Assembly (NCBI RefSeq): GCF_004217185.1 | Contig: NZ_SHKL01000001.1 | Span: 3,532,001 to 3,596,000 of the forward strand | From: Pseudonocardia sediminis | GTDB lineage: Bacteria > Actinomycetota > Actinomycetes > Mycobacteriales > Pseudonocardiaceae | Reading direction: 5' to 3' | Length of the DNA stretch: 64,000 bases | Shown: piece by piece, positions 1 through 64,000 of the stretch | Layout: each line of letters starts with the position of its first letter | How positions within the stretch are numbered: position 1 is the stretch's first letter | Position numbers and translations under genes: made by a program | Notes under the pieces: model-generated | The model's database searches: none | The model's input: only the letters and a program-made list of their open reading frames with translations | Told to the model about the DNA's origin: nothing

Positions 1-647
1 AGACCGAGCAGCTTCGCGACAAGGTCCGGATGACGACGCACTCGCTGGCGCGGGCGTTCGACCGGATCCGGGCGGTGCTCGCCGAGCGCGGCTACCTCGA
101 CGAGTCCGCGACCGACCCGGCCGACATTGTCACCGAGCACGGACGCCGTCTGGCCCGGCTGTGGGGCGAGTCCGACCTGCTGGCCGCGGAGTGCCTGCGC
201 CGCGGCGTCTGGGAGGGGCTGGACCCGGAGGAGCTGGCCGCGGTGGTGTCCGCGCTGGTCTACGAGTCACGACGCGACGACGCGCCGATGCCGCGCCTTC
301 CCGCCGGGGCCGTCGCCGACGCCCTGGAGCGGACCGTGGAGCTGTGGTCCGAGCTCGACGCCGACCAGCGCCGCCTCAAGGCCGAGCGCACCCGCCAGCC
401 GGACCTGGCGTTCGCGTGGCCGATGCACCGCTGGGCCCGGGGCGAGTCGCTGGCGCAGGTGCTCGAGGCCGCGGAGCGCAACGGGCACGAGCTCTCCGCG
501 GGTGACTTCGTGCGCTGGTGCCGGCAGGTGCTCGACCTGCTGGACCAGATCGCCGGTGTCGCCGGGCGCTCCAGCGAGGTCGGGCGGGCCGCGCACCGCG
601 CGTCGGCCGCGGTGCGGCGCGGGGTCGTGGCGGCGGGGATGGCCTGA
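1..647 (+). CDS. helY: HelY-type superfamily 2 RNA helicase, C-terminal part
   Basis: The frame is already open at the window edge and ends at 647, so only the last ~214 residues are seen. They read as the helical DSHCT domain that closes Ski2/Mtr4-like helicases. Typical elements are GVWEGLDPEELAAVVSALVY, FAWPMHRWARGESLAQVL and the closing run GDFVRWCRQVLDLLDQIA. The ATP-binding helicase core lies upstream of the window. In M. tuberculosis helY neighbours a DUF4333-type membrane protein and a 5'-3' exonuclease, both of which also follow here, which supports orthology. The role in RNA handling is known only by analogy to Ski2/Mtr4. Confidence 0.9.
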   Translation, partial: TEQLRDKVRMTTHSLARAFDRIRAVLAERGYLDESATDPADIVTEHGRRLARLWGESDLLAAECLRRGVWEGLDPEELAAVVSALVYESRRDDAPMPRLPAGAVADALERTVELWSELDADQRRLKAERTRQPDLAFAWPMHRWARGESLAQVLEAAERNGHELSAGDFVRWCRQVLDLLDQIAGVAGRSSEVGRAAHRASAAVRRGVVAAGMA

Positions 648-671
648 GCTTGAGCCCGCGCCTGAGCACGG

Positions 672-715
672 AGCCTGCGGAGCTGCGCGTCGACACGCAG
701 CCTGCGGAGCTGCGC
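672..715. repeat. 17-bp direct repeat pair downstream of helY
   Basis: The 17-mer AGCCTGCGGAGCTGCGC occurs at 672-688 and again at 699-715, with a 10-bp spacer containing GTCGAC. It lies in the non-coding gap after helY and could fold on itself. Its function is unknown. Confidence 0.7.
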
Positions 716-812
716 AGGGGCACTGTCACGTAGCGTCTGGCGCAACGATGGGCTCCCGGGGCCCTTCCGCGTCGGTAGGGCGCGGCACGACGGACGGACA
801 GGAAGGTCGGCG

Positions 813-1793
813 ATGAGCACGCCACAGGGACCCGATCGACAGGGCCGCCACCCCTCCGACGCCGAGCAGACCGGCGAGCTGCCCACCTGGGGCACCCCGC
901 CGCCCGGGGGCTGGGGCCAGGCCGACCCGGACGCGCCCGGACGTGACGACGACCTGTCCGGCGGCCCGCAGGGCGGGCGCGGCGCCGAGGCGACCGGCGG
1001 GTGGGCGCCGACCGGCGGTGCCGGATCGACCGGGGTCTGGGAGCAGACCGGTGGTGCGGGTTCGACCGGGGCGTGGGCCCCGGCCGGTGGTGCGCAGGAG
1101 ACCGGGGGCTGGGCTCCGGCGGCGAGCGAGGGCACCGGCGGGTGGCCGTCGCAGCCGGGCGGCCGCCGTCGCGCCGAGGACCGCGTCCCGGACCAGCCGG
1201 GGTACGCCGGCCGGCCGGGATATGACGACAGCGACTGGGCACCGAGCCCCTGGGACCAGCCGGCCGCACCCCGCTCGGACGTACCCGCCGGACGGGCGCC
1301 GGTCTGGGGCGACGAGTCCACCGCTGTCGCCGCGCCGGCCGGTGGACGGCGCCGCGCTCCGGACGACGACGCCGGAGCCGGGCCCACCGGCGTGTGGGGC
1401 CCGACCGACGACGGCGTCCTGCCCGGTGAGGAGCCGTGGGCGCCGGACGACGTCGTGCGCCGCCCGAAGCGCGGCCCGCTCGGCCTGGGCCGGGGCGCGC
1501 TCGTCGGGATCGTCGGCGGGGTCGTGGTGATCGCGGTGCTGCTCGTACTGGCGTTCGTCGCACCCGGCTTCGCGGTGACCCGGACCCTGGACAAGACGGC
1601 CCTGCAGAACGGCGTCAACCAGATCCTGAGCCAGAACTACCGGCTGCAGGTCGGGGCGATCGACTGCCCGGACGACGTCGAGGTCACGGCCGGGACGACG
1701 TTCGAGTGCCAGGCCGTCGTCGACGGCGAGCAGCTCGCCGTCCCCGGCCGCGTGATCACCGACGACGGCGCCTACCAGGTCGGCCGCGTCTGA
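813..1793 (+). CDS. DUF4333 membrane protein with Gly/Trp-rich repeat tail
   Basis: The protein has 326 aa. Residues 1 to about 225 are low complexity, rich in Gly, Pro, Ala, Thr and Trp, with repeated TGGAGSTGxW and TGGW units. One transmembrane helix follows at about 228-250 (VGIVGGVVVIAVLLVLAFVA). The last ~78 residues are an extracytoplasmic DUF4333-type domain with its two spaced cysteines (IDCP and FECQ), probably disulfide-bonded. AGGAAGG precedes the ATG. The topology should be N-in, C-out, with the repeat region in the cytoplasm. Membrane proteins of this kind sit next to helY in mycobacteria. No activity is established for the family. Confidence 0.85.
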   Translation: MSTPQGPDRQGRHPSDAEQTGELPTWGTPPPGGWGQADPDAPGRDDDLSGGPQGGRGAEATGGWAPTGGAGSTGVWEQTGGAGSTGAWAPAGGAQETGGWAPAASEGTGGWPSQPGGRRRAEDRVPDQPGYAGRPGYDDSDWAPSPWDQPAAPRSDVPAGRAPVWGDESTAVAAPAGGRRRAPDDDAGAGPTGVWGPTDDGVLPGEEPWAPDDVVRRPKRGPLGLGRGALVGIVGGVVVIAVLLVLAFVAPGFAVTRTLDKTALQNGVNQILSQNYRLQVGAIDCPDDVEVTAGTTFECQAVVDGEQLAVPGRVITDDGAYQVGRV

Positions 1794-1852
1794 GACGCTG
1801 CACGCGCCCCAATCCGGATGACGGGGCGGGTCTCAGCCGGGATGCTCGGGGT

Positions 1853-3082
1853 GTGAGCGACCATCCCCGCGTCCGTGTCCTCGAACCCGACGAGCTGCGC
1901 GCGTCCACCGACCTGTTCCGCGCCGCCCTGCACATCCTCCCGCTCGACGACGACGGGTGGCGCCGCGGCGGATCCCGGCACGTCCCGGGCCGGACGCTGG
2001 GAGCGTTCGAGGAGCCCGCCGCGGGGGAGGACCCCGAGCTGGTCGGCACGGCCATGTCGTTCCCCTGCCGCACCGCCGTACCGGGCGGGGCGGGGCTGGA
2101 CACCGCCGCGGTCAGCCTGGTCGCGGTGCGCCCCGACAGGACGCGGCGCGGTCACCTGAGCGCGCTGATGCGGGCCCAGCTCGCCGACGTGGCGTCCCGG
2201 GGCGAGGTCCTGGCCACGTTGCGGGCCAGCGAGACCGGCATCTACGGCCGGTTCGGCTACGGCATCGCCACCCGCGGACGTCAGGTGCGGATCCGTGCCG
2301 GCGCGACGCTGCGCGCGGACGCGCCGTCCGGCGGCTCCGTCCGGCTGATCCCCCTCGACCGTGCGCGGACCGTCCTGCCCGAGCTGCACGAGCGCGCCGC
2401 GCTGCGCCGCCCGGGCGGGATGACCCGTTTCGAGGGCTGGTGGCCGATGTTCCTGGAGGGACACCGTCCGGCGACGGAGTTCCGTGCGATGGCGGTGCAC
2501 ACCGGCCCGGACGGCGACGACGGATGGGCCGTGTGGTCCGTCGACTCCGGCGACCACGCCGACGGCGACACCGTGCGGGTGCTGGACCTGCACGCCGGCA
2601 ACCCGGTGGCCTCGGCGGACCTGTGGCGGTTCCTGCTCGGGATGGACCTGACCGCCCGCGTCACCGGACGCCTCCGCCCGCTCGACGAGGACCTGTCGCT
2701 GCTGCTCACCGACCCGCGCGAGTTCCACGTCGAGGACGTCGCCGACGAGACGTGGCTGCGCCTGGTCGACGTCCCGGCCGCGCTCGCGGCCCGGACCTGG
2801 GGCGACGCCGCACCGGTCGTCCTGGGCGTGCACGACCGCCTGCTCCCGGCCAACGACGGCGCGTTCCGGATCGGCCCGGACGGGCCGAAGCCGGTCGAGG
2901 ACGTCACCGCACCGGACCTGGAGTGCGACGTCGACGCCCTGGCCATGGCCTACCTCGGCGACCGCCGCCCGTCGGAGCTGGTGGCGGCCGGGTGGTGGCG
3001 GGCCCACGACGACGCCGCGGTGGCCCGGGCCGACGCCCTGTTCGCCACCGCGGACGTCCCGTGGTGCGGCACGTTCTTCTGA
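1853..3082 (+). CDS. Eis-family GNAT N-acetyltransferase
   Basis: Starting at GTG 1853 the protein has 409 aa, the usual Eis length of about 400. It carries the bipartite GNAT fold and the central sterol-carrier-like C-terminal region of the family. The acetyl-CoA loop is RPDRTRRGHLSALM. The GIYGRFGYG segment supplies the tyrosine that acts as general acid in Eis. The chain ends WCGTFF; in M. tuberculosis Eis the C-terminal phenylalanine carboxylate is the general base. Eis enzymes acetylate amines including aminoglycosides and peptides; the substrate here is unknown. The gene converges on the flavoprotein gene, 3 bp away. An upstream in-frame extension exists but reads as non-coding. Confidence 0.88.
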   Translation: MSDHPRVRVLEPDELRASTDLFRAALHILPLDDDGWRRGGSRHVPGRTLGAFEEPAAGEDPELVGTAMSFPCRTAVPGGAGLDTAAVSLVAVRPDRTRRGHLSALMRAQLADVASRGEVLATLRASETGIYGRFGYGIATRGRQVRIRAGATLRADAPSGGSVRLIPLDRARTVLPELHERAALRRPGGMTRFEGWWPMFLEGHRPATEFRAMAVHTGPDGDDGWAVWSVDSGDHADGDTVRVLDLHAGNPVASADLWRFLLGMDLTARVTGRLRPLDEDLSLLLTDPREFHVEDVADETWLRLVDVPAALAARTWGDAAPVVLGVHDRLLPANDGAFRIGPDGPKPVEDVTAPDLECDVDALAMAYLGDRRPSELVAAGWWRAHDDAAVARADALFATADVPWCGTFF

Positions 3083-3085
3083 CCC

Positions 3086-4132
3086 TCAGGTTCGGGATCC
3101 GGCGGCGCTGAGCCCGTGCGCGCGGTCGCCCGCCACCAGCGCGGCGACCCGCGCCTCGGACGCGGCCGAGAACGGGTCGCCGCGGCGGAGCGCCACGGCC
3201 CGGTCGGTCTCGGAGGTGATCAGGTCGCCGTTGACCGCCATCGCGGCCGTGACGCCGGACGCCGCCGAGGCGACGACGGTGGCCATCGGGTCCCGCAGGT
3301 TCCCGGCGGCCCACACCCCGGGCACGGCGGTGCGCCCGGTCGGGTCGGTGTCCAGCTGGGTGGCGACGCCCGTCGGGTGCTCGACGATCTCGAGACCCAG
3401 CCCGTCGAGGAGGGCCCCTCCTGCCACAGCACGCGGGAGCACGACCACCGCCTCCCGCGCGACGACGCGCCCCGAGGCCAGCCGGACGCCCGACAGCGCG
3501 TCGTCGGTGACCTCGAGCCCGGCCACCTCCCCGTCGACGACGGCGATCCCGCGCGCCGCCAGCCGCTCCCACTCCTCGTCGGTGGGGTCCGGGGCGGTGT
3601 GCAGGAACAACGTCACGTCGTCGCTCCACTGGCGCAGCATCTGCGCCTGGTGCACCCCGAACGGGCCGGTGGCGAGGATGCCGATGGCCCGGTCGCGCAC
3701 CTCCCAGCCGTGGCAGTACGGGCAGTGGACGACGTCGCGGCCCCAGCGCTCCCGCAGACCGTCGACGTCCGGGAACTCCTCGGCCACGCCGCTCGCGAGG
3801 ATCAGCCGGCGGGCGGTGAGCTCGTCGCCGTCAGCGGTCCGCACCGTGAAGCCCCCGGCGGTGCGGCGCGCGGAGACGGCCCGCCCCGAGCGGACCTGTC
3901 CGCCGTAGCGGGTGACCTCCTCCCGCCCGAGCGCGGTCAGCTCGGCCGGCGCGATCCCGTCGCGGGTGAGGAAGCCGTGTACGCCCTCCGCCGGGGCGTT
4001 GCGGGGCTCGCCGGCGTCGAGGACCAGCACGTCCCGCCGTGCGCGGGCCAGGGTCAGCCCGGCCGAGAGCCCGGCCGCCCCGCCGCCGACCACCAGTACA
4101 TCGTAGTGAGAACCGTTGTCATCCATGACCAC
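3086..4132 (-). CDS. thioredoxin-reductase-like FAD/NAD(P) oxidoreductase
   Basis: The protein has 348 aa. An N-terminal dinucleotide fold is marked by VVGGGAAGLSAG (residues ~14-25). The redox motif HCPYCHGWE has CPYC at 137-140, in the position of the thioredoxin reductase disulfide. A second nucleotide-binding half and the closing FAD contact (GVWAAGNLRDP) follow. Low-molecular-weight reductases of this kind reduce thioredoxin-like or small disulfide partners; the CPYCHGWE variant is common in uncharacterised actinobacterial members. Translation may also start at the ATG at 4126. The partner protein is not encoded nearby. Confidence 0.88.
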   Translation of the reverse strand: MVMDDNGSHYDVLVVGGGAAGLSAGLTLARARRDVLVLDAGEPRNAPAEGVHGFLTRDGIAPAELTALGREEVTRYGGQVRSGRAVSARRTAGGFTVRTADGDELTARRLILASGVAEEFPDVDGLRERWGRDVVHCPYCHGWEVRDRAIGILATGPFGVHQAQMLRQWSDDVTLFLHTAPDPTDEEWERLAARGIAVVDGEVAGLEVTDDALSGVRLASGRVVAREAVVVLPRAVAGGALLDGLGLEIVEHPTGVATQLDTDPTGRTAVPGVWAAGNLRDPMATVVASAASGVTAAMAVNGDLITSETDRAVALRRGDPFSAASEARVAALVAGDRAHGLSAAGSRT

Positions 4133-4190
4133 GACTCTGCGCTTGTCATGCCGCTGACGCCAGCGACGTTGCCGTTATGGCAAGAACCGC

Positions 4191-5555
4191 TCAGGCGCCC
4201 TCGAAGAACGACGGCACGTCGACCGGACCGCCCGCCTCGGCGAACTCCGCCGCGACGGCCTCGCGCAGCGCGCCGTCGGCGAGCAGGTCGGCCACGGTCA
4301 GTGCGAGCCCCGCGGCCCCGTCGACGACGGCCCGGTCGCCACCCGGCCCGCCCGAGGCCTTGCCGAACTCGACCGTGTGCAGCGACGTCCCCGGCTCCGC
4401 GACGGCGATCATCGGGTGGATCGCCGGGATCCGGAAGCTGACGTTGCCCAGGTCGGTCGAGCCCGTCTCGGACTCCGGCACCACGCCGCGCGGGTGGACG
4501 GTCCGGCCGCGACCGGCCTGGTGCACCGCCCACCGGGCCGCGAGCGTGCCGTTGTGCCGGATCGGCAGGTACGCCGGCGCCGGGTCCCAGGTCAGCTCGT
4601 AGCCGCACCCGGTCATCGCGGCCGCGCCCACGGCGATCGCCTGGACGCGGGTCGTCATGTCCCGCAACGCGTCCGCGTCGGCCGAGCGCAGGTAGTACCG
4701 GGCCGCGGCCCGGTCCGGGACGACGTTGGGGCGGTCGCCGCCCTCGGTGATCACCCCGTGGATCCGGTCCGGGTCGGGCAGGTGCTGGCGCAGCATCGCG
4801 ACGCCCTGGTAGCCGAGCACGACGGCGTCGAGGGCGTTGCGGCCCATGAACGGCTGGGCGGCGGCGTGCGCGGCGACCCCGTGGTAGACGACGTCGACCT
4901 GACGGCGTCCCAGGAACGGGTGGTCGGCGATGTCGTGGGCGAACGGGTGCAGCATCACCGCGGCGTCAACCCCGTCGAAGGCGCCGTCGCGGGCCATGAG
5001 CTCCTTGCCCCCGCCACCCTCCTCCGCGGGCGTGCCGAGCAGCACGACGGTCCCGCCGGGGGCGCCCGGTGCGGACAGCGCGTGGGCGAGCGCCAGGAAC
5101 GCCCCGACCGCGGCGGAGCAGATGACGTTGTGCCCGCAGGCGTGCCCGAGCCCGGGCAGGGCGTCGTACTCGGCGAGCACCGCGACCGTCGGGCCGTTCC
5201 CCCCGGCGGTGTCACCGCCGATCCGGGCGCGCAGCGCGGTGTCCAGCCCGTGCACGCCGACCTCGGCGTCGATGCCGTGCCGCGTCAGCAGGTCGGCCAC
5301 GGCGGCGACCGAGCGGTGCTCCTCGTAGGCCGTCTCCGGGTCGGCGTGCAGGGCCCGCGAGAGCGCGACGATCTCGTCGGAGACCGCCTCCAGCCCGTCG
5401 GAGACGGCGGCCCGCAGGGACTCCGGCGCCCCGTCGAAGGGGGAGGTCAGCGGCTCGGCGCCGGCGGCGCGCACGGCCGTCTCGCGGGCGACGGCGTCGA
5501 GGTACGCGCGGCTGGGTCGTTCGGGGCGGGTGTGGTCCGTGTGGTGGTCGGGCAC
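4191..5555 (-). CDS. M20-family amidohydrolase / peptidase
   Basis: Using GTG 5555, which has GGGGAG about 11 nt upstream, the protein has 454 aa. The frame extends to 5600, but those 15 residues look non-coding. Zinc-site segments of M20 amidohydrolases are present: the AEYDALPGLGHACGHN block, the glutamate pair in GTPAEEGGGG, MLHPFAH and a late histidine. The arrangement matches the AbgB/HipO-like branch that cleaves N-acyl or aminobenzoyl amino acids or small peptides. The true substrate cannot be read from sequence. It lies upstream of, and in line with, the flavoprotein gene. Confidence 0.88.
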   Translation of the reverse strand: MPDHHTDHTRPERPSRAYLDAVARETAVRAAGAEPLTSPFDGAPESLRAAVSDGLEAVSDEIVALSRALHADPETAYEEHRSVAAVADLLTRHGIDAEVGVHGLDTALRARIGGDTAGGNGPTVAVLAEYDALPGLGHACGHNVICSAAVGAFLALAHALSAPGAPGGTVVLLGTPAEEGGGGKELMARDGAFDGVDAAVMLHPFAHDIADHPFLGRRQVDVVYHGVAAHAAAQPFMGRNALDAVVLGYQGVAMLRQHLPDPDRIHGVITEGGDRPNVVPDRAAARYYLRSADADALRDMTTRVQAIAVGAAAMTGCGYELTWDPAPAYLPIRHNGTLAARWAVHQAGRGRTVHPRGVVPESETGSTDLGNVSFRIPAIHPMIAVAEPGTSLHTVEFGKASGGPGGDRAVVDGAAGLALTVADLLADGALREAVAAEFAEAGGPVDVPSFFEGA

Positions 5556-5613
5556 GCCCCGAGTATCTCCCCACCGGACCCGGACACGTCGCGGACCCAC
5601 TCCGCGGGCCGGG

Positions 5614-6585
5614 TCAGGTCGCGGCGGCCTTGGTCAGTGCGGTGAGCAGGCGTTGGACCGACGACTCCAGTCCCCAGCGCTGCGCCAGCTCGACGAGGCG
5701 GTCGGGGTCCGCCGGGGTCACCGGCAGGGTGGTGTCGCCGGACAGGTCGACCCTCGCGTCGGTGACCACCCGCACCACGGGCTCCACCACCGAGAGGTAG
5801 TCGGTGGCCCCGCCCAGCTTCGACCGGACGGTCGCGGCGATCCGGGTGTCGGACGGGTCGCCGACAGCGGTGAGCAACTCGTCCCAGCTGCCGAAGCGCC
5901 CGACCAGCGTGGCCGCGGTCTTGGCGCCGACGCCGGGGACGCCGGGCAGCCCGTCGGAGGGGTCGCCGCGCAGCATCGCCATCTCCGCGTACGCCGCCCC
6001 GGCCCGCTCCAGCGGTACGCCGTACTTCTCGGCGACCTCGGCCGGGCCCAGGTACTCGGCCTTGTTCAGCCCGCGACCGATGTAGAGCAGGCGCACCGGG
6101 GCGGGCCCGTCGCGCACGATCTGCATGAGGTCGCGGTCCCCGGACACGGCCAGCACCGGGTCCGAGCTCTCGGTGTGGGCGAGCGTGCCGATCACGTCGT
6201 CGGCCTCGCAGCCGACGGCGCCGCCGGTGCAGATCCCCGCCGCCGCCAGCACCTCCATGATCACCGGCACCTGCGGGCCGAGCGTGTCCGGGACCTCCTC
6301 CGGGACGCCGGCCGGCACCTCGTCGGCAGCCTTCGCCGTCTCGACCCGGTGCGCCTTGTACGACGGCAGCGCCTCCACCCGGAACGCCGGCCGCCAGTCC
6401 AGGTCCAGGCACGCCACGAGCTTCGACGGCCGGTGCTCGGTGACCAGGCGGGCGATCATGTCGGTGAACCCGCGCACGGCGTTCACCGGCGTCCCGTCCG
6501 GTGCCATGATCGACTCGGGCACCCCGAAGTAGGCGCGGAAGTACATGCTCGCGGAGTCCAGGAGCATCAGCGGACGGTCGGTCAT
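5614..6585 (-). CDS. 5'-3' exonuclease (Pol I N-terminal domain family)
   Basis: This 323-aa stand-alone homologue of the DNA polymerase I 5'-nuclease domain is likely to act on flap or RNA-primed ends. Acidic metal-binding segments are visible: [15 protein letters not shown] at the start, [23 protein letters not shown] and [11 protein letters not shown]. The helix-hairpin-helix [18 protein letters not shown] follows at about residue 205. M. tuberculosis carries an equivalent gene (Rv2090) in the helY-pepE neighbourhood, as here. It is transcribed in the same direction as the M20 gene, which begins about 60 bp downstream of its stop. Confidence 0.92.
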
Positions 6586-6642
6586 GGTGCGTCACTATGG
6601 CAGGCGTCGCATCGGTCTCGGCCCCGCGCATCCGGGAAAGGC

Positions 6643-7503
6643 ATGATGGTCGGCGTGACTGACACGGAACAGGGGACGGTGGAGACCGGGCCCGAATGGG
6701 AGAGAGACCGGATCGACTTCCGCCGGTCCGAGGCCGGGGGCGGTGTCGACCTGGACGACGCGGCCGGTGTCGCGGAGGAGGGCCCGCTCGCCCGGCGGTT
6801 CGCCGAGCTCACCGCGGGCCTGCTCGCGGCGGGCACCGTCGCCGAGGCGCTGCAGCGTGTGGTGACGGTGGCGCGCTCGGTGATCCCCGCGGCGGACCTG
6901 GTCAGCATCACGCTGAGGGCGCCGGACGGGACCTTCCACACCCCCGTCGAGACCGGCACCGAGGCCGCGGAGCTGGACCAGGAGCAGTACCGCAGCAACC
7001 GGGGGCCCTGCCTGGACTCCGCCCGGGAGGACGGCCCGGCGATGGCACTGAGCGGGGACCTCGGCCTCGAGACGCGGTGGCCGGAGTTCGCGTCGGCGGC
7101 GGTCCGGAACGGGTACGGCTCGGTGCTGGCGACGACGCTGCTGCCGGACGCGCGTGCGCCGCGGCTGTCCGGCGCGCTGAACCTCTACGCGCGCAAGCGC
7201 GACGCGTTCGGCGACGAGGACCGGGACCGCGCGCTGCTGCTGGCCACGCACGCCTCGCTCGCCCTGGCCGCGACCGAGGCGATCAGCCGTTCCGCCCTGC
7301 AGGAGGCCCAGTTCCGGACGGCGATCGCCTCGCGCGACGTGATCGGGCAGGCGAAGGGGATCCTGATGGCGCGCCGCGGGCTCAGCGCCGACGAGGCGTT
7401 CGACATCCTGCGCCGCACCTCGCAGGACCTCAACGTCAAGCTCGTCGATCTGGCGACCACGCTCGCGTCCCGGCCGACGGCACTGGACGGCGAGCACGCG
7501 TAG
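6643..7503 (+). CDS. GAF-ANTAR RNA-binding antiterminator-type regulator
   Basis: The protein has 286 aa from ATG 6643; ATG 6646 and GTG 6655 are also in frame and cannot be excluded. A GAF sensor spans about residues 45-200 and includes EQYRSNRGPCLDSAREDG, typical of actinobacterial GAF-ANTAR proteins. The C-terminal ANTAR three-helix domain (FRTAIASRDVIGQAKGILMA then LSADEAFDILRRTSQDLNVK) binds paired hairpins in mRNA to prevent termination. The GAF ligand is unknown. It is divergent from the exonuclease gene and is likely a stress or signal-responsive post-initiation regulator. Confidence 0.9.
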   Translation: MMVGVTDTEQGTVETGPEWERDRIDFRRSEAGGGVDLDDAAGVAEEGPLARRFAELTAGLLAAGTVAEALQRVVTVARSVIPAADLVSITLRAPDGTFHTPVETGTEAAELDQEQYRSNRGPCLDSAREDGPAMALSGDLGLETRWPEFASAAVRNGYGSVLATTLLPDARAPRLSGALNLYARKRDAFGDEDRDRALLLATHASLALAATEAISRSALQEAQFRTAIASRDVIGQAKGILMARRGLSADEAFDILRRTSQDLNVKLVDLATTLASRPTALDGEHA

Positions 7504-7579
7504 GGCCGGGCGCGGTACCGCTGGGTAGCCACGCCGGGGTGGGTCCCTCACCGACCGTGTCCGGCTTACGCTGCGGACC

Positions 7580-8707
7580 ATGACCGACGCCGTGCCCACA
7601 GAGCTGCTCGCCGACCGTCTGCGCCGGGCCGCCGAGTTCGCCGCCGAGCAGGACACCGACGTGCTGTTCCTGACCCCCGGCACCGACCTGCGGTACCTGA
7701 CCGGATTCGACGGCGCCTCGCACGAGCGCCTGACCTGCCTGATCGTCCCGGCCGCCGGGCACCGCGCCCCGCCGGCGCTGGTCGTACCGAAGCTGGAGGC
7801 GCCCGGGTTCGCCGACGTGCCGCTGGAGGCGCTCGGCATCGACCTGCTCACCTGGACCGACGGCGAGGACCCGTACCTGCTCGTCAGCGACCTCGCCGGT
7901 GGCCCCACCCGGATGTCGGTCGACGACGGGATGCCGGCCCGGCACGTGCTCGCCCTGCGCGACGCGTTCCCGGACGTCCCGCAGAGCCTCGGCGGACCGG
8001 TGTTGCGTGAGCTGCGGATGCGCAAGGACGCCGCCGAGGTCGCCCGGCTGCGCGCCGCCGGCGAGGCGATCGACCGCGTGCACGCGCGGATGGGGGAGAT
8101 GCTGCGTCCGGGCCGCACCGAGGCCGAGGTCGGCGCCGACATCACCGCCGCGATCGTCGCCGAGGGCCACGCCGAGGCCGCCTTCGTGATCGTCGGGTCC
8201 GGGCCGAACGGCGCGAGCCCACACCACGACGTCTCGGACCGCGTGATCGAGGCCGGTGACGTCGTCGTCATCGACATCGGCGGCCCCCTGCCCGACGGCT
8301 ACAACTCCGACTGCACCCGCACCTACGCCGTCGGCGGCGAGCCGTCGGCACAGGTCAAGGAGACCTACGCCGTGCTGCAGGAGGCCCAGGAGCGGGCCGT
8401 CGCCGCGGTGCGGCCGGGCGCGACCGCGGCGTCGATCGACGACGCCGCCCGGACGGTGATCACCGAGGCCGGGCACGGGGAGCACTTCATCCACCGCACC
8501 GGGCACGGCATCGGCCTCGACGTGCACGAGGAGCCCTACATCGTCGGTGGCAACGAGCTGGTGCTCGAGCCCGGCATGGCGTTCAGCATCGAGCCGGGCA
8601 TCTACCAGGCCGGCGGCTGGGGCGCCCGGATCGAGGACATCGTCGTGGTCACGGCCGACGGCGTCGAGCGGCTGAACCACAACCCGCGGGATCTCGTGGT
8701 CCTGTAG
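7580..8707 (+). CDS. M24-family Xaa-Pro dipeptidase / aminopeptidase
   Basis: The protein has 375 aa, with an N-terminal creatinase-like domain and a C-terminal pita-bread metallopeptidase domain. The dimetal ligands are readable in order: VVVIDIGG, YNSDCTRTY, HRTGHGIGLDVHEEP, FSIEPGIY and ARIEDIVVV. It is expected to cut dipeptides or peptides with proline in the second position in the cytosol. It corresponds by position to pepE (Rv2089c) beside the 5'-3' exonuclease in M. tuberculosis. The 40-bp palindrome immediately after its stop separates it from the convergent ThDP enzyme gene. Confidence 0.92.
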   Translation: MTDAVPTELLADRLRRAAEFAAEQDTDVLFLTPGTDLRYLTGFDGASHERLTCLIVPAAGHRAPPALVVPKLEAPGFADVPLEALGIDLLTWTDGEDPYLLVSDLAGGPTRMSVDDGMPARHVLALRDAFPDVPQSLGGPVLRELRMRKDAAEVARLRAAGEAIDRVHARMGEMLRPGRTEAEVGADITAAIVAEGHAEAAFVIVGSGPNGASPHHDVSDRVIEAGDVVVIDIGGPLPDGYNSDCTRTYAVGGEPSAQVKETYAVLQEAQERAVAAVRPGATAASIDDAARTVITEAGHGEHFIHRTGHGIGLDVHEEPYIVGGNELVLEPGMAFSIEPGIYQAGGWGARIEDIVVVTADGVERLNHNPRDLVVL

Positions 8708-8713
8708 GCCCCC

Positions 8714-8753
8714 GTGAGTGGATATCGCTGCCGGAGCAGCGATATCCACTCAC
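8714..8753. terminator. 18-bp perfect inverted repeat, bidirectional terminator or dispersed palindrome
   Basis: Arms of 18 nt at 8714-8731 and 8736-8753 are exact complements around a CGGA loop. The element begins 7 nt after the M24 peptidase stop and ends 3 nt before the stop of the convergent gene. There is no U-tract. A second copy of the same design (GTGnGyGGATATC ... GATATCCrCnCAC) lies at 60536-60575. Confidence 0.8.
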
Positions 8754-8756
8754 GAC

Positions 8757-10403
8757 TCAGTAGATCTCGGGGGAGGCCCCGTCGATCGGGATGTGCAGCA
8801 GCGTCGGGCCGTAGGAGTTCAGGGCACCCGAGATCGCCTCGGACAGGTCCGCGGCGTCGTCCACGCGGTACGCGGCGCAGCCCATCGACCGGGCCAGCGG
8901 GACGAAGTCGATCCCGCCCAGCTTCGTGCCGGGCAGCTTCTTCCCGCCGGCGGCCTCTCCGAGCAGGCGGACCGCGGCGTACTCGGCGTTGTCGAGCACG
9001 ATGAACACGGCGTTCGTGCCCTCGCGGGCCGCCGTCCACAGTGCCTGGATGCCGTACATGGCCGAGCCGTCGCCGAGCACGCCGACCACGGTCGACGTCG
9101 GACGGGCCAGCGCCGCGCCGACCGTCGCGGCGATCCCGAACCCGAGCGAGCCGCTCGCCGTGGTCAGGAAGCCGCCGTCGCGGGAGCGGATCGGCAGGTG
9201 GTCGTGCAGCGGGCCGCGCAGGCTCGGCGTCTCCTCGACGACCACCGCGTCCTCGGGCAGCAGCTGCGACAGCGTCGCGTAGACCAGCTCCGCGGTCAGC
9301 CCGCCGGAGAGCTCCGGGGCCGGCGGCCGCACCAGGCCGGCCGACCCGGGTTCGCCGATCGGCACCGTCGCACCGGACTCGTTCAGCGCGCGGATGACGG
9401 CGTCGAGCGCCAGCCCGGGGGAGGCCAGGATCCCGCGCCCGTGCGGGGCCCGGGCCAGGACGTCCGGGTCCTCGGAGACGATGTAGGTGGGCGGCAGCGG
9501 CGGGATCGGCCCGTCGCGCAGCACGTGGTAGGTGAACGCGGGCGCGCCGAGCACGATGACCTGGTCGTACGGGCTCAGCGCCGCCCCCAGCGCGCGACGC
9601 TCGGGCGGCAGGAACCCGGCGAAGAGCGGGTGGTCCTCGGGGAATGCACAGCGCCCGGACATCGGCGCCGCGAACACCGCGGCCCGGCAGCCCTCGGCCA
9701 GGGTGACCAGCCACTCCACCGCGCCGTCGGCGTCGACCTCACCGCCGGCCACGAAGGCCAGACGGGGCGGGTCGTTCGTCAGCGGGGCGTTCGAGCCCAG
9801 CTTCGTGTAGGTCCACAGCGCCGTCACCAGCTCGTCGACGGCGTCCGGGTGCGGTGCGGTGCCGCGGATCGCGGTCGCCTCGGGCAGCTCGACGTCGCCG
9901 ATGGGCGCGTCCCAGTCGTCCACCGGCACGGACAGGAACACCGGCCCGCGCGGCGGCTGCGCCGCGTGCCGGTAGGCCCGCGCCAGCGCGGCCGGGACCT
10001 CCTCGGCCCGCGCGGGCTCGTGGCTGAACCGCACGTGCGGCTTCGGGAACGTGGTCGCGTCCGGCGCGCCCAGGAACGGCTCCTCGCCGAGCATCGAGCG
10101 GGCCTGCTGTCCGGCCAGGACGATCACCGAGGAGTTGTTGCGGGACGCGCTGAACACCGCCCCGAGACCGTGCCCGACCCCGCCGGCGGAGTGCAGGTTC
10201 ACCAGCGCCGGGCGCCGGGTGAGCTGGGCGTAGGCGTCGGCCATCGCGACGACGACGGACTCGTGCAGCCCCAGGACGTAGTGGAAGTCCTCCGGCCAGT
10301 CGGACAGGAACGGGACCTCGGTCGTCCCCGGGTTGCCGAACACCGTGGTGAGGCCGAAGCGGCGCATCACCTCACGTGTCGCCTCCAGCACCGATCCGGT
10401 CAC
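8757..10403 (-). CDS. mdlC: ThDP-dependent decarboxylase, benzoylformate decarboxylase type
   Basis: The protein has 548 aa from GTG 10403, which sits 8 nt after AGGGGG; a GTG at 10412 lies too close to that site. It has the three-domain ThDP fold. Features shared with benzoylformate decarboxylase are the FGNPGTTEVPF start, LHESVVVAMADAYA with the cofactor glutamate, the active-site histidine in NLHSAGGVGHG, a second histidine in GAPAFTYHV, and the ThDP-magnesium motif beginning LGDGSAMYG and ending LDNAEYAA. The reaction would be decarboxylation of a 2-oxo acid to an aldehyde. No mandelate-pathway genes lie nearby, so the substrate is open. Confidence 0.85.
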   Translation of the reverse strand: MTGSVLEATREVMRRFGLTTVFGNPGTTEVPFLSDWPEDFHYVLGLHESVVVAMADAYAQLTRRPALVNLHSAGGVGHGLGAVFSASRNNSSVIVLAGQQARSMLGEEPFLGAPDATTFPKPHVRFSHEPARAEEVPAALARAYRHAAQPPRGPVFLSVPVDDWDAPIGDVELPEATAIRGTAPHPDAVDELVTALWTYTKLGSNAPLTNDPPRLAFVAGGEVDADGAVEWLVTLAEGCRAAVFAAPMSGRCAFPEDHPLFAGFLPPERRALGAALSPYDQVIVLGAPAFTYHVLRDGPIPPLPPTYIVSEDPDVLARAPHGRGILASPGLALDAVIRALNESGATVPIGEPGSAGLVRPPAPELSGGLTAELVYATLSQLLPEDAVVVEETPSLRGPLHDHLPIRSRDGGFLTTASGSLGFGIAATVGAALARPTSTVVGVLGDGSAMYGIQALWTAAREGTNAVFIVLDNAEYAAVRLLGEAAGGKKLPGTKLGGIDFVPLARSMGCAAYRVDDAADLSEAISGALNSYGPTLLHIPIDGASPEIY

Positions 10404-10610
10404 CGTGCACACCCCCTGCGTCTCGTGGCTGATCCGCTGAGCATCATCCCCCGCCGTCCGGGGGAACTTCAGGGTGGTCTCCGGGCGTTACCCGAGTGAA
10501 GACACCGGCTCCACCGAGCAGAGTGGGAACGGACGCGGTCGGATACACCGGCCACGACCACGACACCGGGTGGATCGCATCGGATCCGCACCCGGGAAGG
10601 AGCACGCACC

Positions 10611-10805
10611 ATGCCGCAGACCGGAACCCTCGTCCGCCCTCGCAACGGGAAGGTCATCGCCGGGGTCTGCGCCGGGCTCGCCGACCGGGTGGGCTGGGGC
10701 CGCAACACGGTCCGCTTCCTGTTCCTGATCTCCTGCCTGCTGCCGGGCCCGCAGTTCGTGATCTACATCGTGCTGTGGTTCATCATGCCCAAGGCGCAGT
10801 TCTGA
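10611..10805 (+). CDS. small PspC-domain membrane protein
   Basis: The protein has 64 aa and consists of one PspC domain: a basic start, the typical KVIAGVCAGLADRVGWGRN segment, then a hydrophobic stretch (VRFLFLISCLLPGPQFVIYI) and VLWFIMPKAQF. GGAAGGAGC precedes the ATG. PspC domains associate with the membrane and in enteric bacteria belong to the phage-shock response. Single-domain copies in actinobacteria have no proven role. A strong hairpin follows at 10858. Confidence 0.9.
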   Translation: MPQTGTLVRPRNGKVIAGVCAGLADRVGWGRNTVRFLFLISCLLPGPQFVIYIVLWFIMPKAQF

Positions 10806-10857
10806 GCAGGATCCCCGTCCCGGGCAGGACCACGGTCCTGACCAGGGCATAGACCCC

Positions 10858-10883
10858 GCGCTCCGCGGTGACACGCGGAGCGC
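10858..10883 (+). terminator. hairpin after the PspC-domain gene
   Basis: Perfect 10-bp arms GCGCTCCGCG / CGCGGAGCGC enclose a 6-nt loop, 53 nt after the PspC stop, with no U-tract. A second hairpin (GTGGGGCCG / CGGCCCCAC, 10895-10926) follows directly and runs into the leader-peptide promoter region. Confidence 0.65.
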
Positions 10884-10942
10884 CTGCGAGAGCGGTGGGG
10901 CCGGGCCGGCACAGGCGCGGCCCCACTGGCATGATGTCGTCC

Positions 10943-11059
10943 GTGATCGACCGGACCGGCGCCCGCGACCTCCGTCGCCGCGCCCTGTCCTGCGTCGTCG
11001 CCTGTGTGGACTGTCGGCTGTGCTGTCAGCCGGGTCCGTGCCGTTGCCGTCGTCCCTGA
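10943..11059 (+). CDS. cysteine-rich leader peptide, candidate cysteine-responsive attenuator
   Basis: This 38-aa frame starts with GTG 10943 and contains seven cysteines clustered in its last 20 residues (pattern C..VAC.DCRLCC....C.C). CATGAT lies 6-7 nt upstream of the GTG, fitting a leaderless transcript. Leaderless short ORFs rich in cysteine codons are known in mycobacteria as cysteine-responsive attenuators of downstream sulfur-related operons. Here the next gene, 96 nt downstream, is a PIG-L deacetylase of the mycothiol-enzyme family, and mycothiol contains cysteine. The peptide and its role are inferred. An in-frame ATG pair at 10931-10936 offers an alternative start. Confidence 0.6.
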   Translation: MIDRTGARDLRRRALSCVVACVDCRLCCQPGPCRCRRP

Positions 11060-11155
11060 GACCCCCGAGTCCAGAGCGCCGACGCACCGTCACCGACCCG
11101 CCCCGGCCCCGTCCACCCTGCCGCAGCGCGGCCCGCACGTCTGTGACCACTCCCC

Positions 11156-11995
11156 ATGGCCGTCCTCGGCACCCCTGATCTCTCCGGCGAGACCGTTCTC
11201 GCCCTGCACGCCCACCCCGACGACGAGGCGATCTTCACCGGTATCACGCTGCGCCGCCTCGCCGACGCCGGCGCCCGCGTCGTCCTCGTGATGGCGACCG
11301 GCGGCGAGCTCGGCGGGTCCCGCCTCCCGCTCTCCGACGGCGAGACCGTCGCCGCACGCCGCCGACGCGAGCTGGAGCGTGCCGCCGACCTCCTGGGCGT
11401 CGCACGGCTCGTCCTGCTCGGGCACCGCGACTCCGGCCTGCCCGGCGGCCCGGACGAGTCCCACGCGGGCGCCCTCGCCGGGGCCGACCCCCTGGCCCTG
11501 GGACGACGGGTGGCCGAGCTCGCCGACGCCGAGGGCGCCGCGACCCTGGTCTACGACGACGACGCCGGCATCTACGGCCACCCCGACCACCGCGTCGCCC
11601 ACGCCGTCGGCGCCACCGCCGCCTCGCTGTCCGGGGCGACCGGCTACCGGATGACCGTCGACCGCGAGCACCTGCACCTCTCCGCCCGCGACCGGCACCT
11701 GGTGCACGGCGCGGCCCGCGCCGCCGACGTCGCGTTCGGCCGGGTCACCGCCGAGATCGCGACGGCCGTCGCCGGCTCGGCGTCGGACCTGGCCGTCAAG
11801 CGCGCCGCGATGCTCACCCACGCCAGCCAGATCGGCCCGGACGCGGTGCCGGACGAGACGTTCGCCGCCACCTACGGCTACGAGTGGTTCCTGCGCGACG
11901 GGGCGTCCGGCCTGCTCGACGTCCTGGGCAACGAGCACCTGCTCGCCGGCGCGCCGCGGCGTCCGGAGCACGTGGAGTCCGCAGCGATCCTTTAG
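11156..11995 (+). CDS. PIG-L / LmbE-family zinc deacetylase (mycothiol-type)
   Basis: The protein has 279 aa. The zinc motif HAHPDDE is near residue 18, and a second ligand segment GHPDHRVAHAV lies at about 142-152. This fold includes MshB (mycothiol biosynthesis deacetylase) and Mca (mycothiol S-conjugate amidase), and the length fits. The sequence beyond the zinc site departs from textbook MshB/Mca (ATGGELGGSRLPL), so the exact substrate is uncertain. No Shine-Dalgarno is visible before the ATG, which would suit control by the upstream cysteine-rich leader. It is followed 22 nt later by lnt. Confidence 0.85.
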   Translation: MAVLGTPDLSGETVLALHAHPDDEAIFTGITLRRLADAGARVVLVMATGGELGGSRLPLSDGETVAARRRRELERAADLLGVARLVLLGHRDSGLPGGPDESHAGALAGADPLALGRRVAELADAEGAATLVYDDDAGIYGHPDHRVAHAVGATAASLSGATGYRMTVDREHLHLSARDRHLVHGAARAADVAFGRVTAEIATAVAGSASDLAVKRAAMLTHASQIGPDAVPDETFAATYGYEWFLRDGASGLLDVLGNEHLLAGAPRRPEHVESAAIL

Positions 11996-12017
11996 CGCGG
12001 GGACGTAGTCTCATCGC

Positions 12018-13691
12018 GTGTCCGCGACGTTGACCAGCCCGCCCTCGCCGACGTCGCCGCCGCAGTCCCGGGCCTCGGCCTGGGGACGGTTGCTGGCGGT
12101 CTGGGTGCTCGCGGCCGGGGCCGGTGTCCTGCTCTACCTCAGCTTCCCCCCGCGCACCCTGTGGTGGCTCGCTCTGCCGGCGTTCGCCCTGGTGGGGCTG
12201 CTGCTGCGCGGCGTGGGACCGCGGCGTGGGTTCGAGATCGGGATGCTGTTCGGGATCGGGTTCCTGCTGCCGCTGCTGAGCTGGACCGGGTTCTTCGTCG
12301 GGTCGCTGCCGTGGGTCGCGCTCGTGGTGTTCGAGTCGCTGTTCCTGGGTGTGGCCGGGGCCGGGATGGCACTGGTGTCGGGCTTCCGGGCGCGGTGGGC
12401 GTCGGCGCTGTGGCCGGTCTGGGCCGCCGCGGTGTGGGTCGGCGCGGAGGCGCTGCGCGGGCGGATCCCGTTCGGCGGGCTGCCCTGGGGACGGGTCGGC
12501 TTCGGTCAGCCGGACGCCCCGACGCTGCCGCTCGCCGCGATCGGCGGGGTGCCGCTGCTGTCGTTCGCGACGGTCCTGGCCGGGCTCGCGCTGGGCGAGG
12601 TGCTGCGGATCCTGGTCCGCGGGCACCGGCCCACGTCGGGCGGCGCGGCCGGCTCCCGGGCCGGGGTCGTCGTCCCGGCGCTGCTGGTCGTGCTCGTCCT
12701 GGTGGCCGGACCGCTGGCCGGGCTCGTGCCGGCCCAGGCCGGACCACCGGAGCGGACGGTCACCGTCGCCGCGATCCAGGGCAACGTCCCGCGCCTGGGC
12801 CTGGATTTCAACGCCCAGCGCCGCGCCGTCCTGGACAACCACGTCCGCCAGACGCAGCGCCTCGCCGCCGAGGTCGCGGCCGGACGGCAGCCCCAGCCCG
12901 ACATCGTGATCTGGCCGGAGAACTCCTCCGACATCGACCCGCTGCGCAACGCCGACGCCGCCGCCCTGATCGACGGGGCCGCGTCGGCGATCCGCGCCCC
13001 GATCCTGGTCGGCGCCGTGCTCGTCAACGGCGACCGCACGACCAGCAACGCCGCGCTGATCTGGGAGGCGGGCGAGGGCGTCGTCGCCCGCACCGACAAG
13101 CGCCGCGTCCAGCCCTTCGGCGAGTACATGCCGTGGCGCTCGTTCTTCCGGCTGTTCTCCTCCTACGTCGACCGCGCGGGGAACTTCGTGCCCGGCCCGG
13201 GGGCCGGTGTCGCGCCGATGGCCGGGGTCGCCGTCGGCGTCGCGATCTGCTGGGAGGTCGCGTTCGACGACCTGGTCTCCGACAGCGTCGACGCCGGCGC
13301 CCAGATCCTCGCCGTGCCCAGCAACAACGCGACGTTCGGCCTCACCGAGATGACGTTCCAGCAGCTGGCGATGTCGCGGGTGCGGGCCGTCGAGCACGAC
13401 CGTCCGGTCGTCGTCGCGACCACCAGCGGGGTCAGCGCGATGATCCGTCCGGACGGCACGGTGACGGCCTCGACCGGCCAGTTCGTGCCCGGGGTACTGG
13501 TCGATCGCATCCCCCTGAAGGGGACCACTACGCTGTCCGGACACCTGCGGTCGGTTCCGGAATGGACGCTGACGGCCATCGGCGTACTGGCCGTGGTGAT
13601 CGTCTTCGGAGCGTCGCGGAGGCGGGGCCCGCGGTCGGGCGTAGGGTCAGCGGGTCGTATGCCCGAGGCAGGAGAGGACGAGCATGGCTGA
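12018..13691 (+). CDS. lnt: apolipoprotein N-acyltransferase
   Basis: The protein has 557 aa from a GTG. Several N-terminal transmembrane helices (roughly residues 20-190) precede a periplasmic-side nitrilase domain. The catalytic triad is readable: Glu in IWPENSSD, Lys in [14 protein letters not shown] and Cys in [10 protein letters not shown]. It transfers a third acyl chain to the N-terminal cysteine of lipoproteins. The 3' end overlaps the ppm1 start by 8 nt. In M. tuberculosis these two activities are fused in one protein (Rv2051c), while here they are separate but coupled. Confidence 0.95.
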
Positions 13692-14463
13692 GCCCCCGGG
13701 TCCGGTCCTGGTGGTGATCCCGACGTACGAGGAGCGAGAGAACCTGGGCCCGGCTCTCGCGCGCCTGCACGCAGCTGTGCCCGAGGCCGACGTCCTCGTC
13801 GTCGACGACGCGAGTCCCGACGGCACCGGCGAGCTGGCCGACGAGTTCGCCGCCGCCGACGAGCGCGTCCGCGTGCTGCACCGCACCGGCAAGTCCGGGC
13901 TCGGCGCCGCGTACCTCGCCGGTTTCGCGCACGCCCTGCGCGGCGAGCACCAGGTCGTCGTGGAGATGGACGCCGACGGCTCGCACGCCCCGGAGGACCT
14001 GCCCGCCCTGCTGCACGCCCTCGACGACGCCGACCTCGTGCTCGGCTCGCGCTACGTGCCCGGCGGACGTGTCGTGAACTGGCCGTGGCACCGCCAGATG
14101 CTCTCCCGCGGTGGCAACCTGTACTCCCGGCTCGCGCTCGGCGTCCCGATCAGCGACATCACCGGCGGCTACCGCGTCTACCGGCGCGAGGTGCTCGAGG
14201 AGCTGCACCTCGACAGCGTCGCCTCGCAGGGCTACTGCTTCCAGGTCGACATGGCCTGGCGTGCCGTGCAGTCCGGCTTCCGGGTCCGCGAGGTCCCGAT
14301 CACGTTCACCGAACGCGAGCGCGGCACGTCGAAGATGAACTCCACGATCGTCGGCGAGGCGCTCTGGCGGGTCACCTGCTGGGGCATGTCGCACCGCTTC
14401 GGCAGCGGCGACCGGCCGCCGGACCCGGTCGACCCGATCCCCGAGGGCCCCGTCCGCGCCTGA
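13684..14463 (+). CDS. ppm1: polyprenol monophosphomannose synthase
   Basis: This 259-aa GT2-family enzyme is expected to make polyprenyl-phosphate-mannose, the mannose donor for lipoglycans and protein O-mannosylation. The GT2 core is visible: [11 protein letters not shown] at the start, [15 protein letters not shown], the metal-binding [14 protein letters not shown] and the conserved segment [20 protein letters not shown]. The C-terminus is hydrophilic, so membrane anchoring would come from the neighbouring Lnt, consistent with their gene overlap and with the fused Rv2051c arrangement. Confidence 0.94.
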
Positions 14464-14483
14464 ACGGGACCCCGGGGGAGCGA

Positions 14484-16205
14484 TCAGATCGCGGCCAGCT
14501 CGCCGGCCAGGTCGTCGAGGCCCAGCGAGCCCTGCGACAGCGCCGTCATGTGCCAGGCCTTGACGTCGAACTCCCCGCCGCGGGCGGTGTGGGCCCGCCG
14601 GGCCGCGTCCCGGCCGGCCAGCCACACCCGCTCACCGAGCTTGTAGCCGATCGCCTGGCCCGGCGCTCCGAGGTAGCGCAGCAGCTCGCTGTCGATCAGC
14701 TCGTCGCTGCCGCCGACGTGGCTGCGGAAGAACTCCCGTCCCAGCTCCGGGGTCCAGCGCAGGCCGGCACCGACGGGGGAGTCGTCCGGGATCGGCAGCG
14801 ACAGGTGCATCCCGATGTCGATCACGACCCGGATCGCGCGCAGCATCTGGCCGTTCAGGTAGCCCATCCGCGACCCGGGGTCGGTGTGGTAGCCGAGCTC
14901 GTCCATCAGCAGCTCCGCGTAGAGCGCCCAGCCCTCCAGGTTCGCGCTGACCGACCCGACGTTGGCCTGGTAGGACGACAGGTCCGCCGCCCGGTAGGCC
15001 CACTGCGCCATCTGCAGGTGATGTCCGGGGACGCCCTCGTGATACCAGGTGCTGATCAGGTCCCACATCGGGTAGCGGTCGTCCGCGGTCTGCGGCAGCC
15101 ACGTCCGGCCCGGGCGGGAGAAGTCCAGTGTGGGCGGCGTGTAGTACGGCGCGGCCGCGCTGCCGGCCGGGGCCAGGCACGCCTCGACGGTGCGGATCGG
15201 CTCGGCCAGGTCGAAGTGCGTGCGGCCCAGGTCGGCGATCGTGTCGTCCATCATCGTCTGCAGCCGCGCCCGCGCCGCCTCCCCGCCGACGACGACGTCG
15301 CCGTGCCGGTCCAGGTGGGCCATCGCCTCCGCGGCGCCGGCGCCCGGCTTGACCCGCTCGGCCTCGACCGCCATCTCCTCGCGCAGCCGACGGAACTCCG
15401 ACCAGCCCCAGGCGTAGACCTCGTCGGTGTCGATGTCGGCGCCGTTCCAGTACCGCGACGCGAGCCGGTAGCGCTCGGCCCCGACCCCGTCCGGGGTGCC
15501 CTCGGCGCGCGGGAGGTACTCGGTGCGCAGCCAGTCCCGCAGCTCGACGAGGGCGCCGGTGGCCTGTGGCGCCGCGGTGGCGAGGTCGGCCCGGACCCCG
15601 TCGCCCAGCGGAGCACGGGAGGCCCCGTCCGCGAAGACGGAGAACCAGCCGCGCCCGGCGCCGTCGGCCACCCAGGAGTCGATCTGCTCGGCGACCCGCT
15701 CCACCTGCCGGGGCGCGGCGTACAGACCGCGCCGGTCGCCCTCGGTGAGGCTCTCGCGGTACTCGCGCAGCGCCTGGGGGACGCGGCTCATCCGGCCGGC
15801 GACGTTCGCCCAGTCGTGCTCGGTCGCCACCGGCATCAGCGTGAACGCCAGGCGCACGCCCTGGACCGGGCCGAACAGCTCCTGCACCGCGCGCAGGTTC
15901 TCGCCCGATGCCGACACGTCGAGCCCGGCCCGCAGACGTTCGGAGAGCAGCCGCGCACAGCGGCGTTCGTCGGGGTCCGACGGCGGCGTGTCGCCGGTGA
16001 GCGCGGTCAGACGGTCCAGGGTCTCGCGGTCCAGCGCGTCGATCGCGTCCTGACCGGCGGGGGAGAGGTCTCCGAGCCGGTCCTGCCCGTCGGTGTGGCC
16101 GAGCTCGCCGGCCAGGACCGGGTCCAGGGCGGCGAGGCGTCGGACGTGGTCGTCGGCGAGGTCCCGGACGGCGCGGGAAGGGTTCTCCTCAGGGGTGTCG
16201 GGCAT
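14484..16205 (-). CDS. DUF885-family putative metallopeptidase
   Basis: The protein has 573 aa from ATG 16205; the frame runs further upstream, but the extra residues are Gly-rich and look untranslated. It is largely helical, with the signature YHEGVPGHHLQMAQWAY. This recalls the HExxH-like zinc site of peptidase families and is the hallmark of DUF885 proteins. There is no signal peptide, so it is probably cytosolic. Carboxypeptidase-like activity is suspected for the family but not shown. It sits between ppm1 and rbpA, a pair that is adjacent in M. tuberculosis, so it is an insertion relative to that order. Confidence 0.85.
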   Translation of the reverse strand: MPDTPEENPSRAVRDLADDHVRRLAALDPVLAGELGHTDGQDRLGDLSPAGQDAIDALDRETLDRLTALTGDTPPSDPDERRCARLLSERLRAGLDVSASGENLRAVQELFGPVQGVRLAFTLMPVATEHDWANVAGRMSRVPQALREYRESLTEGDRRGLYAAPRQVERVAEQIDSWVADGAGRGWFSVFADGASRAPLGDGVRADLATAAPQATGALVELRDWLRTEYLPRAEGTPDGVGAERYRLASRYWNGADIDTDEVYAWGWSEFRRLREEMAVEAERVKPGAGAAEAMAHLDRHGDVVVGGEAARARLQTMMDDTIADLGRTHFDLAEPIRTVEACLAPAGSAAAPYYTPPTLDFSRPGRTWLPQTADDRYPMWDLISTWYHEGVPGHHLQMAQWAYRAADLSSYQANVGSVSANLEGWALYAELLMDELGYHTDPGSRMGYLNGQMLRAIRVVIDIGMHLSLPIPDDSPVGAGLRWTPELGREFFRSHVGGSDELIDSELLRYLGAPGQAIGYKLGERVWLAGRDAARRAHTARGGEFDVKAWHMTALSQGSLGLDDLAGELAAI

Positions 16206-16263
16206 GACGCCATCATGCCCACCGCCCCCGGTGCCCGCCGCCGCACGGCCCCGCACACGACGA

Positions 16264-16293
16264 AGCCGGGCCCCCTTCTCGGGTGACCCGGCT
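16264..16293 (-). terminator. terminator-like hairpin after rbpA
   Basis: AGCCGGG (16264-16270) pairs with CCCGGCT (16287-16293), downstream of the rbpA stop on the minus strand. It lies about 60 nt before the DUF885 start. Confidence 0.5.
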
Positions 16294-16338
16294 CCGCGGT
16301 GTCCGGCGCGTCGTCTCGGACGTGGTGGTGGGCGTGCG

Positions 16339-16680
16339 TCAGGCGATCTCGGCGCGACGCTCGCGCAGCAGCTCGAGACGCTCGTTCAGCAGCTCCTCCA
16401 GCTCCGCGATGGAGCGGCGCTCGAGCAGCATGTCCCAGTGCGTGCGCGGGGGCTTGGCCTTCTTCGCCTCCGGCTCGTTGCCGTCGACGCGCTTGCCGAC
16501 ACCACCCTGGGGGGACTCCCAGGTGGCCGGCGGCTCGGCGTCGTTGGCGAAGGGGACCTCGAACTCGAATCCCGCCTCGGACACATAGCGCACCATCTGC
16601 CGCGGCGCCAGGTCGTGGTTACGGTCGGTCTCGTAGCTGACAGCCCCGAGCCGGCTTCCACGCAGTACGCGGTCGGCCAT
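16339..16680 (-). CDS. rbpA: RNA polymerase-binding protein RbpA
   Basis: This 113-aa protein has the standard RbpA length. The N-terminal tail (VLRGSRLGAVSYETDRN), the core RbpA fold (YVSEAGFEFEVPFA), the basic linker (EAKKAKPPRTHWDMLLERRS) and the sigma-binding C-terminal helix (ELEELLNERLELLRERR) are all present. RbpA binds RNA polymerase and group 1/2 sigma factors, stabilises the open complex and affects rifampicin tolerance. A SigR-type promoter lies about 70 nt upstream, matching the known SigR control of rbpA in Streptomyces coelicolor. Confidence 0.97.
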   Translation of the reverse strand: MADRVLRGSRLGAVSYETDRNHDLAPRQMVRYVSEAGFEFEVPFANDAEPPATWESPQGGVGKRVDGNEPEAKKAKPPRTHWDMLLERRSIAELEELLNERLELLRERRAEIA

Positions 16681-16746
16681 GTGTCACCCTCCTGTGCGGT
16701 GTACGAGGGACGGACCCTCGACGGTTACTTCGCCGCCACCAGGTGT

Positions 16747-16772
16747 AACGTTCGTGGCGTTACTGTCATTCC
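16747..16772 (-). promoter_or_regulatory. SigR-type promoter of rbpA
   Basis: On the minus strand GGAAT (16772-16768) is followed by exactly 18 nt and GTT (16749-16747). This fits the SigR/SigH consensus GGAAT-N18-GTT for thiol-oxidative stress. It gives a 5' leader of about 60 nt for rbpA. The rest of the 303-bp gap 16681-16983 is unusually AT-rich for this genome and holds no gene that I can see. Confidence 0.8.
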
Positions 16773-16983
16773 TGGTGGCCGGCCAGGGTTTTCCCTCCGG
16801 TGAGTACCCGGTGGTAACTGTTCCTGGCCCGACGAGCCAGTGTTCCCTATTTGTGCCTATCGCACACGCTGATGTGACGTGTCAGCCATCTGTGACTTAG
16901 CTCACCCTGTCTTGGCGCAGTGTTCACGCCCTTGTTTCCGCACGGTGTGAGGATGCTTGCGCAGGCAAGATCCGCGGACCGTT

Positions 16984-18315
16984 TCAGGCCGCGTTCACCG
17001 CTGGTGCGGAACGGGCCGGGGCCTTGACCGGGATGATCGCGGCCAGACCGGCGGCGAGGACGAGCACGATCCCGACGGTGCCCGCGCGGTCGGAGGAGAA
17101 GAGATAGGTGAACAACCCGATCAGGGCCGGTGCCAGGAACGAGACCGCCCGCCCCGTCGTGGCGTAGAGGCCGAACAGCTGGCCCTCGTGCCCGGGCGGG
17201 CAGAGCCGGTTCATGTACGACCGCGACGACGCCTGCGCCGGGCCGACGAACAGGCCCAGGATCAGGCCGAACACCCAGAACGCGTTCGGGCCGGAGACGA
17301 ACAGCAGGATGATCCCCACGACCACCAGCCCGCCGAGCGAGCCGACGACGACGGCCTTCGGGCCGATCCGGTCGTCGAGCCAGCCTCCGGTCAGCGCGCC
17401 CAGCGCGGACACCACGTTGATCACCACACCGAAGATCAGCACGGTCCCGGGGTCCATCCCGTACACGGTCACCGCGATCACCCCGCCGAACGCGAACACG
17501 GCGTTGAGGCCGTCCCGGTAGAGCGCGCTGGCCCCGAGGAAGTACACGGTGTGCGGTTCACGCCGGTAGAGGTCGCGCAGGTCGGCGAGCAGCCTGCGGT
17601 AGGACCCGACGACGCCGAGCCGGGCCCCGCTGCCGGTGGCGGGGGTCTCGGGCAGCGAGAAGAACATCGGCAGTGCGAACACCGCGAACCAGGCCGCCGC
17701 GAGCAGCATCGCGACCCGGATGTTGATGCCGCCCTCGGTGCCGAGACCGAGCAGGCCGCCGTCGTCACCGGCGATCAGGCCGAGGTAGATGAGCAGCAGC
17801 AGCACGATCCCGCCGAAGTACCCCATCGACCATCCGAACCCGGACACCCGCCCGACGTTGGCCGGCGTCGAGACCTGGGAGAGCAGGGCGAAGTAGGACA
17901 CCTGGGCCAGCTCGAAGAAGATCGAGGCCACGGCGAGCAGGAGCAGGCCCAGCCACAGGTAGTGGTAGTCGTCGCGGACGAAGAACATCAGCGCCATCGC
18001 GACGACCACGGCCGCCGTCCACAACCCGGTCGAGCGCAGCCTGCGCCCGGCCCGGTCCGCGCTCTGCCCGATCACCGGTGCCATCAGCGCGATCAGTACG
18101 CCGGCCGCGGCGGTGGACCAGCTCAGCCAGCTGTTCACGCTGATGGAACCGGGCAGGTCGGCGCCGACCGAGTCGGTGAGATAGACCGAGAAGACGAACG
18201 TCAGGGCGATCGTGTTGAACGCCGAGGAGCCCCAGTCCCACAGGCCCCAGGTCCACACCTGCCCGCGTCGGGGAGCGGGCTGCGAGGCCGGGGGAGCGGC
18301 GGCGGGGCTGGTCAC
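16984..18315 (-). CDS. MFS transporter of the UMF1 / Atg22-like group
   Basis: The protein has 443 aa and about 12 hydrophobic helices. The opening WTWGLWDWGSSAFNTIALTFVF is the typical UMF1-type first helix, and DRAGRRLRS is the cytoplasmic loop 2-3 motif. GPAQASSRSYMNRLCPPGHEGQLFGLYA is also characteristic of this group. Bacterial UMF1 members are plasma-membrane permeases of unproven substrate; vacuolar Atg22 relatives export amino acids. The gene is transcribed towards rbpA and reads as single standing. Confidence 0.88.
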   Translation of the reverse strand: MTSPAAAPPASQPAPRRGQVWTWGLWDWGSSAFNTIALTFVFSVYLTDSVGADLPGSISVNSWLSWSTAAAGVLIALMAPVIGQSADRAGRRLRSTGLWTAAVVVAMALMFFVRDDYHYLWLGLLLLAVASIFFELAQVSYFALLSQVSTPANVGRVSGFGWSMGYFGGIVLLLLIYLGLIAGDDGGLLGLGTEGGINIRVAMLLAAAWFAVFALPMFFSLPETPATGSGARLGVVGSYRRLLADLRDLYRREPHTVYFLGASALYRDGLNAVFAFGGVIAVTVYGMDPGTVLIFGVVINVVSALGALTGGWLDDRIGPKAVVVGSLGGLVVVGIILLFVSGPNAFWVFGLILGLFVGPAQASSRSYMNRLCPPGHEGQLFGLYATTGRAVSFLAPALIGLFTYLFSSDRAGTVGIVLVLAAGLAAIIPVKAPARSAPAVNAA

Positions 18316-18378
18316 ACGGCGAGCCTAACGGCGCACCGGCGACGATCCCCGCCGTGGAACTACCGAGCCGGTGCCCGT

Positions 18379-19209
18379 TCAGCCGGCCTCGGGTGGCCGC
18401 AGTGCCTCGGACCGCACGGCGAGGACGTCGCGCAGCACGTCCGGGCGGTCGGACAGGATCCCGTCCACGCCCAGGTCCAGCAGCGTGTGCATCGTTCCCG
18501 GCTCGTCGACCGTCCACACGTGCACCTCCGTGCCCGCGGCGTGCGCGGTGCGGACGAACTGCTCGTCGACGACGGTCAGCGGCCCGAACCGGGCCGGCAC
18601 CTGCGCGACCTGCCCGTGCACCCGCGGCAGCACCGCGCCCCCGAGCAGGCCCGCGGCCTGCAACGGCCCGGGCAGCGCAACGAGCCACGCCCGCCCGCGC
18701 AGGCCCAGCACCCCGCGCTGACCCAACGAGGTGCACAGCCGTCGTCCGGCCGATGCGCGGGCACGGACCAGGCGGGACTCCTCGAACGACCCCAGGCACA
18801 CCCGGTCCCAGGCGTCGAGCCGCTCCAGGACGGCGAGCGTGGGCGCGACGACGGCGTCGGCCTTGAGCTCGATCGTCACCCGGGTCCGCGGGATCGCCCG
18901 CAGCACGGTCTCCAGGCGGGGCAGCTTCTCGCGCCCGCCGACCGTGACCTCGTCCAGCTCGGCGGCGTGCCGGTCGGCGATCCGGCCGGTCGCGTCCGTG
19001 GTGCGGTCGAGGTGGGCGTCGTGGTGGATCACCGGGATGCCGTCGGAGCTGGCGTGCACGTCGAGCTCGACGTAGCCGAAGCCCTCGTCGGCGGCGCGGA
19101 CGAACGCGGCCAGGGTGTTCTCGCAGCCGGTGAGGTCGTCGATGTGCCAGCCGCGGTGGGCGTACGCACGCGGGTACGGGCCCTCGAGATAGGGATGACG
19201 GTCGCCCAT
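18379..19209 (-). CDS. glycerophosphodiester phosphodiesterase
   Basis: The protein has 276 aa with the TIM-barrel GDPD signature: YAHRGWH near residue 16, CENTLAAF, the acid pair and histidine in VELDVHASSDGIPVIHHDAH, then IELK and the late HVWTVDEPGTMHTLLDLGVDGI. It is expected to hydrolyse glycerophosphodiesters to glycerol-3-phosphate and an alcohol. No signal peptide is visible, so it is probably cytosolic and not surface-exposed. It is 25 nt downstream of the LigD-like gene in the same direction. Confidence 0.92.
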   Translation of the reverse strand: MGDRHPYLEGPYPRAYAHRGWHIDDLTGCENTLAAFVRAADEGFGYVELDVHASSDGIPVIHHDAHLDRTTDATGRIADRHAAELDEVTVGGREKLPRLETVLRAIPRTRVTIELKADAVVAPTLAVLERLDAWDRVCLGSFEESRLVRARASAGRRLCTSLGQRGVLGLRGRAWLVALPGPLQAAGLLGGAVLPRVHGQVAQVPARFGPLTVVDEQFVRTAHAAGTEVHVWTVDEPGTMHTLLDLGVDGILSDRPDVLRDVLAVRSEALRPPEAG

Positions 19210-19234
19210 GCCTTCACCCTCCCAGGTGCGGTGA

Positions 19235-21154
19235 TCAGGTGCGACGCGGCAGACGGAAACGCTCGGTGTCGAGCAGGGGTGCCATCAGGTCGCCGTGGCG
19301 GTCCAGGCGGGCCGGGATGTCGTCGGCGACGAAGCGCAGGTCCTCGGCGGCGTGGCAGGCCCGGACCTCGTCCCAGGTGACGGGGGTGGCGACGGTGGGG
19401 CGCTCCCGCCCGCGCAGCGAGTAGCTCGCGATCGTGGTCTTGGCCGTGTTGTTCTGGCTCCAGTCGACGAACACCCGGCCCGTGCGCCGGGCCTTGGCCA
19501 TCACCGAGACGACCTCGCGCGGGTGGTCGGTGGCCAGGCGGTCGGCGACGTCGTGGGCGAACTCCGAGGTCTGCTCGGCACGGGTCACCCCGACCGGGAT
19601 GTAGAGCTGCAGGCCCTTGCCCCCGGACGTCCGGGGCCACGCCTCCAGGTCGTGCTCGGCGAGGACGTCGTCGAGCCACTCGGCGACCCGGCAGCACTCG
19701 ACGATCGACGTCCCCTCACCCGGGTCCAGGTCGAACACCACCAGGTCCGGCGGGTGCCTGCCGTCGCGGGGGCCCAGGCGCCACTGCGGGACGTGCAGCT
19801 CCAGCGCGGCCAGGTTCGCCGCCCAGGCCAGCCCCTCGACGCTGTCGATCACCGGGAAGTCCGCGGTCTCCGACCGCCCGCCCGGCGTGCCCACCCGCGC
19901 GGTGCGCACCCAGTCCGGGGCGTGGCGTGCGACGTTCTTCTCGAAGAACGACGGCTTCCCGACCCCGTCCGGCCAGCGCACCATGGTCAGCGGCCGGTCC
20001 GCGATGTGCGGCAGCATCACCTCGGCGACGGCCAGGTAGTGCGCGAGGACGTCGGTCTTGGTCGTCCCGGTGCGGGGGTAGAGGACCTTGTCCGGGTTGG
20101 TCAGCCGCGCGCGCCCCGCTCCGAGCGGCCCGGTACCGGCAGGCCGGCGGGGTGCGGCGGCGGGGACCTCCACCCAGTCCGGGTCCGGCACGACGTCGGT
20201 GCGGTACGCCGAGTCCTCCCGCACGGCGACGACCGACGGCAGCCCCTGCGCCGTGACGGCGTCGAGCAGCTCCGGCCCGGCGTCCGGGTAGACCGGCGCG
20301 ACCTTCCAGTGCGGGCCGTCCAGCGGCAGCGCGTCGAGTCGTTCCCGCCGCTCGCGCAGCGGCCGGTCGCGCAGGTCCTCGCCGCCGGTGTGGAGCACGT
20401 CGGAGATCCAGAGGTCGCCGCCGGTGGTGAGCTCCGCGTCGAGCAGGTGCCCGCCGGCCCCGAGGCTCGGGCCGAACCGGCGCAACTGAGGCGGCAGCGC
20501 GATGTCCTGCCACCCGCCGGCGCCGTCCGGGCCGGTCAGCGTCGCCCGCCCGCCGTCGCTGCGCACGAGCACCCGGCGCCCGCCGAAGCGCACGCGGATC
20601 CACCAGCCCGGCCCGTCGGGGAGCGCGTCGGCGGGGGTGGGCTCGACGAGCGCGGCGTCGTGGGGGAGCGGTTCACCGGAGGGGGAGTCGTCGCCCTGGT
20701 CCTTCGCCCGCCGCAGCAGCCAGGTGTCGCGCTTGCCGTCCGGGCGGTGCAGCAGCACGAACCTGCCCTGCGCGCGCTCGCCGTGCAGGACGACGGCGAC
20801 CTCGCGGTCGTTCCACTTCTCGGTCTCGTAGCGGCCGGAGTCCCAGACGCTCATGTGCCCGCCGCCGTACTCGCCGGACGGGATGTCACCGGCGAAGTCC
20901 AGGTACTCCATCGGATGGTCCTCGGTGCGGATCGCCATCCGGACCGTCGACGGGTCGGTGGGCAGACCCTTCGGCACCGCCCAGGACGCGAGGACGCCGT
21001 CGCGCTCGAGGCGAAGGTCCCAGTGCAGCGCCGTGGCGTGGTGCTCCTGGATCACGAAGCGCTCGCCGGCGCCCGAGGCCTCCGGGTCGGTCTCCGGGAT
21101 CGGCTCCGGCGTGCGCTGCGGATCGCGCTTGCGGCGGTAGTCCTCGAGCGGCAC
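19235..21154 (-). CDS. LigD-like protein: phosphoesterase, degenerate ligase, primase-polymerase
   Basis: This 639-aa protein resembles the NHEJ protein LigD in the order PE-LIG-POL. The 3'-phosphoesterase domain (about 30-165) keeps the catalytic EHHATALHWDLRLERDG. The middle segment (about 185-330) is a recognisable but decayed ligase adenylation domain. The KxDGxR site reads RVRFGGRR, so the adenylated lysine is missing; the later EGVVAKR-type motif reads PSVVAVRED; there is no OB-fold. The POL domain (about 355-635) keeps VVFDLDPGEGT with the catalytic aspartates and TSGGKGLQLYIP. It should process and extend ends but not seal them. Ku and an intact ligase are not in the window. Confidence 0.85.
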   Translation of the reverse strand: MPLEDYRRKRDPQRTPEPIPETDPEASGAGERFVIQEHHATALHWDLRLERDGVLASWAVPKGLPTDPSTVRMAIRTEDHPMEYLDFAGDIPSGEYGGGHMSVWDSGRYETEKWNDREVAVVLHGERAQGRFVLLHRPDGKRDTWLLRRAKDQGDDSPSGEPLPHDAALVEPTPADALPDGPGWWIRVRFGGRRVLVRSDGGRATLTGPDGAGGWQDIALPPQLRRFGPSLGAGGHLLDAELTTGGDLWISDVLHTGGEDLRDRPLRERRERLDALPLDGPHWKVAPVYPDAGPELLDAVTAQGLPSVVAVREDSAYRTDVVPDPDWVEVPAAAPRRPAGTGPLGAGRARLTNPDKVLYPRTGTTKTDVLAHYLAVAEVMLPHIADRPLTMVRWPDGVGKPSFFEKNVARHAPDWVRTARVGTPGGRSETADFPVIDSVEGLAWAANLAALELHVPQWRLGPRDGRHPPDLVVFDLDPGEGTSIVECCRVAEWLDDVLAEHDLEAWPRTSGGKGLQLYIPVGVTRAEQTSEFAHDVADRLATDHPREVVSVMAKARRTGRVFVDWSQNNTAKTTIASYSLRGRERPTVATPVTWDEVRACHAAEDLRFVADDIPARLDRHGDLMAPLLDTERFRLPRRT

Positions 21155-21221
21155 CCGGCCAGCCTAGCCACGCGTCCCGCACCGGACCCGGCGTTCTCTT
21201 GTGCCCGAGGGTGATCAACTG

Positions 21222-21240
21222 TCAGGATAGGGTTGCCTAC
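21222..21240 (+). promoter_or_regulatory. IdeR/DmdR-type iron box at the bfd start
   Basis: The 19-mer TCAGGATAGGGTTGCCTAC matches 13 of 19 positions of the iron-box consensus TTAGGTTAGGCTAACCTAA and ends directly before the ATG. TAGGGT within it lies 7 nt before the ATG and could be the -10 of a leaderless transcript, so iron-loaded IdeR would block the promoter. Confidence 0.65.
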
Positions 21241-21456
21241 ATGAAGGGTGGGGTCACGTTGTTCGCCTGCATCTGTGCTGCGGCCACCGAGTCCGAGGTC
21301 CGCGACTGCGTCCGTCTCGGCGCGCTCACGGTCGAGGAGATCGGCGACGCCTGCGGCGCCGGTACCGGATGCGGGTCGTGCGTGAACACCCTGGGCGTGC
21401 TGTTGATGACGACCGCCGCACCGTCCGATCTGGACGGACTGCCGGCCACCGCCTGA
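21241..21456 (+). CDS. bfd: bacterioferritin-associated ferredoxin (BFD-like [2Fe-2S])
   Basis: The protein has 71 aa from ATG 21241. Cysteines are arranged as in Bfd: CIC near residues 10-12, then CGAGTGCGSC ending the cluster loop, with the helix segment SEVRDCVRLGALTVEEIGDA between. Bfd reduces the ferritin core so that stored iron can leave; the partner bacterioferritin is encoded next on the same strand. The iron box at the start predicts expression under iron shortage. The product is slightly longer at both ends than the enterobacterial 64-aa protein. Confidence 0.88.
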   Translation: MKGGVTLFACICAAATESEVRDCVRLGALTVEEIGDACGAGTGCGSCVNTLGVLLMTTAAPSDLDGLPATA

Positions 21457-21475
21457 ACCTATCCGCACCCTTGTC

Positions 21476-21494
21476 CCAGGCAAGGCTGGGCGAA
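21476..21494 (+). promoter_or_regulatory. weak iron-box-like sequence upstream of bfr
   Basis: CCAGGCAAGGCTGGGCGAA matches 11 of 19 iron-box positions, about 88 nt before the bfr start. IdeR activates bfrA in mycobacteria from upstream sites, so this location is plausible, but the match is modest. Confidence 0.35.
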
Positions 21495-21581
21495 TCAGAG
21501 TCGGTCCTGAGCGGACAGTGCTCCCGAGTGGTGTCCTACATTCGTCGCGTCCAGACCCTTGCGACGAATCGAGAGAATCCG

Positions 21582-22067
21582 ATGCGCGGCGACGCCGAGG
21601 TCATCTCCCTGCTCAACGACCAGTTGACCAGTGAACTCACGGCCATCAACCAGTACTTCCTGCACGCGAAGATGCAGCAGAACTGGGGCCTGACGAAGCT
21701 GGCCGCCTACACCCGCAGCGAGTCCATCGACGAGATGCGGCACGCGGAGAAGATCACCGACCGGATCCTGTTCCTGGAGGGTCTGCCCAACTACCAGCGC
21801 CTGTTCCAGCTGCGGGTCGGGCAGACCGTGCGCGAGCAGCTCGAGGCGGACCTGTCGATCGAGCTCGCCGTCGTCGAGCGCCTGCGTCCCGGCGTGCAGA
21901 TGTGCCGCGACAAGGGCGACATCACGACCGCCAACCTGTTCGAGGAGATCCTCGCCGACGAGGAGCACCACATCGACTACATCGAGACGAACCTCGAGCT
22001 GATGGAGAAGCTGGGCGAGCCGCTGTACCTCGCGCAGCTCGTCGACCAGCCGCCGAACCCGGGCTGA
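21582..22067 (+). CDS. bfr: bacterioferritin
   Basis: This 161-aa, four-helix-bundle iron-storage protein has family-typical length. GAGAGAA precedes ATG 21582. The ferroxidase ligands are recognisable in TSELTAINQYFLHA, DEMRHAEKI and LADEEHHIDYIETNLELM. The methionine in DEMRHA corresponds to the haem-binding Met52 of E. coli Bfr, so this is a haem-type bacterioferritin. It assembles as a 24-mer that oxidises and stores iron. Adjacent bfd supplies the release factor, giving a complete storage and mobilisation pair. Confidence 0.95.
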   Translation: MRGDAEVISLLNDQLTSELTAINQYFLHAKMQQNWGLTKLAAYTRSESIDEMRHAEKITDRILFLEGLPNYQRLFQLRVGQTVREQLEADLSIELAVVERLRPGVQMCRDKGDITTANLFEEILADEEHHIDYIETNLELMEKLGEPLYLAQLVDQPPNPG

Positions 22068-22154
22068 TCCACGCTCGGCGCTTGTTATGACAGGTTCGGC
22101 GCAGCGGGGCCGTCCCACCGCGCGCCGGGGGACGATCGAAGATATGTTCGATCC

Positions 22155-22382
22155 ATGACCGACGATCACAAGGCAGACACCGTCGACCCCGGGACGGCCG
22201 AGAAGGACCCCGCGGACTGGACCACCGGCGACGAGCCGATGACCGGGCCGCAGCGCTCGTACCTGGAGACGCTGCTGCAGCAGGCCGGCGAGGACGCGCC
22301 GGACGACCTGGACAAGCTCAACAAGTCCGAGGCGTCGCGTCGCATCGACGCGTTGCAGGAGAAGACCGGTCGCGGGAACTGA
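22155..22382 (+). CDS. DUF3072 small protein
   Basis: This 75-aa acidic protein has the DUF3072 core: a Pro-Ala-Asp-Trp segment, then MTGPQRSYLETLLQQAGE and the helix DLDKLNKSEASRRIDALQ. No membrane segment or catalytic motif is visible. Proteins of this type are widespread in actinobacteria and proteobacteria without a known role. A strong hairpin follows at 22392. The upstream gap carries the 9-mer GTTATGACA that recurs nearby. Confidence 0.85.
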   Translation: MTDDHKADTVDPGTAEKDPADWTTGDEPMTGPQRSYLETLLQQAGEDAPDDLDKLNKSEASRRIDALQEKTGRGN

Positions 22383-22391
22383 TTCATTCGC

Positions 22392-22428
22392 CGTGTGGGC
22401 CGTCGGAGACGATCCGGCGGCCCACACG
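22392..22428 (+). terminator. terminator hairpin after the DUF3072 gene
   Basis: Perfect 11-bp arms CGTGTGGGCCG / CGGCCCACACG enclose a 15-nt loop, starting 10 nt after the DUF3072 stop. There is no U-run, as is common in actinobacteria. Confidence 0.7.
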
Positions 22429-22445
22429 TATGTTCGGGCTCGCCG

Positions 22446-22474
22446 TTATCGGCACCCTGATATCGAGCCGATAA
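22446..22474 (+). promoter_or_regulatory. inverted repeat, candidate operator before the GNAT gene
   Basis: TTATCGGC (22446-22453) and GCCGATAA (22467-22474) form perfect 8-bp arms 13 nt apart, in an AT-rich patch about 50 nt upstream of the acetyltransferase ATG. The binding protein is unknown. Confidence 0.5.
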
Positions 22475-22519
22475 TGTGCGTTATGACAGTTGATACGTCG
22501 GCGGGAGGTTCTGCGCCCC

Positions 22520-22987
22520 ATGGCCTCACCCCTCGTTCCGGGCGTCCCTCGGATCCGGACGGCCGCCCCGGCCGACTACGACCCGATCGTCACGGTGATG
22601 GACGGCTGGTGGGGACGCACGGTCAGCCCGGTCCTGCCGCGGCTGTTCCTGGAGCACTTCCACGAGACGAGCCTCGTCGCCGAGGACGCGTCCGGCCTGG
22701 CCGGGTTCCTGGTCGCCTTCGTGTCCCCGGCGTCACCGCAGGACGCCTACATCCACTTCGCCGGCGTCCACCCCGGGCGTCGCGGACAGGGCCTGGCGCG
22801 AGCGCTCTACGGGAGGTTCCTCGACCTCGCGCGTGAGCGCGGCTGTACCCGCGTCCGGGCGATCACCCCGCCGCGCAACCAGGACTCGGTCCGCTTCCAC
22901 CGGGCCCTGGGGTTCGACGTCTCCGACCCGCAGGCCGATTATCACGGTCCCGGCCAGGACCGGATCGTGTTCACCCGCCGGATCTGA
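22520..22987 (+). CDS. GNAT-family N-acetyltransferase
   Basis: The protein has 155 aa from ATG 22520, with GGGAGG about 12 nt upstream; a TTG at 22490 is a possible longer start. Single GNAT fold: IRTAAPADYDPIVTVMDGWW at the N-terminus, the acetyl-CoA loop HPGRRGQGLARALYGRFLD, and the closing NQDSVRFHRALGFDV typical of RimI-like small-molecule or protein acetyltransferases. The substrate is unknown. A candidate operator lies upstream. Confidence 0.88.
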   Translation: MASPLVPGVPRIRTAAPADYDPIVTVMDGWWGRTVSPVLPRLFLEHFHETSLVAEDASGLAGFLVAFVSPASPQDAYIHFAGVHPGRRGQGLARALYGRFLDLARERGCTRVRAITPPRNQDSVRFHRALGFDVSDPQADYHGPGQDRIVFTRRI

Positions 22988-23098
22988 CCGCCCCTGTGGG
23001 CGCGGGGTCCCCTGGCCCTCCCTCCCCGTGCGGGGCCGGCACATGGTGGTGCGTCGTACGGCGTGCACCGATCACCTGTGCGACGTGCTGGGCTGATG

Positions 23099-23123
23099 TG
23101 TGCGTCCGGGGAGTCGAACCCCG
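23099..23123 (-). other. tRNA T-arm-like remnant
   Basis: On the minus strand 23123-23107 reads CGGGG TTCGACT CCCCG, a perfect 5-bp T-stem with a canonical TTCRANY loop. It is followed by GACGCAC A, like an acceptor 3' strand. No matching GTGCGTC acceptor 5' strand or D and anticodon arms could be found upstream, so this is at most the 3' fragment of a tRNA gene. The whole gap 22988-23236 is strongly hairpin-forming and has no convincing ORF. Confidence 0.4.
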
Positions 23124-23236
23124 TGCGCGGCCCCTCGCGCGCCAGGCATGGGCCGGTCTTCGCCCGCCGGCCCTCGGGCTCGTGCCCGCTCCCCGCCCGG
23201 GTACCTGCTCCCGCGCCGATTCAGTTGTCATAACGA

Positions 23237-23698
23237 TCAGTCGAGCAGATCGACCGTCCAGTTGGCCTGCTGGATCCGTGCGTCCAGCTCGCGGACGTCG
23301 CGGGCCACCCGGTCGGCCCGGCTGCGCAGCTCGCCCACCGGTAGGGCGGAGAGCTGGCGCAGCTCCGAGCGCAGCTGCCGGAAACCCCCGTGCCCGGCCG
23401 CGGCGTCGGCGGCCGCGGTGAGCAGTGCGTGCCGCTGACGCAGGACGTCCCGGACGGCCAGGGCGTCGGTCATGGTGCCGTCGTCGCCGAGGTCGGTGGC
23501 GGCGTTCGTGCGGTTGATCCGGCGGATCAGCCCGGCCAGCTCGTCGAGCACCTCGTCGGCCTCGCCCAGCAGCGCCGCCGCGTCCTCCGGGGGCTGCTCA
23601 CCCTCCTGGTAGCGCGCGCTGCCGACGACGCGGGTGCGTAGCTGCTCCACCCGTCGACGTGCGTCGGCCCGCAGCGCGAGCGCCTCGGCCAGCTTCAT
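23237..23698 (-). CDS. DIP1984-family protein
   Basis: The protein has 153 aa from ATG 23698; the annotated frame could run to 23731 but MKLAEALALRADARRRVEQL is the family start. It is almost entirely helical with heptad-like Leu/Arg/Glu spacing, predicting a coiled coil, plus the conserved RINRTNAAT and ARIQQANWTVDLL segments. DIP1984-like proteins were once called septicolysin-like, but no function is established. It has no signal peptide or membrane helix and is divergent from the DUF6886 gene. Confidence 0.85.
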   Translation of the reverse strand: MKLAEALALRADARRRVEQLRTRVVGSARYQEGEQPPEDAAALLGEADEVLDELAGLIRRINRTNAATDLGDDGTMTDALAVRDVLRQRHALLTAAADAAAGHGGFRQLRSELRQLSALPVGELRSRADRVARDVRELDARIQQANWTVDLLD

Positions 23699-23877
23699 GG
23701 TCCACCTCCCCCCGGCGGTCCAGGTTGCCATGTGTGGATCTCCGGCACCACGCGATTACCCTGTGGTGCACCTGCCCGGGCCGCAGCGGCGGCTCTCGAC
23801 GGTTATCCGGTCGACGCGTGGCGTCACAGCAGGGCAGGCTCCTGCGGTGCACCACGCCGAGAACGGAACCGGGCGCC

Positions 23878-24447
23878 GTGCGACCGCGTGAGGGCGAGGT
23901 CCTGCACTTCTCCGAGGACCCGACCATCGAGGAGTTCGTCCCGCACATCGCCGCGTCGGCCCGGGTCCGAGACACCCTGGTCTGGGCGGTCGACGCGCCG
24001 AGGGCACCCGCCTACTGGTTCCCGCGGCAGTGCCCGCGCGTCCTGACGTGGGCAGTGTCCGGCAGCACGGTCGCGGACGTCGAGCGTGTCATCGGCCCGT
24101 CCGGCGTGACGCGGGTGCACGCCGTCGAGTACGCGTGGCTGGAGCGGATGCGGTCGGTGCGTCTGTACGCCTACCGCCTGCCGGCCGCCCCGTTCCGCCC
24201 GTTCCCCGAGCCGGAGCCTGCGCGCCGGCAGGAGACCGCGGAGCCGTCGGCCCACGTCGCCCGGGTCCGGATCCGTCCGCTGGGGCGGCCCGAGCCCGTC
24301 GGGGATCTCCTCGCACTGCACGAACAGGCCGGTATCGAGCTCCGTGTGCTGCCGGAGTTGTGGACGTTCTGGGAGGCGGTGACGGCCGGGACCCTGGGGT
24401 TCAGCGGTATCCGGCTGCGCAACGCCCGTCCTCCGTCTCCGCGGTAG
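23878..24447 (+). CDS. DUF6886-type conserved protein
   Basis: The protein has 189 aa from GTG 23878. It is recognised by EVLHFSEDPTIEEFVPHIA at the start, then VWAVDAPRAPAYWFPRQCPR and TRVHAVEYAWLERMRSVRLY. The N-terminal half, with its aromatic and charged residues around the Cys-Pro-Arg, looks like a compact alpha/beta domain. The family is conserved across bacteria and no activity is known to me. No membrane segment is seen. It converges on the following MFS gene, 5 bp apart. Confidence 0.75.
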   Translation: MRPREGEVLHFSEDPTIEEFVPHIAASARVRDTLVWAVDAPRAPAYWFPRQCPRVLTWAVSGSTVADVERVIGPSGVTRVHAVEYAWLERMRSVRLYAYRLPAAPFRPFPEPEPARRQETAEPSAHVARVRIRPLGRPEPVGDLLALHEQAGIELRVLPELWTFWEAVTAGTLGFSGIRLRNARPPSPR

Positions 24448-24452
24448 GGCCC

Positions 24453-25718
24453 TTACTCCCCCTCGGGCATGTCCCGCAGGCGTCGCAACGGGGAGAGCAG
24501 CACCCAGAGCGGGGCGAGGGTGTTGCCGACCGCGACGACGAGCAGGGTCGCCCGCGGGCCGATCACCTCGCCGAGAGCGCCGCCGAGGAGGCCTCCCAGC
24601 GGGATGGTGCCCCACTCCAGGAAGCGGACGCTGGCGTTCATCCGGCCCAGCAGGCGTGCGGGGCAGATGGCCTGGCGGAAGCTGACCTGGGCGACGTTGT
24701 AGACCACCGAGCCGTAACCCAGGGCGAACAGGCCCACCGCCGCGGCACCGAGCAGCGGGCCCGGCCGGGCGAGCGGGACGAGCACCATGATCGGGCTGGT
24801 GACCAGCAGCGACCAGACGATCGTGCGCGCCTGGCCGAGCCGCCGCGTCCAGGCTCCGGCGGTGACGGCCCCGACCAGTGCCCCGACCCCGGCGGCGGCG
24901 AGGATCAGCCCGACGACCGCCGCCGGCTGGCCGAGCTCGCGGGCGAGGAACAACGCCAGCGCGGCCTGCATGACGCCGGTGAACAGGTTCGACGTCCCGG
25001 TGCACAGCACGATCGGCCGCAGCAGTCGGTGGTCCCGGACGAAGCGCAGCCCCTCCCCGATCTCCGCGCGCACCGAGGTGCCCGACGGCACCGGTTCCGG
25101 CTCCGCGGTGCGGATACGGGAGAGCAGGGCGGCCGAGGCCAGGTAGCTCACCGCGTCGACCAGGACCGCACCGACGGACCCCACCAGCTGCACCAGACCG
25201 CCACCCAGCGCGGGGCCGCCCGCCTCCGCGCCGGCGCGGGTCGACTCCAGCTTCCCGTTGCCCTCGACGAGGTGCTCGCGTCCGACCAGCGAGGGCAGGA
25301 CGGACTGGTAGGCGACGTCGAAGAACACCGTGCCCAGACCCGCCAGGAACGCGACGACGAGCAGCTGCGGGTATCCCAGGACGCCGAACCAGCCGGCGAC
25401 CGGGATCGTCGCCAGGAGCGCGAACCGGGCCAGATCGGCGGCGATCATGACCGGGAACCGGCGCACCCGGTCCAGCACGACGCCGGCCAGCAGGCCGATG
25501 AGCAGGAAGCCCGCGGTCTGGGCGGCGGTGAGCAGACCCATCTGCCACGGGGTCACGCCGAGCACGGTCACCGCCAGCAGCGGGATCGCGACGTCGCCGA
25601 TCCGTGTCCCGACCTGGCTGACGCTCTCCCCCGACCACAGGAGCAGGAAGTCGCGGTGCCGCCAGAGCGAGCCCGGGCGCGGGGTCAACCGGCGCCGGGG
25701 CGGACTCGTGTCGCGCAT
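24453..25718 (-). CDS. MFS transporter, EntS/MFS_3-like
   Basis: The protein has 421 aa and about 12 transmembrane helices. It opens with LWRHRDFLLLWSGESVSQVG, the typical start of the MFS_3 group (enterobactin exporter EntS and macrolide-efflux relatives), and includes LDRVRRFPVMIAADLAR as loop 2-3 motif and GNGKLESTRAGAEAGGPALGG. It is probably an exporter of a hydrophobic or siderophore-like molecule. No biosynthetic cluster or siderophore genes are adjacent, so the cargo is unknown. Confidence 0.87.
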   Translation of the reverse strand: MRDTSPPRRRLTPRPGSLWRHRDFLLLWSGESVSQVGTRIGDVAIPLLAVTVLGVTPWQMGLLTAAQTAGFLLIGLLAGVVLDRVRRFPVMIAADLARFALLATIPVAGWFGVLGYPQLLVVAFLAGLGTVFFDVAYQSVLPSLVGREHLVEGNGKLESTRAGAEAGGPALGGGLVQLVGSVGAVLVDAVSYLASAALLSRIRTAEPEPVPSGTSVRAEIGEGLRFVRDHRLLRPIVLCTGTSNLFTGVMQAALALFLARELGQPAAVVGLILAAAGVGALVGAVTAGAWTRRLGQARTIVWSLLVTSPIMVLVPLARPGPLLGAAAVGLFALGYGSVVYNVAQVSFRQAICPARLLGRMNASVRFLEWGTIPLGGLLGGALGEVIGPRATLLVVAVGNTLAPLWVLLSPLRRLRDMPEGE

Positions 25719-25788
25719 CGGCTCACCCTCGCAGGGTCCGGCGGCGGCACCGCCACGGTTTTCGCCCGGTGAACACCGGAGCCGGGAT

Positions 25789-26031
25789 TCAGCGCAGGGC
25801 GAAACCCTCCGCCGCCGGACGGCGGTCCCCGAGGACGGACAGACCGTCGTCGGCGGTCACCAGGCAGTGCAGCCTGCGGGTGCGCGGCCGGGTGGCCCAC
25901 CACAGGCGCAGGTGGAGGCGGTCGACCCCGGTCCGCCACCGCCGCGGGCAGCCGGTGCGTGGGCGCGCGACGGAGCGCAGCTGCGCCCGGCGGGCGGCGA
26001 CGGCGGCCCGCAGGTAGTCATCGGTCGCCAC
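25789..26031 (-). CDS. small hypothetical protein coupled to the ArsR-like gene
   Basis: This is an 80-aa Arg-rich frame with a GTG start lying inside the last codons of the upstream regulator gene (14-nt overlap), so translation could be coupled. The N-terminus (TDDYLRAAVAARRAQLRSVA) looks helical. The rest is basic with two Trp, then ADDGLSVLGDRRPAAEGFALR. No family is recognised. It could be a non-coding open frame, since long chance frames are common at this GC content; the overlap and its position at the operon end are the only supports. Confidence 0.4.
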   Translation of the reverse strand: MATDDYLRAAVAARRAQLRSVARPRTGCPRRWRTGVDRLHLRLWWATRPRTRRLHCLVTADDGLSVLGDRRPAAEGFALR

Positions 26032-26617
26032 GGTCGACCTCCGGAGGCCGTCGCAACGACGTGGCCGCGAAGACCTGGGCGGCGCGGGCCCCGGCCGGTC
26101 GGGCGGACGGGTCGCCGACGCGGTCGTTGTAGCGGTGGACCAGCGTGCGGATGTCCGCCGTCAGCTCGGCCAGCTCGTCGGCGGTCACGAACGCGACCGT
26201 CTCGGTGACGGCCGTTGCGTCCAGCCACTGCGGCTCCTCCCGGCTGCGCCACCGGATCCAGGACTTCAGGTGCGCGGCCAGGTGGTCCAGCGACACGTCG
26301 CTGAGCGCCACCGCCGCGACCGCCGCCTCGTCGTCGAGCCCCTCCCCTCCCGCCCGCCAGCTGCGGTCGACGACGACCAGCCGCCACGGCTTCTCCCGGC
26401 CCGTCCCGCCCTCGGCAGCCTCGACGAACCCGTACCGGGACAGCGTGTTCAGGTGGTAGGAGCAGCTCGCCACGCTCTCCCCCGTCAGCTCCGAGCACCG
26501 CGTCGCGGTCATCGTCGGCTCGAGGTCGAACTGCTGGAGGATCTGCCACCGCGTGGGATGGGCGAGAGCCCGGAACGTCTTCTTGTCCGTGATCCAGTTC
26601 GGCTTCTCGGGGTCCAT
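26018..26617 (-). CDS. ArsR-type winged-helix transcriptional regulator
   Basis: The protein has 199 aa from ATG 26617. The winged-helix DNA-binding part spans about residues 10-90 (FRALAHPTRWQILQQFDLE, recognition region CSELTGESVASCSYHLNTLS, wing GTGREKPWRLV). The longer C-terminal half (about 95-199) is helical and may be a ligand or dimer domain. Metal-binding Cys motifs of classical ArsR are absent. It lies downstream of and in line with the chloramphenicol-exporter-like gene, and a 34-bp inverted repeat between them is a likely operator. An upstream in-frame ATG at 26689 lies in that repeat and is less likely. Confidence 0.85.
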   Translation of the reverse strand: MDPEKPNWITDKKTFRALAHPTRWQILQQFDLEPTMTATRCSELTGESVASCSYHLNTLSRYGFVEAAEGGTGREKPWRLVVVDRSWRAGGEGLDDEAAVAAVALSDVSLDHLAAHLKSWIRWRSREEPQWLDATAVTETVAFVTADELAELTADIRTLVHRYNDRVGDPSARPAGARAAQVFAATSLRRPPEVDRGDR

Positions 26618-26655
26618 GTCCTGCGGACGGGGCTCGGGCACGGCACTACCGTGAC

Positions 26656-26689
26656 ATGACAAGAAGTCTTTCGCAAGAACTCTTGTCAT
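26656..26689 (-). promoter_or_regulatory. 34-bp inverted repeat, candidate operator of the ArsR-like gene
   Basis: ATGACAAGA (26656-26664) and TCTTGTCAT (26681-26689) are exact complements. The interior holds two near-palindromic half sites, AAGAAGTCTT and AAGAACTCTT. The repeat lies 39-72 nt upstream of the regulator start and overlaps the stop of the MFS gene, so it could serve autoregulation and/or termination. Confidence 0.65.
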
Positions 26690-27882
26690 AGGTCCGGGCC
26701 GGTCCGGCGTCCGCCGGAGGGCGGGGTGCGGACGCCGGGACGCCGTCCACCCGACCACGAGGCGGCCACGGCGGGCACCGCGGCCAGAGCCGTCAGCCCG
26801 GCGGCCGCCCATGCCGGACCCGTCGCCGACATCGACAGGCTCCATCCCCCGACGAGCGGCCCGGCCGTCGCGCCGACGTTGAGCGCTGCGGTGGTGGCAC
26901 TGCCCCCGAGAGTCGGGGCACCGGAGGCGAGTGTCAGCGACCGGGCGATCACCGCCGACCCGACCGCGAACGCGGCGGCGCCCATCATCGCGACCAGGAG
27001 GAGAGTGACCCGTCCGTGCCCGGCCGGCAGGGCGAGTGCGACCCAGCCGAGCAGGACGATGGTCCCGCCGACGAGCAGCAGGGAACGGTGGTGGGCGTCG
27101 GCGAGCCGCCCCGCGAGCGTCACGCCGGCGAAGGACCCGATCCCGAACAGTGCGAGCCCGACCGGCACCGCCTCGGCGCCGAGACCGCCCGCACCGGTCA
27201 GCAGCGGGGCGAGGTAGGTGTAGACGGCGAAGGTGCCGCCGTTGACCAGCGCTCCGACCAGCAGCGTCAGGACGACCGGGGCGCGCCTCAGGGCCCTGAG
27301 CTCCTGGCGCACCGCCGGTGCCGGACCGCGTCCGTCCGCGTGCCCGGGCACCGTGACCAGGACCCCGGCCAGTACGGGGAGCGACACCAGGGCCACGGCC
27401 CAGAACGTCGAGCGCCACCCGAGCAGCTGCCCCAGCATCGCCCCGGCGGGCACCCCGACGATCAACGCCAGGGTCGTCCCGGCGAGCAGCGTCGCCGTCG
27501 CCCGTGCGGTCCGCTCCGGCGGGACGACCCGCAGCACGAGGGCGAACGCGACGGCGAGGAACCCGGCGTTCGCGAGCGCCGCGACGACCCGGGTCGCCAT
27601 CAGCACGCCGAAGCCCGGCGTGAGCGCGCCCAGGACGTGGACGGCGAGGAAGACGGCCAGGAACCCCGAGAGCGCGGTCCGCGGTGGGAGGCGGCGCGCC
27701 GAGAGCGCCATCAGCGGCGCCCCGACCACCATGCCGACGGCGAAGGCCGAGGTCAGCGATCCGGCGGCGGCGACGGGGACGTCGAGGTCCCGCGCGATCT
27801 CGGCGACGAGACCGGCGAGCATGAACTCCGAGGTCGCCTGGGCGAGGACCGCCGAGGCGAGGACGTACAACACGAACGGCAT
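26686..27882 (-). CDS. Cmx/CmrA-type chloramphenicol efflux MFS transporter
   Basis: The protein has 398 aa from ATG 27882; upstream in-frame sequence looks like untranslated leader. The start MPFVLYVLASAVLAQATSEF followed by MLAGLVAEIARDL and FAVGMVVGAPLMALSARRLP is diagnostic of the Cmx/CmlR/AraJ-like drug:H+ antiporters with 12 helices. Family members export chloramphenicol and related phenicols. A 325-bp leader region upstream contains a short leaderless ORF with an abutting hairpin, suggesting attenuation. The ArsR-like regulator follows. Confidence 0.88.
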   Translation of the reverse strand: MPFVLYVLASAVLAQATSEFMLAGLVAEIARDLDVPVAAAGSLTSAFAVGMVVGAPLMALSARRLPPRTALSGFLAVFLAVHVLGALTPGFGVLMATRVVAALANAGFLAVAFALVLRVVPPERTARATATLLAGTTLALIVGVPAGAMLGQLLGWRSTFWAVALVSLPVLAGVLVTVPGHADGRGPAPAVRQELRALRRAPVVLTLLVGALVNGGTFAVYTYLAPLLTGAGGLGAEAVPVGLALFGIGSFAGVTLAGRLADAHHRSLLLVGGTIVLLGWVALALPAGHGRVTLLLVAMMGAAAFAVGSAVIARSLTLASGAPTLGGSATTAALNVGATAGPLVGGWSLSMSATGPAWAAAGLTALAAVPAVAASWSGGRRPGVRTPPSGGRRTGPDL

Positions 27883-28052
27883 GACACGGCTCCGCGAGCA
27901 TCGAGCCCGCGCAGGACCTCCGCGGCCGTCGAGGGCGCGGTCGGGCCGTACGGGGGCGGGGAATCGACGACGATGCGATGCGGCCACTGCACACGTGGCG
28001 GGCGGGGTCGGGCCGGGCGAGGGTTGCGCACCTGCTCGCGGGCCTGCCTGCG

Positions 28053-28073
28053 CCACCGGCGAGGGGCCGGTGG
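28053..28073 (-). promoter_or_regulatory. hairpin abutting the cmx-type leader ORF
   Basis: CCACCGGC (28053-28060) and GCCGGTGG (28066-28073) form 8-bp perfect arms with a 5-nt loop, starting at the base right after the leader stop codon on the minus strand. This position fits an attenuator whose folding depends on ribosome stalling. The remaining gap to 27883 shows no gene. Confidence 0.45.
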
Positions 28074-28103
28074 TCAGCGTCTGTCGGACTCCGGGCTGCT
28101 CAC
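28074..28103 (-). CDS. putative 9-codon leader peptide upstream of the phenicol exporter
   Basis: GTG 28103 opens a nine-residue frame (MSSPESDRR) ending at TGA 28074. TAAGGT lies exactly 7 nt upstream, fitting the -10 of a leaderless transcript. The exporter starts about 190 nt downstream. Phenicol exporters such as cmlA of Tn1696 are controlled by translational attenuation through a nine-codon leader, which makes this arrangement suggestive. Such short frames occur by chance, so the peptide is unproven. Confidence 0.35.
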   Translation of the reverse strand: MSSPESDRR

Positions 28104-28207
28104 GGAGACGACCTTAGCAACGGAGTTTCGGTTCGACACCCGGTATTCGCGGCGTCGAGGACGGCCGCCCTCCCCCGGCCCTGCGGGGCGACGGGGGCGG
28201 CCGAGTC

Positions 28208-28345
28208 CTACTTGCCGCGACCGGTCGTCGGGACGATCGCCGGGTTGGCCGCGGCGTTGGCCGCGGACTTCTTGTCCGCGCGCTTCTGTTTGAGCGACTT
28301 CTCGGACTTCTTGCTACTGGACTGGCGGGGCGACTTGTCGGACAT
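28208..28345 (-). CDS. 45-aa lysine-rich conserved small protein
   Basis: The protein has 45 aa from ATG 28345, with GAGGAGA 7 nt upstream. It is very basic: MSDKSPRQSSSKKSEKSLKQ, then KRADKKSAANAAANPAIVPT. Short Lys/Ser-rich proteins with the same opening are frequent in actinobacteria and seem to be expressed. Nucleic-acid binding is a guess from charge only. A perfect 19-bp dyad (28414-28432) lies about 70 nt upstream and may control it. Confidence 0.7.
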   Translation of the reverse strand: MSDKSPRQSSSKKSEKSLKQKRADKKSAANAAANPAIVPTTGRGK

Positions 28346-28413
28346 GCTCGATCTCCTCGGTACGCGTAACGGAACCGCCACGCCCGGTGGCGCGCCGGGC
28401 GGCGCGTGCCGAG

Positions 28414-28432
28414 CAGGTCGTCGAACGACCTG
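28414..28432. promoter_or_regulatory. perfect 8-bp dyad, candidate operator
   Basis: CAGGTCGT-CGA-ACGACCTG is a perfect inverted repeat in the 520-bp gap between the 45-aa protein gene (minus) and the MFS gene (plus). The ligand protein is unknown. Confidence 0.5.
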
Positions 28433-28488
28433 ATACCGACTGTCCTCCGGCCGGGTCACCGGCGCAACGACCCTGCGCCCGGGGGTCG

Positions 28489-28641
28489 TCAGGACATTGC
28501 GGAGGCGAGGGCGGTGTCGTCGGCGTCCGTGTCGTCGTCGGACCAGGTCGGTCCGGTGGGTGGATGGTCGAGGTGCCACCGCACCGACTCCGCCACCCGT
28601 CGTCCCAGGAAGCGCGTCCCTCCGAGCACCAGCACCCTCAC
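28489..28641 (-). pseudogene. NAD-dependent epimerase/dehydratase remnant with internal deletion
   Basis: The frame from GTG 28641 encodes 50 aa. It begins VRVLVLGGTRFLGRRVAES, the perfect N-terminal Rossmann start of extended SDR epimerases. It passes at once into VRWHLDHPPTGPTWSDDDTD, which resembles the C-terminal end of such proteins, where (T/S)VRWHLDHPP is common. About 250-300 residues of the body are missing without a frame break, which suggests an in-frame deletion. It is unlikely to be a functional enzyme. Confidence 0.6.
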
Positions 28642-28865
28642 GACGACCACCCTGGCACCCGTCCTGCCGCCTCGGGAGCCGGTCCGCCCAGGGCGAACGG
28701 CGGTCGAAGCCCGGCGAAACGCCTGACGGTGAACGAACCGGACCGCGGCGCCCACCCTGTGGGACGTCCGACCGTTGCGTCTGGCAACGATGCAGGTCAC
28801 AGTGCGACGATCCGCCCATCGCCCGGTGGGTCGTCCGCCGCCGGGCCCGTCGACGGGGGGCCGGG

Positions 28866-30251
28866 ATGTCGGATCAGTCGGGGCGTGTCCTCGACCGGGC
28901 GTCGAGCGTGCTGGAGATCTTGCCGGTCACCGGCTGGCACCGCCGCCTCGTCGTCCTCGTCGGGATCGGGTCGTTCTTCGATCTCTACGAGGTGTTCCTG
29001 GGCGGGGTGCTGGCCCCGGTCCTGGCCGAAGAGTTCGCACTCGGCTCGACCGGCAAGGCCGCGGTGCTGGCGGCCGGGTTCGCCGGGATGTTCGTCGGCG
29101 CGAACGTGCTCTCGATCGCCGCGGACCGGTTGGGACGGCGCAGGGTCTTCATCCTGAACCTGCTGCTGTACTCGGTGTTCTCGCTGGCCGCGGCGTTCTC
29201 CCCGAACATCGAGACGTTCCTGGTGCTGCGCTTCCTGGCCGGGGTCGGGCTCGGTGCGGAACTGGTGCTCGTCGACACCTACCTCGCCGAGTTCGTGCCC
29301 GGCCGGGTCCGCGGCCGGATGACGGCGTGGGCCTACACCGTCGGCTTCCTGGGCGTCCCGATCGCGGCCCTGCTCGGCGGGAAGCTCGTCGCCGCGGAGA
29401 CGCTCGCCGGCATCGACGGCTGGCGCTGGCTGCTCGTGTTCGGCTCGCTCGGGGCGGTGTTCGTGCTGGCCGTGCGGACGATGCTGCCCGAGTCGCCGCG
29501 CTGGCTGGAGAGCCGAGGCCGGTTCGCGGAAGCGCGTGAGGTGGTGCGCTCGGTGGTGGAGAAGGTCGCGCCGGGGACGCCGGTGCCCGAGGCTCCCGCC
29601 CGCACCGACGGCCGTGAGGGCGACGACGCCCGCAGCGTCACCGAGGTGCTCACCATCGCGTTCCGGGACTACCGGCAGCGCAGCGTGATGCTGGTGATCT
29701 TCCAGGTGCTGCAGACGGTCGCCTACTACGGCTTCGGCACGCTCGCGCCGCTGGTGCTCGTGGCCAAGGGCTTCGACATCACCGAGTCCCTGGGCTACGC
29801 CGCGCTGAGCTTCGCCGGCTACCCGCTCGGGTCGCTGACCTCGGTGCCGCTGGTCGAGCGCGTCGAGCGGAAGTTCCTGATCATCTACTCGGCGATCGGG
29901 ATCGGGGTGTTCGGGCTGGTGTTCGCCGCCGCGGAGAACGTGGTGGTGATCGTCGTGTCCGGGTTCCTGCTCACCGCCATCAGCAACGTGTTCTCCAACG
30001 GCTTCCACATCTACCAGGCCGAGATCTTCCCGACGGCCATCCGCAGCACCGCCAGCGGCATCGCCTACTCGCTGTCCCGGGCGACGTCGATCGCGCTGCC
30101 GTTCATCGCCGTCCCGTTGCTCGCCTCGCTCGGCCCGGTCGCGGTGTTCGGCGGGGCCGCAGTGCTGATCGTGCTGCTGTGCCTCGACGTCGGCCTGCTC
30201 GGACCCCGCAGCACCGGACGTCCGCTGGAGGAGGTCGAGCGCGTCGGCTGA
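28866..30251 (+). CDS. MFS transporter, sugar/organic-acid porter type
   Basis: The protein has 461 aa from ATG 28866 and 12 predicted helices. Signature parts are GIGSFFDLYEVFLGGVLAPV in helix 1, loop 2-3 motif DRLGRRRVFIL, and PESPRWLESRGRFAEAREVV at the end of the first half, as in sugar-porter and aromatic-acid:H+ symporters of the YceI/PcaK kind. ANDxFP-like YQAEIFPTAIRSTASGIAYS marks helix 10-11. It is probably an importer of a carboxylate or sugar. Downstream, in line, is a secreted lipase gene. Confidence 0.87.
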   Translation: MSDQSGRVLDRASSVLEILPVTGWHRRLVVLVGIGSFFDLYEVFLGGVLAPVLAEEFALGSTGKAAVLAAGFAGMFVGANVLSIAADRLGRRRVFILNLLLYSVFSLAAAFSPNIETFLVLRFLAGVGLGAELVLVDTYLAEFVPGRVRGRMTAWAYTVGFLGVPIAALLGGKLVAAETLAGIDGWRWLLVFGSLGAVFVLAVRTMLPESPRWLESRGRFAEAREVVRSVVEKVAPGTPVPEAPARTDGREGDDARSVTEVLTIAFRDYRQRSVMLVIFQVLQTVAYYGFGTLAPLVLVAKGFDITESLGYAALSFAGYPLGSLTSVPLVERVERKFLIIYSAIGIGVFGLVFAAAENVVVIVVSGFLLTAISNVFSNGFHIYQAEIFPTAIRSTASGIAYSLSRATSIALPFIAVPLLASLGPVAVFGGAAVLIVLLCLDVGLLGPRSTGRPLEEVERVG

Positions 30252-30377
30252 CCGCCGGTCACCCCGCCGCGCGGCGTGATCGAGGCGCTGCCGTGACCTG
30301 ATCCGCGCACCCTCGGCCGTCGCCCGTCGTTGATCTCATGATCAGCACGGAACGCAACGTAGCGGGGGGCCGAACGG

Positions 30378-31310
30378 ATGAACCGACGTCGATGGGCAGC
30401 GATCGGGACGGCGGTCGCCGCACTGACCGCGGTACTGGCGATGGCCCCGCTGGCCCAGGCCACGCCCGAGCAGCCCGCCGCTCAGCCTTCGCTGCCGCCG
30501 CCCTCGGCGCTCGACCCCTCTCCCCCGGGGTCCAACGACTGGAGCTGCGAGCCCGGTGAGGACCACCCGAACCCGGTCGTCCTGGTGCACGGGCTCTCGG
30601 CCAACCAGGCCAACAACTGGGCCTACATCTCCCCTCGGCTCGCGCAGCAGGGCTACTGCGTGTTCTCCCTGACCTACGGCGAGAACCCGATCCTGCCGCA
30701 GGTCGGCGGCCTGGCGCCGATGGAGCGCAGCGCGGAGGAGCTGGCCGCGTTCGTCGACCGCGTGCGCGGCACGACCGGTGCGGAGAAGGTCGACATCGTC
30801 GGGCACTCCGAGGGCAGCCTGATGCCGAACTACTACGTGAAGTTCCTCGGCGGCGACCGCTACGTGGACCGCTACGTCGGCATGACCCCGCTCTGGGACG
30901 GCACCCAGACCGCCGGGCTGGCGTTCCTCAACCGGACCGGGCAGCAGCTCGGCCTGGACCCGGCGCTGGGCCTGACGCTGGACCCGGTGTGCGGGTCCTG
31001 CCGCCAGCTCCTCGCGGGCTCGGACTTCATCGCGCAGATGAACTCCGACGGCGGCCCCGCGGTCGACGGTGTCACGTACACGATGATCATGACGAAGTAC
31101 GACGAGCTGGTCGTGCCCTACACCAGCGGTGAGCTCGACGGCGCGACGAACATCGTCCTGCAGGACGGATGCCCGACCGACCTGGCCGAGCACGTCGCCG
31201 TCGCGTTCGACCCGGTGACGCTGGGCCACATCGAGAACGCGCTGGACCCGGCGAACGCGAAGCCGGTCCGCTGCACGCCGGTCGGGCCGGACGCCCCGTC
31301 CGCGATCTGA
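30378..31310 (+). CDS. secreted alpha/beta-hydrolase lipase (EstA/class 2 type)
   Basis: The protein has 310 aa. A Sec signal peptide (MNRRRWAAIGTAVAALTAVL followed by AMAPLAQA) ends near residue 29. The mature part has NPVVLVHGLSANQANNW as oxyanion region, the nucleophile elbow GHSEGS (Ser near residue 143), a late Asp in MTKYDELVVP and a His in LGHIENAL. Paired cysteines (SCEPGE, GYCVF, VCGSCRQ, DGCP, RCTP) suggest disulfides. It resembles actinobacterial triacylglycerol lipases. It is expected to act outside the cell on acylglycerols or esters. Confidence 0.92.
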   Translation: MNRRRWAAIGTAVAALTAVLAMAPLAQATPEQPAAQPSLPPPSALDPSPPGSNDWSCEPGEDHPNPVVLVHGLSANQANNWAYISPRLAQQGYCVFSLTYGENPILPQVGGLAPMERSAEELAAFVDRVRGTTGAEKVDIVGHSEGSLMPNYYVKFLGGDRYVDRYVGMTPLWDGTQTAGLAFLNRTGQQLGLDPALGLTLDPVCGSCRQLLAGSDFIAQMNSDGGPAVDGVTYTMIMTKYDELVVPYTSGELDGATNIVLQDGCPTDLAEHVAVAFDPVTLGHIENALDPANAKPVRCTPVGPDAPSAI

Positions 31311-31377
31311 CCCACCCGGCCGCACCGGTCCACCCCGGCCCGGGGTACTCCCCCGGGCCGGTGGCAGCCTGGGCACC

Positions 31378-32034
31378 ATGTCCGCCGAAGAGCTGATCGC
31401 CGCCGTCCGGGCCGGGAAAGCGTGCACCGATCTGGACCTGCGCGGGACCGAGCTGCGGGAGGTCGATCTGGCCGGCGCGCAGCTGCGCGACTGCCGGTTC
31501 GACGACGTCGACCTGGGCGGTGTCCGCCTCGACGGCGCGCGGATCAGCGGCGGCAGCTTCGCCCGGGCCGACCTGCGCGAGGCCGACCTGACCGACGCCG
31601 TGCTCGCCGGCGTCGACCTGTCCGGTGCGCGGTTCGCCGGGGCGATGCTCGGCGACACCCGGTTCGAGGGCTGCCGCATGATCGGGACGTCGATGCGGGG
31701 CCTGCGTGGCCTGGCCGCGTCGTTCCGGCTGGTGGGGTGCAACCTGCAGGTCGCGGACCTGCAGGAGCTCAGCCTCAAGGGGATGCAGGTCGAGGAGTGC
31801 GACCTGTCCGAGGCCGACCTGCGCGGCGCGGACCTGCGCGAGGTCGTCTTCGACCGGTGCCGCCTGCGCGGCACGGTGCTCAAGCACGCCCGGATGGGCG
31901 CCGCCGACCTGCGGACGTGCGACCTGGGCGAGATCACCCCGGACACGCCGCGGGAGCTGGCCGGGGCGATCGTCTCCCCGGTTCAGGCGTCCGCGGTGTG
32001 TGAGGCGCTGGGACTCATCGTCCTGGAGCGTTAG
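31378..32034 (+). CDS. pentapeptide-repeat protein
   Basis: The protein has 218 aa. From about residue 18 to 185 nearly every fifth residue is Leu or Phe in A(D/N)LxX pentapeptides (DLRGT ELREV DLAGA QLRDC, then RADLREADLTDAVLAGVDLS), predicting a right-handed quadrilateral beta helix. Some members mimic DNA and protect gyrase from quinolones (MfpA, Qnr), but many have other or unknown roles. No Qnr-type loops can be identified here. It is cytosolic and converges on the secreted paralogue gene. Confidence 0.92.
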   Translation: MSAEELIAAVRAGKACTDLDLRGTELREVDLAGAQLRDCRFDDVDLGGVRLDGARISGGSFARADLREADLTDAVLAGVDLSGARFAGAMLGDTRFEGCRMIGTSMRGLRGLAASFRLVGCNLQVADLQELSLKGMQVEECDLSEADLRGADLREVVFDRCRLRGTVLKHARMGAADLRTCDLGEITPDTPRELAGAIVSPVQASAVCEALGLIVLER

Positions 32035-32047
32035 CCGACCGGCGCGA

Positions 32048-32716
32048 TCAGTCGTCGTCGTGGGTGGAGGACAGCAGCTGGCCGTCGATCCACGAGTCCA
32101 GGGAGCGTTCCCGGCCCTGGTCGTCGGTCATGCGGCAGTCCCGGCCGACGATGTCGTCGGAGTCGGCGGACGGGCTCAGGCGGGGCAGGCCCGAAGCGTC
32201 GCACTCACCGGGCTCGGCCGGCTGCGAGGGCTCGGAGAACGTCGACGACGGGTCCTCGCCCTGCGCCTGCTGCTGCTCGAGAACCTGCTGGCGGCGGACC
32301 TGCTGGTCCTGGAACGCCTCGAGCTCCGCACGTCCCTGCTGCTGGACGACGGCGTCACGCTGGCGGGCGTCGGCCCGGACGTCCTCGACCAGGGCGCTCA
32401 CCGAGCGCTGGTCGCGGGCCTGGGCCAGCGCGTCCTGCTCCCGTGCGGCGTCGCTCGCAGCGGACACCGCCGACACGGCCTCCTCGGCCCGGCCCGGCAC
32501 CTCGGTGCGCACGCTCGGCACCGACGGCGTGGTCTCGGCCGCGGTGGGTGCCACGGCCTCGTCCGTCGTCGCACCGGCGTCAGCCGCCGGGGGCACGGCG
32601 GCCCCGCTGCTCAGAACCAGCCCGGTCGCCGCGCCCGCCGCGCCGAGGACGGGGACCGTTCCGGCCAGCGCGCGTGCGGTGATGCTCGGTCCACCCTGTC
32701 GATGGCGTCCGCTCAT
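32048..32716 (-). CDS. secreted or membrane-anchored protein, paralogue A of a tandem trio
   Basis: The protein has 222 aa from ATG 32716, with GGGAGG upstream. A basic start MSGRHRQGG leads into a hydrophobic segment (about residues 17-37), read as signal peptide or anchor. A Thr/Ala-rich stretch and a Gln/Glu-rich coiled coil (about 105-155, QDQQVRRQQVLEQQQAQ) follow. The C-terminal ~50 residues have two cysteines and DDQGRERSLDSWIDGQLLSS. That tail recurs in the next gene. No known family is recognised. Confidence 0.75.
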   Translation of the reverse strand: MSGRHRQGGPSITARALAGTVPVLGAAGAATGLVLSSGAAVPPAADAGATTDEAVAPTAAETTPSVPSVRTEVPGRAEEAVSAVSAASDAAREQDALAQARDQRSVSALVEDVRADARQRDAVVQQQGRAELEAFQDQQVRRQQVLEQQQAQGEDPSSTFSEPSQPAEPGECDASGLPRLSPSADSDDIVGRDCRMTDDQGRERSLDSWIDGQLLSSTHDDD

Positions 32717-32786
32717 GTGATCGCCTCCCGCCGTGATTGTGCCCCAACGGTGACGAGAACAAACACGCGCAGTGACTCCCCGTTGT

Positions 32787-33335
32787 CTACTCGCCGTAGG
32801 AGGACAGCAGCTGCCCGTCGATCCACGGGTCCAGCGAGCGCTCCCGGCCCTGGTCGTCGACGTAGCCGCAGTCGCGGTTCGTGATCCAGTTCGGGTGCTC
32901 CGGGTCGTCGAAACGGGGCGAGCCCTCGAGGTCGCACACGCCCGATCCGGCCTCGGATCCTGTCGCGGCGTCGTCGTCGCCCGTGTCCTCGCGTGCCGTG
33001 GTCTCCTGCTCGGCCTCCCGGCGGTCCTGCTCGGCCCGTGCGGACGCAGCGGTGACGGCCTCGCCCGCCGTGTCCGCGGCCGCGGAGGCGCCCGGCAGCG
33101 CCCGAAGAACCGACGGCGTCGCTGCCGCCGCCGCGACGACGGACGCGGGAGACGCGCCGCCGGGCGGTGCGGCGAGTGCGGCGATGTCCCGGGGGCCGGA
33201 GTCCACGCCGAGAGCCCCACCGCCGAGCACGACCGCCGCCGCCACTCCGGCCGCGGCCAGTACGGGGACCACCCCGGTCAGGACCCGGCGGCCGATCCCG
33301 GTCCGTGCCCTCTGTCGTCGGTGCCGTCCGGACAT
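32787..33335 (-). CDS. secreted or membrane-anchored protein, paralogue B of a tandem trio
   Basis: The protein has 182 aa from ATG 33335 (ATG 33341 also possible). It opens with MSGRHRRQRARTG, has a hydrophobic signal or anchor at about 20-40, an Ala-rich spacer and a short charged helix (ARAEQDRREAEQETTA). The C-terminal domain has two cysteines (GVCDLEG ... NRDCGYVDDQG) and RERSLDPWIDGQLLSSYGE, near-identical to paralogue A. The cysteines are probably disulfide-bonded outside the cell. The upstream region shares the GCCGAACAGA (plus-strand) motif with paralogue C. Confidence 0.75.
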   Translation of the reverse strand: MSGRHRRQRARTGIGRRVLTGVVPVLAAAGVAAAVVLGGGALGVDSGPRDIAALAAPPGGASPASVVAAAAATPSVLRALPGASAAADTAGEAVTAASARAEQDRREAEQETTAREDTGDDDAATGSEAGSGVCDLEGSPRFDDPEHPNWITNRDCGYVDDQGRERSLDPWIDGQLLSSYGE

Positions 33336-33472
33336 GGCCACCCGCCTTCTGCTCGTTCGCTACCCGGATCATCGCCGGGGAGCAGCGGTCGTGAGCCGAA
33401 CAGAGCACTTGTCACCTGGAATGATGACGGCCGGCACGACCAGCGCGGTATCGGCTGTCCGGGCGTATGCGG

Positions 33473-34087
33473 TCAGCCGCCGAGCAGGGAGCCCTCACCG
33501 AGGAGCGTGCCGTCGAGCAGGCCGTCGTCGCCGAGGAGGCCGGAGTCGTCGTCGGAGTCCTCGGTGGGCTCGGGGCTCGCCGACCGGGCCCGGAGATCGG
33601 GGGCCGTCGTCGGGGCGGGCGTACTGCGCGGGGTGACGGCCGAGGGGCGGGGTGCCGTCGTCGTCCGGGGAGCCACGCGCGGCGCCGGTGCCTCGGAGGT
33701 CTGCGGAGCGCGGGCCGCGGCCTCGGCCGACCGCGCAGCCGCCTCGGCGCGGGCGGCGGCGCGCTCCTCGGCCTGCGCACGGGCCTCGGCGGCGCGCTGC
33801 TCGTCGACCCGGCGGTCGACGGCCGTGGTGGCCGCGGACACCGCTCCCCCGGCCATGTCGGAGCTGCGGTGCACGGCGAACGGCGCGGCCGAGACGGCGA
33901 CGACGTTCGCGGCGAGGACCCGCTCCTGGGAGGGGAACGTCGGGATCGCGACCCCGGGCCCTCCGGCGGAGACGGTCGCGCTGCCCAGCACGACGGCGGT
34001 CGCAACGGCCGCAGCGCCGACGACCGGCACGGCGACGGCCAGCATCGTCCTGACCACGCTCGCGCGTGCCCGGTGCCGTCCGGCCAT
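33473..34087 (-). CDS. secreted or membrane-anchored protein, paralogue C of a tandem trio
   Basis: The protein has 204 aa. It shares the opening MAGRHRARASVVR, the hydrophobic segment (about 15-35) and an Ala/Glu/Arg coiled coil (about 90-125, RAAEARAQAEERAAARAEAA). It lacks the two-cysteine WIDGQLLSS tail of its neighbours and ends instead in Thr/Pro-rich linker plus GLL/GTLL/GSLL repeats. The ribosome-binding context GGGAGGCGATCACA is identical to that of paralogue A. It is probably exported; function unknown. Confidence 0.7.
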   Translation of the reverse strand: MAGRHRARASVVRTMLAVAVPVVGAAAVATAVVLGSATVSAGGPGVAIPTFPSQERVLAANVVAVSAAPFAVHRSSDMAGGAVSAATTAVDRRVDEQRAAEARAQAEERAAARAEAAARSAEAAARAPQTSEAPAPRVAPRTTTAPRPSAVTPRSTPAPTTAPDLRARSASPEPTEDSDDDSGLLGDDGLLDGTLLGEGSLLGG

Positions 34088-34197
34088 CTGTGATCGCCTC
34101 CCGATCGACTGCTGCAGCGGTCGGTACGAACTCTAGGCCGAACAGATCAACGTTCACCAGGACCGATGTGATCAATCACCCGGAGTTACCAGGCGAC

Positions 34198-34240
34198 GAG
34201 CGGCACCCTCGTCCCGAAGGATCCGACGAGAGTGCCGCTC
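34198..34240. repeat. intergenic palindrome, copy 1
   Basis: Arms GAGCGGCACCCTCGTC and GACGAGAGTGCCGCTC (15 of 16 pairs) enclose an 11-nt loop. A second copy with identical right arm lies 41 bp downstream. Both sit in the 275-bp gap between paralogue C and the end of pxpC. Confidence 0.85.
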
Positions 34241-34281
34241 GCCGAACCTCGGTGCCGGGCCTCGCCCGCCGGCGGAGCATC

Positions 34282-34324
34282 GAGCGGCACGCTCGTCGCA
34301 ATGGTTCCGACGAGAGTGCCGCTC
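34282..34324. repeat. intergenic palindrome, copy 2
   Basis: It has the same 43-bp design as copy 1: GAGCGGCACGCTCGTC, 11-nt loop ending TTCC, GACGAGAGTGCCGCTC. It lies 38 nt downstream of the pxpC stop on the minus strand, so it could terminate the pxp operon. Confidence 0.85.
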
Positions 34325-34362
34325 GCTGGAGGTGGCAGCGGGAGACCCCCCCGGCCCACGGG

Positions 34363-35340
34363 TCAGGACAGGGCCTCGTGCAGCGCGGCGAGACGACGGC
34401 GCCGGTCCGCGCGAATCCCGAGGGCCGTCTCCAGGTCGACCTCCACGAACCTCGTCCGGGTACGCGGCGCGGACTGCGCGACGACGTCGAGGTCACCGGA
34501 GATCACCGTCGCGACCATCATGTAGCCGCCGCCGGACACCGCGTCGCGGTGCAGCACGATCGGCTCCACCCCGCCCGGCACCTGGATCGAGCCGATCGGG
34601 TACGGCGCGTCCACGATGTTCGACGGGTCCTGCCCGGCCCCGAACGGCGGCTCCCGGTCGACGGTCTCCAGCTCGCCGCCGCCGTAGCGGAACCCCATCC
34701 GGTCCGCGACCGGCGTCAGCGTCCACGTCGTGTCCAGGAACGTGGCGCGGCCCTTGTCGGTCAGCCGGTGGTCGTAGAGCCCCATCACGACCCGCACCTC
34801 GACGTCCTTGGACAGCACCGGCCGCAGCTCGGAGGGCACCACGAGCCCGGCCCGCCCCGTGCCGCCGGAGCCGACCGGCAGCACGTCGCCCGCGGCGATC
34901 GGGCGCCCGTCCACCCCGCCGAGCGAGCCGATCACGTAGGTGGCTCGGCTACCCAGGTCGACGCGGGTGTCCAAGCCGCCGGACACGGCCAGGTAGGCCC
35001 GCGCGCCGTCGGTCAGGTAGGCGAAGTCGAGCACGTCGCCGTCGGCGACCTCGAAGGACTCCCACAGCGGCCGGTCCGACCCGTTGACCCGCGGCGCGAT
35101 CCCCGCGCCGGTCACCGCGACCACGGCCGGGCCGGTGAACGCCAGCTCCGGGCCCATGTAGACGATCTCGAGCGCGGCGTCGTCGGCGGCGTTGCCGACG
35201 AGGCCGTTCGCCGCGGCCAGCGAGTACTGGTCCAGCGCGCCCGAGGGCGGGATGCCCAGGTGGTAGTAGCCGGAACGGCCGCCGTCCTGGATCGTCGTGG
35301 ACAGGCCCGGCTTGCGGACCTCGATCGTCGTGGCGCTCAT
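34363..35340 (-). CDS. pxpC: 5-oxoprolinase subunit PxpC / KipA-like carboxyltransferase half
   Basis: The protein has 325 aa from ATG 35340. Typical PxpC/KipA features are IEVRKPGLSTTIQDGGRSGY at the N-terminus, GIPPSGALDQYSLAAANGLV, AYLAVSGGLDTRVDLGSRAT and ADRMGFRYGG. The family is homologous to the second half of the urea carboxylase carboxyltransferase domain. With PxpA and PxpB it forms the ATP-dependent bacterial 5-oxoprolinase. Its start overlaps the pxpB stop (ATGA). The linked biotin carboxylase and biotin carrier suggest a biotin-dependent version. Confidence 0.93.
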   Translation of the reverse strand: MSATTIEVRKPGLSTTIQDGGRSGYYHLGIPPSGALDQYSLAAANGLVGNAADDAALEIVYMGPELAFTGPAVVAVTGAGIAPRVNGSDRPLWESFEVADGDVLDFAYLTDGARAYLAVSGGLDTRVDLGSRATYVIGSLGGVDGRPIAAGDVLPVGSGGTGRAGLVVPSELRPVLSKDVEVRVVMGLYDHRLTDKGRATFLDTTWTLTPVADRMGFRYGGGELETVDREPPFGAGQDPSNIVDAPYPIGSIQVPGGVEPIVLHRDAVSGGGYMMVATVISGDLDVVAQSAPRTRTRFVEVDLETALGIRADRRRRLAALHEALS

Positions 35341-36209
35341 GCCAGGACCTCCAGCAGCCGCTTGTTGTAGCCGTCCGGGTCGTCCAGGAACGGCTGCAGG
35401 TCGAAGTCGACGTCCGGCGCGGTGATCCGGTACTGCCCCGCCTCGGCCTTCGCCTCCAGGTCGTCGTACTCGTCGCGGTCGATCGGCCGGAACTTGACCA
35501 TGTCGCCGGAGCGCATGAACACCTTGTGCTCGGTGAAGTCCGGCTTCGTCTGGCGCGGGTCGTAGATCGGGGCCGGGGTGATGCCGAACATCTGGTAGCC
35601 GCCGGCGCCGCGCACCGAGTAGATGCAGGAGAAGCAGCCGCCGTAGCCGACGGTCTGCTTCGGGGTGTCGGTCCGTGGGCGCACGTACTTCGGCACGATG
35701 ATCTGCCGCTCCCGGGGCACCATCTGGTACTTGAACGGGAGCCCGGCGACGAACCCGACCATCGAGGTGAACCACGGCGAGCCGGAGTGCGCGGCGATGA
35801 ACTCCTCGACGCTGCCGTAGCCGTTGATCCGGGCCGCGTACTCGATGTCGGTGGCGTCCGGGTCCTGGTGGCGGTCCCGGAAGCGCATCAGCGTCTCGGT
35901 GGTCCACGGGTCCTGGTAGAGCACCGGGATCTCGACGACCCGGCAGGGCAGGGTGACGCCGAGGGCATCGCCCACGCGGGTCTCGATGTCCTTGAGGTGG
36001 GCCAGCAGCGTGTGCGGCTCGAGGACGTCGGGGTCGTAACGGACCTGGTAGGACGCGTTCGCCGGACAGATCTCCAGGATCCCCTCCGGGCGCTCGTCGC
36101 GCAGCAGGCTGGTGATCGCGACGGCCTTGAAGTTGGCCTGCAGGCTCATCTCCTCGGCCAGCTCGACGAACACGAACTCGTCGCCGCCCCAGCTGTAGCG
36201 GGCACTCAT
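35337..36209 (-). CDS. pxpB: 5-oxoprolinase subunit PxpB / KipI-like carboxyltransferase half
   Basis: The protein has 290 aa from ATG 36209. It has the KipI/PxpB pattern: YSWGGDEFVFVELAEEMSLQ, VRYDPDVLEPHTLLAHL, LPCRVVEIPVLYQDPWT, FVAGLPFKYQMVP and GGCFSCIYSVRGAGGYQMFG. The FSCIYSVRGAGG segment departs from the GSVGIGGxQTG-type motif of short KipI proteins, and it is longer (290 against about 220 aa). This places it nearer to the urea-carboxylase-like branch. It is translationally coupled to accC upstream and pxpC downstream by 4-nt overlaps. Confidence 0.9.
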   Translation of the reverse strand: MSARYSWGGDEFVFVELAEEMSLQANFKAVAITSLLRDERPEGILEICPANASYQVRYDPDVLEPHTLLAHLKDIETRVGDALGVTLPCRVVEIPVLYQDPWTTETLMRFRDRHQDPDATDIEYAARINGYGSVEEFIAAHSGSPWFTSMVGFVAGLPFKYQMVPRERQIIVPKYVRPRTDTPKQTVGYGGCFSCIYSVRGAGGYQMFGITPAPIYDPRQTKPDFTEHKVFMRSGDMVKFRPIDRDEYDDLEAKAEAGQYRITAPDVDFDLQPFLDDPDGYNKRLLEVLA

Positions 36210-37561
36210 GCGTTCTCCCCTCGGGTAGCCAGCCACTGTTCCAACGTCCCGGTGTGGAAGTCCGCGGAGGCGAACCAGTCCTGGTCGAGCAGCTCGGCGA
36301 ACAGCCCGGCGGTGGTCGGGATGCCGGAGACGGAGAACTCGGCCAGTGCCCGCCGCGACCGTGCGATCGCCTCGGTCCGGTCCGAGCCCCAGACGATCAC
36401 CTTCGCCAGCAGCGAGTCGTAGTAGGGCGGGACCTTGCCGTCGGGCTCCAGCCAGGTGTCGCACCGCACCCACGGACCCGACGGCAGCGTCACCCGCCCG
36501 ACGTTCCCGGGCGAGGGCAGGAAGTCCTTCTCCGGGTCCTCGGCGCACACCCGGAACTCCAGCGCGTGCCCGCGCCGGACGATGTCGTCCTGGGCGAACC
36601 GCAGCGGCTCCCCGGCGGCGATGCGCAGCTGCTCGGCGACCAGGTCGACACCGGTGACCAGCTCGGTCGTCGGGTGCTCGACCTGGATCCGAGTGTTCAT
36701 CTCAATGAAGAAGAACTCTCCGGTCTCGTCGTCGACGAGGAACTCGACCGTCCCCGCGCTGCGGTAGCCGGCCTCGCGGCACAGCGAGACCGCCGCGGCG
36801 GTCATCGCGTCCCGGGTCTGCGCGGAGATCCCGGGCGATACGGCCTCCTCGACGACCTTCTGCCGTCGCCGCTGCAGCGAGCACTCCCGTTCGAACAGGT
36901 GCACCGCGTCGGTGCCGTCGCCGAGTACCTGCACCTCGACGTGCCGGGCGCGGGTGACGAAGCGCTCCAGGTACATCGTGCCGTCGCCGAACGCCTTCAA
37001 CGCCTCGTTCGACGCCTGCCCGAACGCCGTGCGCAGCGCCTCCGCGTCGTCGACGACGCGGATCCCCCGCCCACCGCCGCCGGCCGCGGCCTTGAGCATC
37101 ACCGGATAGCCGACGTCGTCGGCGGCGGCCACCGCGCCGTCGGCGTCGGCCACTCCCCCGGGTGTGCCCGGCACCGTCGGGACCCCGGCGGCGCGGGCGA
37201 CCTCGCGGGCCGCGACCTTGTCGCCCATCCGCTCGATCGTCGCCGCGTCCGGGCCGACGAACGTCAGCCCGGCGTCGGCGACCGCGGCCGCGAACGAGGC
37301 CCGCTCGGAGAGGAACCCGTACCCGGGATGGACGGCGTCGGCTCCGGTGTCCTTCGCCGCGGCCAGGATCGCGTCGGCGACCAGGTAGCTCTTCGACGCC
37401 GCCGACGGCCCGATCCCGACCGCGACGTCGGCCAGCCGGGTGTGCAGGGCGTCGGCGTCGGCCTCGCTGTGCACCGCGACCGTGGAGATGCCCAGGTCGC
37501 GGGCGGCTCGGATGATCCGGACGGCGATCTCGCCGCGGTTGGCGACGAGCAGGCGTCTCAT
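36206..37561 (-). CDS. accC: biotin carboxylase (ATP-grasp)
   Basis: The protein has 451 aa, the normal length of a stand-alone biotin carboxylase. It starts MRRLLVANRGEIAVRIIRAA, then has HPGYGFLSERASFA, the Gly-rich ATP loop KAAAGGGGRGIRVV, the ECSLQRRRQKVVEEA strand and EMNTRIQVEHPTTELVTG. It charges biotin on a carrier with CO2 using ATP. It is flanked by a mini carrier and PxpB/PxpC with 4-nt overlaps, so it probably serves this operon and not fatty-acid synthesis. Confidence 0.95.
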   Translation of the reverse strand: MRRLLVANRGEIAVRIIRAARDLGISTVAVHSEADADALHTRLADVAVGIGPSAASKSYLVADAILAAAKDTGADAVHPGYGFLSERASFAAAVADAGLTFVGPDAATIERMGDKVAAREVARAAGVPTVPGTPGGVADADGAVAAADDVGYPVMLKAAAGGGGRGIRVVDDAEALRTAFGQASNEALKAFGDGTMYLERFVTRARHVEVQVLGDGTDAVHLFERECSLQRRRQKVVEEAVSPGISAQTRDAMTAAAVSLCREAGYRSAGTVEFLVDDETGEFFFIEMNTRIQVEHPTTELVTGVDLVAEQLRIAAGEPLRFAQDDIVRRGHALEFRVCAEDPEKDFLPSPGNVGRVTLPSGPWVRCDTWLEPDGKVPPYYDSLLAKVIVWGSDRTEAIARSRRALAEFSVSGIPTTAGLFAELLDQDWFASADFHTGTLEQWLATRGENA

Positions 37562-37803
37562 CCGGTCTCCACCACCGCGACCGGCTGCCCGGCGTCGACC
37601 TCGGCCTCGTCGTCGACCAGGAACTCCACCAGCGTCCCCGCCGCTCCGGCCGGGATCTGGTGGAAGGACTTCATGACCTCGACGAGCCCGACGGACTGGT
37701 CCTCCGTCACCGTCGCACCGTCCTCGGCGAACGGCGGGCTACCGGGGTCGGGACGGCGGTAGAAGACGCCGGGGATCGGCGAGACGACCTCGTGACGCGG
37801 CAA
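37558..37803 (-). CDS. mini biotin carboxyl carrier protein
   Basis: The protein has 81 aa and consists only of the lipoyl/biotinyl domain: SPIPGVFYRRPDPGSPPFAE, then VGLVEVMKSFHQI with the biotinylated lysine in EVMK (near residue 45), and GQPVAVVE at the end. It lacks the Pro/Ala-rich N-terminal arm of AccB. Its stop overlaps the biotin carboxylase start. It would shuttle carboxybiotin from AccC to the PxpB/PxpC carboxyltransferase-like pair. Confidence 0.93.
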   Translation of the reverse strand: MPRHEVVSPIPGVFYRRPDPGSPPFAEDGATVTEDQSVGLVEVMKSFHQIPAGAAGTLVEFLVDDEAEVDAGQPVAVVETG

Positions 37804-37880
37804 CTGAAGGCTCCTTGCAGTGGGGAACGGGGCGGGTGGGGAACGGGGCGGGTGGGAAAGGGGTCAGGTGAGGTGCGGGG
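37804..37880. repeat. two short tandem duplications between pxpA and the biotin carrier gene
   Basis: The 77-bp gap is built largely of duplicated units. TGGGGAACGGGGCGGG occurs twice in a row next to the carrier gene. GGTCAGGTGAGGTGCGG occurs twice, with the second copy forming the 3' end of pxpA. The duplication therefore includes the pxpA stop region, which suggests slippage and could tune spacing or translation of the downstream gene. Confidence 0.75.
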
Positions 37881-38603
37881 TCAGGTGAGGTGCGGTGCGA
37901 GGGCGTCGTGCACGGCGCGGGCCAGCTCGACGGCGTTCGGGGTGTCGGAGTGGACGCAGACGCAGTCCGCCCGGACCGGCAGCTCCTTGCCGTTGACCGA
38001 GGTCGCCTTCCCCTCGGTGACGGCGCGGACCGCGCCCGCCGCCGAGGTCTGCGGGTCGAACGCCTCGTGCACCCGGGTGATGATCAGCGAGCCGTCGTCG
38101 CGATAGTCGAGGTCGGCGTAGTACTCCGAGATGAACCCGGCCCTCCGGTCGCCCCAGACCTTCTCGTGCACGGTGCCGGCCATGCCCATCAGCGGGGCGT
38201 CGAACACGTCGGCGGCGTCGGCCAGCGCGGCCGCCACCTCCTCGTCGCGCGCGGCCATCCCGTAGAGCGAGCCGTGCGCCTTGACGTGGTTGAGCTCCAT
38301 GCCCTCGGCGCGGAGGAACCCCGACAGCGCGCCGATCTGGTAGACGCAGGCGGCGGTCAACTCGTCGCGGTCGAGCTTCATCTCGCGCCGGCCGAACCCC
38401 TCCTTGTCCGGCAGCGACGGGTGCGCGCCGACCTTGACGCCGTGCGCCTTGGCCAGGCGCACGGTCTGGGTCATCACGCGCGGGTCCGAGGCGTGGAACC
38501 CGCACGCGACGTTGGCGACGGTCACGAACGGCATCAGCCCCTCGTCGTCGCCGCAGTGGTAGATGCCGAACGACTCGCCCATGTCGCAGTTGATGGCCAC
38601 CAT
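37881..38603 (-). CDS. pxpA: 5-oxoprolinase subunit PxpA (LamB/YcsF family)
   Basis: The protein has 240 aa from ATG 38603; the frame runs further upstream but MVAINCDMGESFG is the family start. Hallmarks are INCDMGESFGIYHCGDDEGL, NVACGFHASDPRVM, VGAHPSLPDKEGFGRREM and VKAHGSLYGMAA. PxpA supplies the metal-dependent hydrolase activity of the bacterial 5-oxoprolinase PxpABC. It follows the molybdenum hydroxylase gene by 62 nt and precedes the carrier gene. Confidence 0.95.
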   Translation of the reverse strand: MVAINCDMGESFGIYHCGDDEGLMPFVTVANVACGFHASDPRVMTQTVRLAKAHGVKVGAHPSLPDKEGFGRREMKLDRDELTAACVYQIGALSGFLRAEGMELNHVKAHGSLYGMAARDEEVAAALADAADVFDAPLMGMAGTVHEKVWGDRRAGFISEYYADLDYRDDGSLIITRVHEAFDPQTSAAGAVRAVTEGKATSVNGKELPVRADCVCVHSDTPNAVELARAVHDALAPHLT

Positions 38604-38665
38604 GAGGTCTCGTCCCCTTCCGATCGCGGGTTGGCAGGCAGTCTGGCGTGTCCGCCGGGTGCGTG

Positions 38666-41026
38666 TCAGCCGCCCGCCGCACGAATCGCCCGCCACACGG
38701 CCTCCGGGGTGGCGGGCATGTCCACGTGGGTCACCCCGAGGTGGGCGACGGCGTCGATCACCGCGTTGACCACCGCCGGCGACGAGCCGATCGCTCCGGA
38801 CTCGCCGATCCCCTTGACGCCCATCGGGTTCGTCGGTGACGGGGTGACCTGCTGGTCGAGCTCGAAGAACGGCAGGTCGGTCGCCGCGGGGATCGTGTAG
38901 GAGGCCAGCGTGCCCGCGGTCGGGTTGCCGTCGGCGTCGAACGTGGCCTGCTCGTAGAGCGCCTGCCCGATGCCCTGTGCGATGCCGCCGTGCAGCTGCC
39001 CCTCGACGATCGTCGGGTTCACGATGACCCCGCAGTCATCGACGGCGACGTAGCGGCGGATCCGGGTGAAGCCGGTCTCGGTGTCGACCTCGGTCACGCA
39101 GATGTGCGTGCCGAAGGGCCAGGTGAAGTTCGGCGGGTCGAACGCGTGGTCCGCGGTGAGGTTGGGCTCCATGCCCTCGGGCAGGTCCGCGGCCAGTGCC
39201 GCCGCGCCCGCGACCTCCTGGATCGTCACCCCCGGCCCGGACGTCCCGGTGACCGAGAACCGACCGCCGGTGAAGTCCAGGTCCTTCTCGTCGGCCTCCA
39301 GCAGGTGCGCGGCGATCGTCGTCGCCTTGGCCAGCACCTTTCCCGCGGCCAGGTGCACCGCCACCCCGCCGACCGGCAGGCTGCGCGAGCCGTAGGTGTC
39401 GCGGCCGAACGGGGCGACGAGGGTGTCGCCGTGCAGCACCTCGATGTCGTCGGGGTGCACGCCGAGCGAGTCCGCGACGATCTGCGACCAGGCGGTCTCG
39501 TGGCCCTGCCCGTGCGGCGACGTGCCGGTGACGACCTCGACCTTGCCGCTGGTGGTCATCCGGACCGTGGCCTGCTCCCAGCCGCCGGACTGCAGCCGCA
39601 CCCCGGCCGCGACCTTCGACGGCGACAGCCCGCCGGACTCGGTGAAGTTCCCGATCCCGATGCCGATCTGCACCGGGTCGCCCGAGTCGCGACGCCGCGC
39701 CTGCTCGTCGCGCAGCGCGTCGTAGTCGACGAGCTCCATCGCCCGGCGCATGCAGGCCTCGTAGTCGCCGGAGTCGTACTGGACCCCGGACGGCACGGTG
39801 CGCGGCTCCAGGAACCTCGGGTGCACATTGCGCAGGCGCAGCTGTGCGGGGTCCATCGCCAGCTCGCGGGCCAGGTCGTCCATGATCCGCTCGTGGGCGT
39901 AGGCGGCCTCGGAACGCCCGGCGCCGCGGTAGGCGTCGGTCGGGGTGAGGTTGGTGAACACGCCCTTGCACTCGAAGGAGTACGAGCCGAAGTCGTAGAG
40001 CCCGCAGTAGGTGAACGCACCGAACACGGCGATGCCCGGGGTGAGCAGCTGCAGGTAGGCGCCCATGTCGGCGAGCAGCTCCACCTTCATCCCGAGGATC
40101 TTCCCGTCCCGGGTCGCCGCCACCGCCATCCGCTGGACCTGCCCGCGGCCGTGCGTGGTGCCCTGGTGGTGCTCGGAGCGGGTCTCGGTCCACTTGACCG
40201 GCTTGCCGAGGCGCCGGGCCAGGACGAGCGCGAGCGCCTCCTCGGCGTAGACGTTGAGCTTCGCTCCGAACCCGCCGCCGACGTCCGGGGCGACGACGCG
40301 CAGCTTCGTGTCCGAGACCCCGCAGATCGCGGCCAGGATGTCGCGGACGAAGTGCGGCACCTGCGTGGAGGTGTAGACGGTGAACCCGCCGCCGACCGGG
40401 TCCGGCGTCACCACGACCGCGCGCGGCTCCATCGGAGACGGGATCACCCGCTGCTGCAGGTAACGCCCCCGTACGACGACGTCGGCCTCGGCGAACGCGG
40501 CGTCGACGTCGCCGGTGGCCAGCGGCCAGGTGTAGCAGTGGTTCGTGCCCAGCTCCTCGTGCGCGAGCGGGCTGCCGGGCTCCATCGCGGCCTCGATGTC
40601 CACCACGGCCGGCAGCGGCGTGTAGTCGACGTCGATCAGGTCGACGGCGTCGCGCGCGGCGTTGGCGTCGCGGGCCAGCACCACGGCGACCCCGTCGCCG
40701 ACGTGCGAGACCACCGCGGTGGCCAGCGGCATGTGGTCCGGGATCTTGATGTCCTCGGTCACCGGCCACCCGCAGGGGATGCCGGCGAGGAACTCGCCGG
40801 CCACGTCCTCACCGGTCAGCACGGCGACGACGCCCGGGTGCGCCTGCGCGGCCGACACGTCGATCCGGTCGATGCGTGCGTGCGGCAACGGGCTGCGCAG
40901 CACCGCCAGGTGCAGGGTCCCGGCGGGGGTGATGTCGTCGACCCACGTCCCCCGCCCGGTCAGCAGGGCCGGGTCCTCCTTGCGCAGCATGGACGTGCCG
41001 ACGTAACGCTCCGCGGTCTGGGTCAC
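38666..41026 (-). CDS. form II CoxL-like molybdenum hydroxylase large subunit
   Basis: The protein has 786 aa, the usual length of CO-dehydrogenase/xanthine-oxidase large subunits. Molybdopterin-binding segments include VGTSMLRKEDPALLTGRGTW, DVGGGFGAKLNVYAEEALA, GTSPHGQGHETAWSQI and GIGESGAIGSSPAVVNA. The active-site loop reads AYRGAGR, the form II signature, and not AYxCSFR of true CO dehydrogenase, so CO is an unlikely substrate. Hydroxylation beside nitrogen in a heterocycle or aldehyde oxidation is more likely. The FAD (CoxM) and 2Fe-2S (CoxS) subunits are absent nearby. First gene of the pxp operon, divergent from pucR. Confidence 0.9.
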   Translation of the reverse strand: MTQTAERYVGTSMLRKEDPALLTGRGTWVDDITPAGTLHLAVLRSPLPHARIDRIDVSAAQAHPGVVAVLTGEDVAGEFLAGIPCGWPVTEDIKIPDHMPLATAVVSHVGDGVAVVLARDANAARDAVDLIDVDYTPLPAVVDIEAAMEPGSPLAHEELGTNHCYTWPLATGDVDAAFAEADVVVRGRYLQQRVIPSPMEPRAVVVTPDPVGGGFTVYTSTQVPHFVRDILAAICGVSDTKLRVVAPDVGGGFGAKLNVYAEEALALVLARRLGKPVKWTETRSEHHQGTTHGRGQVQRMAVAATRDGKILGMKVELLADMGAYLQLLTPGIAVFGAFTYCGLYDFGSYSFECKGVFTNLTPTDAYRGAGRSEAAYAHERIMDDLARELAMDPAQLRLRNVHPRFLEPRTVPSGVQYDSGDYEACMRRAMELVDYDALRDEQARRRDSGDPVQIGIGIGNFTESGGLSPSKVAAGVRLQSGGWEQATVRMTTSGKVEVVTGTSPHGQGHETAWSQIVADSLGVHPDDIEVLHGDTLVAPFGRDTYGSRSLPVGGVAVHLAAGKVLAKATTIAAHLLEADEKDLDFTGGRFSVTGTSGPGVTIQEVAGAAALAADLPEGMEPNLTADHAFDPPNFTWPFGTHICVTEVDTETGFTRIRRYVAVDDCGVIVNPTIVEGQLHGGIAQGIGQALYEQATFDADGNPTAGTLASYTIPAATDLPFFELDQQVTPSPTNPMGVKGIGESGAIGSSPAVVNAVIDAVAHLGVTHVDMPATPEAVWRAIRAAGG

Positions 41027-41171
41027 CAGGTCTCATTTCCTTGCCGGGCGGATCAGTTGTGGCGACAGCGTGATCCAGCACACCGCCCAGCGGTAGTGTC
41101 CGGATCGTCGGTTTCGGGACGATGACATGGACGTTCCGTCCAGGTCCGGGCCGTCGGGACGGGGGAGCACG

Positions 41172-42662
41172 ATGCCGATCACGCTGCGGGACCTGGTGAC
41201 GGACCGCACCCTCGGACTCCGGTCCGTCTGTCCCTCCGCAGATCTGGATCGCGAGGTGGGGTGGGTGCACAGCAGCGAGCTGCCGGACCCCGCGCCCTAT
41301 CTGGACGGTGGCGAGCTGCTGCTCACCACCGGTCTCGGTCCCGACGCGGCCGGCCCGGCCCGCTACGTCGCGGGTCTGGCCCGGCACGGGCTGGTGGGGC
41401 TCGGGTTCGGCACCGGGCTGGGGCACGACGCGATCCCCGACGAGGTCGTCCGCGCCTGCGCCGGGCACGGTCTCGCGCTGCTGGAGATCCCCGAGCGGAC
41501 GCCGTTCATCGCCATCACCAAGGCGGTGTCGGCGTCACTGGCCGCGGACTCCTACGCCCAGGTCGTGCGCACCGACGAGGCCCAGCGCGCGCTGACCGCC
41601 GCCGCGCTCGGAAGGTCGGGCACCAGCCGGGTGTTGCGCGGCCTGGCCGGCCGCCTGGGTGCGTGGGTCCTGGTCTCCGACGCCGACGGGGCCGTCCGGC
41701 ACGCCGCCCCGCGCACGGCCGGGCGTCGCGCCGAGGCGCTGCTGCCCGAGATCGACCGGGTGCGGGCGCACCGCAACCCGACCAGCGTCACGGTGGCGGT
41801 GAACGGCGGGCAGGTGGTGCTGCAACCGATCCGGCTGCCCGGCTCGGGCGCGGTGCTCGTGGTCGGGCGGGACCGGGCGTTCTCGCCGGTGGACCGGCAG
41901 GTGATCGGGTCGGCGGTGTCGGTGCTGACGCTGCTGCACTCGCGCACGTCGGCGGTCGGGCGGGCCGAGCGACGGCTGCGGACCGCGCTGCTGCGGCTGA
42001 TGGTCGACGGTCCCGCCCAGGAGGCGCGGGAGATCGCCGGGGAGTTGTGGGGTCCGCTGCCCGGCGCCGGGGCCCGGGTCGTGGTGCTGCGCAGGCGGTC
42101 CGGCTCGACCCGCGAGCTGCTCGACGTCCTGGAGTCGGTGGCCGCGCGCTCCGGGCCGCTGTTCTTCGGCGCGCTGGACGACGTCGTCGTGGCCGTCGTC
42201 GCCGCCGACGCCGGGGAGCCGGTCACCGCACTGGCCGGGCCGCGCCCGGACGTGCGGGCGGGTGTCTCGGACCCGGTCGACGACATCGGTGTGGGCCTGC
42301 GCCAGGCCCGGCAGGCCCTCGACGCGGGGGCGCACCGGGGCAACCGGCTCGTCCGGTTCGGGGAGCTGGCCGGGGAGGGCCTGCGCAGCCTCGTCCCGGA
42401 CGCCGACGCCGCCGCGTTCGCGGAGTCCCTCCTGCGCCCGCTGGTCACCCACGACGCCCACGGCCGCGGTGACCTCGTCCGCTCGCTGCGCGAGTGGCTG
42501 GCCCACCACGGGCAGTGGGACCCCGCGGCGACCCGGCTCGGCGTGCACCGGCACACCCTGCGGGCGCGGATGGACAGGGTCGCCTCGCTCCTCGGACGCG
42601 ACCTCGACTCCCCCGGCGTGCGCTCCGAGCTGTGGTTCGCCCTGCAGGTCGACGCGACTTGA
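41172..42662 (+). CDS. PucR-family transcriptional regulator
   Basis: The protein has 496 aa from ATG 41172, 4 nt after GGGGGAG. The N-terminal PucR ligand domain (about 1-120) contains LGLRSVCPSADLDREVGWVH and GELLLTTGLG. A GAF-like middle follows, and the C-terminal HTH_30 region (about 435-490) reads LREWLAHHGQWDPAATRLGV then HRHTLRARMDRVASLLGRDL. Members usually control catabolic operons for purines, amino acids or other nitrogen compounds. It is divergent from coxL-pxpA-carrier-accC-pxpB-pxpC with a 145-bp shared promoter gap, so it is the probable regulator of that operon. Confidence 0.92.
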   Translation: MPITLRDLVTDRTLGLRSVCPSADLDREVGWVHSSELPDPAPYLDGGELLLTTGLGPDAAGPARYVAGLARHGLVGLGFGTGLGHDAIPDEVVRACAGHGLALLEIPERTPFIAITKAVSASLAADSYAQVVRTDEAQRALTAAALGRSGTSRVLRGLAGRLGAWVLVSDADGAVRHAAPRTAGRRAEALLPEIDRVRAHRNPTSVTVAVNGGQVVLQPIRLPGSGAVLVVGRDRAFSPVDRQVIGSAVSVLTLLHSRTSAVGRAERRLRTALLRLMVDGPAQEAREIAGELWGPLPGAGARVVVLRRRSGSTRELLDVLESVAARSGPLFFGALDDVVVAVVAADAGEPVTALAGPRPDVRAGVSDPVDDIGVGLRQARQALDAGAHRGNRLVRFGELAGEGLRSLVPDADAAAFAESLLRPLVTHDAHGRGDLVRSLREWLAHHGQWDPAATRLGVHRHTLRARMDRVASLLGRDLDSPGVRSELWFALQVDAT

Positions 42663-42689
42663 CCTGAAGCCGACTTCAGCTCCTACGTT
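42659..42689 (+). promoter_or_regulatory. SoxR/MerR-type promoter of the flavin reductase gene
   Basis: TTGACC (-35, 42659-42664) and TACGTT (-10, 42684-42689) are 19 nt apart, the over-long spacer used by MerR-family activators. Within the spacer lies the perfect dyad CTGAAG-CCGA-CTTCAG. Layout and bases parallel the E. coli soxS promoter (CCTCAAG.TAACTTGAGG). The -35 overlaps the pucR stop. A regulator gene for it is not in the window. Confidence 0.65.
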
Positions 42690-42734
42690 CGCCTCGGACG
42701 GCGCGGACCGCGCCGCGGACGGAACGAGGACATC

Positions 42735-43328
42735 GTGACCGCACTGCAGAACGACTCGACCCCCATCCGCCTGGCCGTGATCATCGGCAGCGTCCGCACC
42801 GGACGGTTCGGCCCGACCGTCGCCCGCTGGTTCACCGGCACCCTGGGCGGGAACCCGGACGTCGAGACCGACCTGATCGACCTGGCCGACGTGAACCTCT
42901 CCCCCGCGCTCGACGGCAACCCGGACGACCCCCACGCCCCCACCGGAGCGCTGCGGGCGCGGCTGGCCGCCGCGGATGCGTTCGTCGTCGTGACCCCGGA
43001 GTACAACCACAGCTACCCGGCCGGGCTGAAGACGGCGATCGACTCGTTCTCCGTCGAGTGGCAGGCCAAGCCGGTCGGGTTCGTCAGCTACGGCGGCATC
43101 TCCGGCGGCCTGCGCGCCGTCGAGCACCTGCGTCCGGTGTTCGTCGAGCTGCACGCCGCGCCGGTCCGCGACGGCGTCAGCTTCGCGAACTTCTGGAGCG
43201 CCTTCGACGAGGACGGCCGGGTCGCCGACGACCGCCCCGCCGGCGCGGCGAAGGTGCTCACCGACCAGCTGGTGTGGTGGGGCCGCGCGCTGCGCGAGGC
43301 CCGCGCCCGGCACCCCTACGGATCATGA
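42735..43328 (+). CDS. NAD(P)H-dependent FMN reductase
   Basis: The protein has 197 aa from GTG 42735. It has the flavodoxin-like fold: LAVIIGSVRTGRFGPTVARW binds FMN phosphate, VVTPEYNHSYPAGLKTAIDS carries the PEYN signature, and GFVSYGGISGGLRAVEHL follows. It reduces FMN or quinones with NAD(P)H. A homologous FMN reductase is a SoxR target in Streptomyces coelicolor, which agrees with the SoxR-like promoter here. The function would be defence against redox-cycling compounds. Confidence 0.92.
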   Translation: MTALQNDSTPIRLAVIIGSVRTGRFGPTVARWFTGTLGGNPDVETDLIDLADVNLSPALDGNPDDPHAPTGALRARLAAADAFVVVTPEYNHSYPAGLKTAIDSFSVEWQAKPVGFVSYGGISGGLRAVEHLRPVFVELHAAPVRDGVSFANFWSAFDEDGRVADDRPAGAAKVLTDQLVWWGRALREARARHPYGS

Positions 43329-43380
43329 GCGGCACCAGGGTGACGGCGGCGCGGCGACGGCTGCTCCTAGGCTGGTCGTC

Positions 43381-43980
43381 GTGTCCGCCACCCGTCTGCT
43401 CGTCCTCGGTGTGGTGCGCGGCTACGGCCGCGCGCACGGCTACCGGATCGGCACCGACCTGCTGGCCTGGGAGGCCGACCGGTGGGCGAACGTCAAGTGG
43501 GGGTCGATCTACCACGCTCTGGCCGCGCTGACCCGCTCCGGCTCGTTGCTCGACCACGTCGGCGTGCGGGGCCGGACCGAGTACGAGCTCACCGAGCGCG
43601 GCGAGGCCGAGTTCTCCCGGCTGCTGCGCACGGCGCTGCGGGTCCCGGACCGGCACACCGACCAGCTCGGCGCGGCGTTGGCGTTCCTGCCCTCGCTCCC
43701 CCGCGGGGAGGCGATCGCGCTGCTGCACGAGCGGCTCGCCAGCTGCGAGGAGGCGGAGCGGTCGGCGATCGAGCGGCGGGACGGATGGGACTGGCCGCCG
43801 CACGTCCGGGAGCTGTTCGGGCTGTGGGCCGGTGACGCGACCGGTGGCGCGGAGTGGGCGCGGGGGCTGATCGGGCGCCTGGAGTCGGGCGAGTACGCGA
43901 TGGACGGTGAGCCGGGGTCGCCCGGCCCGCCGGGGAGCTGGCCGAAGCTGGTCGAGGAGCGTGCGGACGCCGGGGAATAG
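43381..43980 (+). CDS. PadR-family transcriptional regulator
   Basis: The protein has 199 aa from GTG 43381. The N-terminal winged helix is clear: LVLGVVRGYGRAHGYRIGTD, ANVKWGSIYHALAALTRSGS and the wing GVRGRTEYELTERG. The C-terminal part (about 85-180) is helical, as in PadR-s2 dimerisation domains, with two adjacent tryptophans. It lies 52 nt after the flavin reductase gene in the same direction, but its target is not evident. It may be autoregulatory. Confidence 0.9.
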   Translation: MSATRLLVLGVVRGYGRAHGYRIGTDLLAWEADRWANVKWGSIYHALAALTRSGSLLDHVGVRGRTEYELTERGEAEFSRLLRTALRVPDRHTDQLGAALAFLPSLPRGEAIALLHERLASCEEAERSAIERRDGWDWPPHVRELFGLWAGDATGGAEWARGLIGRLESGEYAMDGEPGSPGPPGSWPKLVEERADAGE

Positions 43981-44037
43981 GCTGCGGGGGCCGATAGTTC
44001 AAACTTGAGCCCCGATCCCCCAGACGCCGAGGTGCTC

Positions 44038-46716
44038 ATGAGCCGTTCCGGCCCGCCGGACACGACCCGCCCCGACCCCGTGCTCATCTTCACCCCGCAG
44101 GACCCGCCCCGCACCGGCGAGCTGCACCTCGACGGGACCCCGGTCCCCCTGCTCGACGCGCTGCCGGACCTGGTCGCCCGCGACGACGTCTGGGGTGCGG
44201 TCACCGCGCTCGCCCTGGACGTCGTCGCCCGCGGCGCCCTCGTCCCCGGCGTCTCCCCCGCCGGCTTCGACGCCTGGGCCGCCGATCTCGACGACGCCGA
44301 CGACGTCCGGCTGCGCCGCCTGGCCGCCGACGATCCGGGCGATCTCCGTGCGTTCTGCGACGCCGTCGCCGACACCCTCCCGCGGTCCGGCGACGACCAC
44401 GGCGCCTACGCCGGGAACGACGTCGTCCGCCTCGGCCGGGACGGCACGGCGCAGGGCACGACCGAGGCGGTCCGGCTCTCGCTGCGGATCGAGTCCGGCG
44501 CCGCCGACGCCCTCGACGGTCCTGCGGACGCCGTCGACACCGACTCCGGGACCGGTGCCGCCGGAGCCGGCTCCCGGCCGGTCGTCCGGGCGGTACTGCA
44601 GGTCCATGCATCGGGCCTGGTCACCGACGCCGCCGCGCTCTGGGAGGGGCCGGTCTCCGGCTTCGCGCCGCGCCACCGGGTCGTGACGGCGCTGGCGCTG
44701 CGCCGGGCCGCACAGCTGTGGCCGCCGCTGGAGCGGCTGCTCAGCGCCGCCGTCCCCGGCGCGCTCGACCTCGACGACACCGACCTCGCCGACCTGCTGG
44801 CCTCCGGCGTCGCCGCGCTGGCCTCCGGCGGCGTGGCCGTGCACTGGCCCCGGGGTCTGCGCGACGGCCTGCGTCCGAGGATCGTCGCCGGTCGCGAGGA
44901 CGACGGCGCGGGGGCGGGCCTGCTCGACGGCACCGGATCGGTCGCCCTGGACTGGCAGCTCGCCCTGCGCGGGGACCCGCTGACCGTCTCCGAGTACGAG
45001 ACGCTCGCCTCCGCGGCGTCGCCGCTGGTCCGGCTGCGCGACGAGTGGGTGCTCGTCGACCCGGCGACGGCCCGGCGGGCGGCGCGGAGCGGGGGGCCCG
45101 AGCAGGTGCCCGCGGTCCGGGCGATCGCGGCGGCGCTGGCCGGGGAGCTGCTCGTCGACGGCGTCGCGGTCCCGGTGACGGCACAGGGCGGGCTCGAGCG
45201 GCTGCGCGACGTGCTGGCCTCGGCGCCGGAGGCGCTGCCCGAGCCGCCCGGGCTGGCCGCCGAGCTGCGCGCCTACCAGCGCCAGGGCCTGGGCTGGCTG
45301 GCCCGGATGGTGGACGCGGGCCTCGGCGGCTGCCTGGCCGACGACATGGGGCTCGGCAAGACGATCACCGTGATCGCGCTGCACCTGCACCGGCGGACGC
45401 TGGTCGAGGGCGACACGCTGGTCGTGTGCCCGGCGTCGGTGATGCCGAACTGGGAACGCGAGATCCGCCGCTTCGCCCCCGGCGTGCCGGTCACCCGCTT
45501 CCACGGCGCCGGGCGCTCCGCCGGCGTCGGGACCGGCGGGATCCTCCTGACCACCTACGGCACGCTGCGCGCGGACCCGGAGCCCCTGGCCGGGCGGCAC
45601 TGGGACCTGGTCGTCGCCGACGAGGCCCAGTACGTGAAGAACGCCCGCTCGGACACCGCCCACGCGCTGCGCACCGTCCCGGCGACGGCGCGGGTCGCGC
45701 TGAGCGGCACGCCCGTGCAGAACCGGCTGGCCGACCTGTGGGCGATCCTGGACTGGACGACGCCCGGCCTGCTCGGCGGCCGTACCGAGTTCGCCCGCCG
45801 CTGGTCCGACCCGATCGAGTCCGCCGATCCGGGGACGGCCGCCGCGGCGACCGACCGGCTGGCCCGGCTCGTCGGGCCGTTCCTGCTGCGCCGGCGCAAG
45901 ACCGACCCCGGCGTCGCCCCGGACCTGCCCGCCCGCACCGTCACCGACCGACCGGTCGGCCTGACCCGCGAGCAGGCCGGGCTCTACACCGCCGCCCTCG
46001 ACGCGGCGACCGGTGAGCTCGCCGGACGCGCCGGGGTCGCCCGGCACGGAGCGATCGGCGCGCTGCTCACCGCGCTCAAGCAGATCTGCAACCACCCCGC
46101 CCACTACCTCGGCGAGTCCGGCGACGACGTCGTCCTCGACGGCCGTTCCGGCAAGCTCGACGCCCTGGACGCGCTGCTGGACCGGATACTCGACGCCGAC
46201 GAGCGCACCCTGGTGTTCACCCAGTACGTGACGATGGCCCAGCTGCTGGAGCTGCACCTGCGCCGTCGCGGGACCGACGCGGCGATCCTGCACGGCGGAT
46301 TGACCCTGGCGGCGAGGACCGCGCTCGTCGACCGGTTCCAGGCCGGAGAGCTGCCGGTGCTGCTGCTCTCGCTCACCGCGGCCGGTACCGGGCTGAACCT
46401 GACCCGCGCCGACCATGTCGTGCACTACGACCGCTGGTGGAACCCGGCCGTGGAGGACCAGGCCACCGACCGCGCGCACCGGATCGGGCGCGTCCGGCCG
46501 GTGCACGTGCACCGTCTCGTCGCGGAGGGAACGCTGGAGGACCGCATCGCCGCCCTGCTGGAACGCAAACGCGCCCTGTCCGACTCGGTGCTGGCCCGCG
46601 GCGAGGACGCCCTGACCGGCCTGTCCGACGACCAGCTCGCCGAGCTCGTCGCGCTCACCGCCGAACCCGCCGACGGCTCCGACCTGGCCGGCTCTGCGGC
46701 CGGGGTGTCCCGGTGA
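44038..46716 (+). CDS. SNF2-family DEAD/DEAH-box helicase
   Basis: The protein has 892 aa from ATG 44038, which has GAGG 6 nt upstream; TTG 44005 is in frame but less likely. Residues 1 to about 400 form the SNF2-associated N-terminal region. The motor follows: YQRQGLGWLARM (Q motif), DDMGLGKTITVIAL (Walker A, about 438), VVADEAQYVKN (Walker B, about 525), LSGTPVQNRL, HGGLTLAARTALVDRF and TAAGTGLNLTRADHVVHYDR. It translocates on double-stranded DNA to remodel protein-DNA complexes. Its stop overlaps the start of a SWIM protein gene, a pairing common in actinobacteria. Confidence 0.94.
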   Translation: MSRSGPPDTTRPDPVLIFTPQDPPRTGELHLDGTPVPLLDALPDLVARDDVWGAVTALALDVVARGALVPGVSPAGFDAWAADLDDADDVRLRRLAADDPGDLRAFCDAVADTLPRSGDDHGAYAGNDVVRLGRDGTAQGTTEAVRLSLRIESGAADALDGPADAVDTDSGTGAAGAGSRPVVRAVLQVHASGLVTDAAALWEGPVSGFAPRHRVVTALALRRAAQLWPPLERLLSAAVPGALDLDDTDLADLLASGVAALASGGVAVHWPRGLRDGLRPRIVAGREDDGAGAGLLDGTGSVALDWQLALRGDPLTVSEYETLASAASPLVRLRDEWVLVDPATARRAARSGGPEQVPAVRAIAAALAGELLVDGVAVPVTAQGGLERLRDVLASAPEALPEPPGLAAELRAYQRQGLGWLARMVDAGLGGCLADDMGLGKTITVIALHLHRRTLVEGDTLVVCPASVMPNWEREIRRFAPGVPVTRFHGAGRSAGVGTGGILLTTYGTLRADPEPLAGRHWDLVVADEAQYVKNARSDTAHALRTVPATARVALSGTPVQNRLADLWAILDWTTPGLLGGRTEFARRWSDPIESADPGTAAAATDRLARLVGPFLLRRRKTDPGVAPDLPARTVTDRPVGLTREQAGLYTAALDAATGELAGRAGVARHGAIGALLTALKQICNHPAHYLGESGDDVVLDGRSGKLDALDALLDRILDADERTLVFTQYVTMAQLLELHLRRRGTDAAILHGGLTLAARTALVDRFQAGELPVLLLSLTAAGTGLNLTRADHVVHYDRWWNPAVEDQATDRAHRIGRVRPVHVHRLVAEGTLEDRIAALLERKRALSDSVLARGEDALTGLSDDQLAELVALTAEPADGSDLAGSAAGVSR

Positions 46717-47387
46717 GCGCCGCGCGGGGGTTCTCCGCGTTCGCGGCGCGGAGCGGGAACGCCGTCCGGGGCCGGTCGTGGTGGGCGCGGGCCTGGGTCG
46801 CCGCCGTCGAGGACACCTCGCTCGACCACTCGGCGCTGCGCCGCTCGCGGAAGGTCGCGGGCTCGGGACGGGTCGGGCCGATCACGGTCTCCCCCGGCCG
46901 TCTGGCCGCCGCCGTCGACGACCCGGACGCCCCCGACGGGCTGCACGCCTCCGTCGCACTCGCGGTCCTGGGCGACGAGGAGTGGTCGCGGCTGCTCGAG
47001 CAGGTCGCGGCCGAGTCGGGGCATCTGGCGGCGCTGCTGTCCGGGGAGGTGCCGCGCGCGCTGGTGCAGGCCGCGGACGCCGCCGGGGTGGCGCTGCTGC
47101 CCGACATCGGGGACCTGGACCCGGAGTGCGACTGCCCGGACTGGGGCAACCCCTGCGTCCACGCCGGGGCGCTCTGCTACCAGGCCGCGTGGCTGCTCGA
47201 CGAGGACCCGTTCGTCCTCCTGCTGCTGCGCGGGCGGGACCGCGAGGAGATCGTCGCGGCCCTCACCGCGGGCCCGGTCTCCTCGGCGCAGGACACCGGG
47301 CCGCCCGGTGAGGACCGCCTCGCCGCGCTGGTCGAACGGGCCGCCGGCCGGGCCCGCGCGTTGCTGGCCGGATCCCGCGTCCCATGA
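46713..47387 (+). CDS. SWIM zinc-finger protein
   Basis: The protein has 224 aa from GTG 46713, overlapping the helicase stop by 4 nt. It starts with GFSAFAARSGNAVRGRSWWA, then has an alpha/beta body. The SWIM motif is CDCPDWGNPCVHAGALCY (CxC...CxH, near residue 140), followed by a helical tail. SWIM domains bind zinc and mediate DNA or protein contacts. Together with the SNF2 partner it probably forms one DNA-remodelling or repair module of unknown target. Confidence 0.92.
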   Translation: MSAARGFSAFAARSGNAVRGRSWWARAWVAAVEDTSLDHSALRRSRKVAGSGRVGPITVSPGRLAAAVDDPDAPDGLHASVALAVLGDEEWSRLLEQVAAESGHLAALLSGEVPRALVQAADAAGVALLPDIGDLDPECDCPDWGNPCVHAGALCYQAAWLLDEDPFVLLLLRGRDREEIVAALTAGPVSSAQDTGPPGEDRLAALVERAAGRARALLAGSRVP

Positions 47388-47439
47388 TCGGCGGACGGGC
47401 GGCGATCGACGACAGGGGTGTCGCGGATCGCCGCCGATC
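47386..47439 (+). terminator. hairpin after the SNF2-SWIM pair
   Basis: GATCGGCGG (47386-47394) pairs with CCGCCGATC (47431-47439), with an additional GGCGATC / GATCGCC pairing inside. It begins at the SWIM gene stop. The rest of the 163-bp gap to the permease gene is featureless. Confidence 0.55.
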
Positions 47440-47550
47440 CGCTGATCACGCTCCGGGGGCGTGGGAGGTGGGTCGCTGCTCCGCCGGCGCGGGGCGGGCG
47501 GGGGATTGCGATGATCCCGGCGTGCCGTCACCGTCGCGACGGGCCCGCGG

Positions 47551-48300
47551 GTGACCGCCGGTCAGGTCCTGCTGCTGTTCCTCGCCGGGATCGGGGCCGG
47601 GCTGTCCGGGTCGATCGCCGGGCTGGCGTCGCTGTTCTCCTACCCGGCGCTGCTCGCGGTCGGGCTGCCCGCGACCAGCGCGAACGTCACGAACACCGTC
47701 GCGCTGCTGTTCAACAGCGTCGGGTCGGTCACCGGGTCACGCCCGGAGCTGACCGGGCTCGGGCCGATGGTCCGGCGGTTCGCGGTGCTGTCCGTGGTCG
47801 GCGGCGCGGCCGGGGCCGGGCTGCTGCTCGTCACGCCCGACGGCGGCTTCGAGAAGATCGTCCCGTTCCTGGTCGGCGGCGCGTCGGTGGTCCTGCTGGC
47901 CTCGCCGTGGATCCGGACCGCCGCCGCGGAGGGACCGCGCCGCGACGGGCCGTGGGTCCTGGCCGCGATGACGGCCGTCGCGGTCTACGGGGGCTACTTC
48001 GGCGCCGCCGCCGGGGTGCTGCTGCTCGCCCTGCTCTCGATCTCGCAGCCGCTGACGCTGCTGCAGTCCAACGCGGTCAAGAACGTGCTGCTCGGACTCG
48101 CGAACGGCGTCGCCGCGATCGGGTTCGCGCTGTTCGGCGACGTCGTGTGGACGGCGGTGCTCCCGCTGGCCGCGGGGCTGCTGATCGGCGGCTGGACCGG
48201 CCCGGCCATCGCCCGCCGCGTCCCCACCACCCTGCTGCGGGCCGGGATCGCGATCGCGGGCCTCGGGCTGGCCGTGAAGCTCTTCGCCGACGCCTGGTGA
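47551..48300 (+). CDS. TauE/SafE-family sulfite/anion permease
   Basis: The protein has 249 aa from GTG 47551 with about eight hydrophobic helices and the internal duplication typical of TauE/SafE. The two repeat signatures are LAGIGAGLSGSIAGLASLFS plus SANVTNTVALLFNSVGSVTG, and VYGGYFGAAAGVLLLALLS plus QSNAVKNVLLGLANGVAAI. Members export sulfite, sulfoacetate or other organo-anions. No sulfur-metabolism genes adjoin it, so the substrate is open. It converges on the kinase gene, 4 bp apart. Confidence 0.9.
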   Translation: MTAGQVLLLFLAGIGAGLSGSIAGLASLFSYPALLAVGLPATSANVTNTVALLFNSVGSVTGSRPELTGLGPMVRRFAVLSVVGGAAGAGLLLVTPDGGFEKIVPFLVGGASVVLLASPWIRTAAAEGPRRDGPWVLAAMTAVAVYGGYFGAAAGVLLLALLSISQPLTLLQSNAVKNVLLGLANGVAAIGFALFGDVVWTAVLPLAAGLLIGGWTGPAIARRVPTTLLRAGIAIAGLGLAVKLFADAW

Positions 48301-48304
48301 GGAC

Positions 48305-50329
48305 TCAGATCCGGTCGAACATGCTGGTCACGGGCCCGTCGATCCGGGCGCCGCGCTTGTGCAGCCAGTCGTCGAGCTTGCCCTGGACCGTCGCGAGCTC
48401 CGGGCGGCGGCCCGGGTCGGTGCGCAGGGCGGACTTGAGCAGGCTCAGGTGCGCCGTGCGCGAGGGCAGGTGGGTGAGCTTCCCGCCCGCCGCGGCCGCG
48501 CGCAGGCCCGCGACGGCGTCCTGGCTCTCGCCACGGGGCGGCTGCCCGCACAGCGCGAACGACACCGCGGCGGCGAGCTGCCAGCCGTCCGAGGCCGGGG
48601 AGGCGGGCTTGCCCGCCGCGACCTCCGGGGCCAGGTAGTCCGGAGTGCCCAGCACGTAGCCGGCCATGGTCAGGGTGGAGTCGCCCTGCTTGCGGGCGAT
48701 CCCGAAGTCGATCAGGTGCGGCTTGCCGTGCGGGTCGACGACGATGTTGCCGGGCTTGATGTCGCGGTGCAGCACCCCGCGCCGGTGGGCGGTGTCCAGC
48801 GCCCCGGCGATCCCGGTCCAGATCCGCGCCGCGGAGACGTCGTCGACGGGGCCGCGGTCGGCCACCAGCTGGCCCAGCGACAGGCCGTCGACGTACTCCA
48901 TGACGATCACCAGGCCCTCCATCCCGACGAGCCCGGGGTCGCTGGAGGCCTGCACGAGGTCGTGGATCCGCACGCAGCACGGGTGCTGCATCGCGCCGAG
49001 GGCCGCGGCCTCACGGCGGATCCGCTCCTCGGTCTCGGCGTCCGGGGCGTGCGCGGACTTCACCGCGACGGTGTGGCCGAGCTTGGCGTCGTGGGCGAGC
49101 CACACTCGTCCGAACCCGCCGGAGCCGAGACGGCGCAGCAGCCGGAACCGCGGGGCGCGTTGCCCGCCGGTGACGCCGCCGACCGGGGCGACCATCGTCG
49201 GGCGGCGCGGAGGTCCGGGGGGCGGGAGCGGGCCGCCACCGGTCCGGAACCCGCCGGACGGGGGCGGGAACGGGCCCGATCGTCCGGGCGTCGGCGGTGG
49301 CGGTGGCGGCATCGCCGGTGGCGGCGCCGCGGGGTACGGGCCGGACAGTGCGCGGGTGCCGTTCGGGCGGGGCGCGGCACCGGAGCCGGGACCACCGGCC
49401 GCGGCGGCCCGGCCGGACGGGGCGACCCGCCCGGCGGCGGCGCCACCGATCTCGACCGGGCTCTCCGGGGTGCGTGCGGCGAACCGGCCGGCCAGGCGGT
49501 CGGCGAGGCTGGGCGTGGCGGCGGGCGCCGAGGCGGCCGGGTGGGCCGCGGAGGGATGTCCGGGCGGCGGCCCGGGTCGACCGGCGCCGACGGCGCGACC
49601 CGAGGGCGGCCCGGCGGCGTCGACGGACCGGCGCTCGGCCGCGGCGAGCGCGGCCCGCGACGGCGGCGGCACCATCGCCACGACGACGACCCCGAGCAGG
49701 GTCGCGACCAGCACGCCGATCCAGAGGTGCTCGGCGGTGCCGCTGGGCACCCCCGCGGTGAGGACGATCAGCGAGAACAGCGGGATCCAGAAGAACTTCG
49801 ACGGCCACTTCGGCCCGCGGCGCAGCGCGGTGCGGGCCTGCACGGCGACCAGCAGCACCGCCATCAGCGGCACCACGCCGAGCAGCGCGACCGCGATCAC
49901 CGACTGGACGACGTCGCCGCTGCCCACCGCGCCGGCGACGGTGCCCTGGCCCAGGTAGCTGCTCTGGGTGCCGACGACCGAGCAGGTCGTGGTGCGGATG
50001 GTCCGGGTCGTCGCGGCGGCCATGCCCGGGACCGGCTGTCCCTCGGTGGCGGCGGCGAACACCCGTCCGGTGGCGATGAACGCGACCAGCGGCAGCAGGC
50101 CGGCGGTCAGGATCCCGATCCCGCCGACGAGCACGGACCCCGACGCCCCGTAGGACGAGCCGAGACGGCGCCGGATCAGCGCGACCGCGACCGCCCCGGC
50201 CGTCGGCAGCAGCCCGACCAGCACCCCGAGGATGCTGACCGACCACGCCCACTCGCCCGGGCACGCGTCCGCCGCCAGGCCGCGCAGACCGTCGAGCAGC
50301 CCGGCGACGAGCGCCACCAGCGTGTCCAC
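48305..50329 (-). CDS. membrane protein with C-terminal Ser/Thr protein kinase domain
   Basis: The protein has 674 aa. Unusually, several transmembrane helices come first (about residues 20-225, for example SVLVGGIGILTAGLLPLVAF and VVQSVIAVALLGVVPLMAVL). A long Pro/Gly-rich linker (about 230-390) follows, and the Hanks-type kinase is at the C-terminus (about 395-660). Kinase motifs are intact: RRLGSGGFGRVWLA, AVKSAH, HRDIKPGN, LIDFGIARK and GTPDYLAPEV. Most actinobacterial Pkn kinases have the kinase first and a single helix later. There are no PASTA domains. The N-terminal membrane part may sense or channel a signal. Confidence 0.88.
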   Translation of the reverse strand: MDTLVALVAGLLDGLRGLAADACPGEWAWSVSILGVLVGLLPTAGAVAVALIRRRLGSSYGASGSVLVGGIGILTAGLLPLVAFIATGRVFAAATEGQPVPGMAAATTRTIRTTTCSVVGTQSSYLGQGTVAGAVGSGDVVQSVIAVALLGVVPLMAVLLVAVQARTALRRGPKWPSKFFWIPLFSLIVLTAGVPSGTAEHLWIGVLVATLLGVVVVAMVPPPSRAALAAAERRSVDAAGPPSGRAVGAGRPGPPPGHPSAAHPAASAPAATPSLADRLAGRFAARTPESPVEIGGAAAGRVAPSGRAAAAGGPGSGAAPRPNGTRALSGPYPAAPPPAMPPPPPPTPGRSGPFPPPSGGFRTGGGPLPPPGPPRRPTMVAPVGGVTGGQRAPRFRLLRRLGSGGFGRVWLAHDAKLGHTVAVKSAHAPDAETEERIRREAAALGAMQHPCCVRIHDLVQASSDPGLVGMEGLVIVMEYVDGLSLGQLVADRGPVDDVSAARIWTGIAGALDTAHRRGVLHRDIKPGNIVVDPHGKPHLIDFGIARKQGDSTLTMAGYVLGTPDYLAPEVAAGKPASPASDGWQLAAAVSFALCGQPPRGESQDAVAGLRAAAAGGKLTHLPSRTAHLSLLKSALRTDPGRRPELATVQGKLDDWLHKRGARIDGPVTSMFDRI

Positions 50330-50462
50330 GCCCGAAACCCCCTCCGCCGTCCGACTCCCACTATGGCATCACCGACGCCGGGAACGACGCGGCACGGGTG
50401 TCCCGGCCGTGTCGGGCGGCCGCGACGGCGTGTGCCGGCGGTGGCGGCGTTACCGTCGGCGC

Positions 50463-51434
50463 ATGGACAACCGCGAGCTGTGGCAGGACGGTCCCCGGGT
50501 CGGCGCGGTCGGCCTCGGATGTATGGGGATGTCCTGGGCCTACTCCCCCGCCGAGCGCGACGACGAGCGTTCGGTCGCGACGATCCACCGGGCGCTCGAC
50601 CGCGGGGTGACGCTGCTCGACACCGCCGACGTCTACGGCCCGTTCACCAACGAGGAGCTCCTCGGGCGTGCCCTGGCCGGGCTGACGCCGTCGGACCGCG
50701 AGCGGCTCACGGTCGCCACGAAGGTCGGACTCGTCGTCACCGCCGACCGCACCCCGGGTCAGGTCCCGTCCCCGGACGGGCGCCCGGAGCGGATCGCGCA
50801 GGCCTGCGACGACTCGCTGCGCCGCCTCGGCGTGGACGTCATCGACCTCTACCAGCTGCACCGGGTCGACCCGGAGGTCCCGCTGGCCGACACCTGGGGA
50901 GCGCTCGCCGACCTGGTGACCGCGGGCAAGGTCCGTGCGCTGGGGATGTCCGAGGTCGAGCCGGCCCAGCTCGACGGCGCCTCGGTGATCCACCCGGTGT
51001 CCACGGTGCAGTCCGAGCTGTCGTTGTGGACCCGCGGCGCCCTGACCGACGTCCTGCCCTGGTGCGAGCAGCGGGGGGCGGGTTTCATCCCGTTCGCCCC
51101 GCTCGGCCGCGGTTTCCTCACCGGCGCCCTGACGCCCGGGTCGTTCGAGGGCAAGGACTTCCGCGCCCACAACGCCCGCTTCACCGACGAGGCCATGGCG
51201 GCCAACGCCGAGATCGTCGACACCGTCACGACGGTCGCGCAGCGCCACGACGCCACACCGGCGCAGATCGCGCTGGCCTGGGTTCTGTCCCGCGGCGAGC
51301 GTGTCGTGCCGATCCCGGGCACCACCCGCCCCGAGCGCGTCGAGGAGAACGCCGCCGCCGCGGACGTCACGCTGACCGCCGAGGACCACGCCCTGCTGGA
51401 GACCCTGCCGGGAGCGCAGGGCGACCGGTACTGA
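50463..51434 (+). CDS. aldo/keto reductase
   Basis: The protein has 323 aa from ATG 50463. It has the TIM-barrel AKR pattern: VGAVGLGCMGMSWAYSPAER at the start, LLDTADVYGPFTNEELLG with catalytic Asp/Tyr, LTVATKVGL with the Lys, IDLYQLHRVDPEVPLADTWG with the His region and VPIPGTTRPERVEENAAAAD for NADPH phosphate. It belongs to the AKR13-like bacterial group. It reduces aldehydes or ketones with NADPH; the physiological substrate is unknown. It is divergent from the kinase. Confidence 0.93.
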   Translation: MDNRELWQDGPRVGAVGLGCMGMSWAYSPAERDDERSVATIHRALDRGVTLLDTADVYGPFTNEELLGRALAGLTPSDRERLTVATKVGLVVTADRTPGQVPSPDGRPERIAQACDDSLRRLGVDVIDLYQLHRVDPEVPLADTWGALADLVTAGKVRALGMSEVEPAQLDGASVIHPVSTVQSELSLWTRGALTDVLPWCEQRGAGFIPFAPLGRGFLTGALTPGSFEGKDFRAHNARFTDEAMAANAEIVDTVTTVAQRHDATPAQIALAWVLSRGERVVPIPGTTRPERVEENAAAADVTLTAEDHALLETLPGAQGDRY

Positions 51435-51457
51435 CGTTCCTGCGGCCCGCGGGACTC

Positions 51458-51709
51458 CTATGCGCCGCCGCTGCCGTACTTGGCCAGCACCTGCGCCTTG
51501 AACTCGGTGAACTGCTCGGGGTGGTTCAACCCCATGTCGGCGAGGCAGTCCGCGCAGTTGCCCACGATGTGGAGCAGGGTCGTCGCCGTCGAGCACCGGG
51601 AGCACGCCACCGGCTGCGCCGGCTCGGCCCCGGGTGTGCCCGGCGCAGCCGTGCCCGTGACGGGGGTGTCCGGGACGGCGTCCGGCTCGGCGGTCTCGGT
51701 GTCAGCCAC
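51458..51709 (-). CDS. small zinc-ribbon-like hypothetical protein
   Basis: The protein has 83 aa. An acidic, Thr/Pro/Ala-rich N-terminal half is followed by VACSRCSTATTLLHIVGNCA and DCLADMGLNHPEQFTEFKA. The CxxC...CxxC spacing suggests a zinc knuckle, and the C-terminal part looks helical. No family is recognised and no enzyme motif is present. It converges on the aldo/keto reductase gene, 23 bp apart, and follows the MarR gene in the same direction. Confidence 0.65.
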   Translation of the reverse strand: MADTETAEPDAVPDTPVTGTAAPGTPGAEPAQPVACSRCSTATTLLHIVGNCADCLADMGLNHPEQFTEFKAQVLAKYGSGGA

Positions 51710-51771
51710 GCGCCCAGGCTACCGAGCGCCCCCGACGGCCCCGCCGCCACGATGTCGGTGGGCCCCGGGGC

Positions 51772-52287
51772 TCAGCGGACGAAGAGCTCCAGGTCGGTGT
51801 TGAACCGGTCGAGCAGCCCGGCCAGGGCGTCCCGGTCGTCCTCCGGCCAGTGCTCCATCACCTCGCGCAGCGGCGCCAGACGGGCCTGGCGCACCTCGTC
51901 GCGGGCGGCGGCACCGGCCCGGGTGAGGGCGACGCTGACCGAGCGCGGGTCCCGCTCGTGCGGGCTGACCTCCACCAGCCCGGCTCGGGACAGCCGCGAG
52001 ACCTGCCGGCTGGCGGTGGGCTTGCTGACGCCGAGCTTGGCGGTCAGGGCCGTCAGCGAGTGCGGCCCCTCCTCGTCGAGCAGGAGCAGGACCGGATAGG
52101 TGTAGCGGTCCACCGCCTCGTGCGGTCCGTACCCGCCCGACCAGACCGACTCCATGGTTCGCCGGACCAGCAGCGTCACCTGCTTCTCGAGCTGTTGCAG
52201 TGAGTCCTGTTCCGGGGAGCCCTGTCGCAGGGAGTCATCGGGGCGTGTGGTCGTGGTGGTGGAGGTCACACCGGCCGACGCCGTCAT
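51772..52287 (-). CDS. MarR-family transcriptional regulator, divergent from asnB
   Basis: The protein has 171 aa from ATG 52287, which has GGAG 8 nt upstream; ATG 52326 is in frame and, with TAGAGT 6 nt before it, could be a leaderless start. The winged helix is typical: YTYPVLLLLDEEGPHSLTAL, recognition helix KLGVSKPTASRQVSRLSRAG, wing SPHERDPRSVSVALTRAG. It is divergent from the asparagine synthetase gene, and the shared gap contains the GTTGCAAC palindrome array. The likely role is to control asnB and itself. Confidence 0.9.
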   Translation of the reverse strand: MTASAGVTSTTTTTRPDDSLRQGSPEQDSLQQLEKQVTLLVRRTMESVWSGGYGPHEAVDRYTYPVLLLLDEEGPHSLTALTAKLGVSKPTASRQVSRLSRAGLVEVSPHERDPRSVSVALTRAGAAARDEVRQARLAPLREVMEHWPEDDRDALAGLLDRFNTDLELFVR

Positions 52288-52342
52288 AGGGCCAGCTCCA
52301 ATCGGACGTATCGGACGTTCCTGCATAACAAGACTCTACTCC

Positions 52343-52364
52343 TGTTGCACGTTGCAACGTTGCG
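52343..52364. promoter_or_regulatory. GTTGC repeat array, candidate MarR operator
   Basis: Three GTTGC units at 7-8 nt spacing (GTTGCAC GTTGCAAC GTTGCGA) surround the perfect palindrome GTTGCAAC. They lie in the gap between the marR and asnB genes, 50-70 nt upstream of asnB. Confidence 0.55.
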
Positions 52365-52414
52365 AGGTGAAATCGAGTAACACCCCGTTAACAAAGTGCA
52401 AGGAGGCCCCCACC

Positions 52415-54301
52415 GTGTGCGGAATCTGCGGCTGGATCGACTACCGGCGTGACCTGGGCGACGACCAGAACCGGCGCACCCTCGCCGGGATGAACCAGAC
52501 GATGAGCTGCCGCGGCCCGGACCAGGAGGGCATCTGGGTCGAACGTCACGCCGCCCTGTGTCACCGGCGCCTCGCGGTGATCGACATCGAGGGCGGCCGC
52601 CAGCCGATGACCCTCGACGACGACGACCGCGGTCCGGCGCTGCACATGGTCTACAGCGGCGAGACCTACAACTTCCGGGAGCTGCGCGCCGAGCTCGACG
52701 CCGCGGGGCACCGTTTCCGCACCTCCAGCGACACCGAGGTCGTGCTGCGCGCGCACCGCGAGTGGGGCCGGAAGGACCCGCGCGAGGTCGCCCGCCGTCT
52801 GAACGGCATGTTCGCCTACGCGGTGTGGGACACCGGGAGCGAGGAGCTGGTGCTCGTCCGCGACCGGCTCGGCATCAAGCCGCTCTACTACTACCCCACC
52901 CCGAACGGCGTGCTGTTCGGCTCCGAGCCCAAGGCGATCCTGGCCAACCCCGACGCCGACCGCGTCGTCGAGGCCGAAGGCCTGCGCCGGGCACTGGCCT
53001 GGGTCGCGGACCCGTCCAACGCCGTGTTCCGCGGCATGCGCGAGGTCCCGCCGGGCCACGTGGTCCGGATCGGGCGCAACGGGATCCGCGAGGAGCGGTA
53101 CTGGCGCCTGGAGGACACCGGGCACACCGACGACGTCCCGACGACGGTGAACCACGTCCGCGAGCTGCTCGAGGACACGGCGAAGCGCCAGCTGATCGCC
53201 GACGTCCCGCTGTGCACACTGCTCTCGGGCGGGCTCGACTCCTCCGCGCTGACCGCGCTGGCCGCCCGGCACGTCACCGACCAGGGCGGCGGCAGGATCC
53301 GCTCGTTCGCCGTCGACTTCGCCGGCTACGCGGAGAACTTCCAGGCCGACGACGTCCGCGGCACGCCGGACACCCCGTACGTGCACGAGGTCGCCGAGTT
53401 CGTCGGCACCGACCACCGCGACATCCTGCTCTCCACCGAGGACATGATGGACCCGCGGGTACGCAACGCGGCCCTGCACGCCCGCGACCTCCCCGCGGGC
53501 ATCGGGGACATGGACACCTCGCTCTACCTGCTGTTCAAGGCGGTGCGCGAGGAGTCGACGGTCGCCCTGTCCGGGGAGTCGGCCGACGAGGTCTTCGGCG
53601 GGTACCGCGACTTCCACGACGCCGACACCGTCGCCGCGGACACGTTCCCGTGGCTGGCCGGCCGGATGATGAACCACGACGCGAAGGACCCGGGCCTGTT
53701 CGACAAGGGGCTGTTCGCCAAGCTCGACGTCGCCGGCTATGTCGACGACCAGTACCGCGCGGCCCTGGCCGAGGTCCCGCAGCTCACCGGTCCCGCGGCG
53801 GCCGATCCGCACGAGCGCCGGATGCGCGAGATCTGCTACCTCTACCTCACGAAGTTCCTGCCGAACCTCCTCGACCGCAAGGACCGGATGAGCATGGCGG
53901 TCGGTCTCGAGGTGCGGGTGCCGTTCTGCGACCACCGCCTCGTCGAGTACGTCTTCGGCACGCCGTGGGCGCACAAGACGTTCGACGGCCGGGAGAAGAG
54001 CCTCCTGCGCCACGCCACGAAGGACCTGCTCCCGGAGTCGGTCGTGCAGCGGGTGAAGAGCCCGTACCCGTCGACGCAGGACGAGGGCTACGAGAAGTCC
54101 CTGCGCGACCGGGTGGCCGGCATCCTCGCCGAGGGTGAGAACGCCCCCGTCGCGCCGATGGTCGACCTCAAGGCGATCCGCGAGCGCCTGGACGCGCCGT
54201 CGTCGCACCAGCAGAACCACATGGGTCAGCGGATGCAGCTCGAGCGCATCATCGACCTGAACCAGTGGCTCGGCGACTACGACGTGGAGCTCAACGTCTG
54301 A
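52415..54301 (+). CDS. asnB: asparagine synthase (glutamine-hydrolysing)
   Basis: The protein has 628 aa from GTG 52415, with AAGGAGG 8 nt upstream. The start is fixed by Cys2, the glutaminase nucleophile (MCGICGWIDY). The Ntn domain continues with MSCRGPDQEGIW and LCHRRLAVIDI. The C-terminal ATP-pyrophosphatase domain has the P-loop LLSGGLDSSALTALAA, then ALSGESADEVFGGYRD and DRKDRMSMAVGLEVRVPFCD. It makes asparagine from aspartate, glutamine and ATP; relatives also amidate antibiotics or cell-wall precursors. Control by the divergent MarR is unusual for a housekeeping enzyme. Confidence 0.93.
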   Translation: MCGICGWIDYRRDLGDDQNRRTLAGMNQTMSCRGPDQEGIWVERHAALCHRRLAVIDIEGGRQPMTLDDDDRGPALHMVYSGETYNFRELRAELDAAGHRFRTSSDTEVVLRAHREWGRKDPREVARRLNGMFAYAVWDTGSEELVLVRDRLGIKPLYYYPTPNGVLFGSEPKAILANPDADRVVEAEGLRRALAWVADPSNAVFRGMREVPPGHVVRIGRNGIREERYWRLEDTGHTDDVPTTVNHVRELLEDTAKRQLIADVPLCTLLSGGLDSSALTALAARHVTDQGGGRIRSFAVDFAGYAENFQADDVRGTPDTPYVHEVAEFVGTDHRDILLSTEDMMDPRVRNAALHARDLPAGIGDMDTSLYLLFKAVREESTVALSGESADEVFGGYRDFHDADTVAADTFPWLAGRMMNHDAKDPGLFDKGLFAKLDVAGYVDDQYRAALAEVPQLTGPAAADPHERRMREICYLYLTKFLPNLLDRKDRMSMAVGLEVRVPFCDHRLVEYVFGTPWAHKTFDGREKSLLRHATKDLLPESVVQRVKSPYPSTQDEGYEKSLRDRVAGILAEGENAPVAPMVDLKAIRERLDAPSSHQQNHMGQRMQLERIIDLNQWLGDYDVELNV

Positions 54302-54317
54302 CCGGCCCCACCCCGCA

Positions 54318-54370
54318 CGCACTCATGGCGCAGACGTGTGGCTCCACGACACGAAAGCTCCATGAGTGCG
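54318..54370. repeat. intergenic palindrome, first of a related pair
   Basis: CGCACTCATGGCGC (54318-54331) pairs with GCTCCATGAGTGCG (54357-54370), 13 of 14 bp, with an inner GTGG/CCAC stem. It starts 16 nt after the asnB stop and may act as a terminator. Confidence 0.8.
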
Positions 54371-54391
54371 CCGGGGGTGGCGCGCCGGGGC

Positions 54392-54444
54392 CGCACTCGG
54401 GGCGCGAATGTGCGGGCTCGCGACGCGTTCGCGCCACGAGTGCG
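54392..54444. repeat. intergenic palindrome, second of a related pair
   Basis: CGCACTCGGGGCGCGAA (54392-54408) pairs with TTCGCGCCACGAGTGCG (54428-54444), 16 of 17 bp. It has the same 53-bp span and the same CGCACTC...GAGTGCG ends as the first copy 21 bp upstream. Confidence 0.8.
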
Positions 54445-54449
54445 CTCCG

Positions 54450-54476
54450 GGAATCACGACGGGCGGCGGGGGTGTT
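54450..54476 (+). promoter_or_regulatory. SigR-like promoter before the DUF427 gene
   Basis: GGGAAT (54449-54454) is followed, after 19 nt from GGAAT, by GTTG (54474-54477), matching the GGAAT-N18/19-GTT pattern. It lies 40 nt upstream of the GTG start. The N19 spacing makes it weaker than the rbpA site. Confidence 0.45.
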
Positions 54477-54516
54477 GGTCGGGGCAGGTACTTCGTTCCC
54501 TAGCTGAGGAGCCATC

Positions 54517-55323
54517 GTGGGTCTGACCCGCACCGACGGACCGCTGTCCCCCTACGCCCCGACCTCGGTGAACTACCGGATCGAGGGCCCGCCGCACAAG
54601 CTGCTGATGCACCCGTTCCCGCGTCGCGTGCGGGCCGAGTTCGCCGGGCGCACCGTGCTCGACACCCGTGCCGGGCAGCTGGTGCACGAGTCGAACCTGC
54701 TGCCGGTGCTCTACGTGCCGTTCGACGACCTCGACGCCGACGTCCTGGTCCCCACCGAGCACACGACGCACTGCCCGTTCAAGGGTGACGCCGCCTACCA
54801 CTCGCTGGTCGTCGGCGACCGGGTCGCGGAGAACGCCGTCTGGTCCTACCCCCAGCCCACCGACGAGGCGCCGTGGCTCAAGGGCCTGGCCGCGCTGTAC
54901 TGGAACGCCGCCGACGCCTGGTACGACGAGGACGAGGAGGTCTTCGCCCACCTCACGGACCCCTACACGCGGGTCGACGTCCGCCCGACGCACCGCGACG
55001 TCGTCGTCCGGCACGGTGACACGGTCCTGGCGGAGTCCCGGGAGCCGGTGGTCCTGTCCGAGACGGGCCTGAAGAACCGCTGGTACCTGCGCCCCGGAGA
55101 CGTCCGGGTCCCGCTGAAGCCCAGCGACACCCACATGCACTGCCCGTACAAGGGCCGGTCGTCCTACTCGCACGCCACCCTGCCGGACGGCACCGTCCTG
55201 ACCGATGTGGCCTGGAGCTACCCCGAGCCGCTGCCCGAGTCGTCGCGGATCGGCGGCCTGCTCAGCTTCACCGACGGCGGCGACACCGGCGTCACGGTCG
55301 AGGTCGACGGCGAGCCCGCCTGA
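54517..55323 (+). CDS. tandem DUF427-domain protein
   Basis: The protein has 268 aa from GTG 54517 and consists of two DUF427 domains (about 35-125 and 155-250). The duplication shows in paired signatures: HCPFKGDAAYHS then WSYPQP in the first copy, and HCPYKGRSSYSH then WSYPEP in the second, each preceded by a LPVLYVPFDD or NRWYLRPGDV strand. DUF427 proteins adopt a small beta fold and have no established activity. A SigR-like promoter suggests a link to thiol stress. It converges on a MarR gene. Confidence 0.9.
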   Translation: MGLTRTDGPLSPYAPTSVNYRIEGPPHKLLMHPFPRRVRAEFAGRTVLDTRAGQLVHESNLLPVLYVPFDDLDADVLVPTEHTTHCPFKGDAAYHSLVVGDRVAENAVWSYPQPTDEAPWLKGLAALYWNAADAWYDEDEEVFAHLTDPYTRVDVRPTHRDVVVRHGDTVLAESREPVVLSETGLKNRWYLRPGDVRVPLKPSDTHMHCPYKGRSSYSHATLPDGTVLTDVAWSYPEPLPESSRIGGLLSFTDGGDTGVTVEVDGEPA

Positions 55324-55342
55324 GCTCACCCCGGGAAGGACC

Positions 55343-55813
55343 TCAGTCCTCCTCGTCGACCAGCAGTGCCTCCAGGGCGGGCAGGGCCGCCTCCAGGGCG
55401 TTGCGCTGCTGGTCGTCGAGGCGGTCGAGACGCCGCGCGATGAGCGCGGTGCGGTGGCTGCGCAGCTCGGCCAGGCGGCTCACGCCGGTGGCGGAGATGC
55501 TGATCAGGACGCCGCGGGCGTCGCCCGGGTCGGCGGCGCGGGTCACCAGACCGGCCTCGTCCAGCGCGGTGAGCACCCGGGACATGGTCGGTGCGGTGAC
55601 GGCCTCGCGGCGGGCCAGCTCGGACAGGCGCAGCGGGCCGTGGTTCTCGACGGTGACCAGGGTGGAGAGCTGCAACGGGGGCAGCGACTCCTTGTCGTCG
55701 ATCCGGATCCGGCGGTTCAGCCGGCCCACGGCGAGCCGCAGCCGGGCCGCGAGCTCCTCGTCGGTGCCGGAGTACTTCGTCGTCACCGTGTCCGTCCCCG
55801 TGTTCCCGCCCAT
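55343..55813 (-). CDS. MarR-family transcriptional regulator
   Basis: The protein has 156 aa. The winged-helix core is LQLSTLVTVENHGPLRLSEL, recognition helix ARREAVTAPTMSRVLTALDE and the wing TRAADPGDARGVLISISATG, with terminal dimerisation helices rich in Leu/Arg. No cysteine sensor is present. Its target is not evident. It lies between the DUF427 gene (convergent, 19 bp apart) and coaA (same strand, 52 bp upstream). Confidence 0.9.
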   Translation of the reverse strand: MGGNTGTDTVTTKYSGTDEELAARLRLAVGRLNRRIRIDDKESLPPLQLSTLVTVENHGPLRLSELARREAVTAPTMSRVLTALDEAGLVTRAADPGDARGVLISISATGVSRLAELRSHRTALIARRLDRLDDQQRNALEAALPALEALLVDEED

Positions 55814-55865
55814 CCCGACATCGTGCCAGCAATGACAACGACCCCCGGACCAGGGCGGGAACTCC

Positions 55866-56981
55866 CTACAGCTTGCGCAGCCGGACGCGGGTGATGTTGT
55901 GGTCGGCGCCCTTGCTCAGCACCAGGCTCGCGCGGCCCCGGGTGGGCAGGATGTTCTGCACCAGGTTCGGGGCGTTGATCTCGTCCCAGATCGTCTCGGC
56001 GCGGGCGACCGCCGCCTCGTGGTCCAGCTCGGCGTAGCGGCGGAAGTACGACGCCGGGTCGCGGAACGCGGTCTCGCGCAGCCGCAGGAACCGCTCGACG
56101 TACCAGCGCCGGACGTCGGCGGTCGCGGCGTCGACATAGACCGAGAAGTCGATGAAGTCGCTGACCGTCAGCGCCCCGGACGTGGCGGGCTGCAGGACGT
56201 TGAGGCCCTCGATCACCACGATGTCCGGGCTGCGCACGACGAGCCGCTCGTCCGGGACGATGTCGTAGACCAGGTGCGAGTAGACCGGAGCGCTGACCTC
56301 GGACCGGCCGCCCTTGATCTCGGAGACGAAGCGCAGCAGCGCGCGGCGGTCGTAGGACTCGGGGAACCCCTTTCGGTGCATGATCCCGCGCCGCTCCAGC
56401 TCGGCGTTGGGGTGCAGGAACCCGTCGGTGGTCACGAGCTCGACGCTGGGGTGCTCGGGCCAGCGGGCCAGCAGCAGGCGCAGCAGCCGCGCGGTGGTGG
56501 ACTTGCCGACCGAGACCGACCCGGCGATCCCGATCATGAACGGGGTCCGGGCCGCCGTGTCGCCGAGGAAGCGCCGGTAGGCGTGGTAGAGCCGCCCACC
56601 CTCCCGGACGTGCATGTTCAGCAGCCGCGACAGCGGGAGGTAGACCTCTCGGACCTCGTCGAGGTCGACGAAGTCGCCGAAACTACGCAGCTGGTCGAGC
56701 TCCTCGGCCGAGAGCGGCAGACGGGTCGAGGCCGCAGCGAGCTGCGACCAGGCCCGCCGGTCGAAGTCCACGAAGGGCGAGGCACTGCCCTTGGCCAGGC
56801 CGGAATGTCGTGCCGGGGAGGACAGCTCGTCCTTCGGGGCCGGGTGCTCGTCGACGGGCGCGGGCCTGCGGTCGAGGCTCACCGGGCTACCGCAGCCGGG
56901 GTCTCCCGGGTGGACGGGAACCGCGTCGGCGTCGCTGCCGTTGTCGGGACCGTGGTCATGGGCACCCAACCTAGACCTCAC
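55866..56981 (-). CDS. coaA: type I pantothenate kinase
   Basis: CoaA phosphorylates pantothenate, the first step of CoA synthesis. The core starts at [16 protein letters not shown] and contains the P-loop [67 protein letters not shown] and [12 protein letters not shown], ending [13 protein letters not shown]. With GTG 56981 the product is 371 aa, about 60 longer than usual. The N-terminal extension is Pro/Asp-rich. GTG 56882 (338 aa) and GTG 57101 (411 aa) are alternatives, and the start is unresolved. Confidence 0.92.
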
Positions 56982-57133
56982 CCGGCCCCGCGCCTGCGTG
57001 ACCTCGCTCGCACGGGGTACGCCCGACGGGCGCCGTTCCGTCGGCGGCGTATCGTTGCCCGCTGACCGGGTCCCGTCCAGCCCAGGAGTGTTCGTGCCCA
57101 CCGCAGGACCCGCCGAGCCGGGTTGCAGTAGTA

Positions 57134-57155
57134 GGCCGGGTCACGCGACCCGGCC
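57134..57155 (+). other. perfect hairpin in the leader of the CorC-like gene
   Basis: GGCCGGGTC-ACGC-GACCCGGCC is a 9-bp perfect stem with a 4-nt loop, 48 nt upstream of the ATG at 57204, between divergent coaA and the CBS-domain gene. It could be a terminator, attenuator or stabilising 5' structure. Confidence 0.45.
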
Positions 57156-57203
57156 GATCCCCTCCCGGCCGCAGGCCGCCCGGGCCACCGCAGGGGCCCT
57201 CCG

Positions 57204-58562
<1,359 letters not shown>

Positions 58563-58596
58563 CCCCCGCCGACGCACTTCTTCCCGCGGAGGCGGA

Positions 58597-59649
58597 ATGA
58601 CTGCCGATCTGCTCGCTCTCCTGGCGGCGCTCGCGCTGCTGGGTGCCAACGCGTTCTTCGTCAGCGCCGAGTTCGCGCTGATCTCCGCCCGCAAGGACCG
58701 GCTGGAGGCGATGGCAGAGGCCGGGTCGTCCGGCGCGCGGACCGTGCTCGGCGCCTCCGCGGACCTGTCCCGGATGCTCGCGGCGTCGCAGCTGGGCATC
58801 ACGATCGCGTCGTTGCTGCTGGGACGCCTCGGCGAGCCGGCCGTCGCGCACCTGATCGAGACGCCGCTGGAGGCCGTCGGCGTGCCCGACGCCGCCGTCT
58901 ACCCGATCGCGTTCACGATCTCGCTGATCCTGGTCGTGATCGCGCACATGCTGCTCGGGGAGATGGTCCCGAAGAACATCTCCATCGCCGGCCCGGAGCG
59001 GGCCGCGATCCTGCTGGTGCCGCCGTTCCTGATCTGGACGAAGCTCGCCCGCCCGGCGATCGACGCGTTCAACTGGATGGCCAACGCCACGCTGCGGCTG
59101 TTCAAGGTCACGCCGAAGGACGAGCTGGAGGCCGCGTTCACCTCCGGCGAGCTGTCGGAGATGATCGCCGACTCGCAGCGCGAGGGCCTGCTCGACGACG
59201 ACGAGTCCAGCCGGATCGCCCGCACCCTGCGCTCGGCGGAGACCACCGTCGCCGACGTGGTCGTCGCGATGGGCGACCTGGTCACGCTGCCGCCGAGCCC
59301 GACGGTCGACCAGGTCACCACCGCCGTCGCCGACACCGGGTTCTCGCGTTTCCCGATCCGCGGCACGCAGGGCCGGCTGACCGGGTACCTGCACGTCAAG
59401 GACGTGCTCGACCTGGCCGACGGGCCGTCGACGGTGATCCCGCCGCAGCGGATCCGCAGCCTCCCCGAGGTCTCCGCCTCGGCCCGTCTCGACGTCGCCA
59501 TGTCCACGCTGCGGACGTCGCGGGCACACCTGGCCCGGGCGACGGACGACGCGGGCACCACGGTCGGGCTGGTGACGATGGAGGATCTGACCGAGCGCTA
59601 CGTCGGCACCGTCCGCGACGCCACGCACTCCCCCGGGCCGCCGGCGTGA
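58597..59649 (+). CDS. CorC/HlyC-type membrane protein with DUF21 and CBS domains (copy 2)
   Basis: The protein has 350 aa from ATG 58597, with GGAGG 5 nt upstream. It shares the DUF21 domain (about 1-185: FFVSAEFALISARKDRLEAM, LLGEMVPKNISIAGPERAA) and a CBS pair (about 205-335: FSRFPIRGTQGRLTGYLHVK, TTVGLVTMEDLTERYVGT). It lacks the C-terminal CorC_HlyC domain of copy 1. Tandem long-short pairs are common in actinobacteria and suggest heteromers. Its stop overlaps the next gene start by 4 nt. Confidence 0.92.
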   Translation: MTADLLALLAALALLGANAFFVSAEFALISARKDRLEAMAEAGSSGARTVLGASADLSRMLAASQLGITIASLLLGRLGEPAVAHLIETPLEAVGVPDAAVYPIAFTISLILVVIAHMLLGEMVPKNISIAGPERAAILLVPPFLIWTKLARPAIDAFNWMANATLRLFKVTPKDELEAAFTSGELSEMIADSQREGLLDDDESSRIARTLRSAETTVADVVVAMGDLVTLPPSPTVDQVTTAVADTGFSRFPIRGTQGRLTGYLHVKDVLDLADGPSTVIPPQRIRSLPEVSASARLDVAMSTLRTSRAHLARATDDAGTTVGLVTMEDLTERYVGTVRDATHSPGPPA

Positions 59650-60518
59650 GTGCCGGTCCCGACGTGCTGTCCTCGCTCTCCGGGTTGCGGTGGCGCGAGG
59701 CCGCGCAGCGGCACCGGGAGCGGATGGCGGTGTTCACCGGGCCGCACCGGGAGCGCCGTCGCCGCCGGGAGCCGCACCCGGTGATGGACTTCCTGTTCAC
59801 CTACTACTCGCACAAGCCGGTCCGTCTCGAACAGTGGGATCCCGGTCCCGGGGTCGTGCTGCACGACGCGGAGGAGTTCCTGGACCGGCCGGGTTACCGC
59901 CGCGACGGCGTCGGCGTCCGCTTCGACCCGGCCTGCGCGCCGGACCGGCTGCGCGCCACTGCGGAGTTCGTGCACGGCCTGCTCGCGGCGACCCTGGAGC
60001 GCGCGCCCCGTCTGGGCTGCTTCGGCCTGCACGAGTGGGCGATGGTCTACCGCACCGACGCCCCGCGCCACGGCGCCGTCCCGCTGCGTCTGGGGGCCGC
60101 GGGCACCGACGAGGTCGTCGAGTCGATGCCGGTGCGGTGCACGCACTTCGACGCCTACCGCTTCTTCACCGAGTCGGCCGCCCCGCGCAACGCGCTCACG
60201 CCGACCCGGGAGCGTCAGACCGAGCTGGAGCAGCCCGGCTGCCTGCACGCGAACATGGATCTCTACAAGTGGGCCTACAAGCTCGCCCCCGGCTGCCCGT
60301 CCGACCTGACGGCGGACTGCTTCGAGCTGGCCGTGGACGTCCGTGAGCTGGACATGCGGGCCAGCCCCTACGACCTCGCCGCGCACGGGTACACCCCGGT
60401 CCGGATCGAGACCCCGGAGGGCCGCGCCGACTACGCCCGCGCCCAGGCCGGCTTCGCCGAGCGGGCCGCTCCCCTGCGCCGCCGCCTGATGGCCGTGTGC
60501 GCGTCCCTGACCCACTGA
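59646..60518 (+). CDS. protein annotated in actinobacteria as 3-methyladenine DNA glycosylase
   Basis: The protein has 290 aa from GTG 59646, overlapping the upstream stop. It has conserved stretches such as HPVMDFLFTYYSHKPVRLEQ, GCFGLHEWAMVYRTD, CTHFDAYRFFTESAAPRNAL and LHANMDLYKWAYKLAPGCPS. Actinobacterial proteins with these blocks are usually labelled 3-methyladenine DNA glycosylase, but neither a helix-hairpin-helix nor an Mpg-type fold is apparent to me. The label should be treated as unproven. It is coupled to the CBS-domain pair. Confidence 0.75.
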   Translation: MSAGPDVLSSLSGLRWREAAQRHRERMAVFTGPHRERRRRREPHPVMDFLFTYYSHKPVRLEQWDPGPGVVLHDAEEFLDRPGYRRDGVGVRFDPACAPDRLRATAEFVHGLLAATLERAPRLGCFGLHEWAMVYRTDAPRHGAVPLRLGAAGTDEVVESMPVRCTHFDAYRFFTESAAPRNALTPTRERQTELEQPGCLHANMDLYKWAYKLAPGCPSDLTADCFELAVDVRELDMRASPYDLAAHGYTPVRIETPEGRADYARAQAGFAERAAPLRRRLMAVCASLTH

Positions 60519-60535
60519 TGCGCTGACGCCCGGTC

Positions 60536-60575
60536 GTGCGCGGATATCACCGCCAGAGCAGCGATATCCGCGCAC
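60536..60575. terminator. 40-bp palindrome, second copy of the 8.7-kb element
   Basis: GTGCGCGGATATC (60536-60548) and GATATCCGCGCAC (60563-60575) are exact 13-bp arms around ACCGCCAGAGCAGC. The loop half AGCAGCGATATCC is identical to the element at 8714-8753. It sits between two convergent genes, as the first copy does. Confidence 0.8.
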
Positions 60576-60583
60576 GGGGGACG

Positions 60584-60784
60584 TCAGCCGGTGGGGACCA
60601 GGTCGTCGAGGACGCCGTTGCGGGCCGCGGCGACGAGGTCGGCGAGCTGGTCGGTGCTCATCTGGATCCGCTGCCCGAAGTCGTCGGTGATCACGATCCG
60701 GCGCTCCGGGGCCGCGTTCTCGTCGACGTGCAGCTCCGGGCAGCCGCAGTTGCAGTTCCCGCAGAAGGTGGCGATGTGGCGCAT
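60584..60784 (-). CDS. small Cys-rich conserved protein (CGNCNCGC)
   Basis: The protein has 66 aa from ATG 60784; the frame extends upstream but MRHIATFCGNCNCGCPELHV is the conserved start. Four cysteines sit in CGNCNCGC at residues 8-15, likely a metal site or cluster. The second half, RRIVITDDFGQRIQMSTDQL then ADLVAAARNGVLDDL, resembles the layout of DUF397-type regulatory partners. Similar small proteins occur in streptomycetes without a known role. It converges on the glycosylase-like gene. Confidence 0.75.
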   Translation of the reverse strand: MRHIATFCGNCNCGCPELHVDENAAPERRIVITDDFGQRIQMSTDQLADLVAAARNGVLDDLVPTG

Positions 60785-60907
60785 CGGTCGTGGCTCCTCG
60801 TGCTCGTCGGGTCGCGGACGGTCAGCCCGCCACGGACACGGTCGCACGAGAACGGCGCCCGGTTCCGGGAATCCCATCGATGACCGGTTCGGGCCGGAGT
60901 TGTCCGG

Positions 60908-61816
60908 TCAGGACTTCACGGCGGTCACCAGGTCACTGCTGAACTCGATGCCGTCGGGCAACCCGGCCAGGTCACGGCCGTAGCCGCGGGCCACGCCGGG
61001 GCTGTCCACGGAGTCGACGTCCCAGCCCAGCTCGGACAGACGCCGCGCCGCGGGCGGGCGCTCCTCGGTCGAGATCAGCGACGGGAACTCCACCCCGAAC
61101 GGCGCGACCAGCGCGGCCAGGCTCGGCCGGTGGGCCATCATCGCGATCACGTCGGCGAAGTGCTCGGCCGCGATCGTGCTCCCCGGCGCGCTGAGCTCGT
61201 CGATCGCCCGCAGCAGCGTCTCCTGCGCGTCGGCGGGCAGGAACGGCAGCAGCCCCTCGGCCAGCCACGCCGTGGGCCGGGACGGGTCGAAGCCCTGAGC
61301 CCGCAGCGCGGCCACCCAGTCGTCGCGCAGGTCCACGCCGACCACGCGGCGGTCGCAGGTCGGGCGGCCGTCGTGGGCCTCGACGACCTCGTCCTTGAAC
61401 TCCAGGACCCCGGCCTGGTCGATCTCGTAGACGGTGACGCCCGAACCCCAGGGCAGGCGCAGCGCGCGGGCGTCCAGGCCCGCGGCGAGCAGCACGACCT
61501 GGTCCGTGCCCGCGGAGACGGCGCGGTCGAGCGCGTCGTCGAAGAAGCGGGAGCGGACGCCCTGGTAGGTGGCCATCATCGTCCAGAACCCGTCGACCTC
61601 GGAGCGGATCGCCGGGTCCGGGTCGTGCACGGTCCACGTCTCGCCCGGGCGGACCGGCACTGACGAGGGCGGGTTCGCCGCGGCGACGAAACGCTGCGCC
61701 CACGGGTCGTCGACGAGACGGTCGTCGCGGCAGGTCTCCACCGCCCGGCCGGCCGCGACCAGCAGCGCGGTGAACCCGACGCTGCTGACGATGTCCCACT
61801 GCTCGTGCTCGGCCAT
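60908..61816 (-). CDS. SAM-dependent methyltransferase, LCM/TIGR00027 type
   Basis: The protein has 302 aa from ATG 61816. It is typical of the large actinobacterial class I methyltransferase family: DIVSSVGFTALLVAAGRAVE, RSRFFDDALDRAVSAGTDQV, VVLLAAGLDARALRLPW with the SAM loop, VYEIDQAGVLEFK and WLAEGLLPFLPADAQETLL. Members are often O-methyltransferases of polyketides or unknown small molecules. No biosynthetic genes surround it. It is transcribed in the same direction as the SDR gene upstream, with a strong hairpin between them. Confidence 0.92.
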   Translation of the reverse strand: MAEHEQWDIVSSVGFTALLVAAGRAVETCRDDRLVDDPWAQRFVAAANPPSSVPVRPGETWTVHDPDPAIRSEVDGFWTMMATYQGVRSRFFDDALDRAVSAGTDQVVLLAAGLDARALRLPWGSGVTVYEIDQAGVLEFKDEVVEAHDGRPTCDRRVVGVDLRDDWVAALRAQGFDPSRPTAWLAEGLLPFLPADAQETLLRAIDELSAPGSTIAAEHFADVIAMMAHRPSLAALVAPFGVEFPSLISTEERPPAARRLSELGWDVDSVDSPGVARGYGRDLAGLPDGIEFSSDLVTAVKS

Positions 61817-61943
61817 GTCCACTCCGGTGCTCGAGATCGTCGGGCGCGGGTCGCCGCGCCGCCGTCGTCCCGATCATCAGCGGTGCACGGTGGCGCCGCC
61901 GGGCCGATGTCGCGAATGTCGGATATCGATTACCGATCTCCGA

Positions 61944-61973
61944 TCCGGCCCCCGGAGCGATCCGGGGGCCGGA
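61944..61973 (-). terminator. terminator hairpin after the SDR gene
   Basis: Perfect 12-bp arms TCCGGCCCCCGG / CCGGGGGCCGGA flank a 6-nt loop, 8 nt past the SDR stop on the minus strand. Confidence 0.75.
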
Positions 61974-61980
61974 CGGGTCG

Positions 61981-62820
61981 TCAGCGCTTCTCGACGAAGA
62001 AGTCCAGCGCCGGGTCGTCCCCGCCGCCGTAGGGCGAGAGGTCGGTGATCCCGACCGCGGCCAGAGCGTCCTCGTCGATCAGGGTCTGCCCGGTCGGCCG
62101 TGCCGGGTCGGTCAGCAGCGCGACCGCGGCGTCCCCCATGATCTCCACGCTGCGCGCCTTGGACGCCGCCTCCTCGCCGCCGAGCAGGTTGACCACCGCG
62201 GCGGTGGCGATCGTGGTCTGCGGCCACAGGCAGTTCGCGCGGATGCCGTCCCCGGCGAACTCCGCGGCCCACCCCAGCGTCAGCAGCGACATGCCGTACT
62301 TGGAGAGCATGTAGGGCGGGAACTCCCCCAGCCACTTCGGGTCGAGGTTGATCGGCGGGGACAGCGTGACGATCTGCGCGTCGGTGGAGTTCTTCAGGTG
62401 CGGCAGGCAGGCGCGGGTGAGGAGGAACGTGCCACGCGAGTTGATCGACTGCATCAGGTCGAAGCGCTTCGGCGTGACGTCCGCGGTGCCCTTGGTGTTC
62501 AGGGCGCTGGCGTTGTTGATCACGATGTCGATGCCGCCGAACGTCTCGACGGCGGTCGCCGCGGCCCGCTCCACGTCCTCCTCGACCCGCACGTCGCCGA
62601 CCACGGCCACGGCCTTGCCGCCGGCCTCGACGATCTCGTCGACGGCGGTGTGCACGGTCCCGGGCAGGCGCGGGTCCGGCTCGTCGGTCTTGGCCAGGAT
62701 CACCGCGTTCGCGCCCTGGCGGGCGGCGGCCAGCAGGATGGCCAGGCCGATCCCCCGGCTCCCGCCGGACATGACGATCGTGCGGCCTTCGAGGCTCTGC
62801 GAGGTGGTCGGGTCGGTCAT
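61981..62820 (-). CDS. short-chain dehydrogenase/reductase, HSDL2-like
   Basis: The protein has 279 aa. It is a classical SDR: cofactor motif MSGGSRGIGLAI (about 17-28), INNASALNT, and the catalytic YMLSK (YxxxK) in EFPPYMLSKYGMSLLTLGWA. The PPINLDPKWLGEFPPYMLSK segment and the acidic tail are typical of HSDL2-like reductases of actinobacteria. It should use NAD(P) on an alcohol or ketone linked to lipid or steroid metabolism; the substrate is unknown. Confidence 0.92.
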   Translation of the reverse strand: MTDPTTSQSLEGRTIVMSGGSRGIGLAILLAAARQGANAVILAKTDEPDPRLPGTVHTAVDEIVEAGGKAVAVVGDVRVEEDVERAAATAVETFGGIDIVINNASALNTKGTADVTPKRFDLMQSINSRGTFLLTRACLPHLKNSTDAQIVTLSPPINLDPKWLGEFPPYMLSKYGMSLLTLGWAAEFAGDGIRANCLWPQTTIATAAVVNLLGGEEAASKARSVEIMGDAAVALLTDPARPTGQTLIDEDALAAVGITDLSPYGGGDDPALDFFVEKR

Positions 62821-62961
62821 CGTTGGCCCTCCGGTGGTCGGGGAGATCGGATGCGCGGACAGTAACAGTCAGCATTGACTGCTTTACGGACGACCCGGCC
62901 GATCGTGGTCGTCGTCACCGCGCCGTCCCCTCGCGTCGTCCCCCGCTCCGTCCCCGGGCCG

Positions 62962-64000
62962 TCAGCGGGCGCGCAGCTCCGTGACCCGGGCCGACCGCAG
63001 GCGGTTCAGCGCGGCCGCGACCTCGTGCCGGCGCGGCAGCGCGTAGTCCGAGAGCGCTCCGTGCGCGATGCCCTCCAGCCCGTCCTCGACGACGTCGCGG
63101 TCCAACCCATCGAGCACCTCGCCGACCGTGCGGCGCCCGTCGAGCAACTTCGTGTGCACGGCGTGCGCCAGGGCCAGTCCGATGCCGGTGACCTGGGAGG
63201 AGTCGACGAGCTGGGCGACGGCGGACAGGTCGATGTCGTCGGCGCCGAACGTCAGCCGGGCCCTCCCGCGGGCGGTGACCCTGCGTCGTCCGCGGACCTC
63301 GGCGTCGACGGAGCCGGGGTCGAACACCCGGTGCGTGACGTCCGGGAAGCCGGTGTGCTCGCTCGTGCGCGCCGGGCCGGCCGCGGCCGCCACCTCGTGC
63401 GCCCGGCCGGTGACCTCGGAGGCGACGTAGCCCTCCATCAGGATCACCGTGTCCGCCTTGTCCAGGTAGTCCCCGGACCCACCCATGACCAGCACCGTCG
63501 AGACGCCGTGGTCGGCGTGCAGCGGCCGGACACGGTCGGTGAACGGCACCAGCGGCTCGGACGGGATCAGCTCCCGCATCCGGGCGTCGCGGATCATGAC
63601 ATTCGTCGCCGAGGTGTCCTCGTCGATGAGCAGCACGTCCGCGCCGGCCTCCAGGGCCTCGACCGTCGACGCCGCCTGTGAGGTGGACCCGGACGCGGCG
63701 GTGGTCGAGAAGTCGTCGGTCGGGGCGCCGCTGGGAAGGTGCGACACGAACGCCGAGACGTCCACCCGCTCGACGCCGCGCTCGTCCTCGGCGCGCACGC
63801 TCACCGCGTCCGGGCGGGTCACGCAGCGCTCGCGGCCGTCACCGGGCACGTGGTCGTAGACGCCGGTCTCCAGCGCGCGCAGCAGCGTCGACTTCCCGTG
63901 GTAGCCGCCGCCGACGATCAACGTGACGCCCTCGGGCACGCCCATGCCGGTGACCTCGCCCGCGTGCGGCGTGGTCAGAGTGGTGCGCAGCGACTCCGGG
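62962..64000 (-). CDS. ATPase of the ABC class (COG3044-like), 3' part
   Basis: The frame is open at the right window edge, so the N-terminus is missing. The visible ~345 residues hold the Walker A VGGGYHGKSTLLRAL, a segment GSTSQAASTVEALEAGADVL ending in the Walker B VLLIDEDTSATN, and VLVMGGSGDYLDKADTVILM. This matches the predicted ABC-class ATPases (COG3044), cytosolic proteins without a transporter partner and of unknown function. The basic C-terminal tail includes RRRVTARGRARLTFGADDID. Confidence 0.88.
   Translation of the reverse strand, partial: PESLRTTLTTPHAGEVTGMGVPEGVTLIVGGGYHGKSTLLRALETGVYDHVPGDGRERCVTRPDAVSVRAEDERGVERVDVSAFVSHLPSGAPTDDFSTTAASGSTSQAASTVEALEAGADVLLIDEDTSATNVMIRDARMRELIPSEPLVPFTDRVRPLHADHGVSTVLVMGGSGDYLDKADTVILMEGYVASEVTGRAHEVAAAAGPARTSEHTGFPDVTHRVFDPGSVDAEVRGRRRVTARGRARLTFGADDIDLSAVAQLVDSSQVTGIGLALAHAVHTKLLDGRRTVGEVLDGLDRDVVEDGLEGIAHGALSDYALPRRHEVAAALNRLRSARVTELRAR

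Follow-up and report, generated by a model that had tools for sequence, protein, structure and literature searches.

A probable biotin-dependent lactam hydrolase encoded by a conserved gene block beside a molybdenum hydroxylase in Pseudonocardia sediminis

Urea carboxylase (TIGR02712; K. lactis structures 3VA7 and 5I8I) carboxylates an amide nitrogen within a single chain and is paired with an allophanate hydrolase. The PxpABC 5-oxoprolinase opens a lactam at the expense of ATP (PMC13274462, C. glutamicum). Caprolactamase CapAB, a member of the hydantoinase/oxoprolinase family, opens its lactam with ATP and bicarbonate; the hydrolysis of caprolactam is uphill, and a carboxylated lactim is among the intermediates proposed for the enzyme (PMC8453981). 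The gene block described here has features of these systems in a different combination. Like urea carboxylase, it possesses a biotin carboxylase (BC), a biotin carrier, a carboxyltransferase (CT) fold and a general-base Lys, and it is proposed likewise to carboxylate an amide nitrogen. Unlike urea carboxylase, the block consists of four separate proteins that form a separate clade, and it is accompanied by PxpA instead of allophanate hydrolase. The block and PxpABC have homologous PxpA, PxpB and PxpC proteins, but the block adds BC and carrier, has Lys in place of Arg in its first CT half (CT1) and carries a different loop in PxpA. CapAB belongs to a protein family unrelated to the block and uses no biotin; CapA-type genes are found beside some of the blocks.

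The window, i.e., the whole stretch of DNA that was analysed, comprises 64,000 nt of Pseudonocardia sediminis (GCF_004217185.1, NZ_SHKL01000001.1, positions 3,532,001-3,596,000), the genome of which is 6.61 Mb in size. Six genes lie together on its minus strand, and profile searches (Pfam/NCBIfam) confirmed the family that a prior sequence-only reading had given to each. A CoxL-like molybdenum hydroxylase is followed by PxpA, a mini biotin carboxyl carrier protein, BC, CT1 and CT2. The last four genes are joined by 4-nt overlaps, all three of which were verified (carrier/BC at 37561-37558, BC/CT1 at 36209-36206 and CT1/CT2 at 35340-35337), and a gap of 77 nt separates PxpA from the carrier. 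The hydroxylase gene, initially described as fused to the operon, proved to be a separate adjacent gene, located upstream of pxpA with a gap of 62 nt.

CT1 (35337..36209, minus strand; 290 aa, CT_C_D) and CT2 (34363..35340, minus strand; 325 aa, CT_A_B) are annotated as PxpB and PxpC, respectively. These names, which the sequence-only reading had adopted, are inherited mislabels, since both proteins miss the cut-offs of the corresponding models: CT1 scores 73.3 against TIGR00370 (PxpB, cut-off 145.55) and CT2 180.2 against NF045499 (PxpC, cut-off 500), whereas the urea carboxylase model gives 125 and 210 bits, respectively. On the pieces of the window the latter model (TIGR02712) yields 540, 210, 125 and 20, below its cut-off of 1303.85, so that none of them qualifies as a single-chain enzyme. 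The best PDB match of CT2 is urea carboxylase 3VA7 (150 bits). An AlphaFold model of CT1 (pLDDT 78.8, weak at residues 178-204) aligned with the same structure with a Z score of 19.4 over 267 residues, compared to about 13 over 190 residues for PxpB-type structures.

Residue K174 of CT1, situated in a PKY motif, aligns with K1605 of the K. lactis urea amidolyase (KlUA), a residue that probably acts as general base in the carboxyl transfer and the loss of which cripples the enzyme (PMC5770610). The position is invariant across 32 block CT1s. Its distribution was surveyed across 197 actinobacterial genomes that had been sampled without selection, with 56 CT_C_D matches, and in other loci. In the 197-genome sample, Lys in this position is limited to urea carboxylases and to blocks with biotin genes. 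The canonical PxpB rows, including the second copy in the host genome, contain Arg, which also occurs in one urea-carboxylase-like row (L237). Arg-type PxpB clusters with biotin genes exist as well (L187-L191 and L242); they rule out the simple rule that any biotin gene beside PxpBC implies Lys, and biotin genes beside PxpBC are thus, by themselves, no proof of mechanism. In both the CT1 and CT2 trees, the Lys-type proteins (urea carboxylase and block) are set apart from the Arg-type PxpB and PxpC. The window belongs to a clade of 37 block rows, with 99* for CT1, and the one-chain urea carboxylases constitute a clade of their own in the CT1 tree. The T. roseum CT1 is placed closer to urea carboxylase, and the T. 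roseum operon may therefore be a separate assembly. No relatives of CT1 were found in the viral contigs searched. By profile, residue and tree, the "PxpB" and "PxpC" of the window are urea-carboxylase-type CT halves and not 5-oxoprolinase subunits. The earlier proposal that carrier, BC, CT1 and CT2 make up a split urea-carboxylase-like set thus stands, with the Lys kept and with trees and structure in agreement.

The carrier gene (37558..37803, minus strand; 81 aa, NF005457 113 bits, cut-off 87) has a TTG start with aaggag upstream, and its product contains the biotin site EVMKS; the MK biotin motif is present in 121 of 121 carriers. The BC (36206..37561, minus strand; 451 aa, NF009471 693 bits, cut-off 686) retains the motifs of the ATP-grasp and the bicarbonate site, as do most of the others. 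A BioY biotin-transporter gene occurs at 11 block loci and also in T. roseum. Eight biotin carboxylase genes (Biotin_carb_N) are found in the host genome, which disposes of the idea that carrier and BC are its only acetyl-CoA carboxylase (AccC/AccB-type) genes.

The PxpA of the window (37881..38603, minus strand; 240 aa, LamB_YcsF 295 bits) belongs to a block subfamily and scores 271.8 against the PxpA model NF003814 (cut-off 226). Outside one loop, the invariant residues (D7, E10, H37, D40, K108, H110 and more) are common to block and canonical PxpA. Whereas canonical rows mostly carry an LVPRxxxGA loop, the window protein has LIITRVHEAF, and the block PxpAs, including that of T. roseum, are shorter and have a different loop in this stretch. 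A presumed loss of a substrate Arg at position 176 was not upheld: the loop is re-registered and the Arg occurs one residue on, so that the difference is one of the whole loop motif only. PxpA has thus diverged along with the other block proteins, in a pattern consistent with a retained hydrolase with an altered substrate or activated group.

Co-occurrence, which the sequence-only reading had proposed to survey for all six genes, is borne out on a broad scale for the five from PxpA to CT2. About 100 loci of Actinomycetota, Alpha-, Beta- and Gammaproteobacteria and Myxococcota share the order PxpA-carrier-BC-CT1-CT2, and the gene set is therefore far beyond chance. In some Pseudonocardia and in a second actinobacterial family (f30), the block genes are present in a different order. 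PxpA is found in nearly every block for which the locus is complete. No AccA/AccD-type gene was found in the block, only the CT_C_D and CT_A_B halves, and no allophanate hydrolase was found among the operon genes. The uptake genes beside the blocks vary, and include NCS1 permeases, TorT-type ABC and polyamine-type ABC systems.

The neighbouring genes of 115 block loci were examined by tblastn. GABA transaminase (GABA-T) was present at 14 of them, succinate-semialdehyde dehydrogenase (SSADH) at 6 and a caprolactamase (CapA)-type gene at 13, compared to none of 67 other loci in each case; these counts are indicative and not a formal test, since the block set includes near-relatives and its loci extend up to 20 kb, against mostly 13 kb for the controls. 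GABA-T exceeds the TIGR00700 cut-off at block loci of Rhodoferax, Variovorax, Enterovibrio, Grimontia and f30 as well as in a Myxococcota MAG and a Hyphomicrobiales MAG, and SSADH exceeds that of TIGR01780 in Variovorax, Enterovibrio and f30. In Variovorax the two genes form a continuation of the block, and in Enterovibrio they come after it. Next to two alphaproteobacterial blocks, the caprolactamase alpha model NF050156 is matched over its cut-off, and CapA-like genes adjoin more of them. Many block loci, those of the NCS1-permease group, showed no GABA genes within reach. Near one f30 locus there is an agmatinase, such that GABA derived from guanidinobutyrate would fit too. The catabolic genes downstream are thus indicative of a GABA-type product. 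The 5-aminovalerate enzymes of the DavT/DavD type belong to the GABA-T and SSADH families, and the neighbours would consequently fit lactams of more than one chain length.

Taken together, these features suggest that the block is probably a biotin-dependent lactam hydrolase, composed of a split urea-carboxylase-like carboxylase and a LamB/YcsF hydrolase; independent lines of sequence evidence thus favour the core of the earlier reading, namely N-carboxylation of a lactam followed by opening by PxpA. In the proposed mechanism, BC would load CO2 from bicarbonate onto the carrier biotin, with ATP spent, and CT1 and CT2, with K174 as the general base, would transfer the carboxyl to the ring nitrogen of the lactam, thereby generating an activated, imide-like N-carboxy-lactam. 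The block-type PxpA would then hydrolyse the ring, and the resulting N-carboxy-amino acid would shed its CO2. On balance, bicarbonate would be catalytic and ATP would pay for the uphill ring opening; the block would thus reach an activated species like that of caprolactamase, via biotin. The substrate is probably a gamma- or delta-lactam, with 2-pyrrolidinone the likeliest candidate and 2-piperidone the next. The omega-amino acid product would subsequently be transaminated and oxidised, which for 2-pyrrolidinone would lead through GABA and succinate semialdehyde to succinate.

The hydroxylase (38666..41026, minus strand; 786 aa, MoCoBD_1/2 and Ald_Xan_dh_C) is a form II CoxL-like protein, as first described: it contains the form II motif AYRGAGR and the catalytic-type GIGESG, lacks the VAYRCSFR motif and scores 726 against the CO dehydrogenase model TIGR02416, the cut-off of which is 991. 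It lacks the usual FAD and Fe-S subunits: a CoxM or CoxS for it was not found anywhere in the 64-kb window, nor was a CoxS near any solo CoxL at the surveyed loci. Outside the two most divergent CoxS loci (L252 and L253), no orphan CoxM/CoxS pair that might serve the solo CoxL was found. One CoxS-CoxG ORF was seen at L249, with no CoxL nearby. From the genus Pseudonocardia, 22 other blocks were retrieved, and in 15 of these the hydroxylase gene lies ahead of pxpA. Orthologues of 70-77% identity adjoin the block in f30, on the other side of pxpA. One such f30 locus also harbours GABA-T and SSADH, together with an agmatinase and a sodium/solute symporter. An independent case is T. roseum, where a CoxM-CoxS-CoxL set stands in front of the block. 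In other lineages, a toluene-monooxygenase-like system appears in the position of the hydroxylase.

Enzymes of the aldehyde-oxidase type oxidise cyclic imines to lactams, for example the nicotine iminium ion to cotinine, and on the basis of this chemistry 1-pyrroline is proposed as the substrate of the hydroxylase. By its association with the block, the solo enzyme perhaps oxidises a cyclic imine of this kind to the lactam; in the lineage of the window the reaction would probably be that of 1-pyrroline, derived from putrescine. Combined with a biotin-dependent hydrolase of 2-pyrrolidinone or a close lactam, which would be an enzyme class not described before, the solo hydroxylase of Pseudonocardia and f30 may thus form a new branch of putrescine and GABA metabolism, which we put forward tentatively.

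There is a considerable chance that the block acts as proposed but that the hydroxylase serves another N-heterocycle or an unrelated aldehyde, a reading that overlaps with the one above. Form II CoxL proteins act on many substrates, the closest solved homologues of the window protein include CO, quinoline and hydroxypseudooxynicotine dehydrogenases, and the replacement of the hydroxylase by the toluene-monooxygenase-like system would be in keeping with such a role. On the other hand, in both lineages with the orthologous CoxL the locus also contains omega-aminotransferases or genes related to GABA.

The homology of PxpA, its score over the NF003814 cut-off and the known substrate of PxpABC (PMC13274462) would all suit a biotin-dependent 5-oxoprolinase, in which carboxylation of 5-oxoproline takes the place of phosphorylation. 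We consider this unlikely. The host genome separately encodes a PxpBC of the canonical Arg type and a PxpA with the canonical loop, and the block is therefore not needed as a 5-oxoprolinase; moreover, the PxpA loop of the block is unlike that of every canonical row, and GABA-T, SSADH and CapA neighbours do not match glutamate as the product. It is likewise quite unlikely that the block is a split carboxylase of the urea or guanidine type, in which urea, guanidine or a ureido compound is N-carboxylated and the product hydrolysed by PxpA. The CT halves do group with urea carboxylase in the trees, and some blocks adjoin agmatinase or NCS1 permeases, the latter annotated as allantoin permeases. 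Against this, nearly every complete block includes PxpA, a homologue of a lactam hydrolase, and the one-chain urea carboxylases branch separately. Urea and 5-oxoproline are thus less likely substrates than another lactam, in view of the missing allophanate hydrolase, the canonical 5-oxoprolinase genes elsewhere and the GABA-type neighbours.

The carrier and BC of the window exceed the cut-offs of PRK07051 and PRK12833, families named for acetyl-CoA carboxylase, and the name does not fit the context. That the two proteins serve acyl-CoA carboxylation (acetyl-CoA carboxylase) beside an accidentally adjacent 5-oxoprolinase is very improbable, since these NCBI labels and the title of entry 9YX5 (M. 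smegmatis MSMEG_0435-0436 bound to an acyl-CoA carboxylase complex) are opposed by the overlapping genes, by a gene order kept over several phyla with no AccA/AccD-type member, by the urea-carboxylase features of CT1 and CT2 and by the eight biotin carboxylase genes of the genome.

Biotin carboxylation is otherwise known for adding carbon, or for activating urea (and guanidine) for breakdown; if the lactam hydrolase reading is true, it would take on a new role here, as a throw-away activating group in the hydrolysis of an unreactive lactam. In the open-access literature searched, which leaves aside subscription papers (Niehaus 2017 included), no biotin-dependent lactam opening of the PxpABC type was found. 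Soil and marine bacteria commonly carry the block, which is filed wrongly as 5-oxoprolinase, acetyl-CoA carboxylase or allophanate hydrolase, and annotation would consequently change in many genomes. Its enzymes would be candidates for the degradation of pyrrolidone- and nylon-type lactams, and the mechanism of the canonical PxpBC, still largely assumed, would gain a testable contrast of Lys versus Arg.

Divergent from the operon is a gene for a PucR-type protein (41127..42662, plus strand; PF07905 and PF13556), the N-terminal part of which resembles PmfR (NF045769 95 bits, under the cut-off). This protein is the probable regulator of the operon. In C. glutamicum, the PucR-type GabR activates gabTDP and thereby controls the use of GABA (PMC7652997), a parallel that would provide a further, weak link of the block to GABA.

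A second type of biotin-associated PxpBC cluster (loci L187-L191, family f38; L242:3477-6987) is hosted by Lactiplantibacillus and one actinobacterial family. Its PxpB is of the canonical-like Arg type, its biotin carboxylase is accompanied by a longer carrier and, where PxpA was aligned, the PxpA loop is canonical. According to its title, PDB entry 9YX5 shows MSMEG_0435-0436, a canonical-type PxpBC, in association with a complex of long-chain acyl-CoA carboxylase, a hint that contact with biotin enzymes may extend to the canonical PxpBC as well.

In some Pseudonocardiaceae and one Streptomyces that carry the block (the PxpA, carrier, biotin carboxylase, CT1 and CT2 gene set), the position upstream of pxpA that the molybdenum hydroxylase holds in other relatives is taken by a multicomponent system resembling toluene monooxygenase (L067, L071, L078 and L086-L088); this name comes from inspection of the sequence by eye and not from a family search. 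Several of these loci also contain a second Lys-type CT1/CT2 pair, adjoining a PucR regulator. In one genome of f30, a second actinobacterial family with the block, the block stands side by side with GABA-T, SSADH, an agmatinase (L256:18835-19791; score over the cut-off) and a sodium/solute symporter.

At L249, a single ORF joins a CoxS domain to a CoxG domain (L249:5850-7091; genome C1:2792634); no CoxL or CoxM is found near it at this locus, and a BenE-type transporter gene adjoins it. The immediate downstream neighbours of the window operon are three consecutive, apparently paralogous small proteins (32048-34087, minus strand), which start with M(S/A)GRHR and combine a membrane or secretion segment with an Ala/Pro-rich tail.
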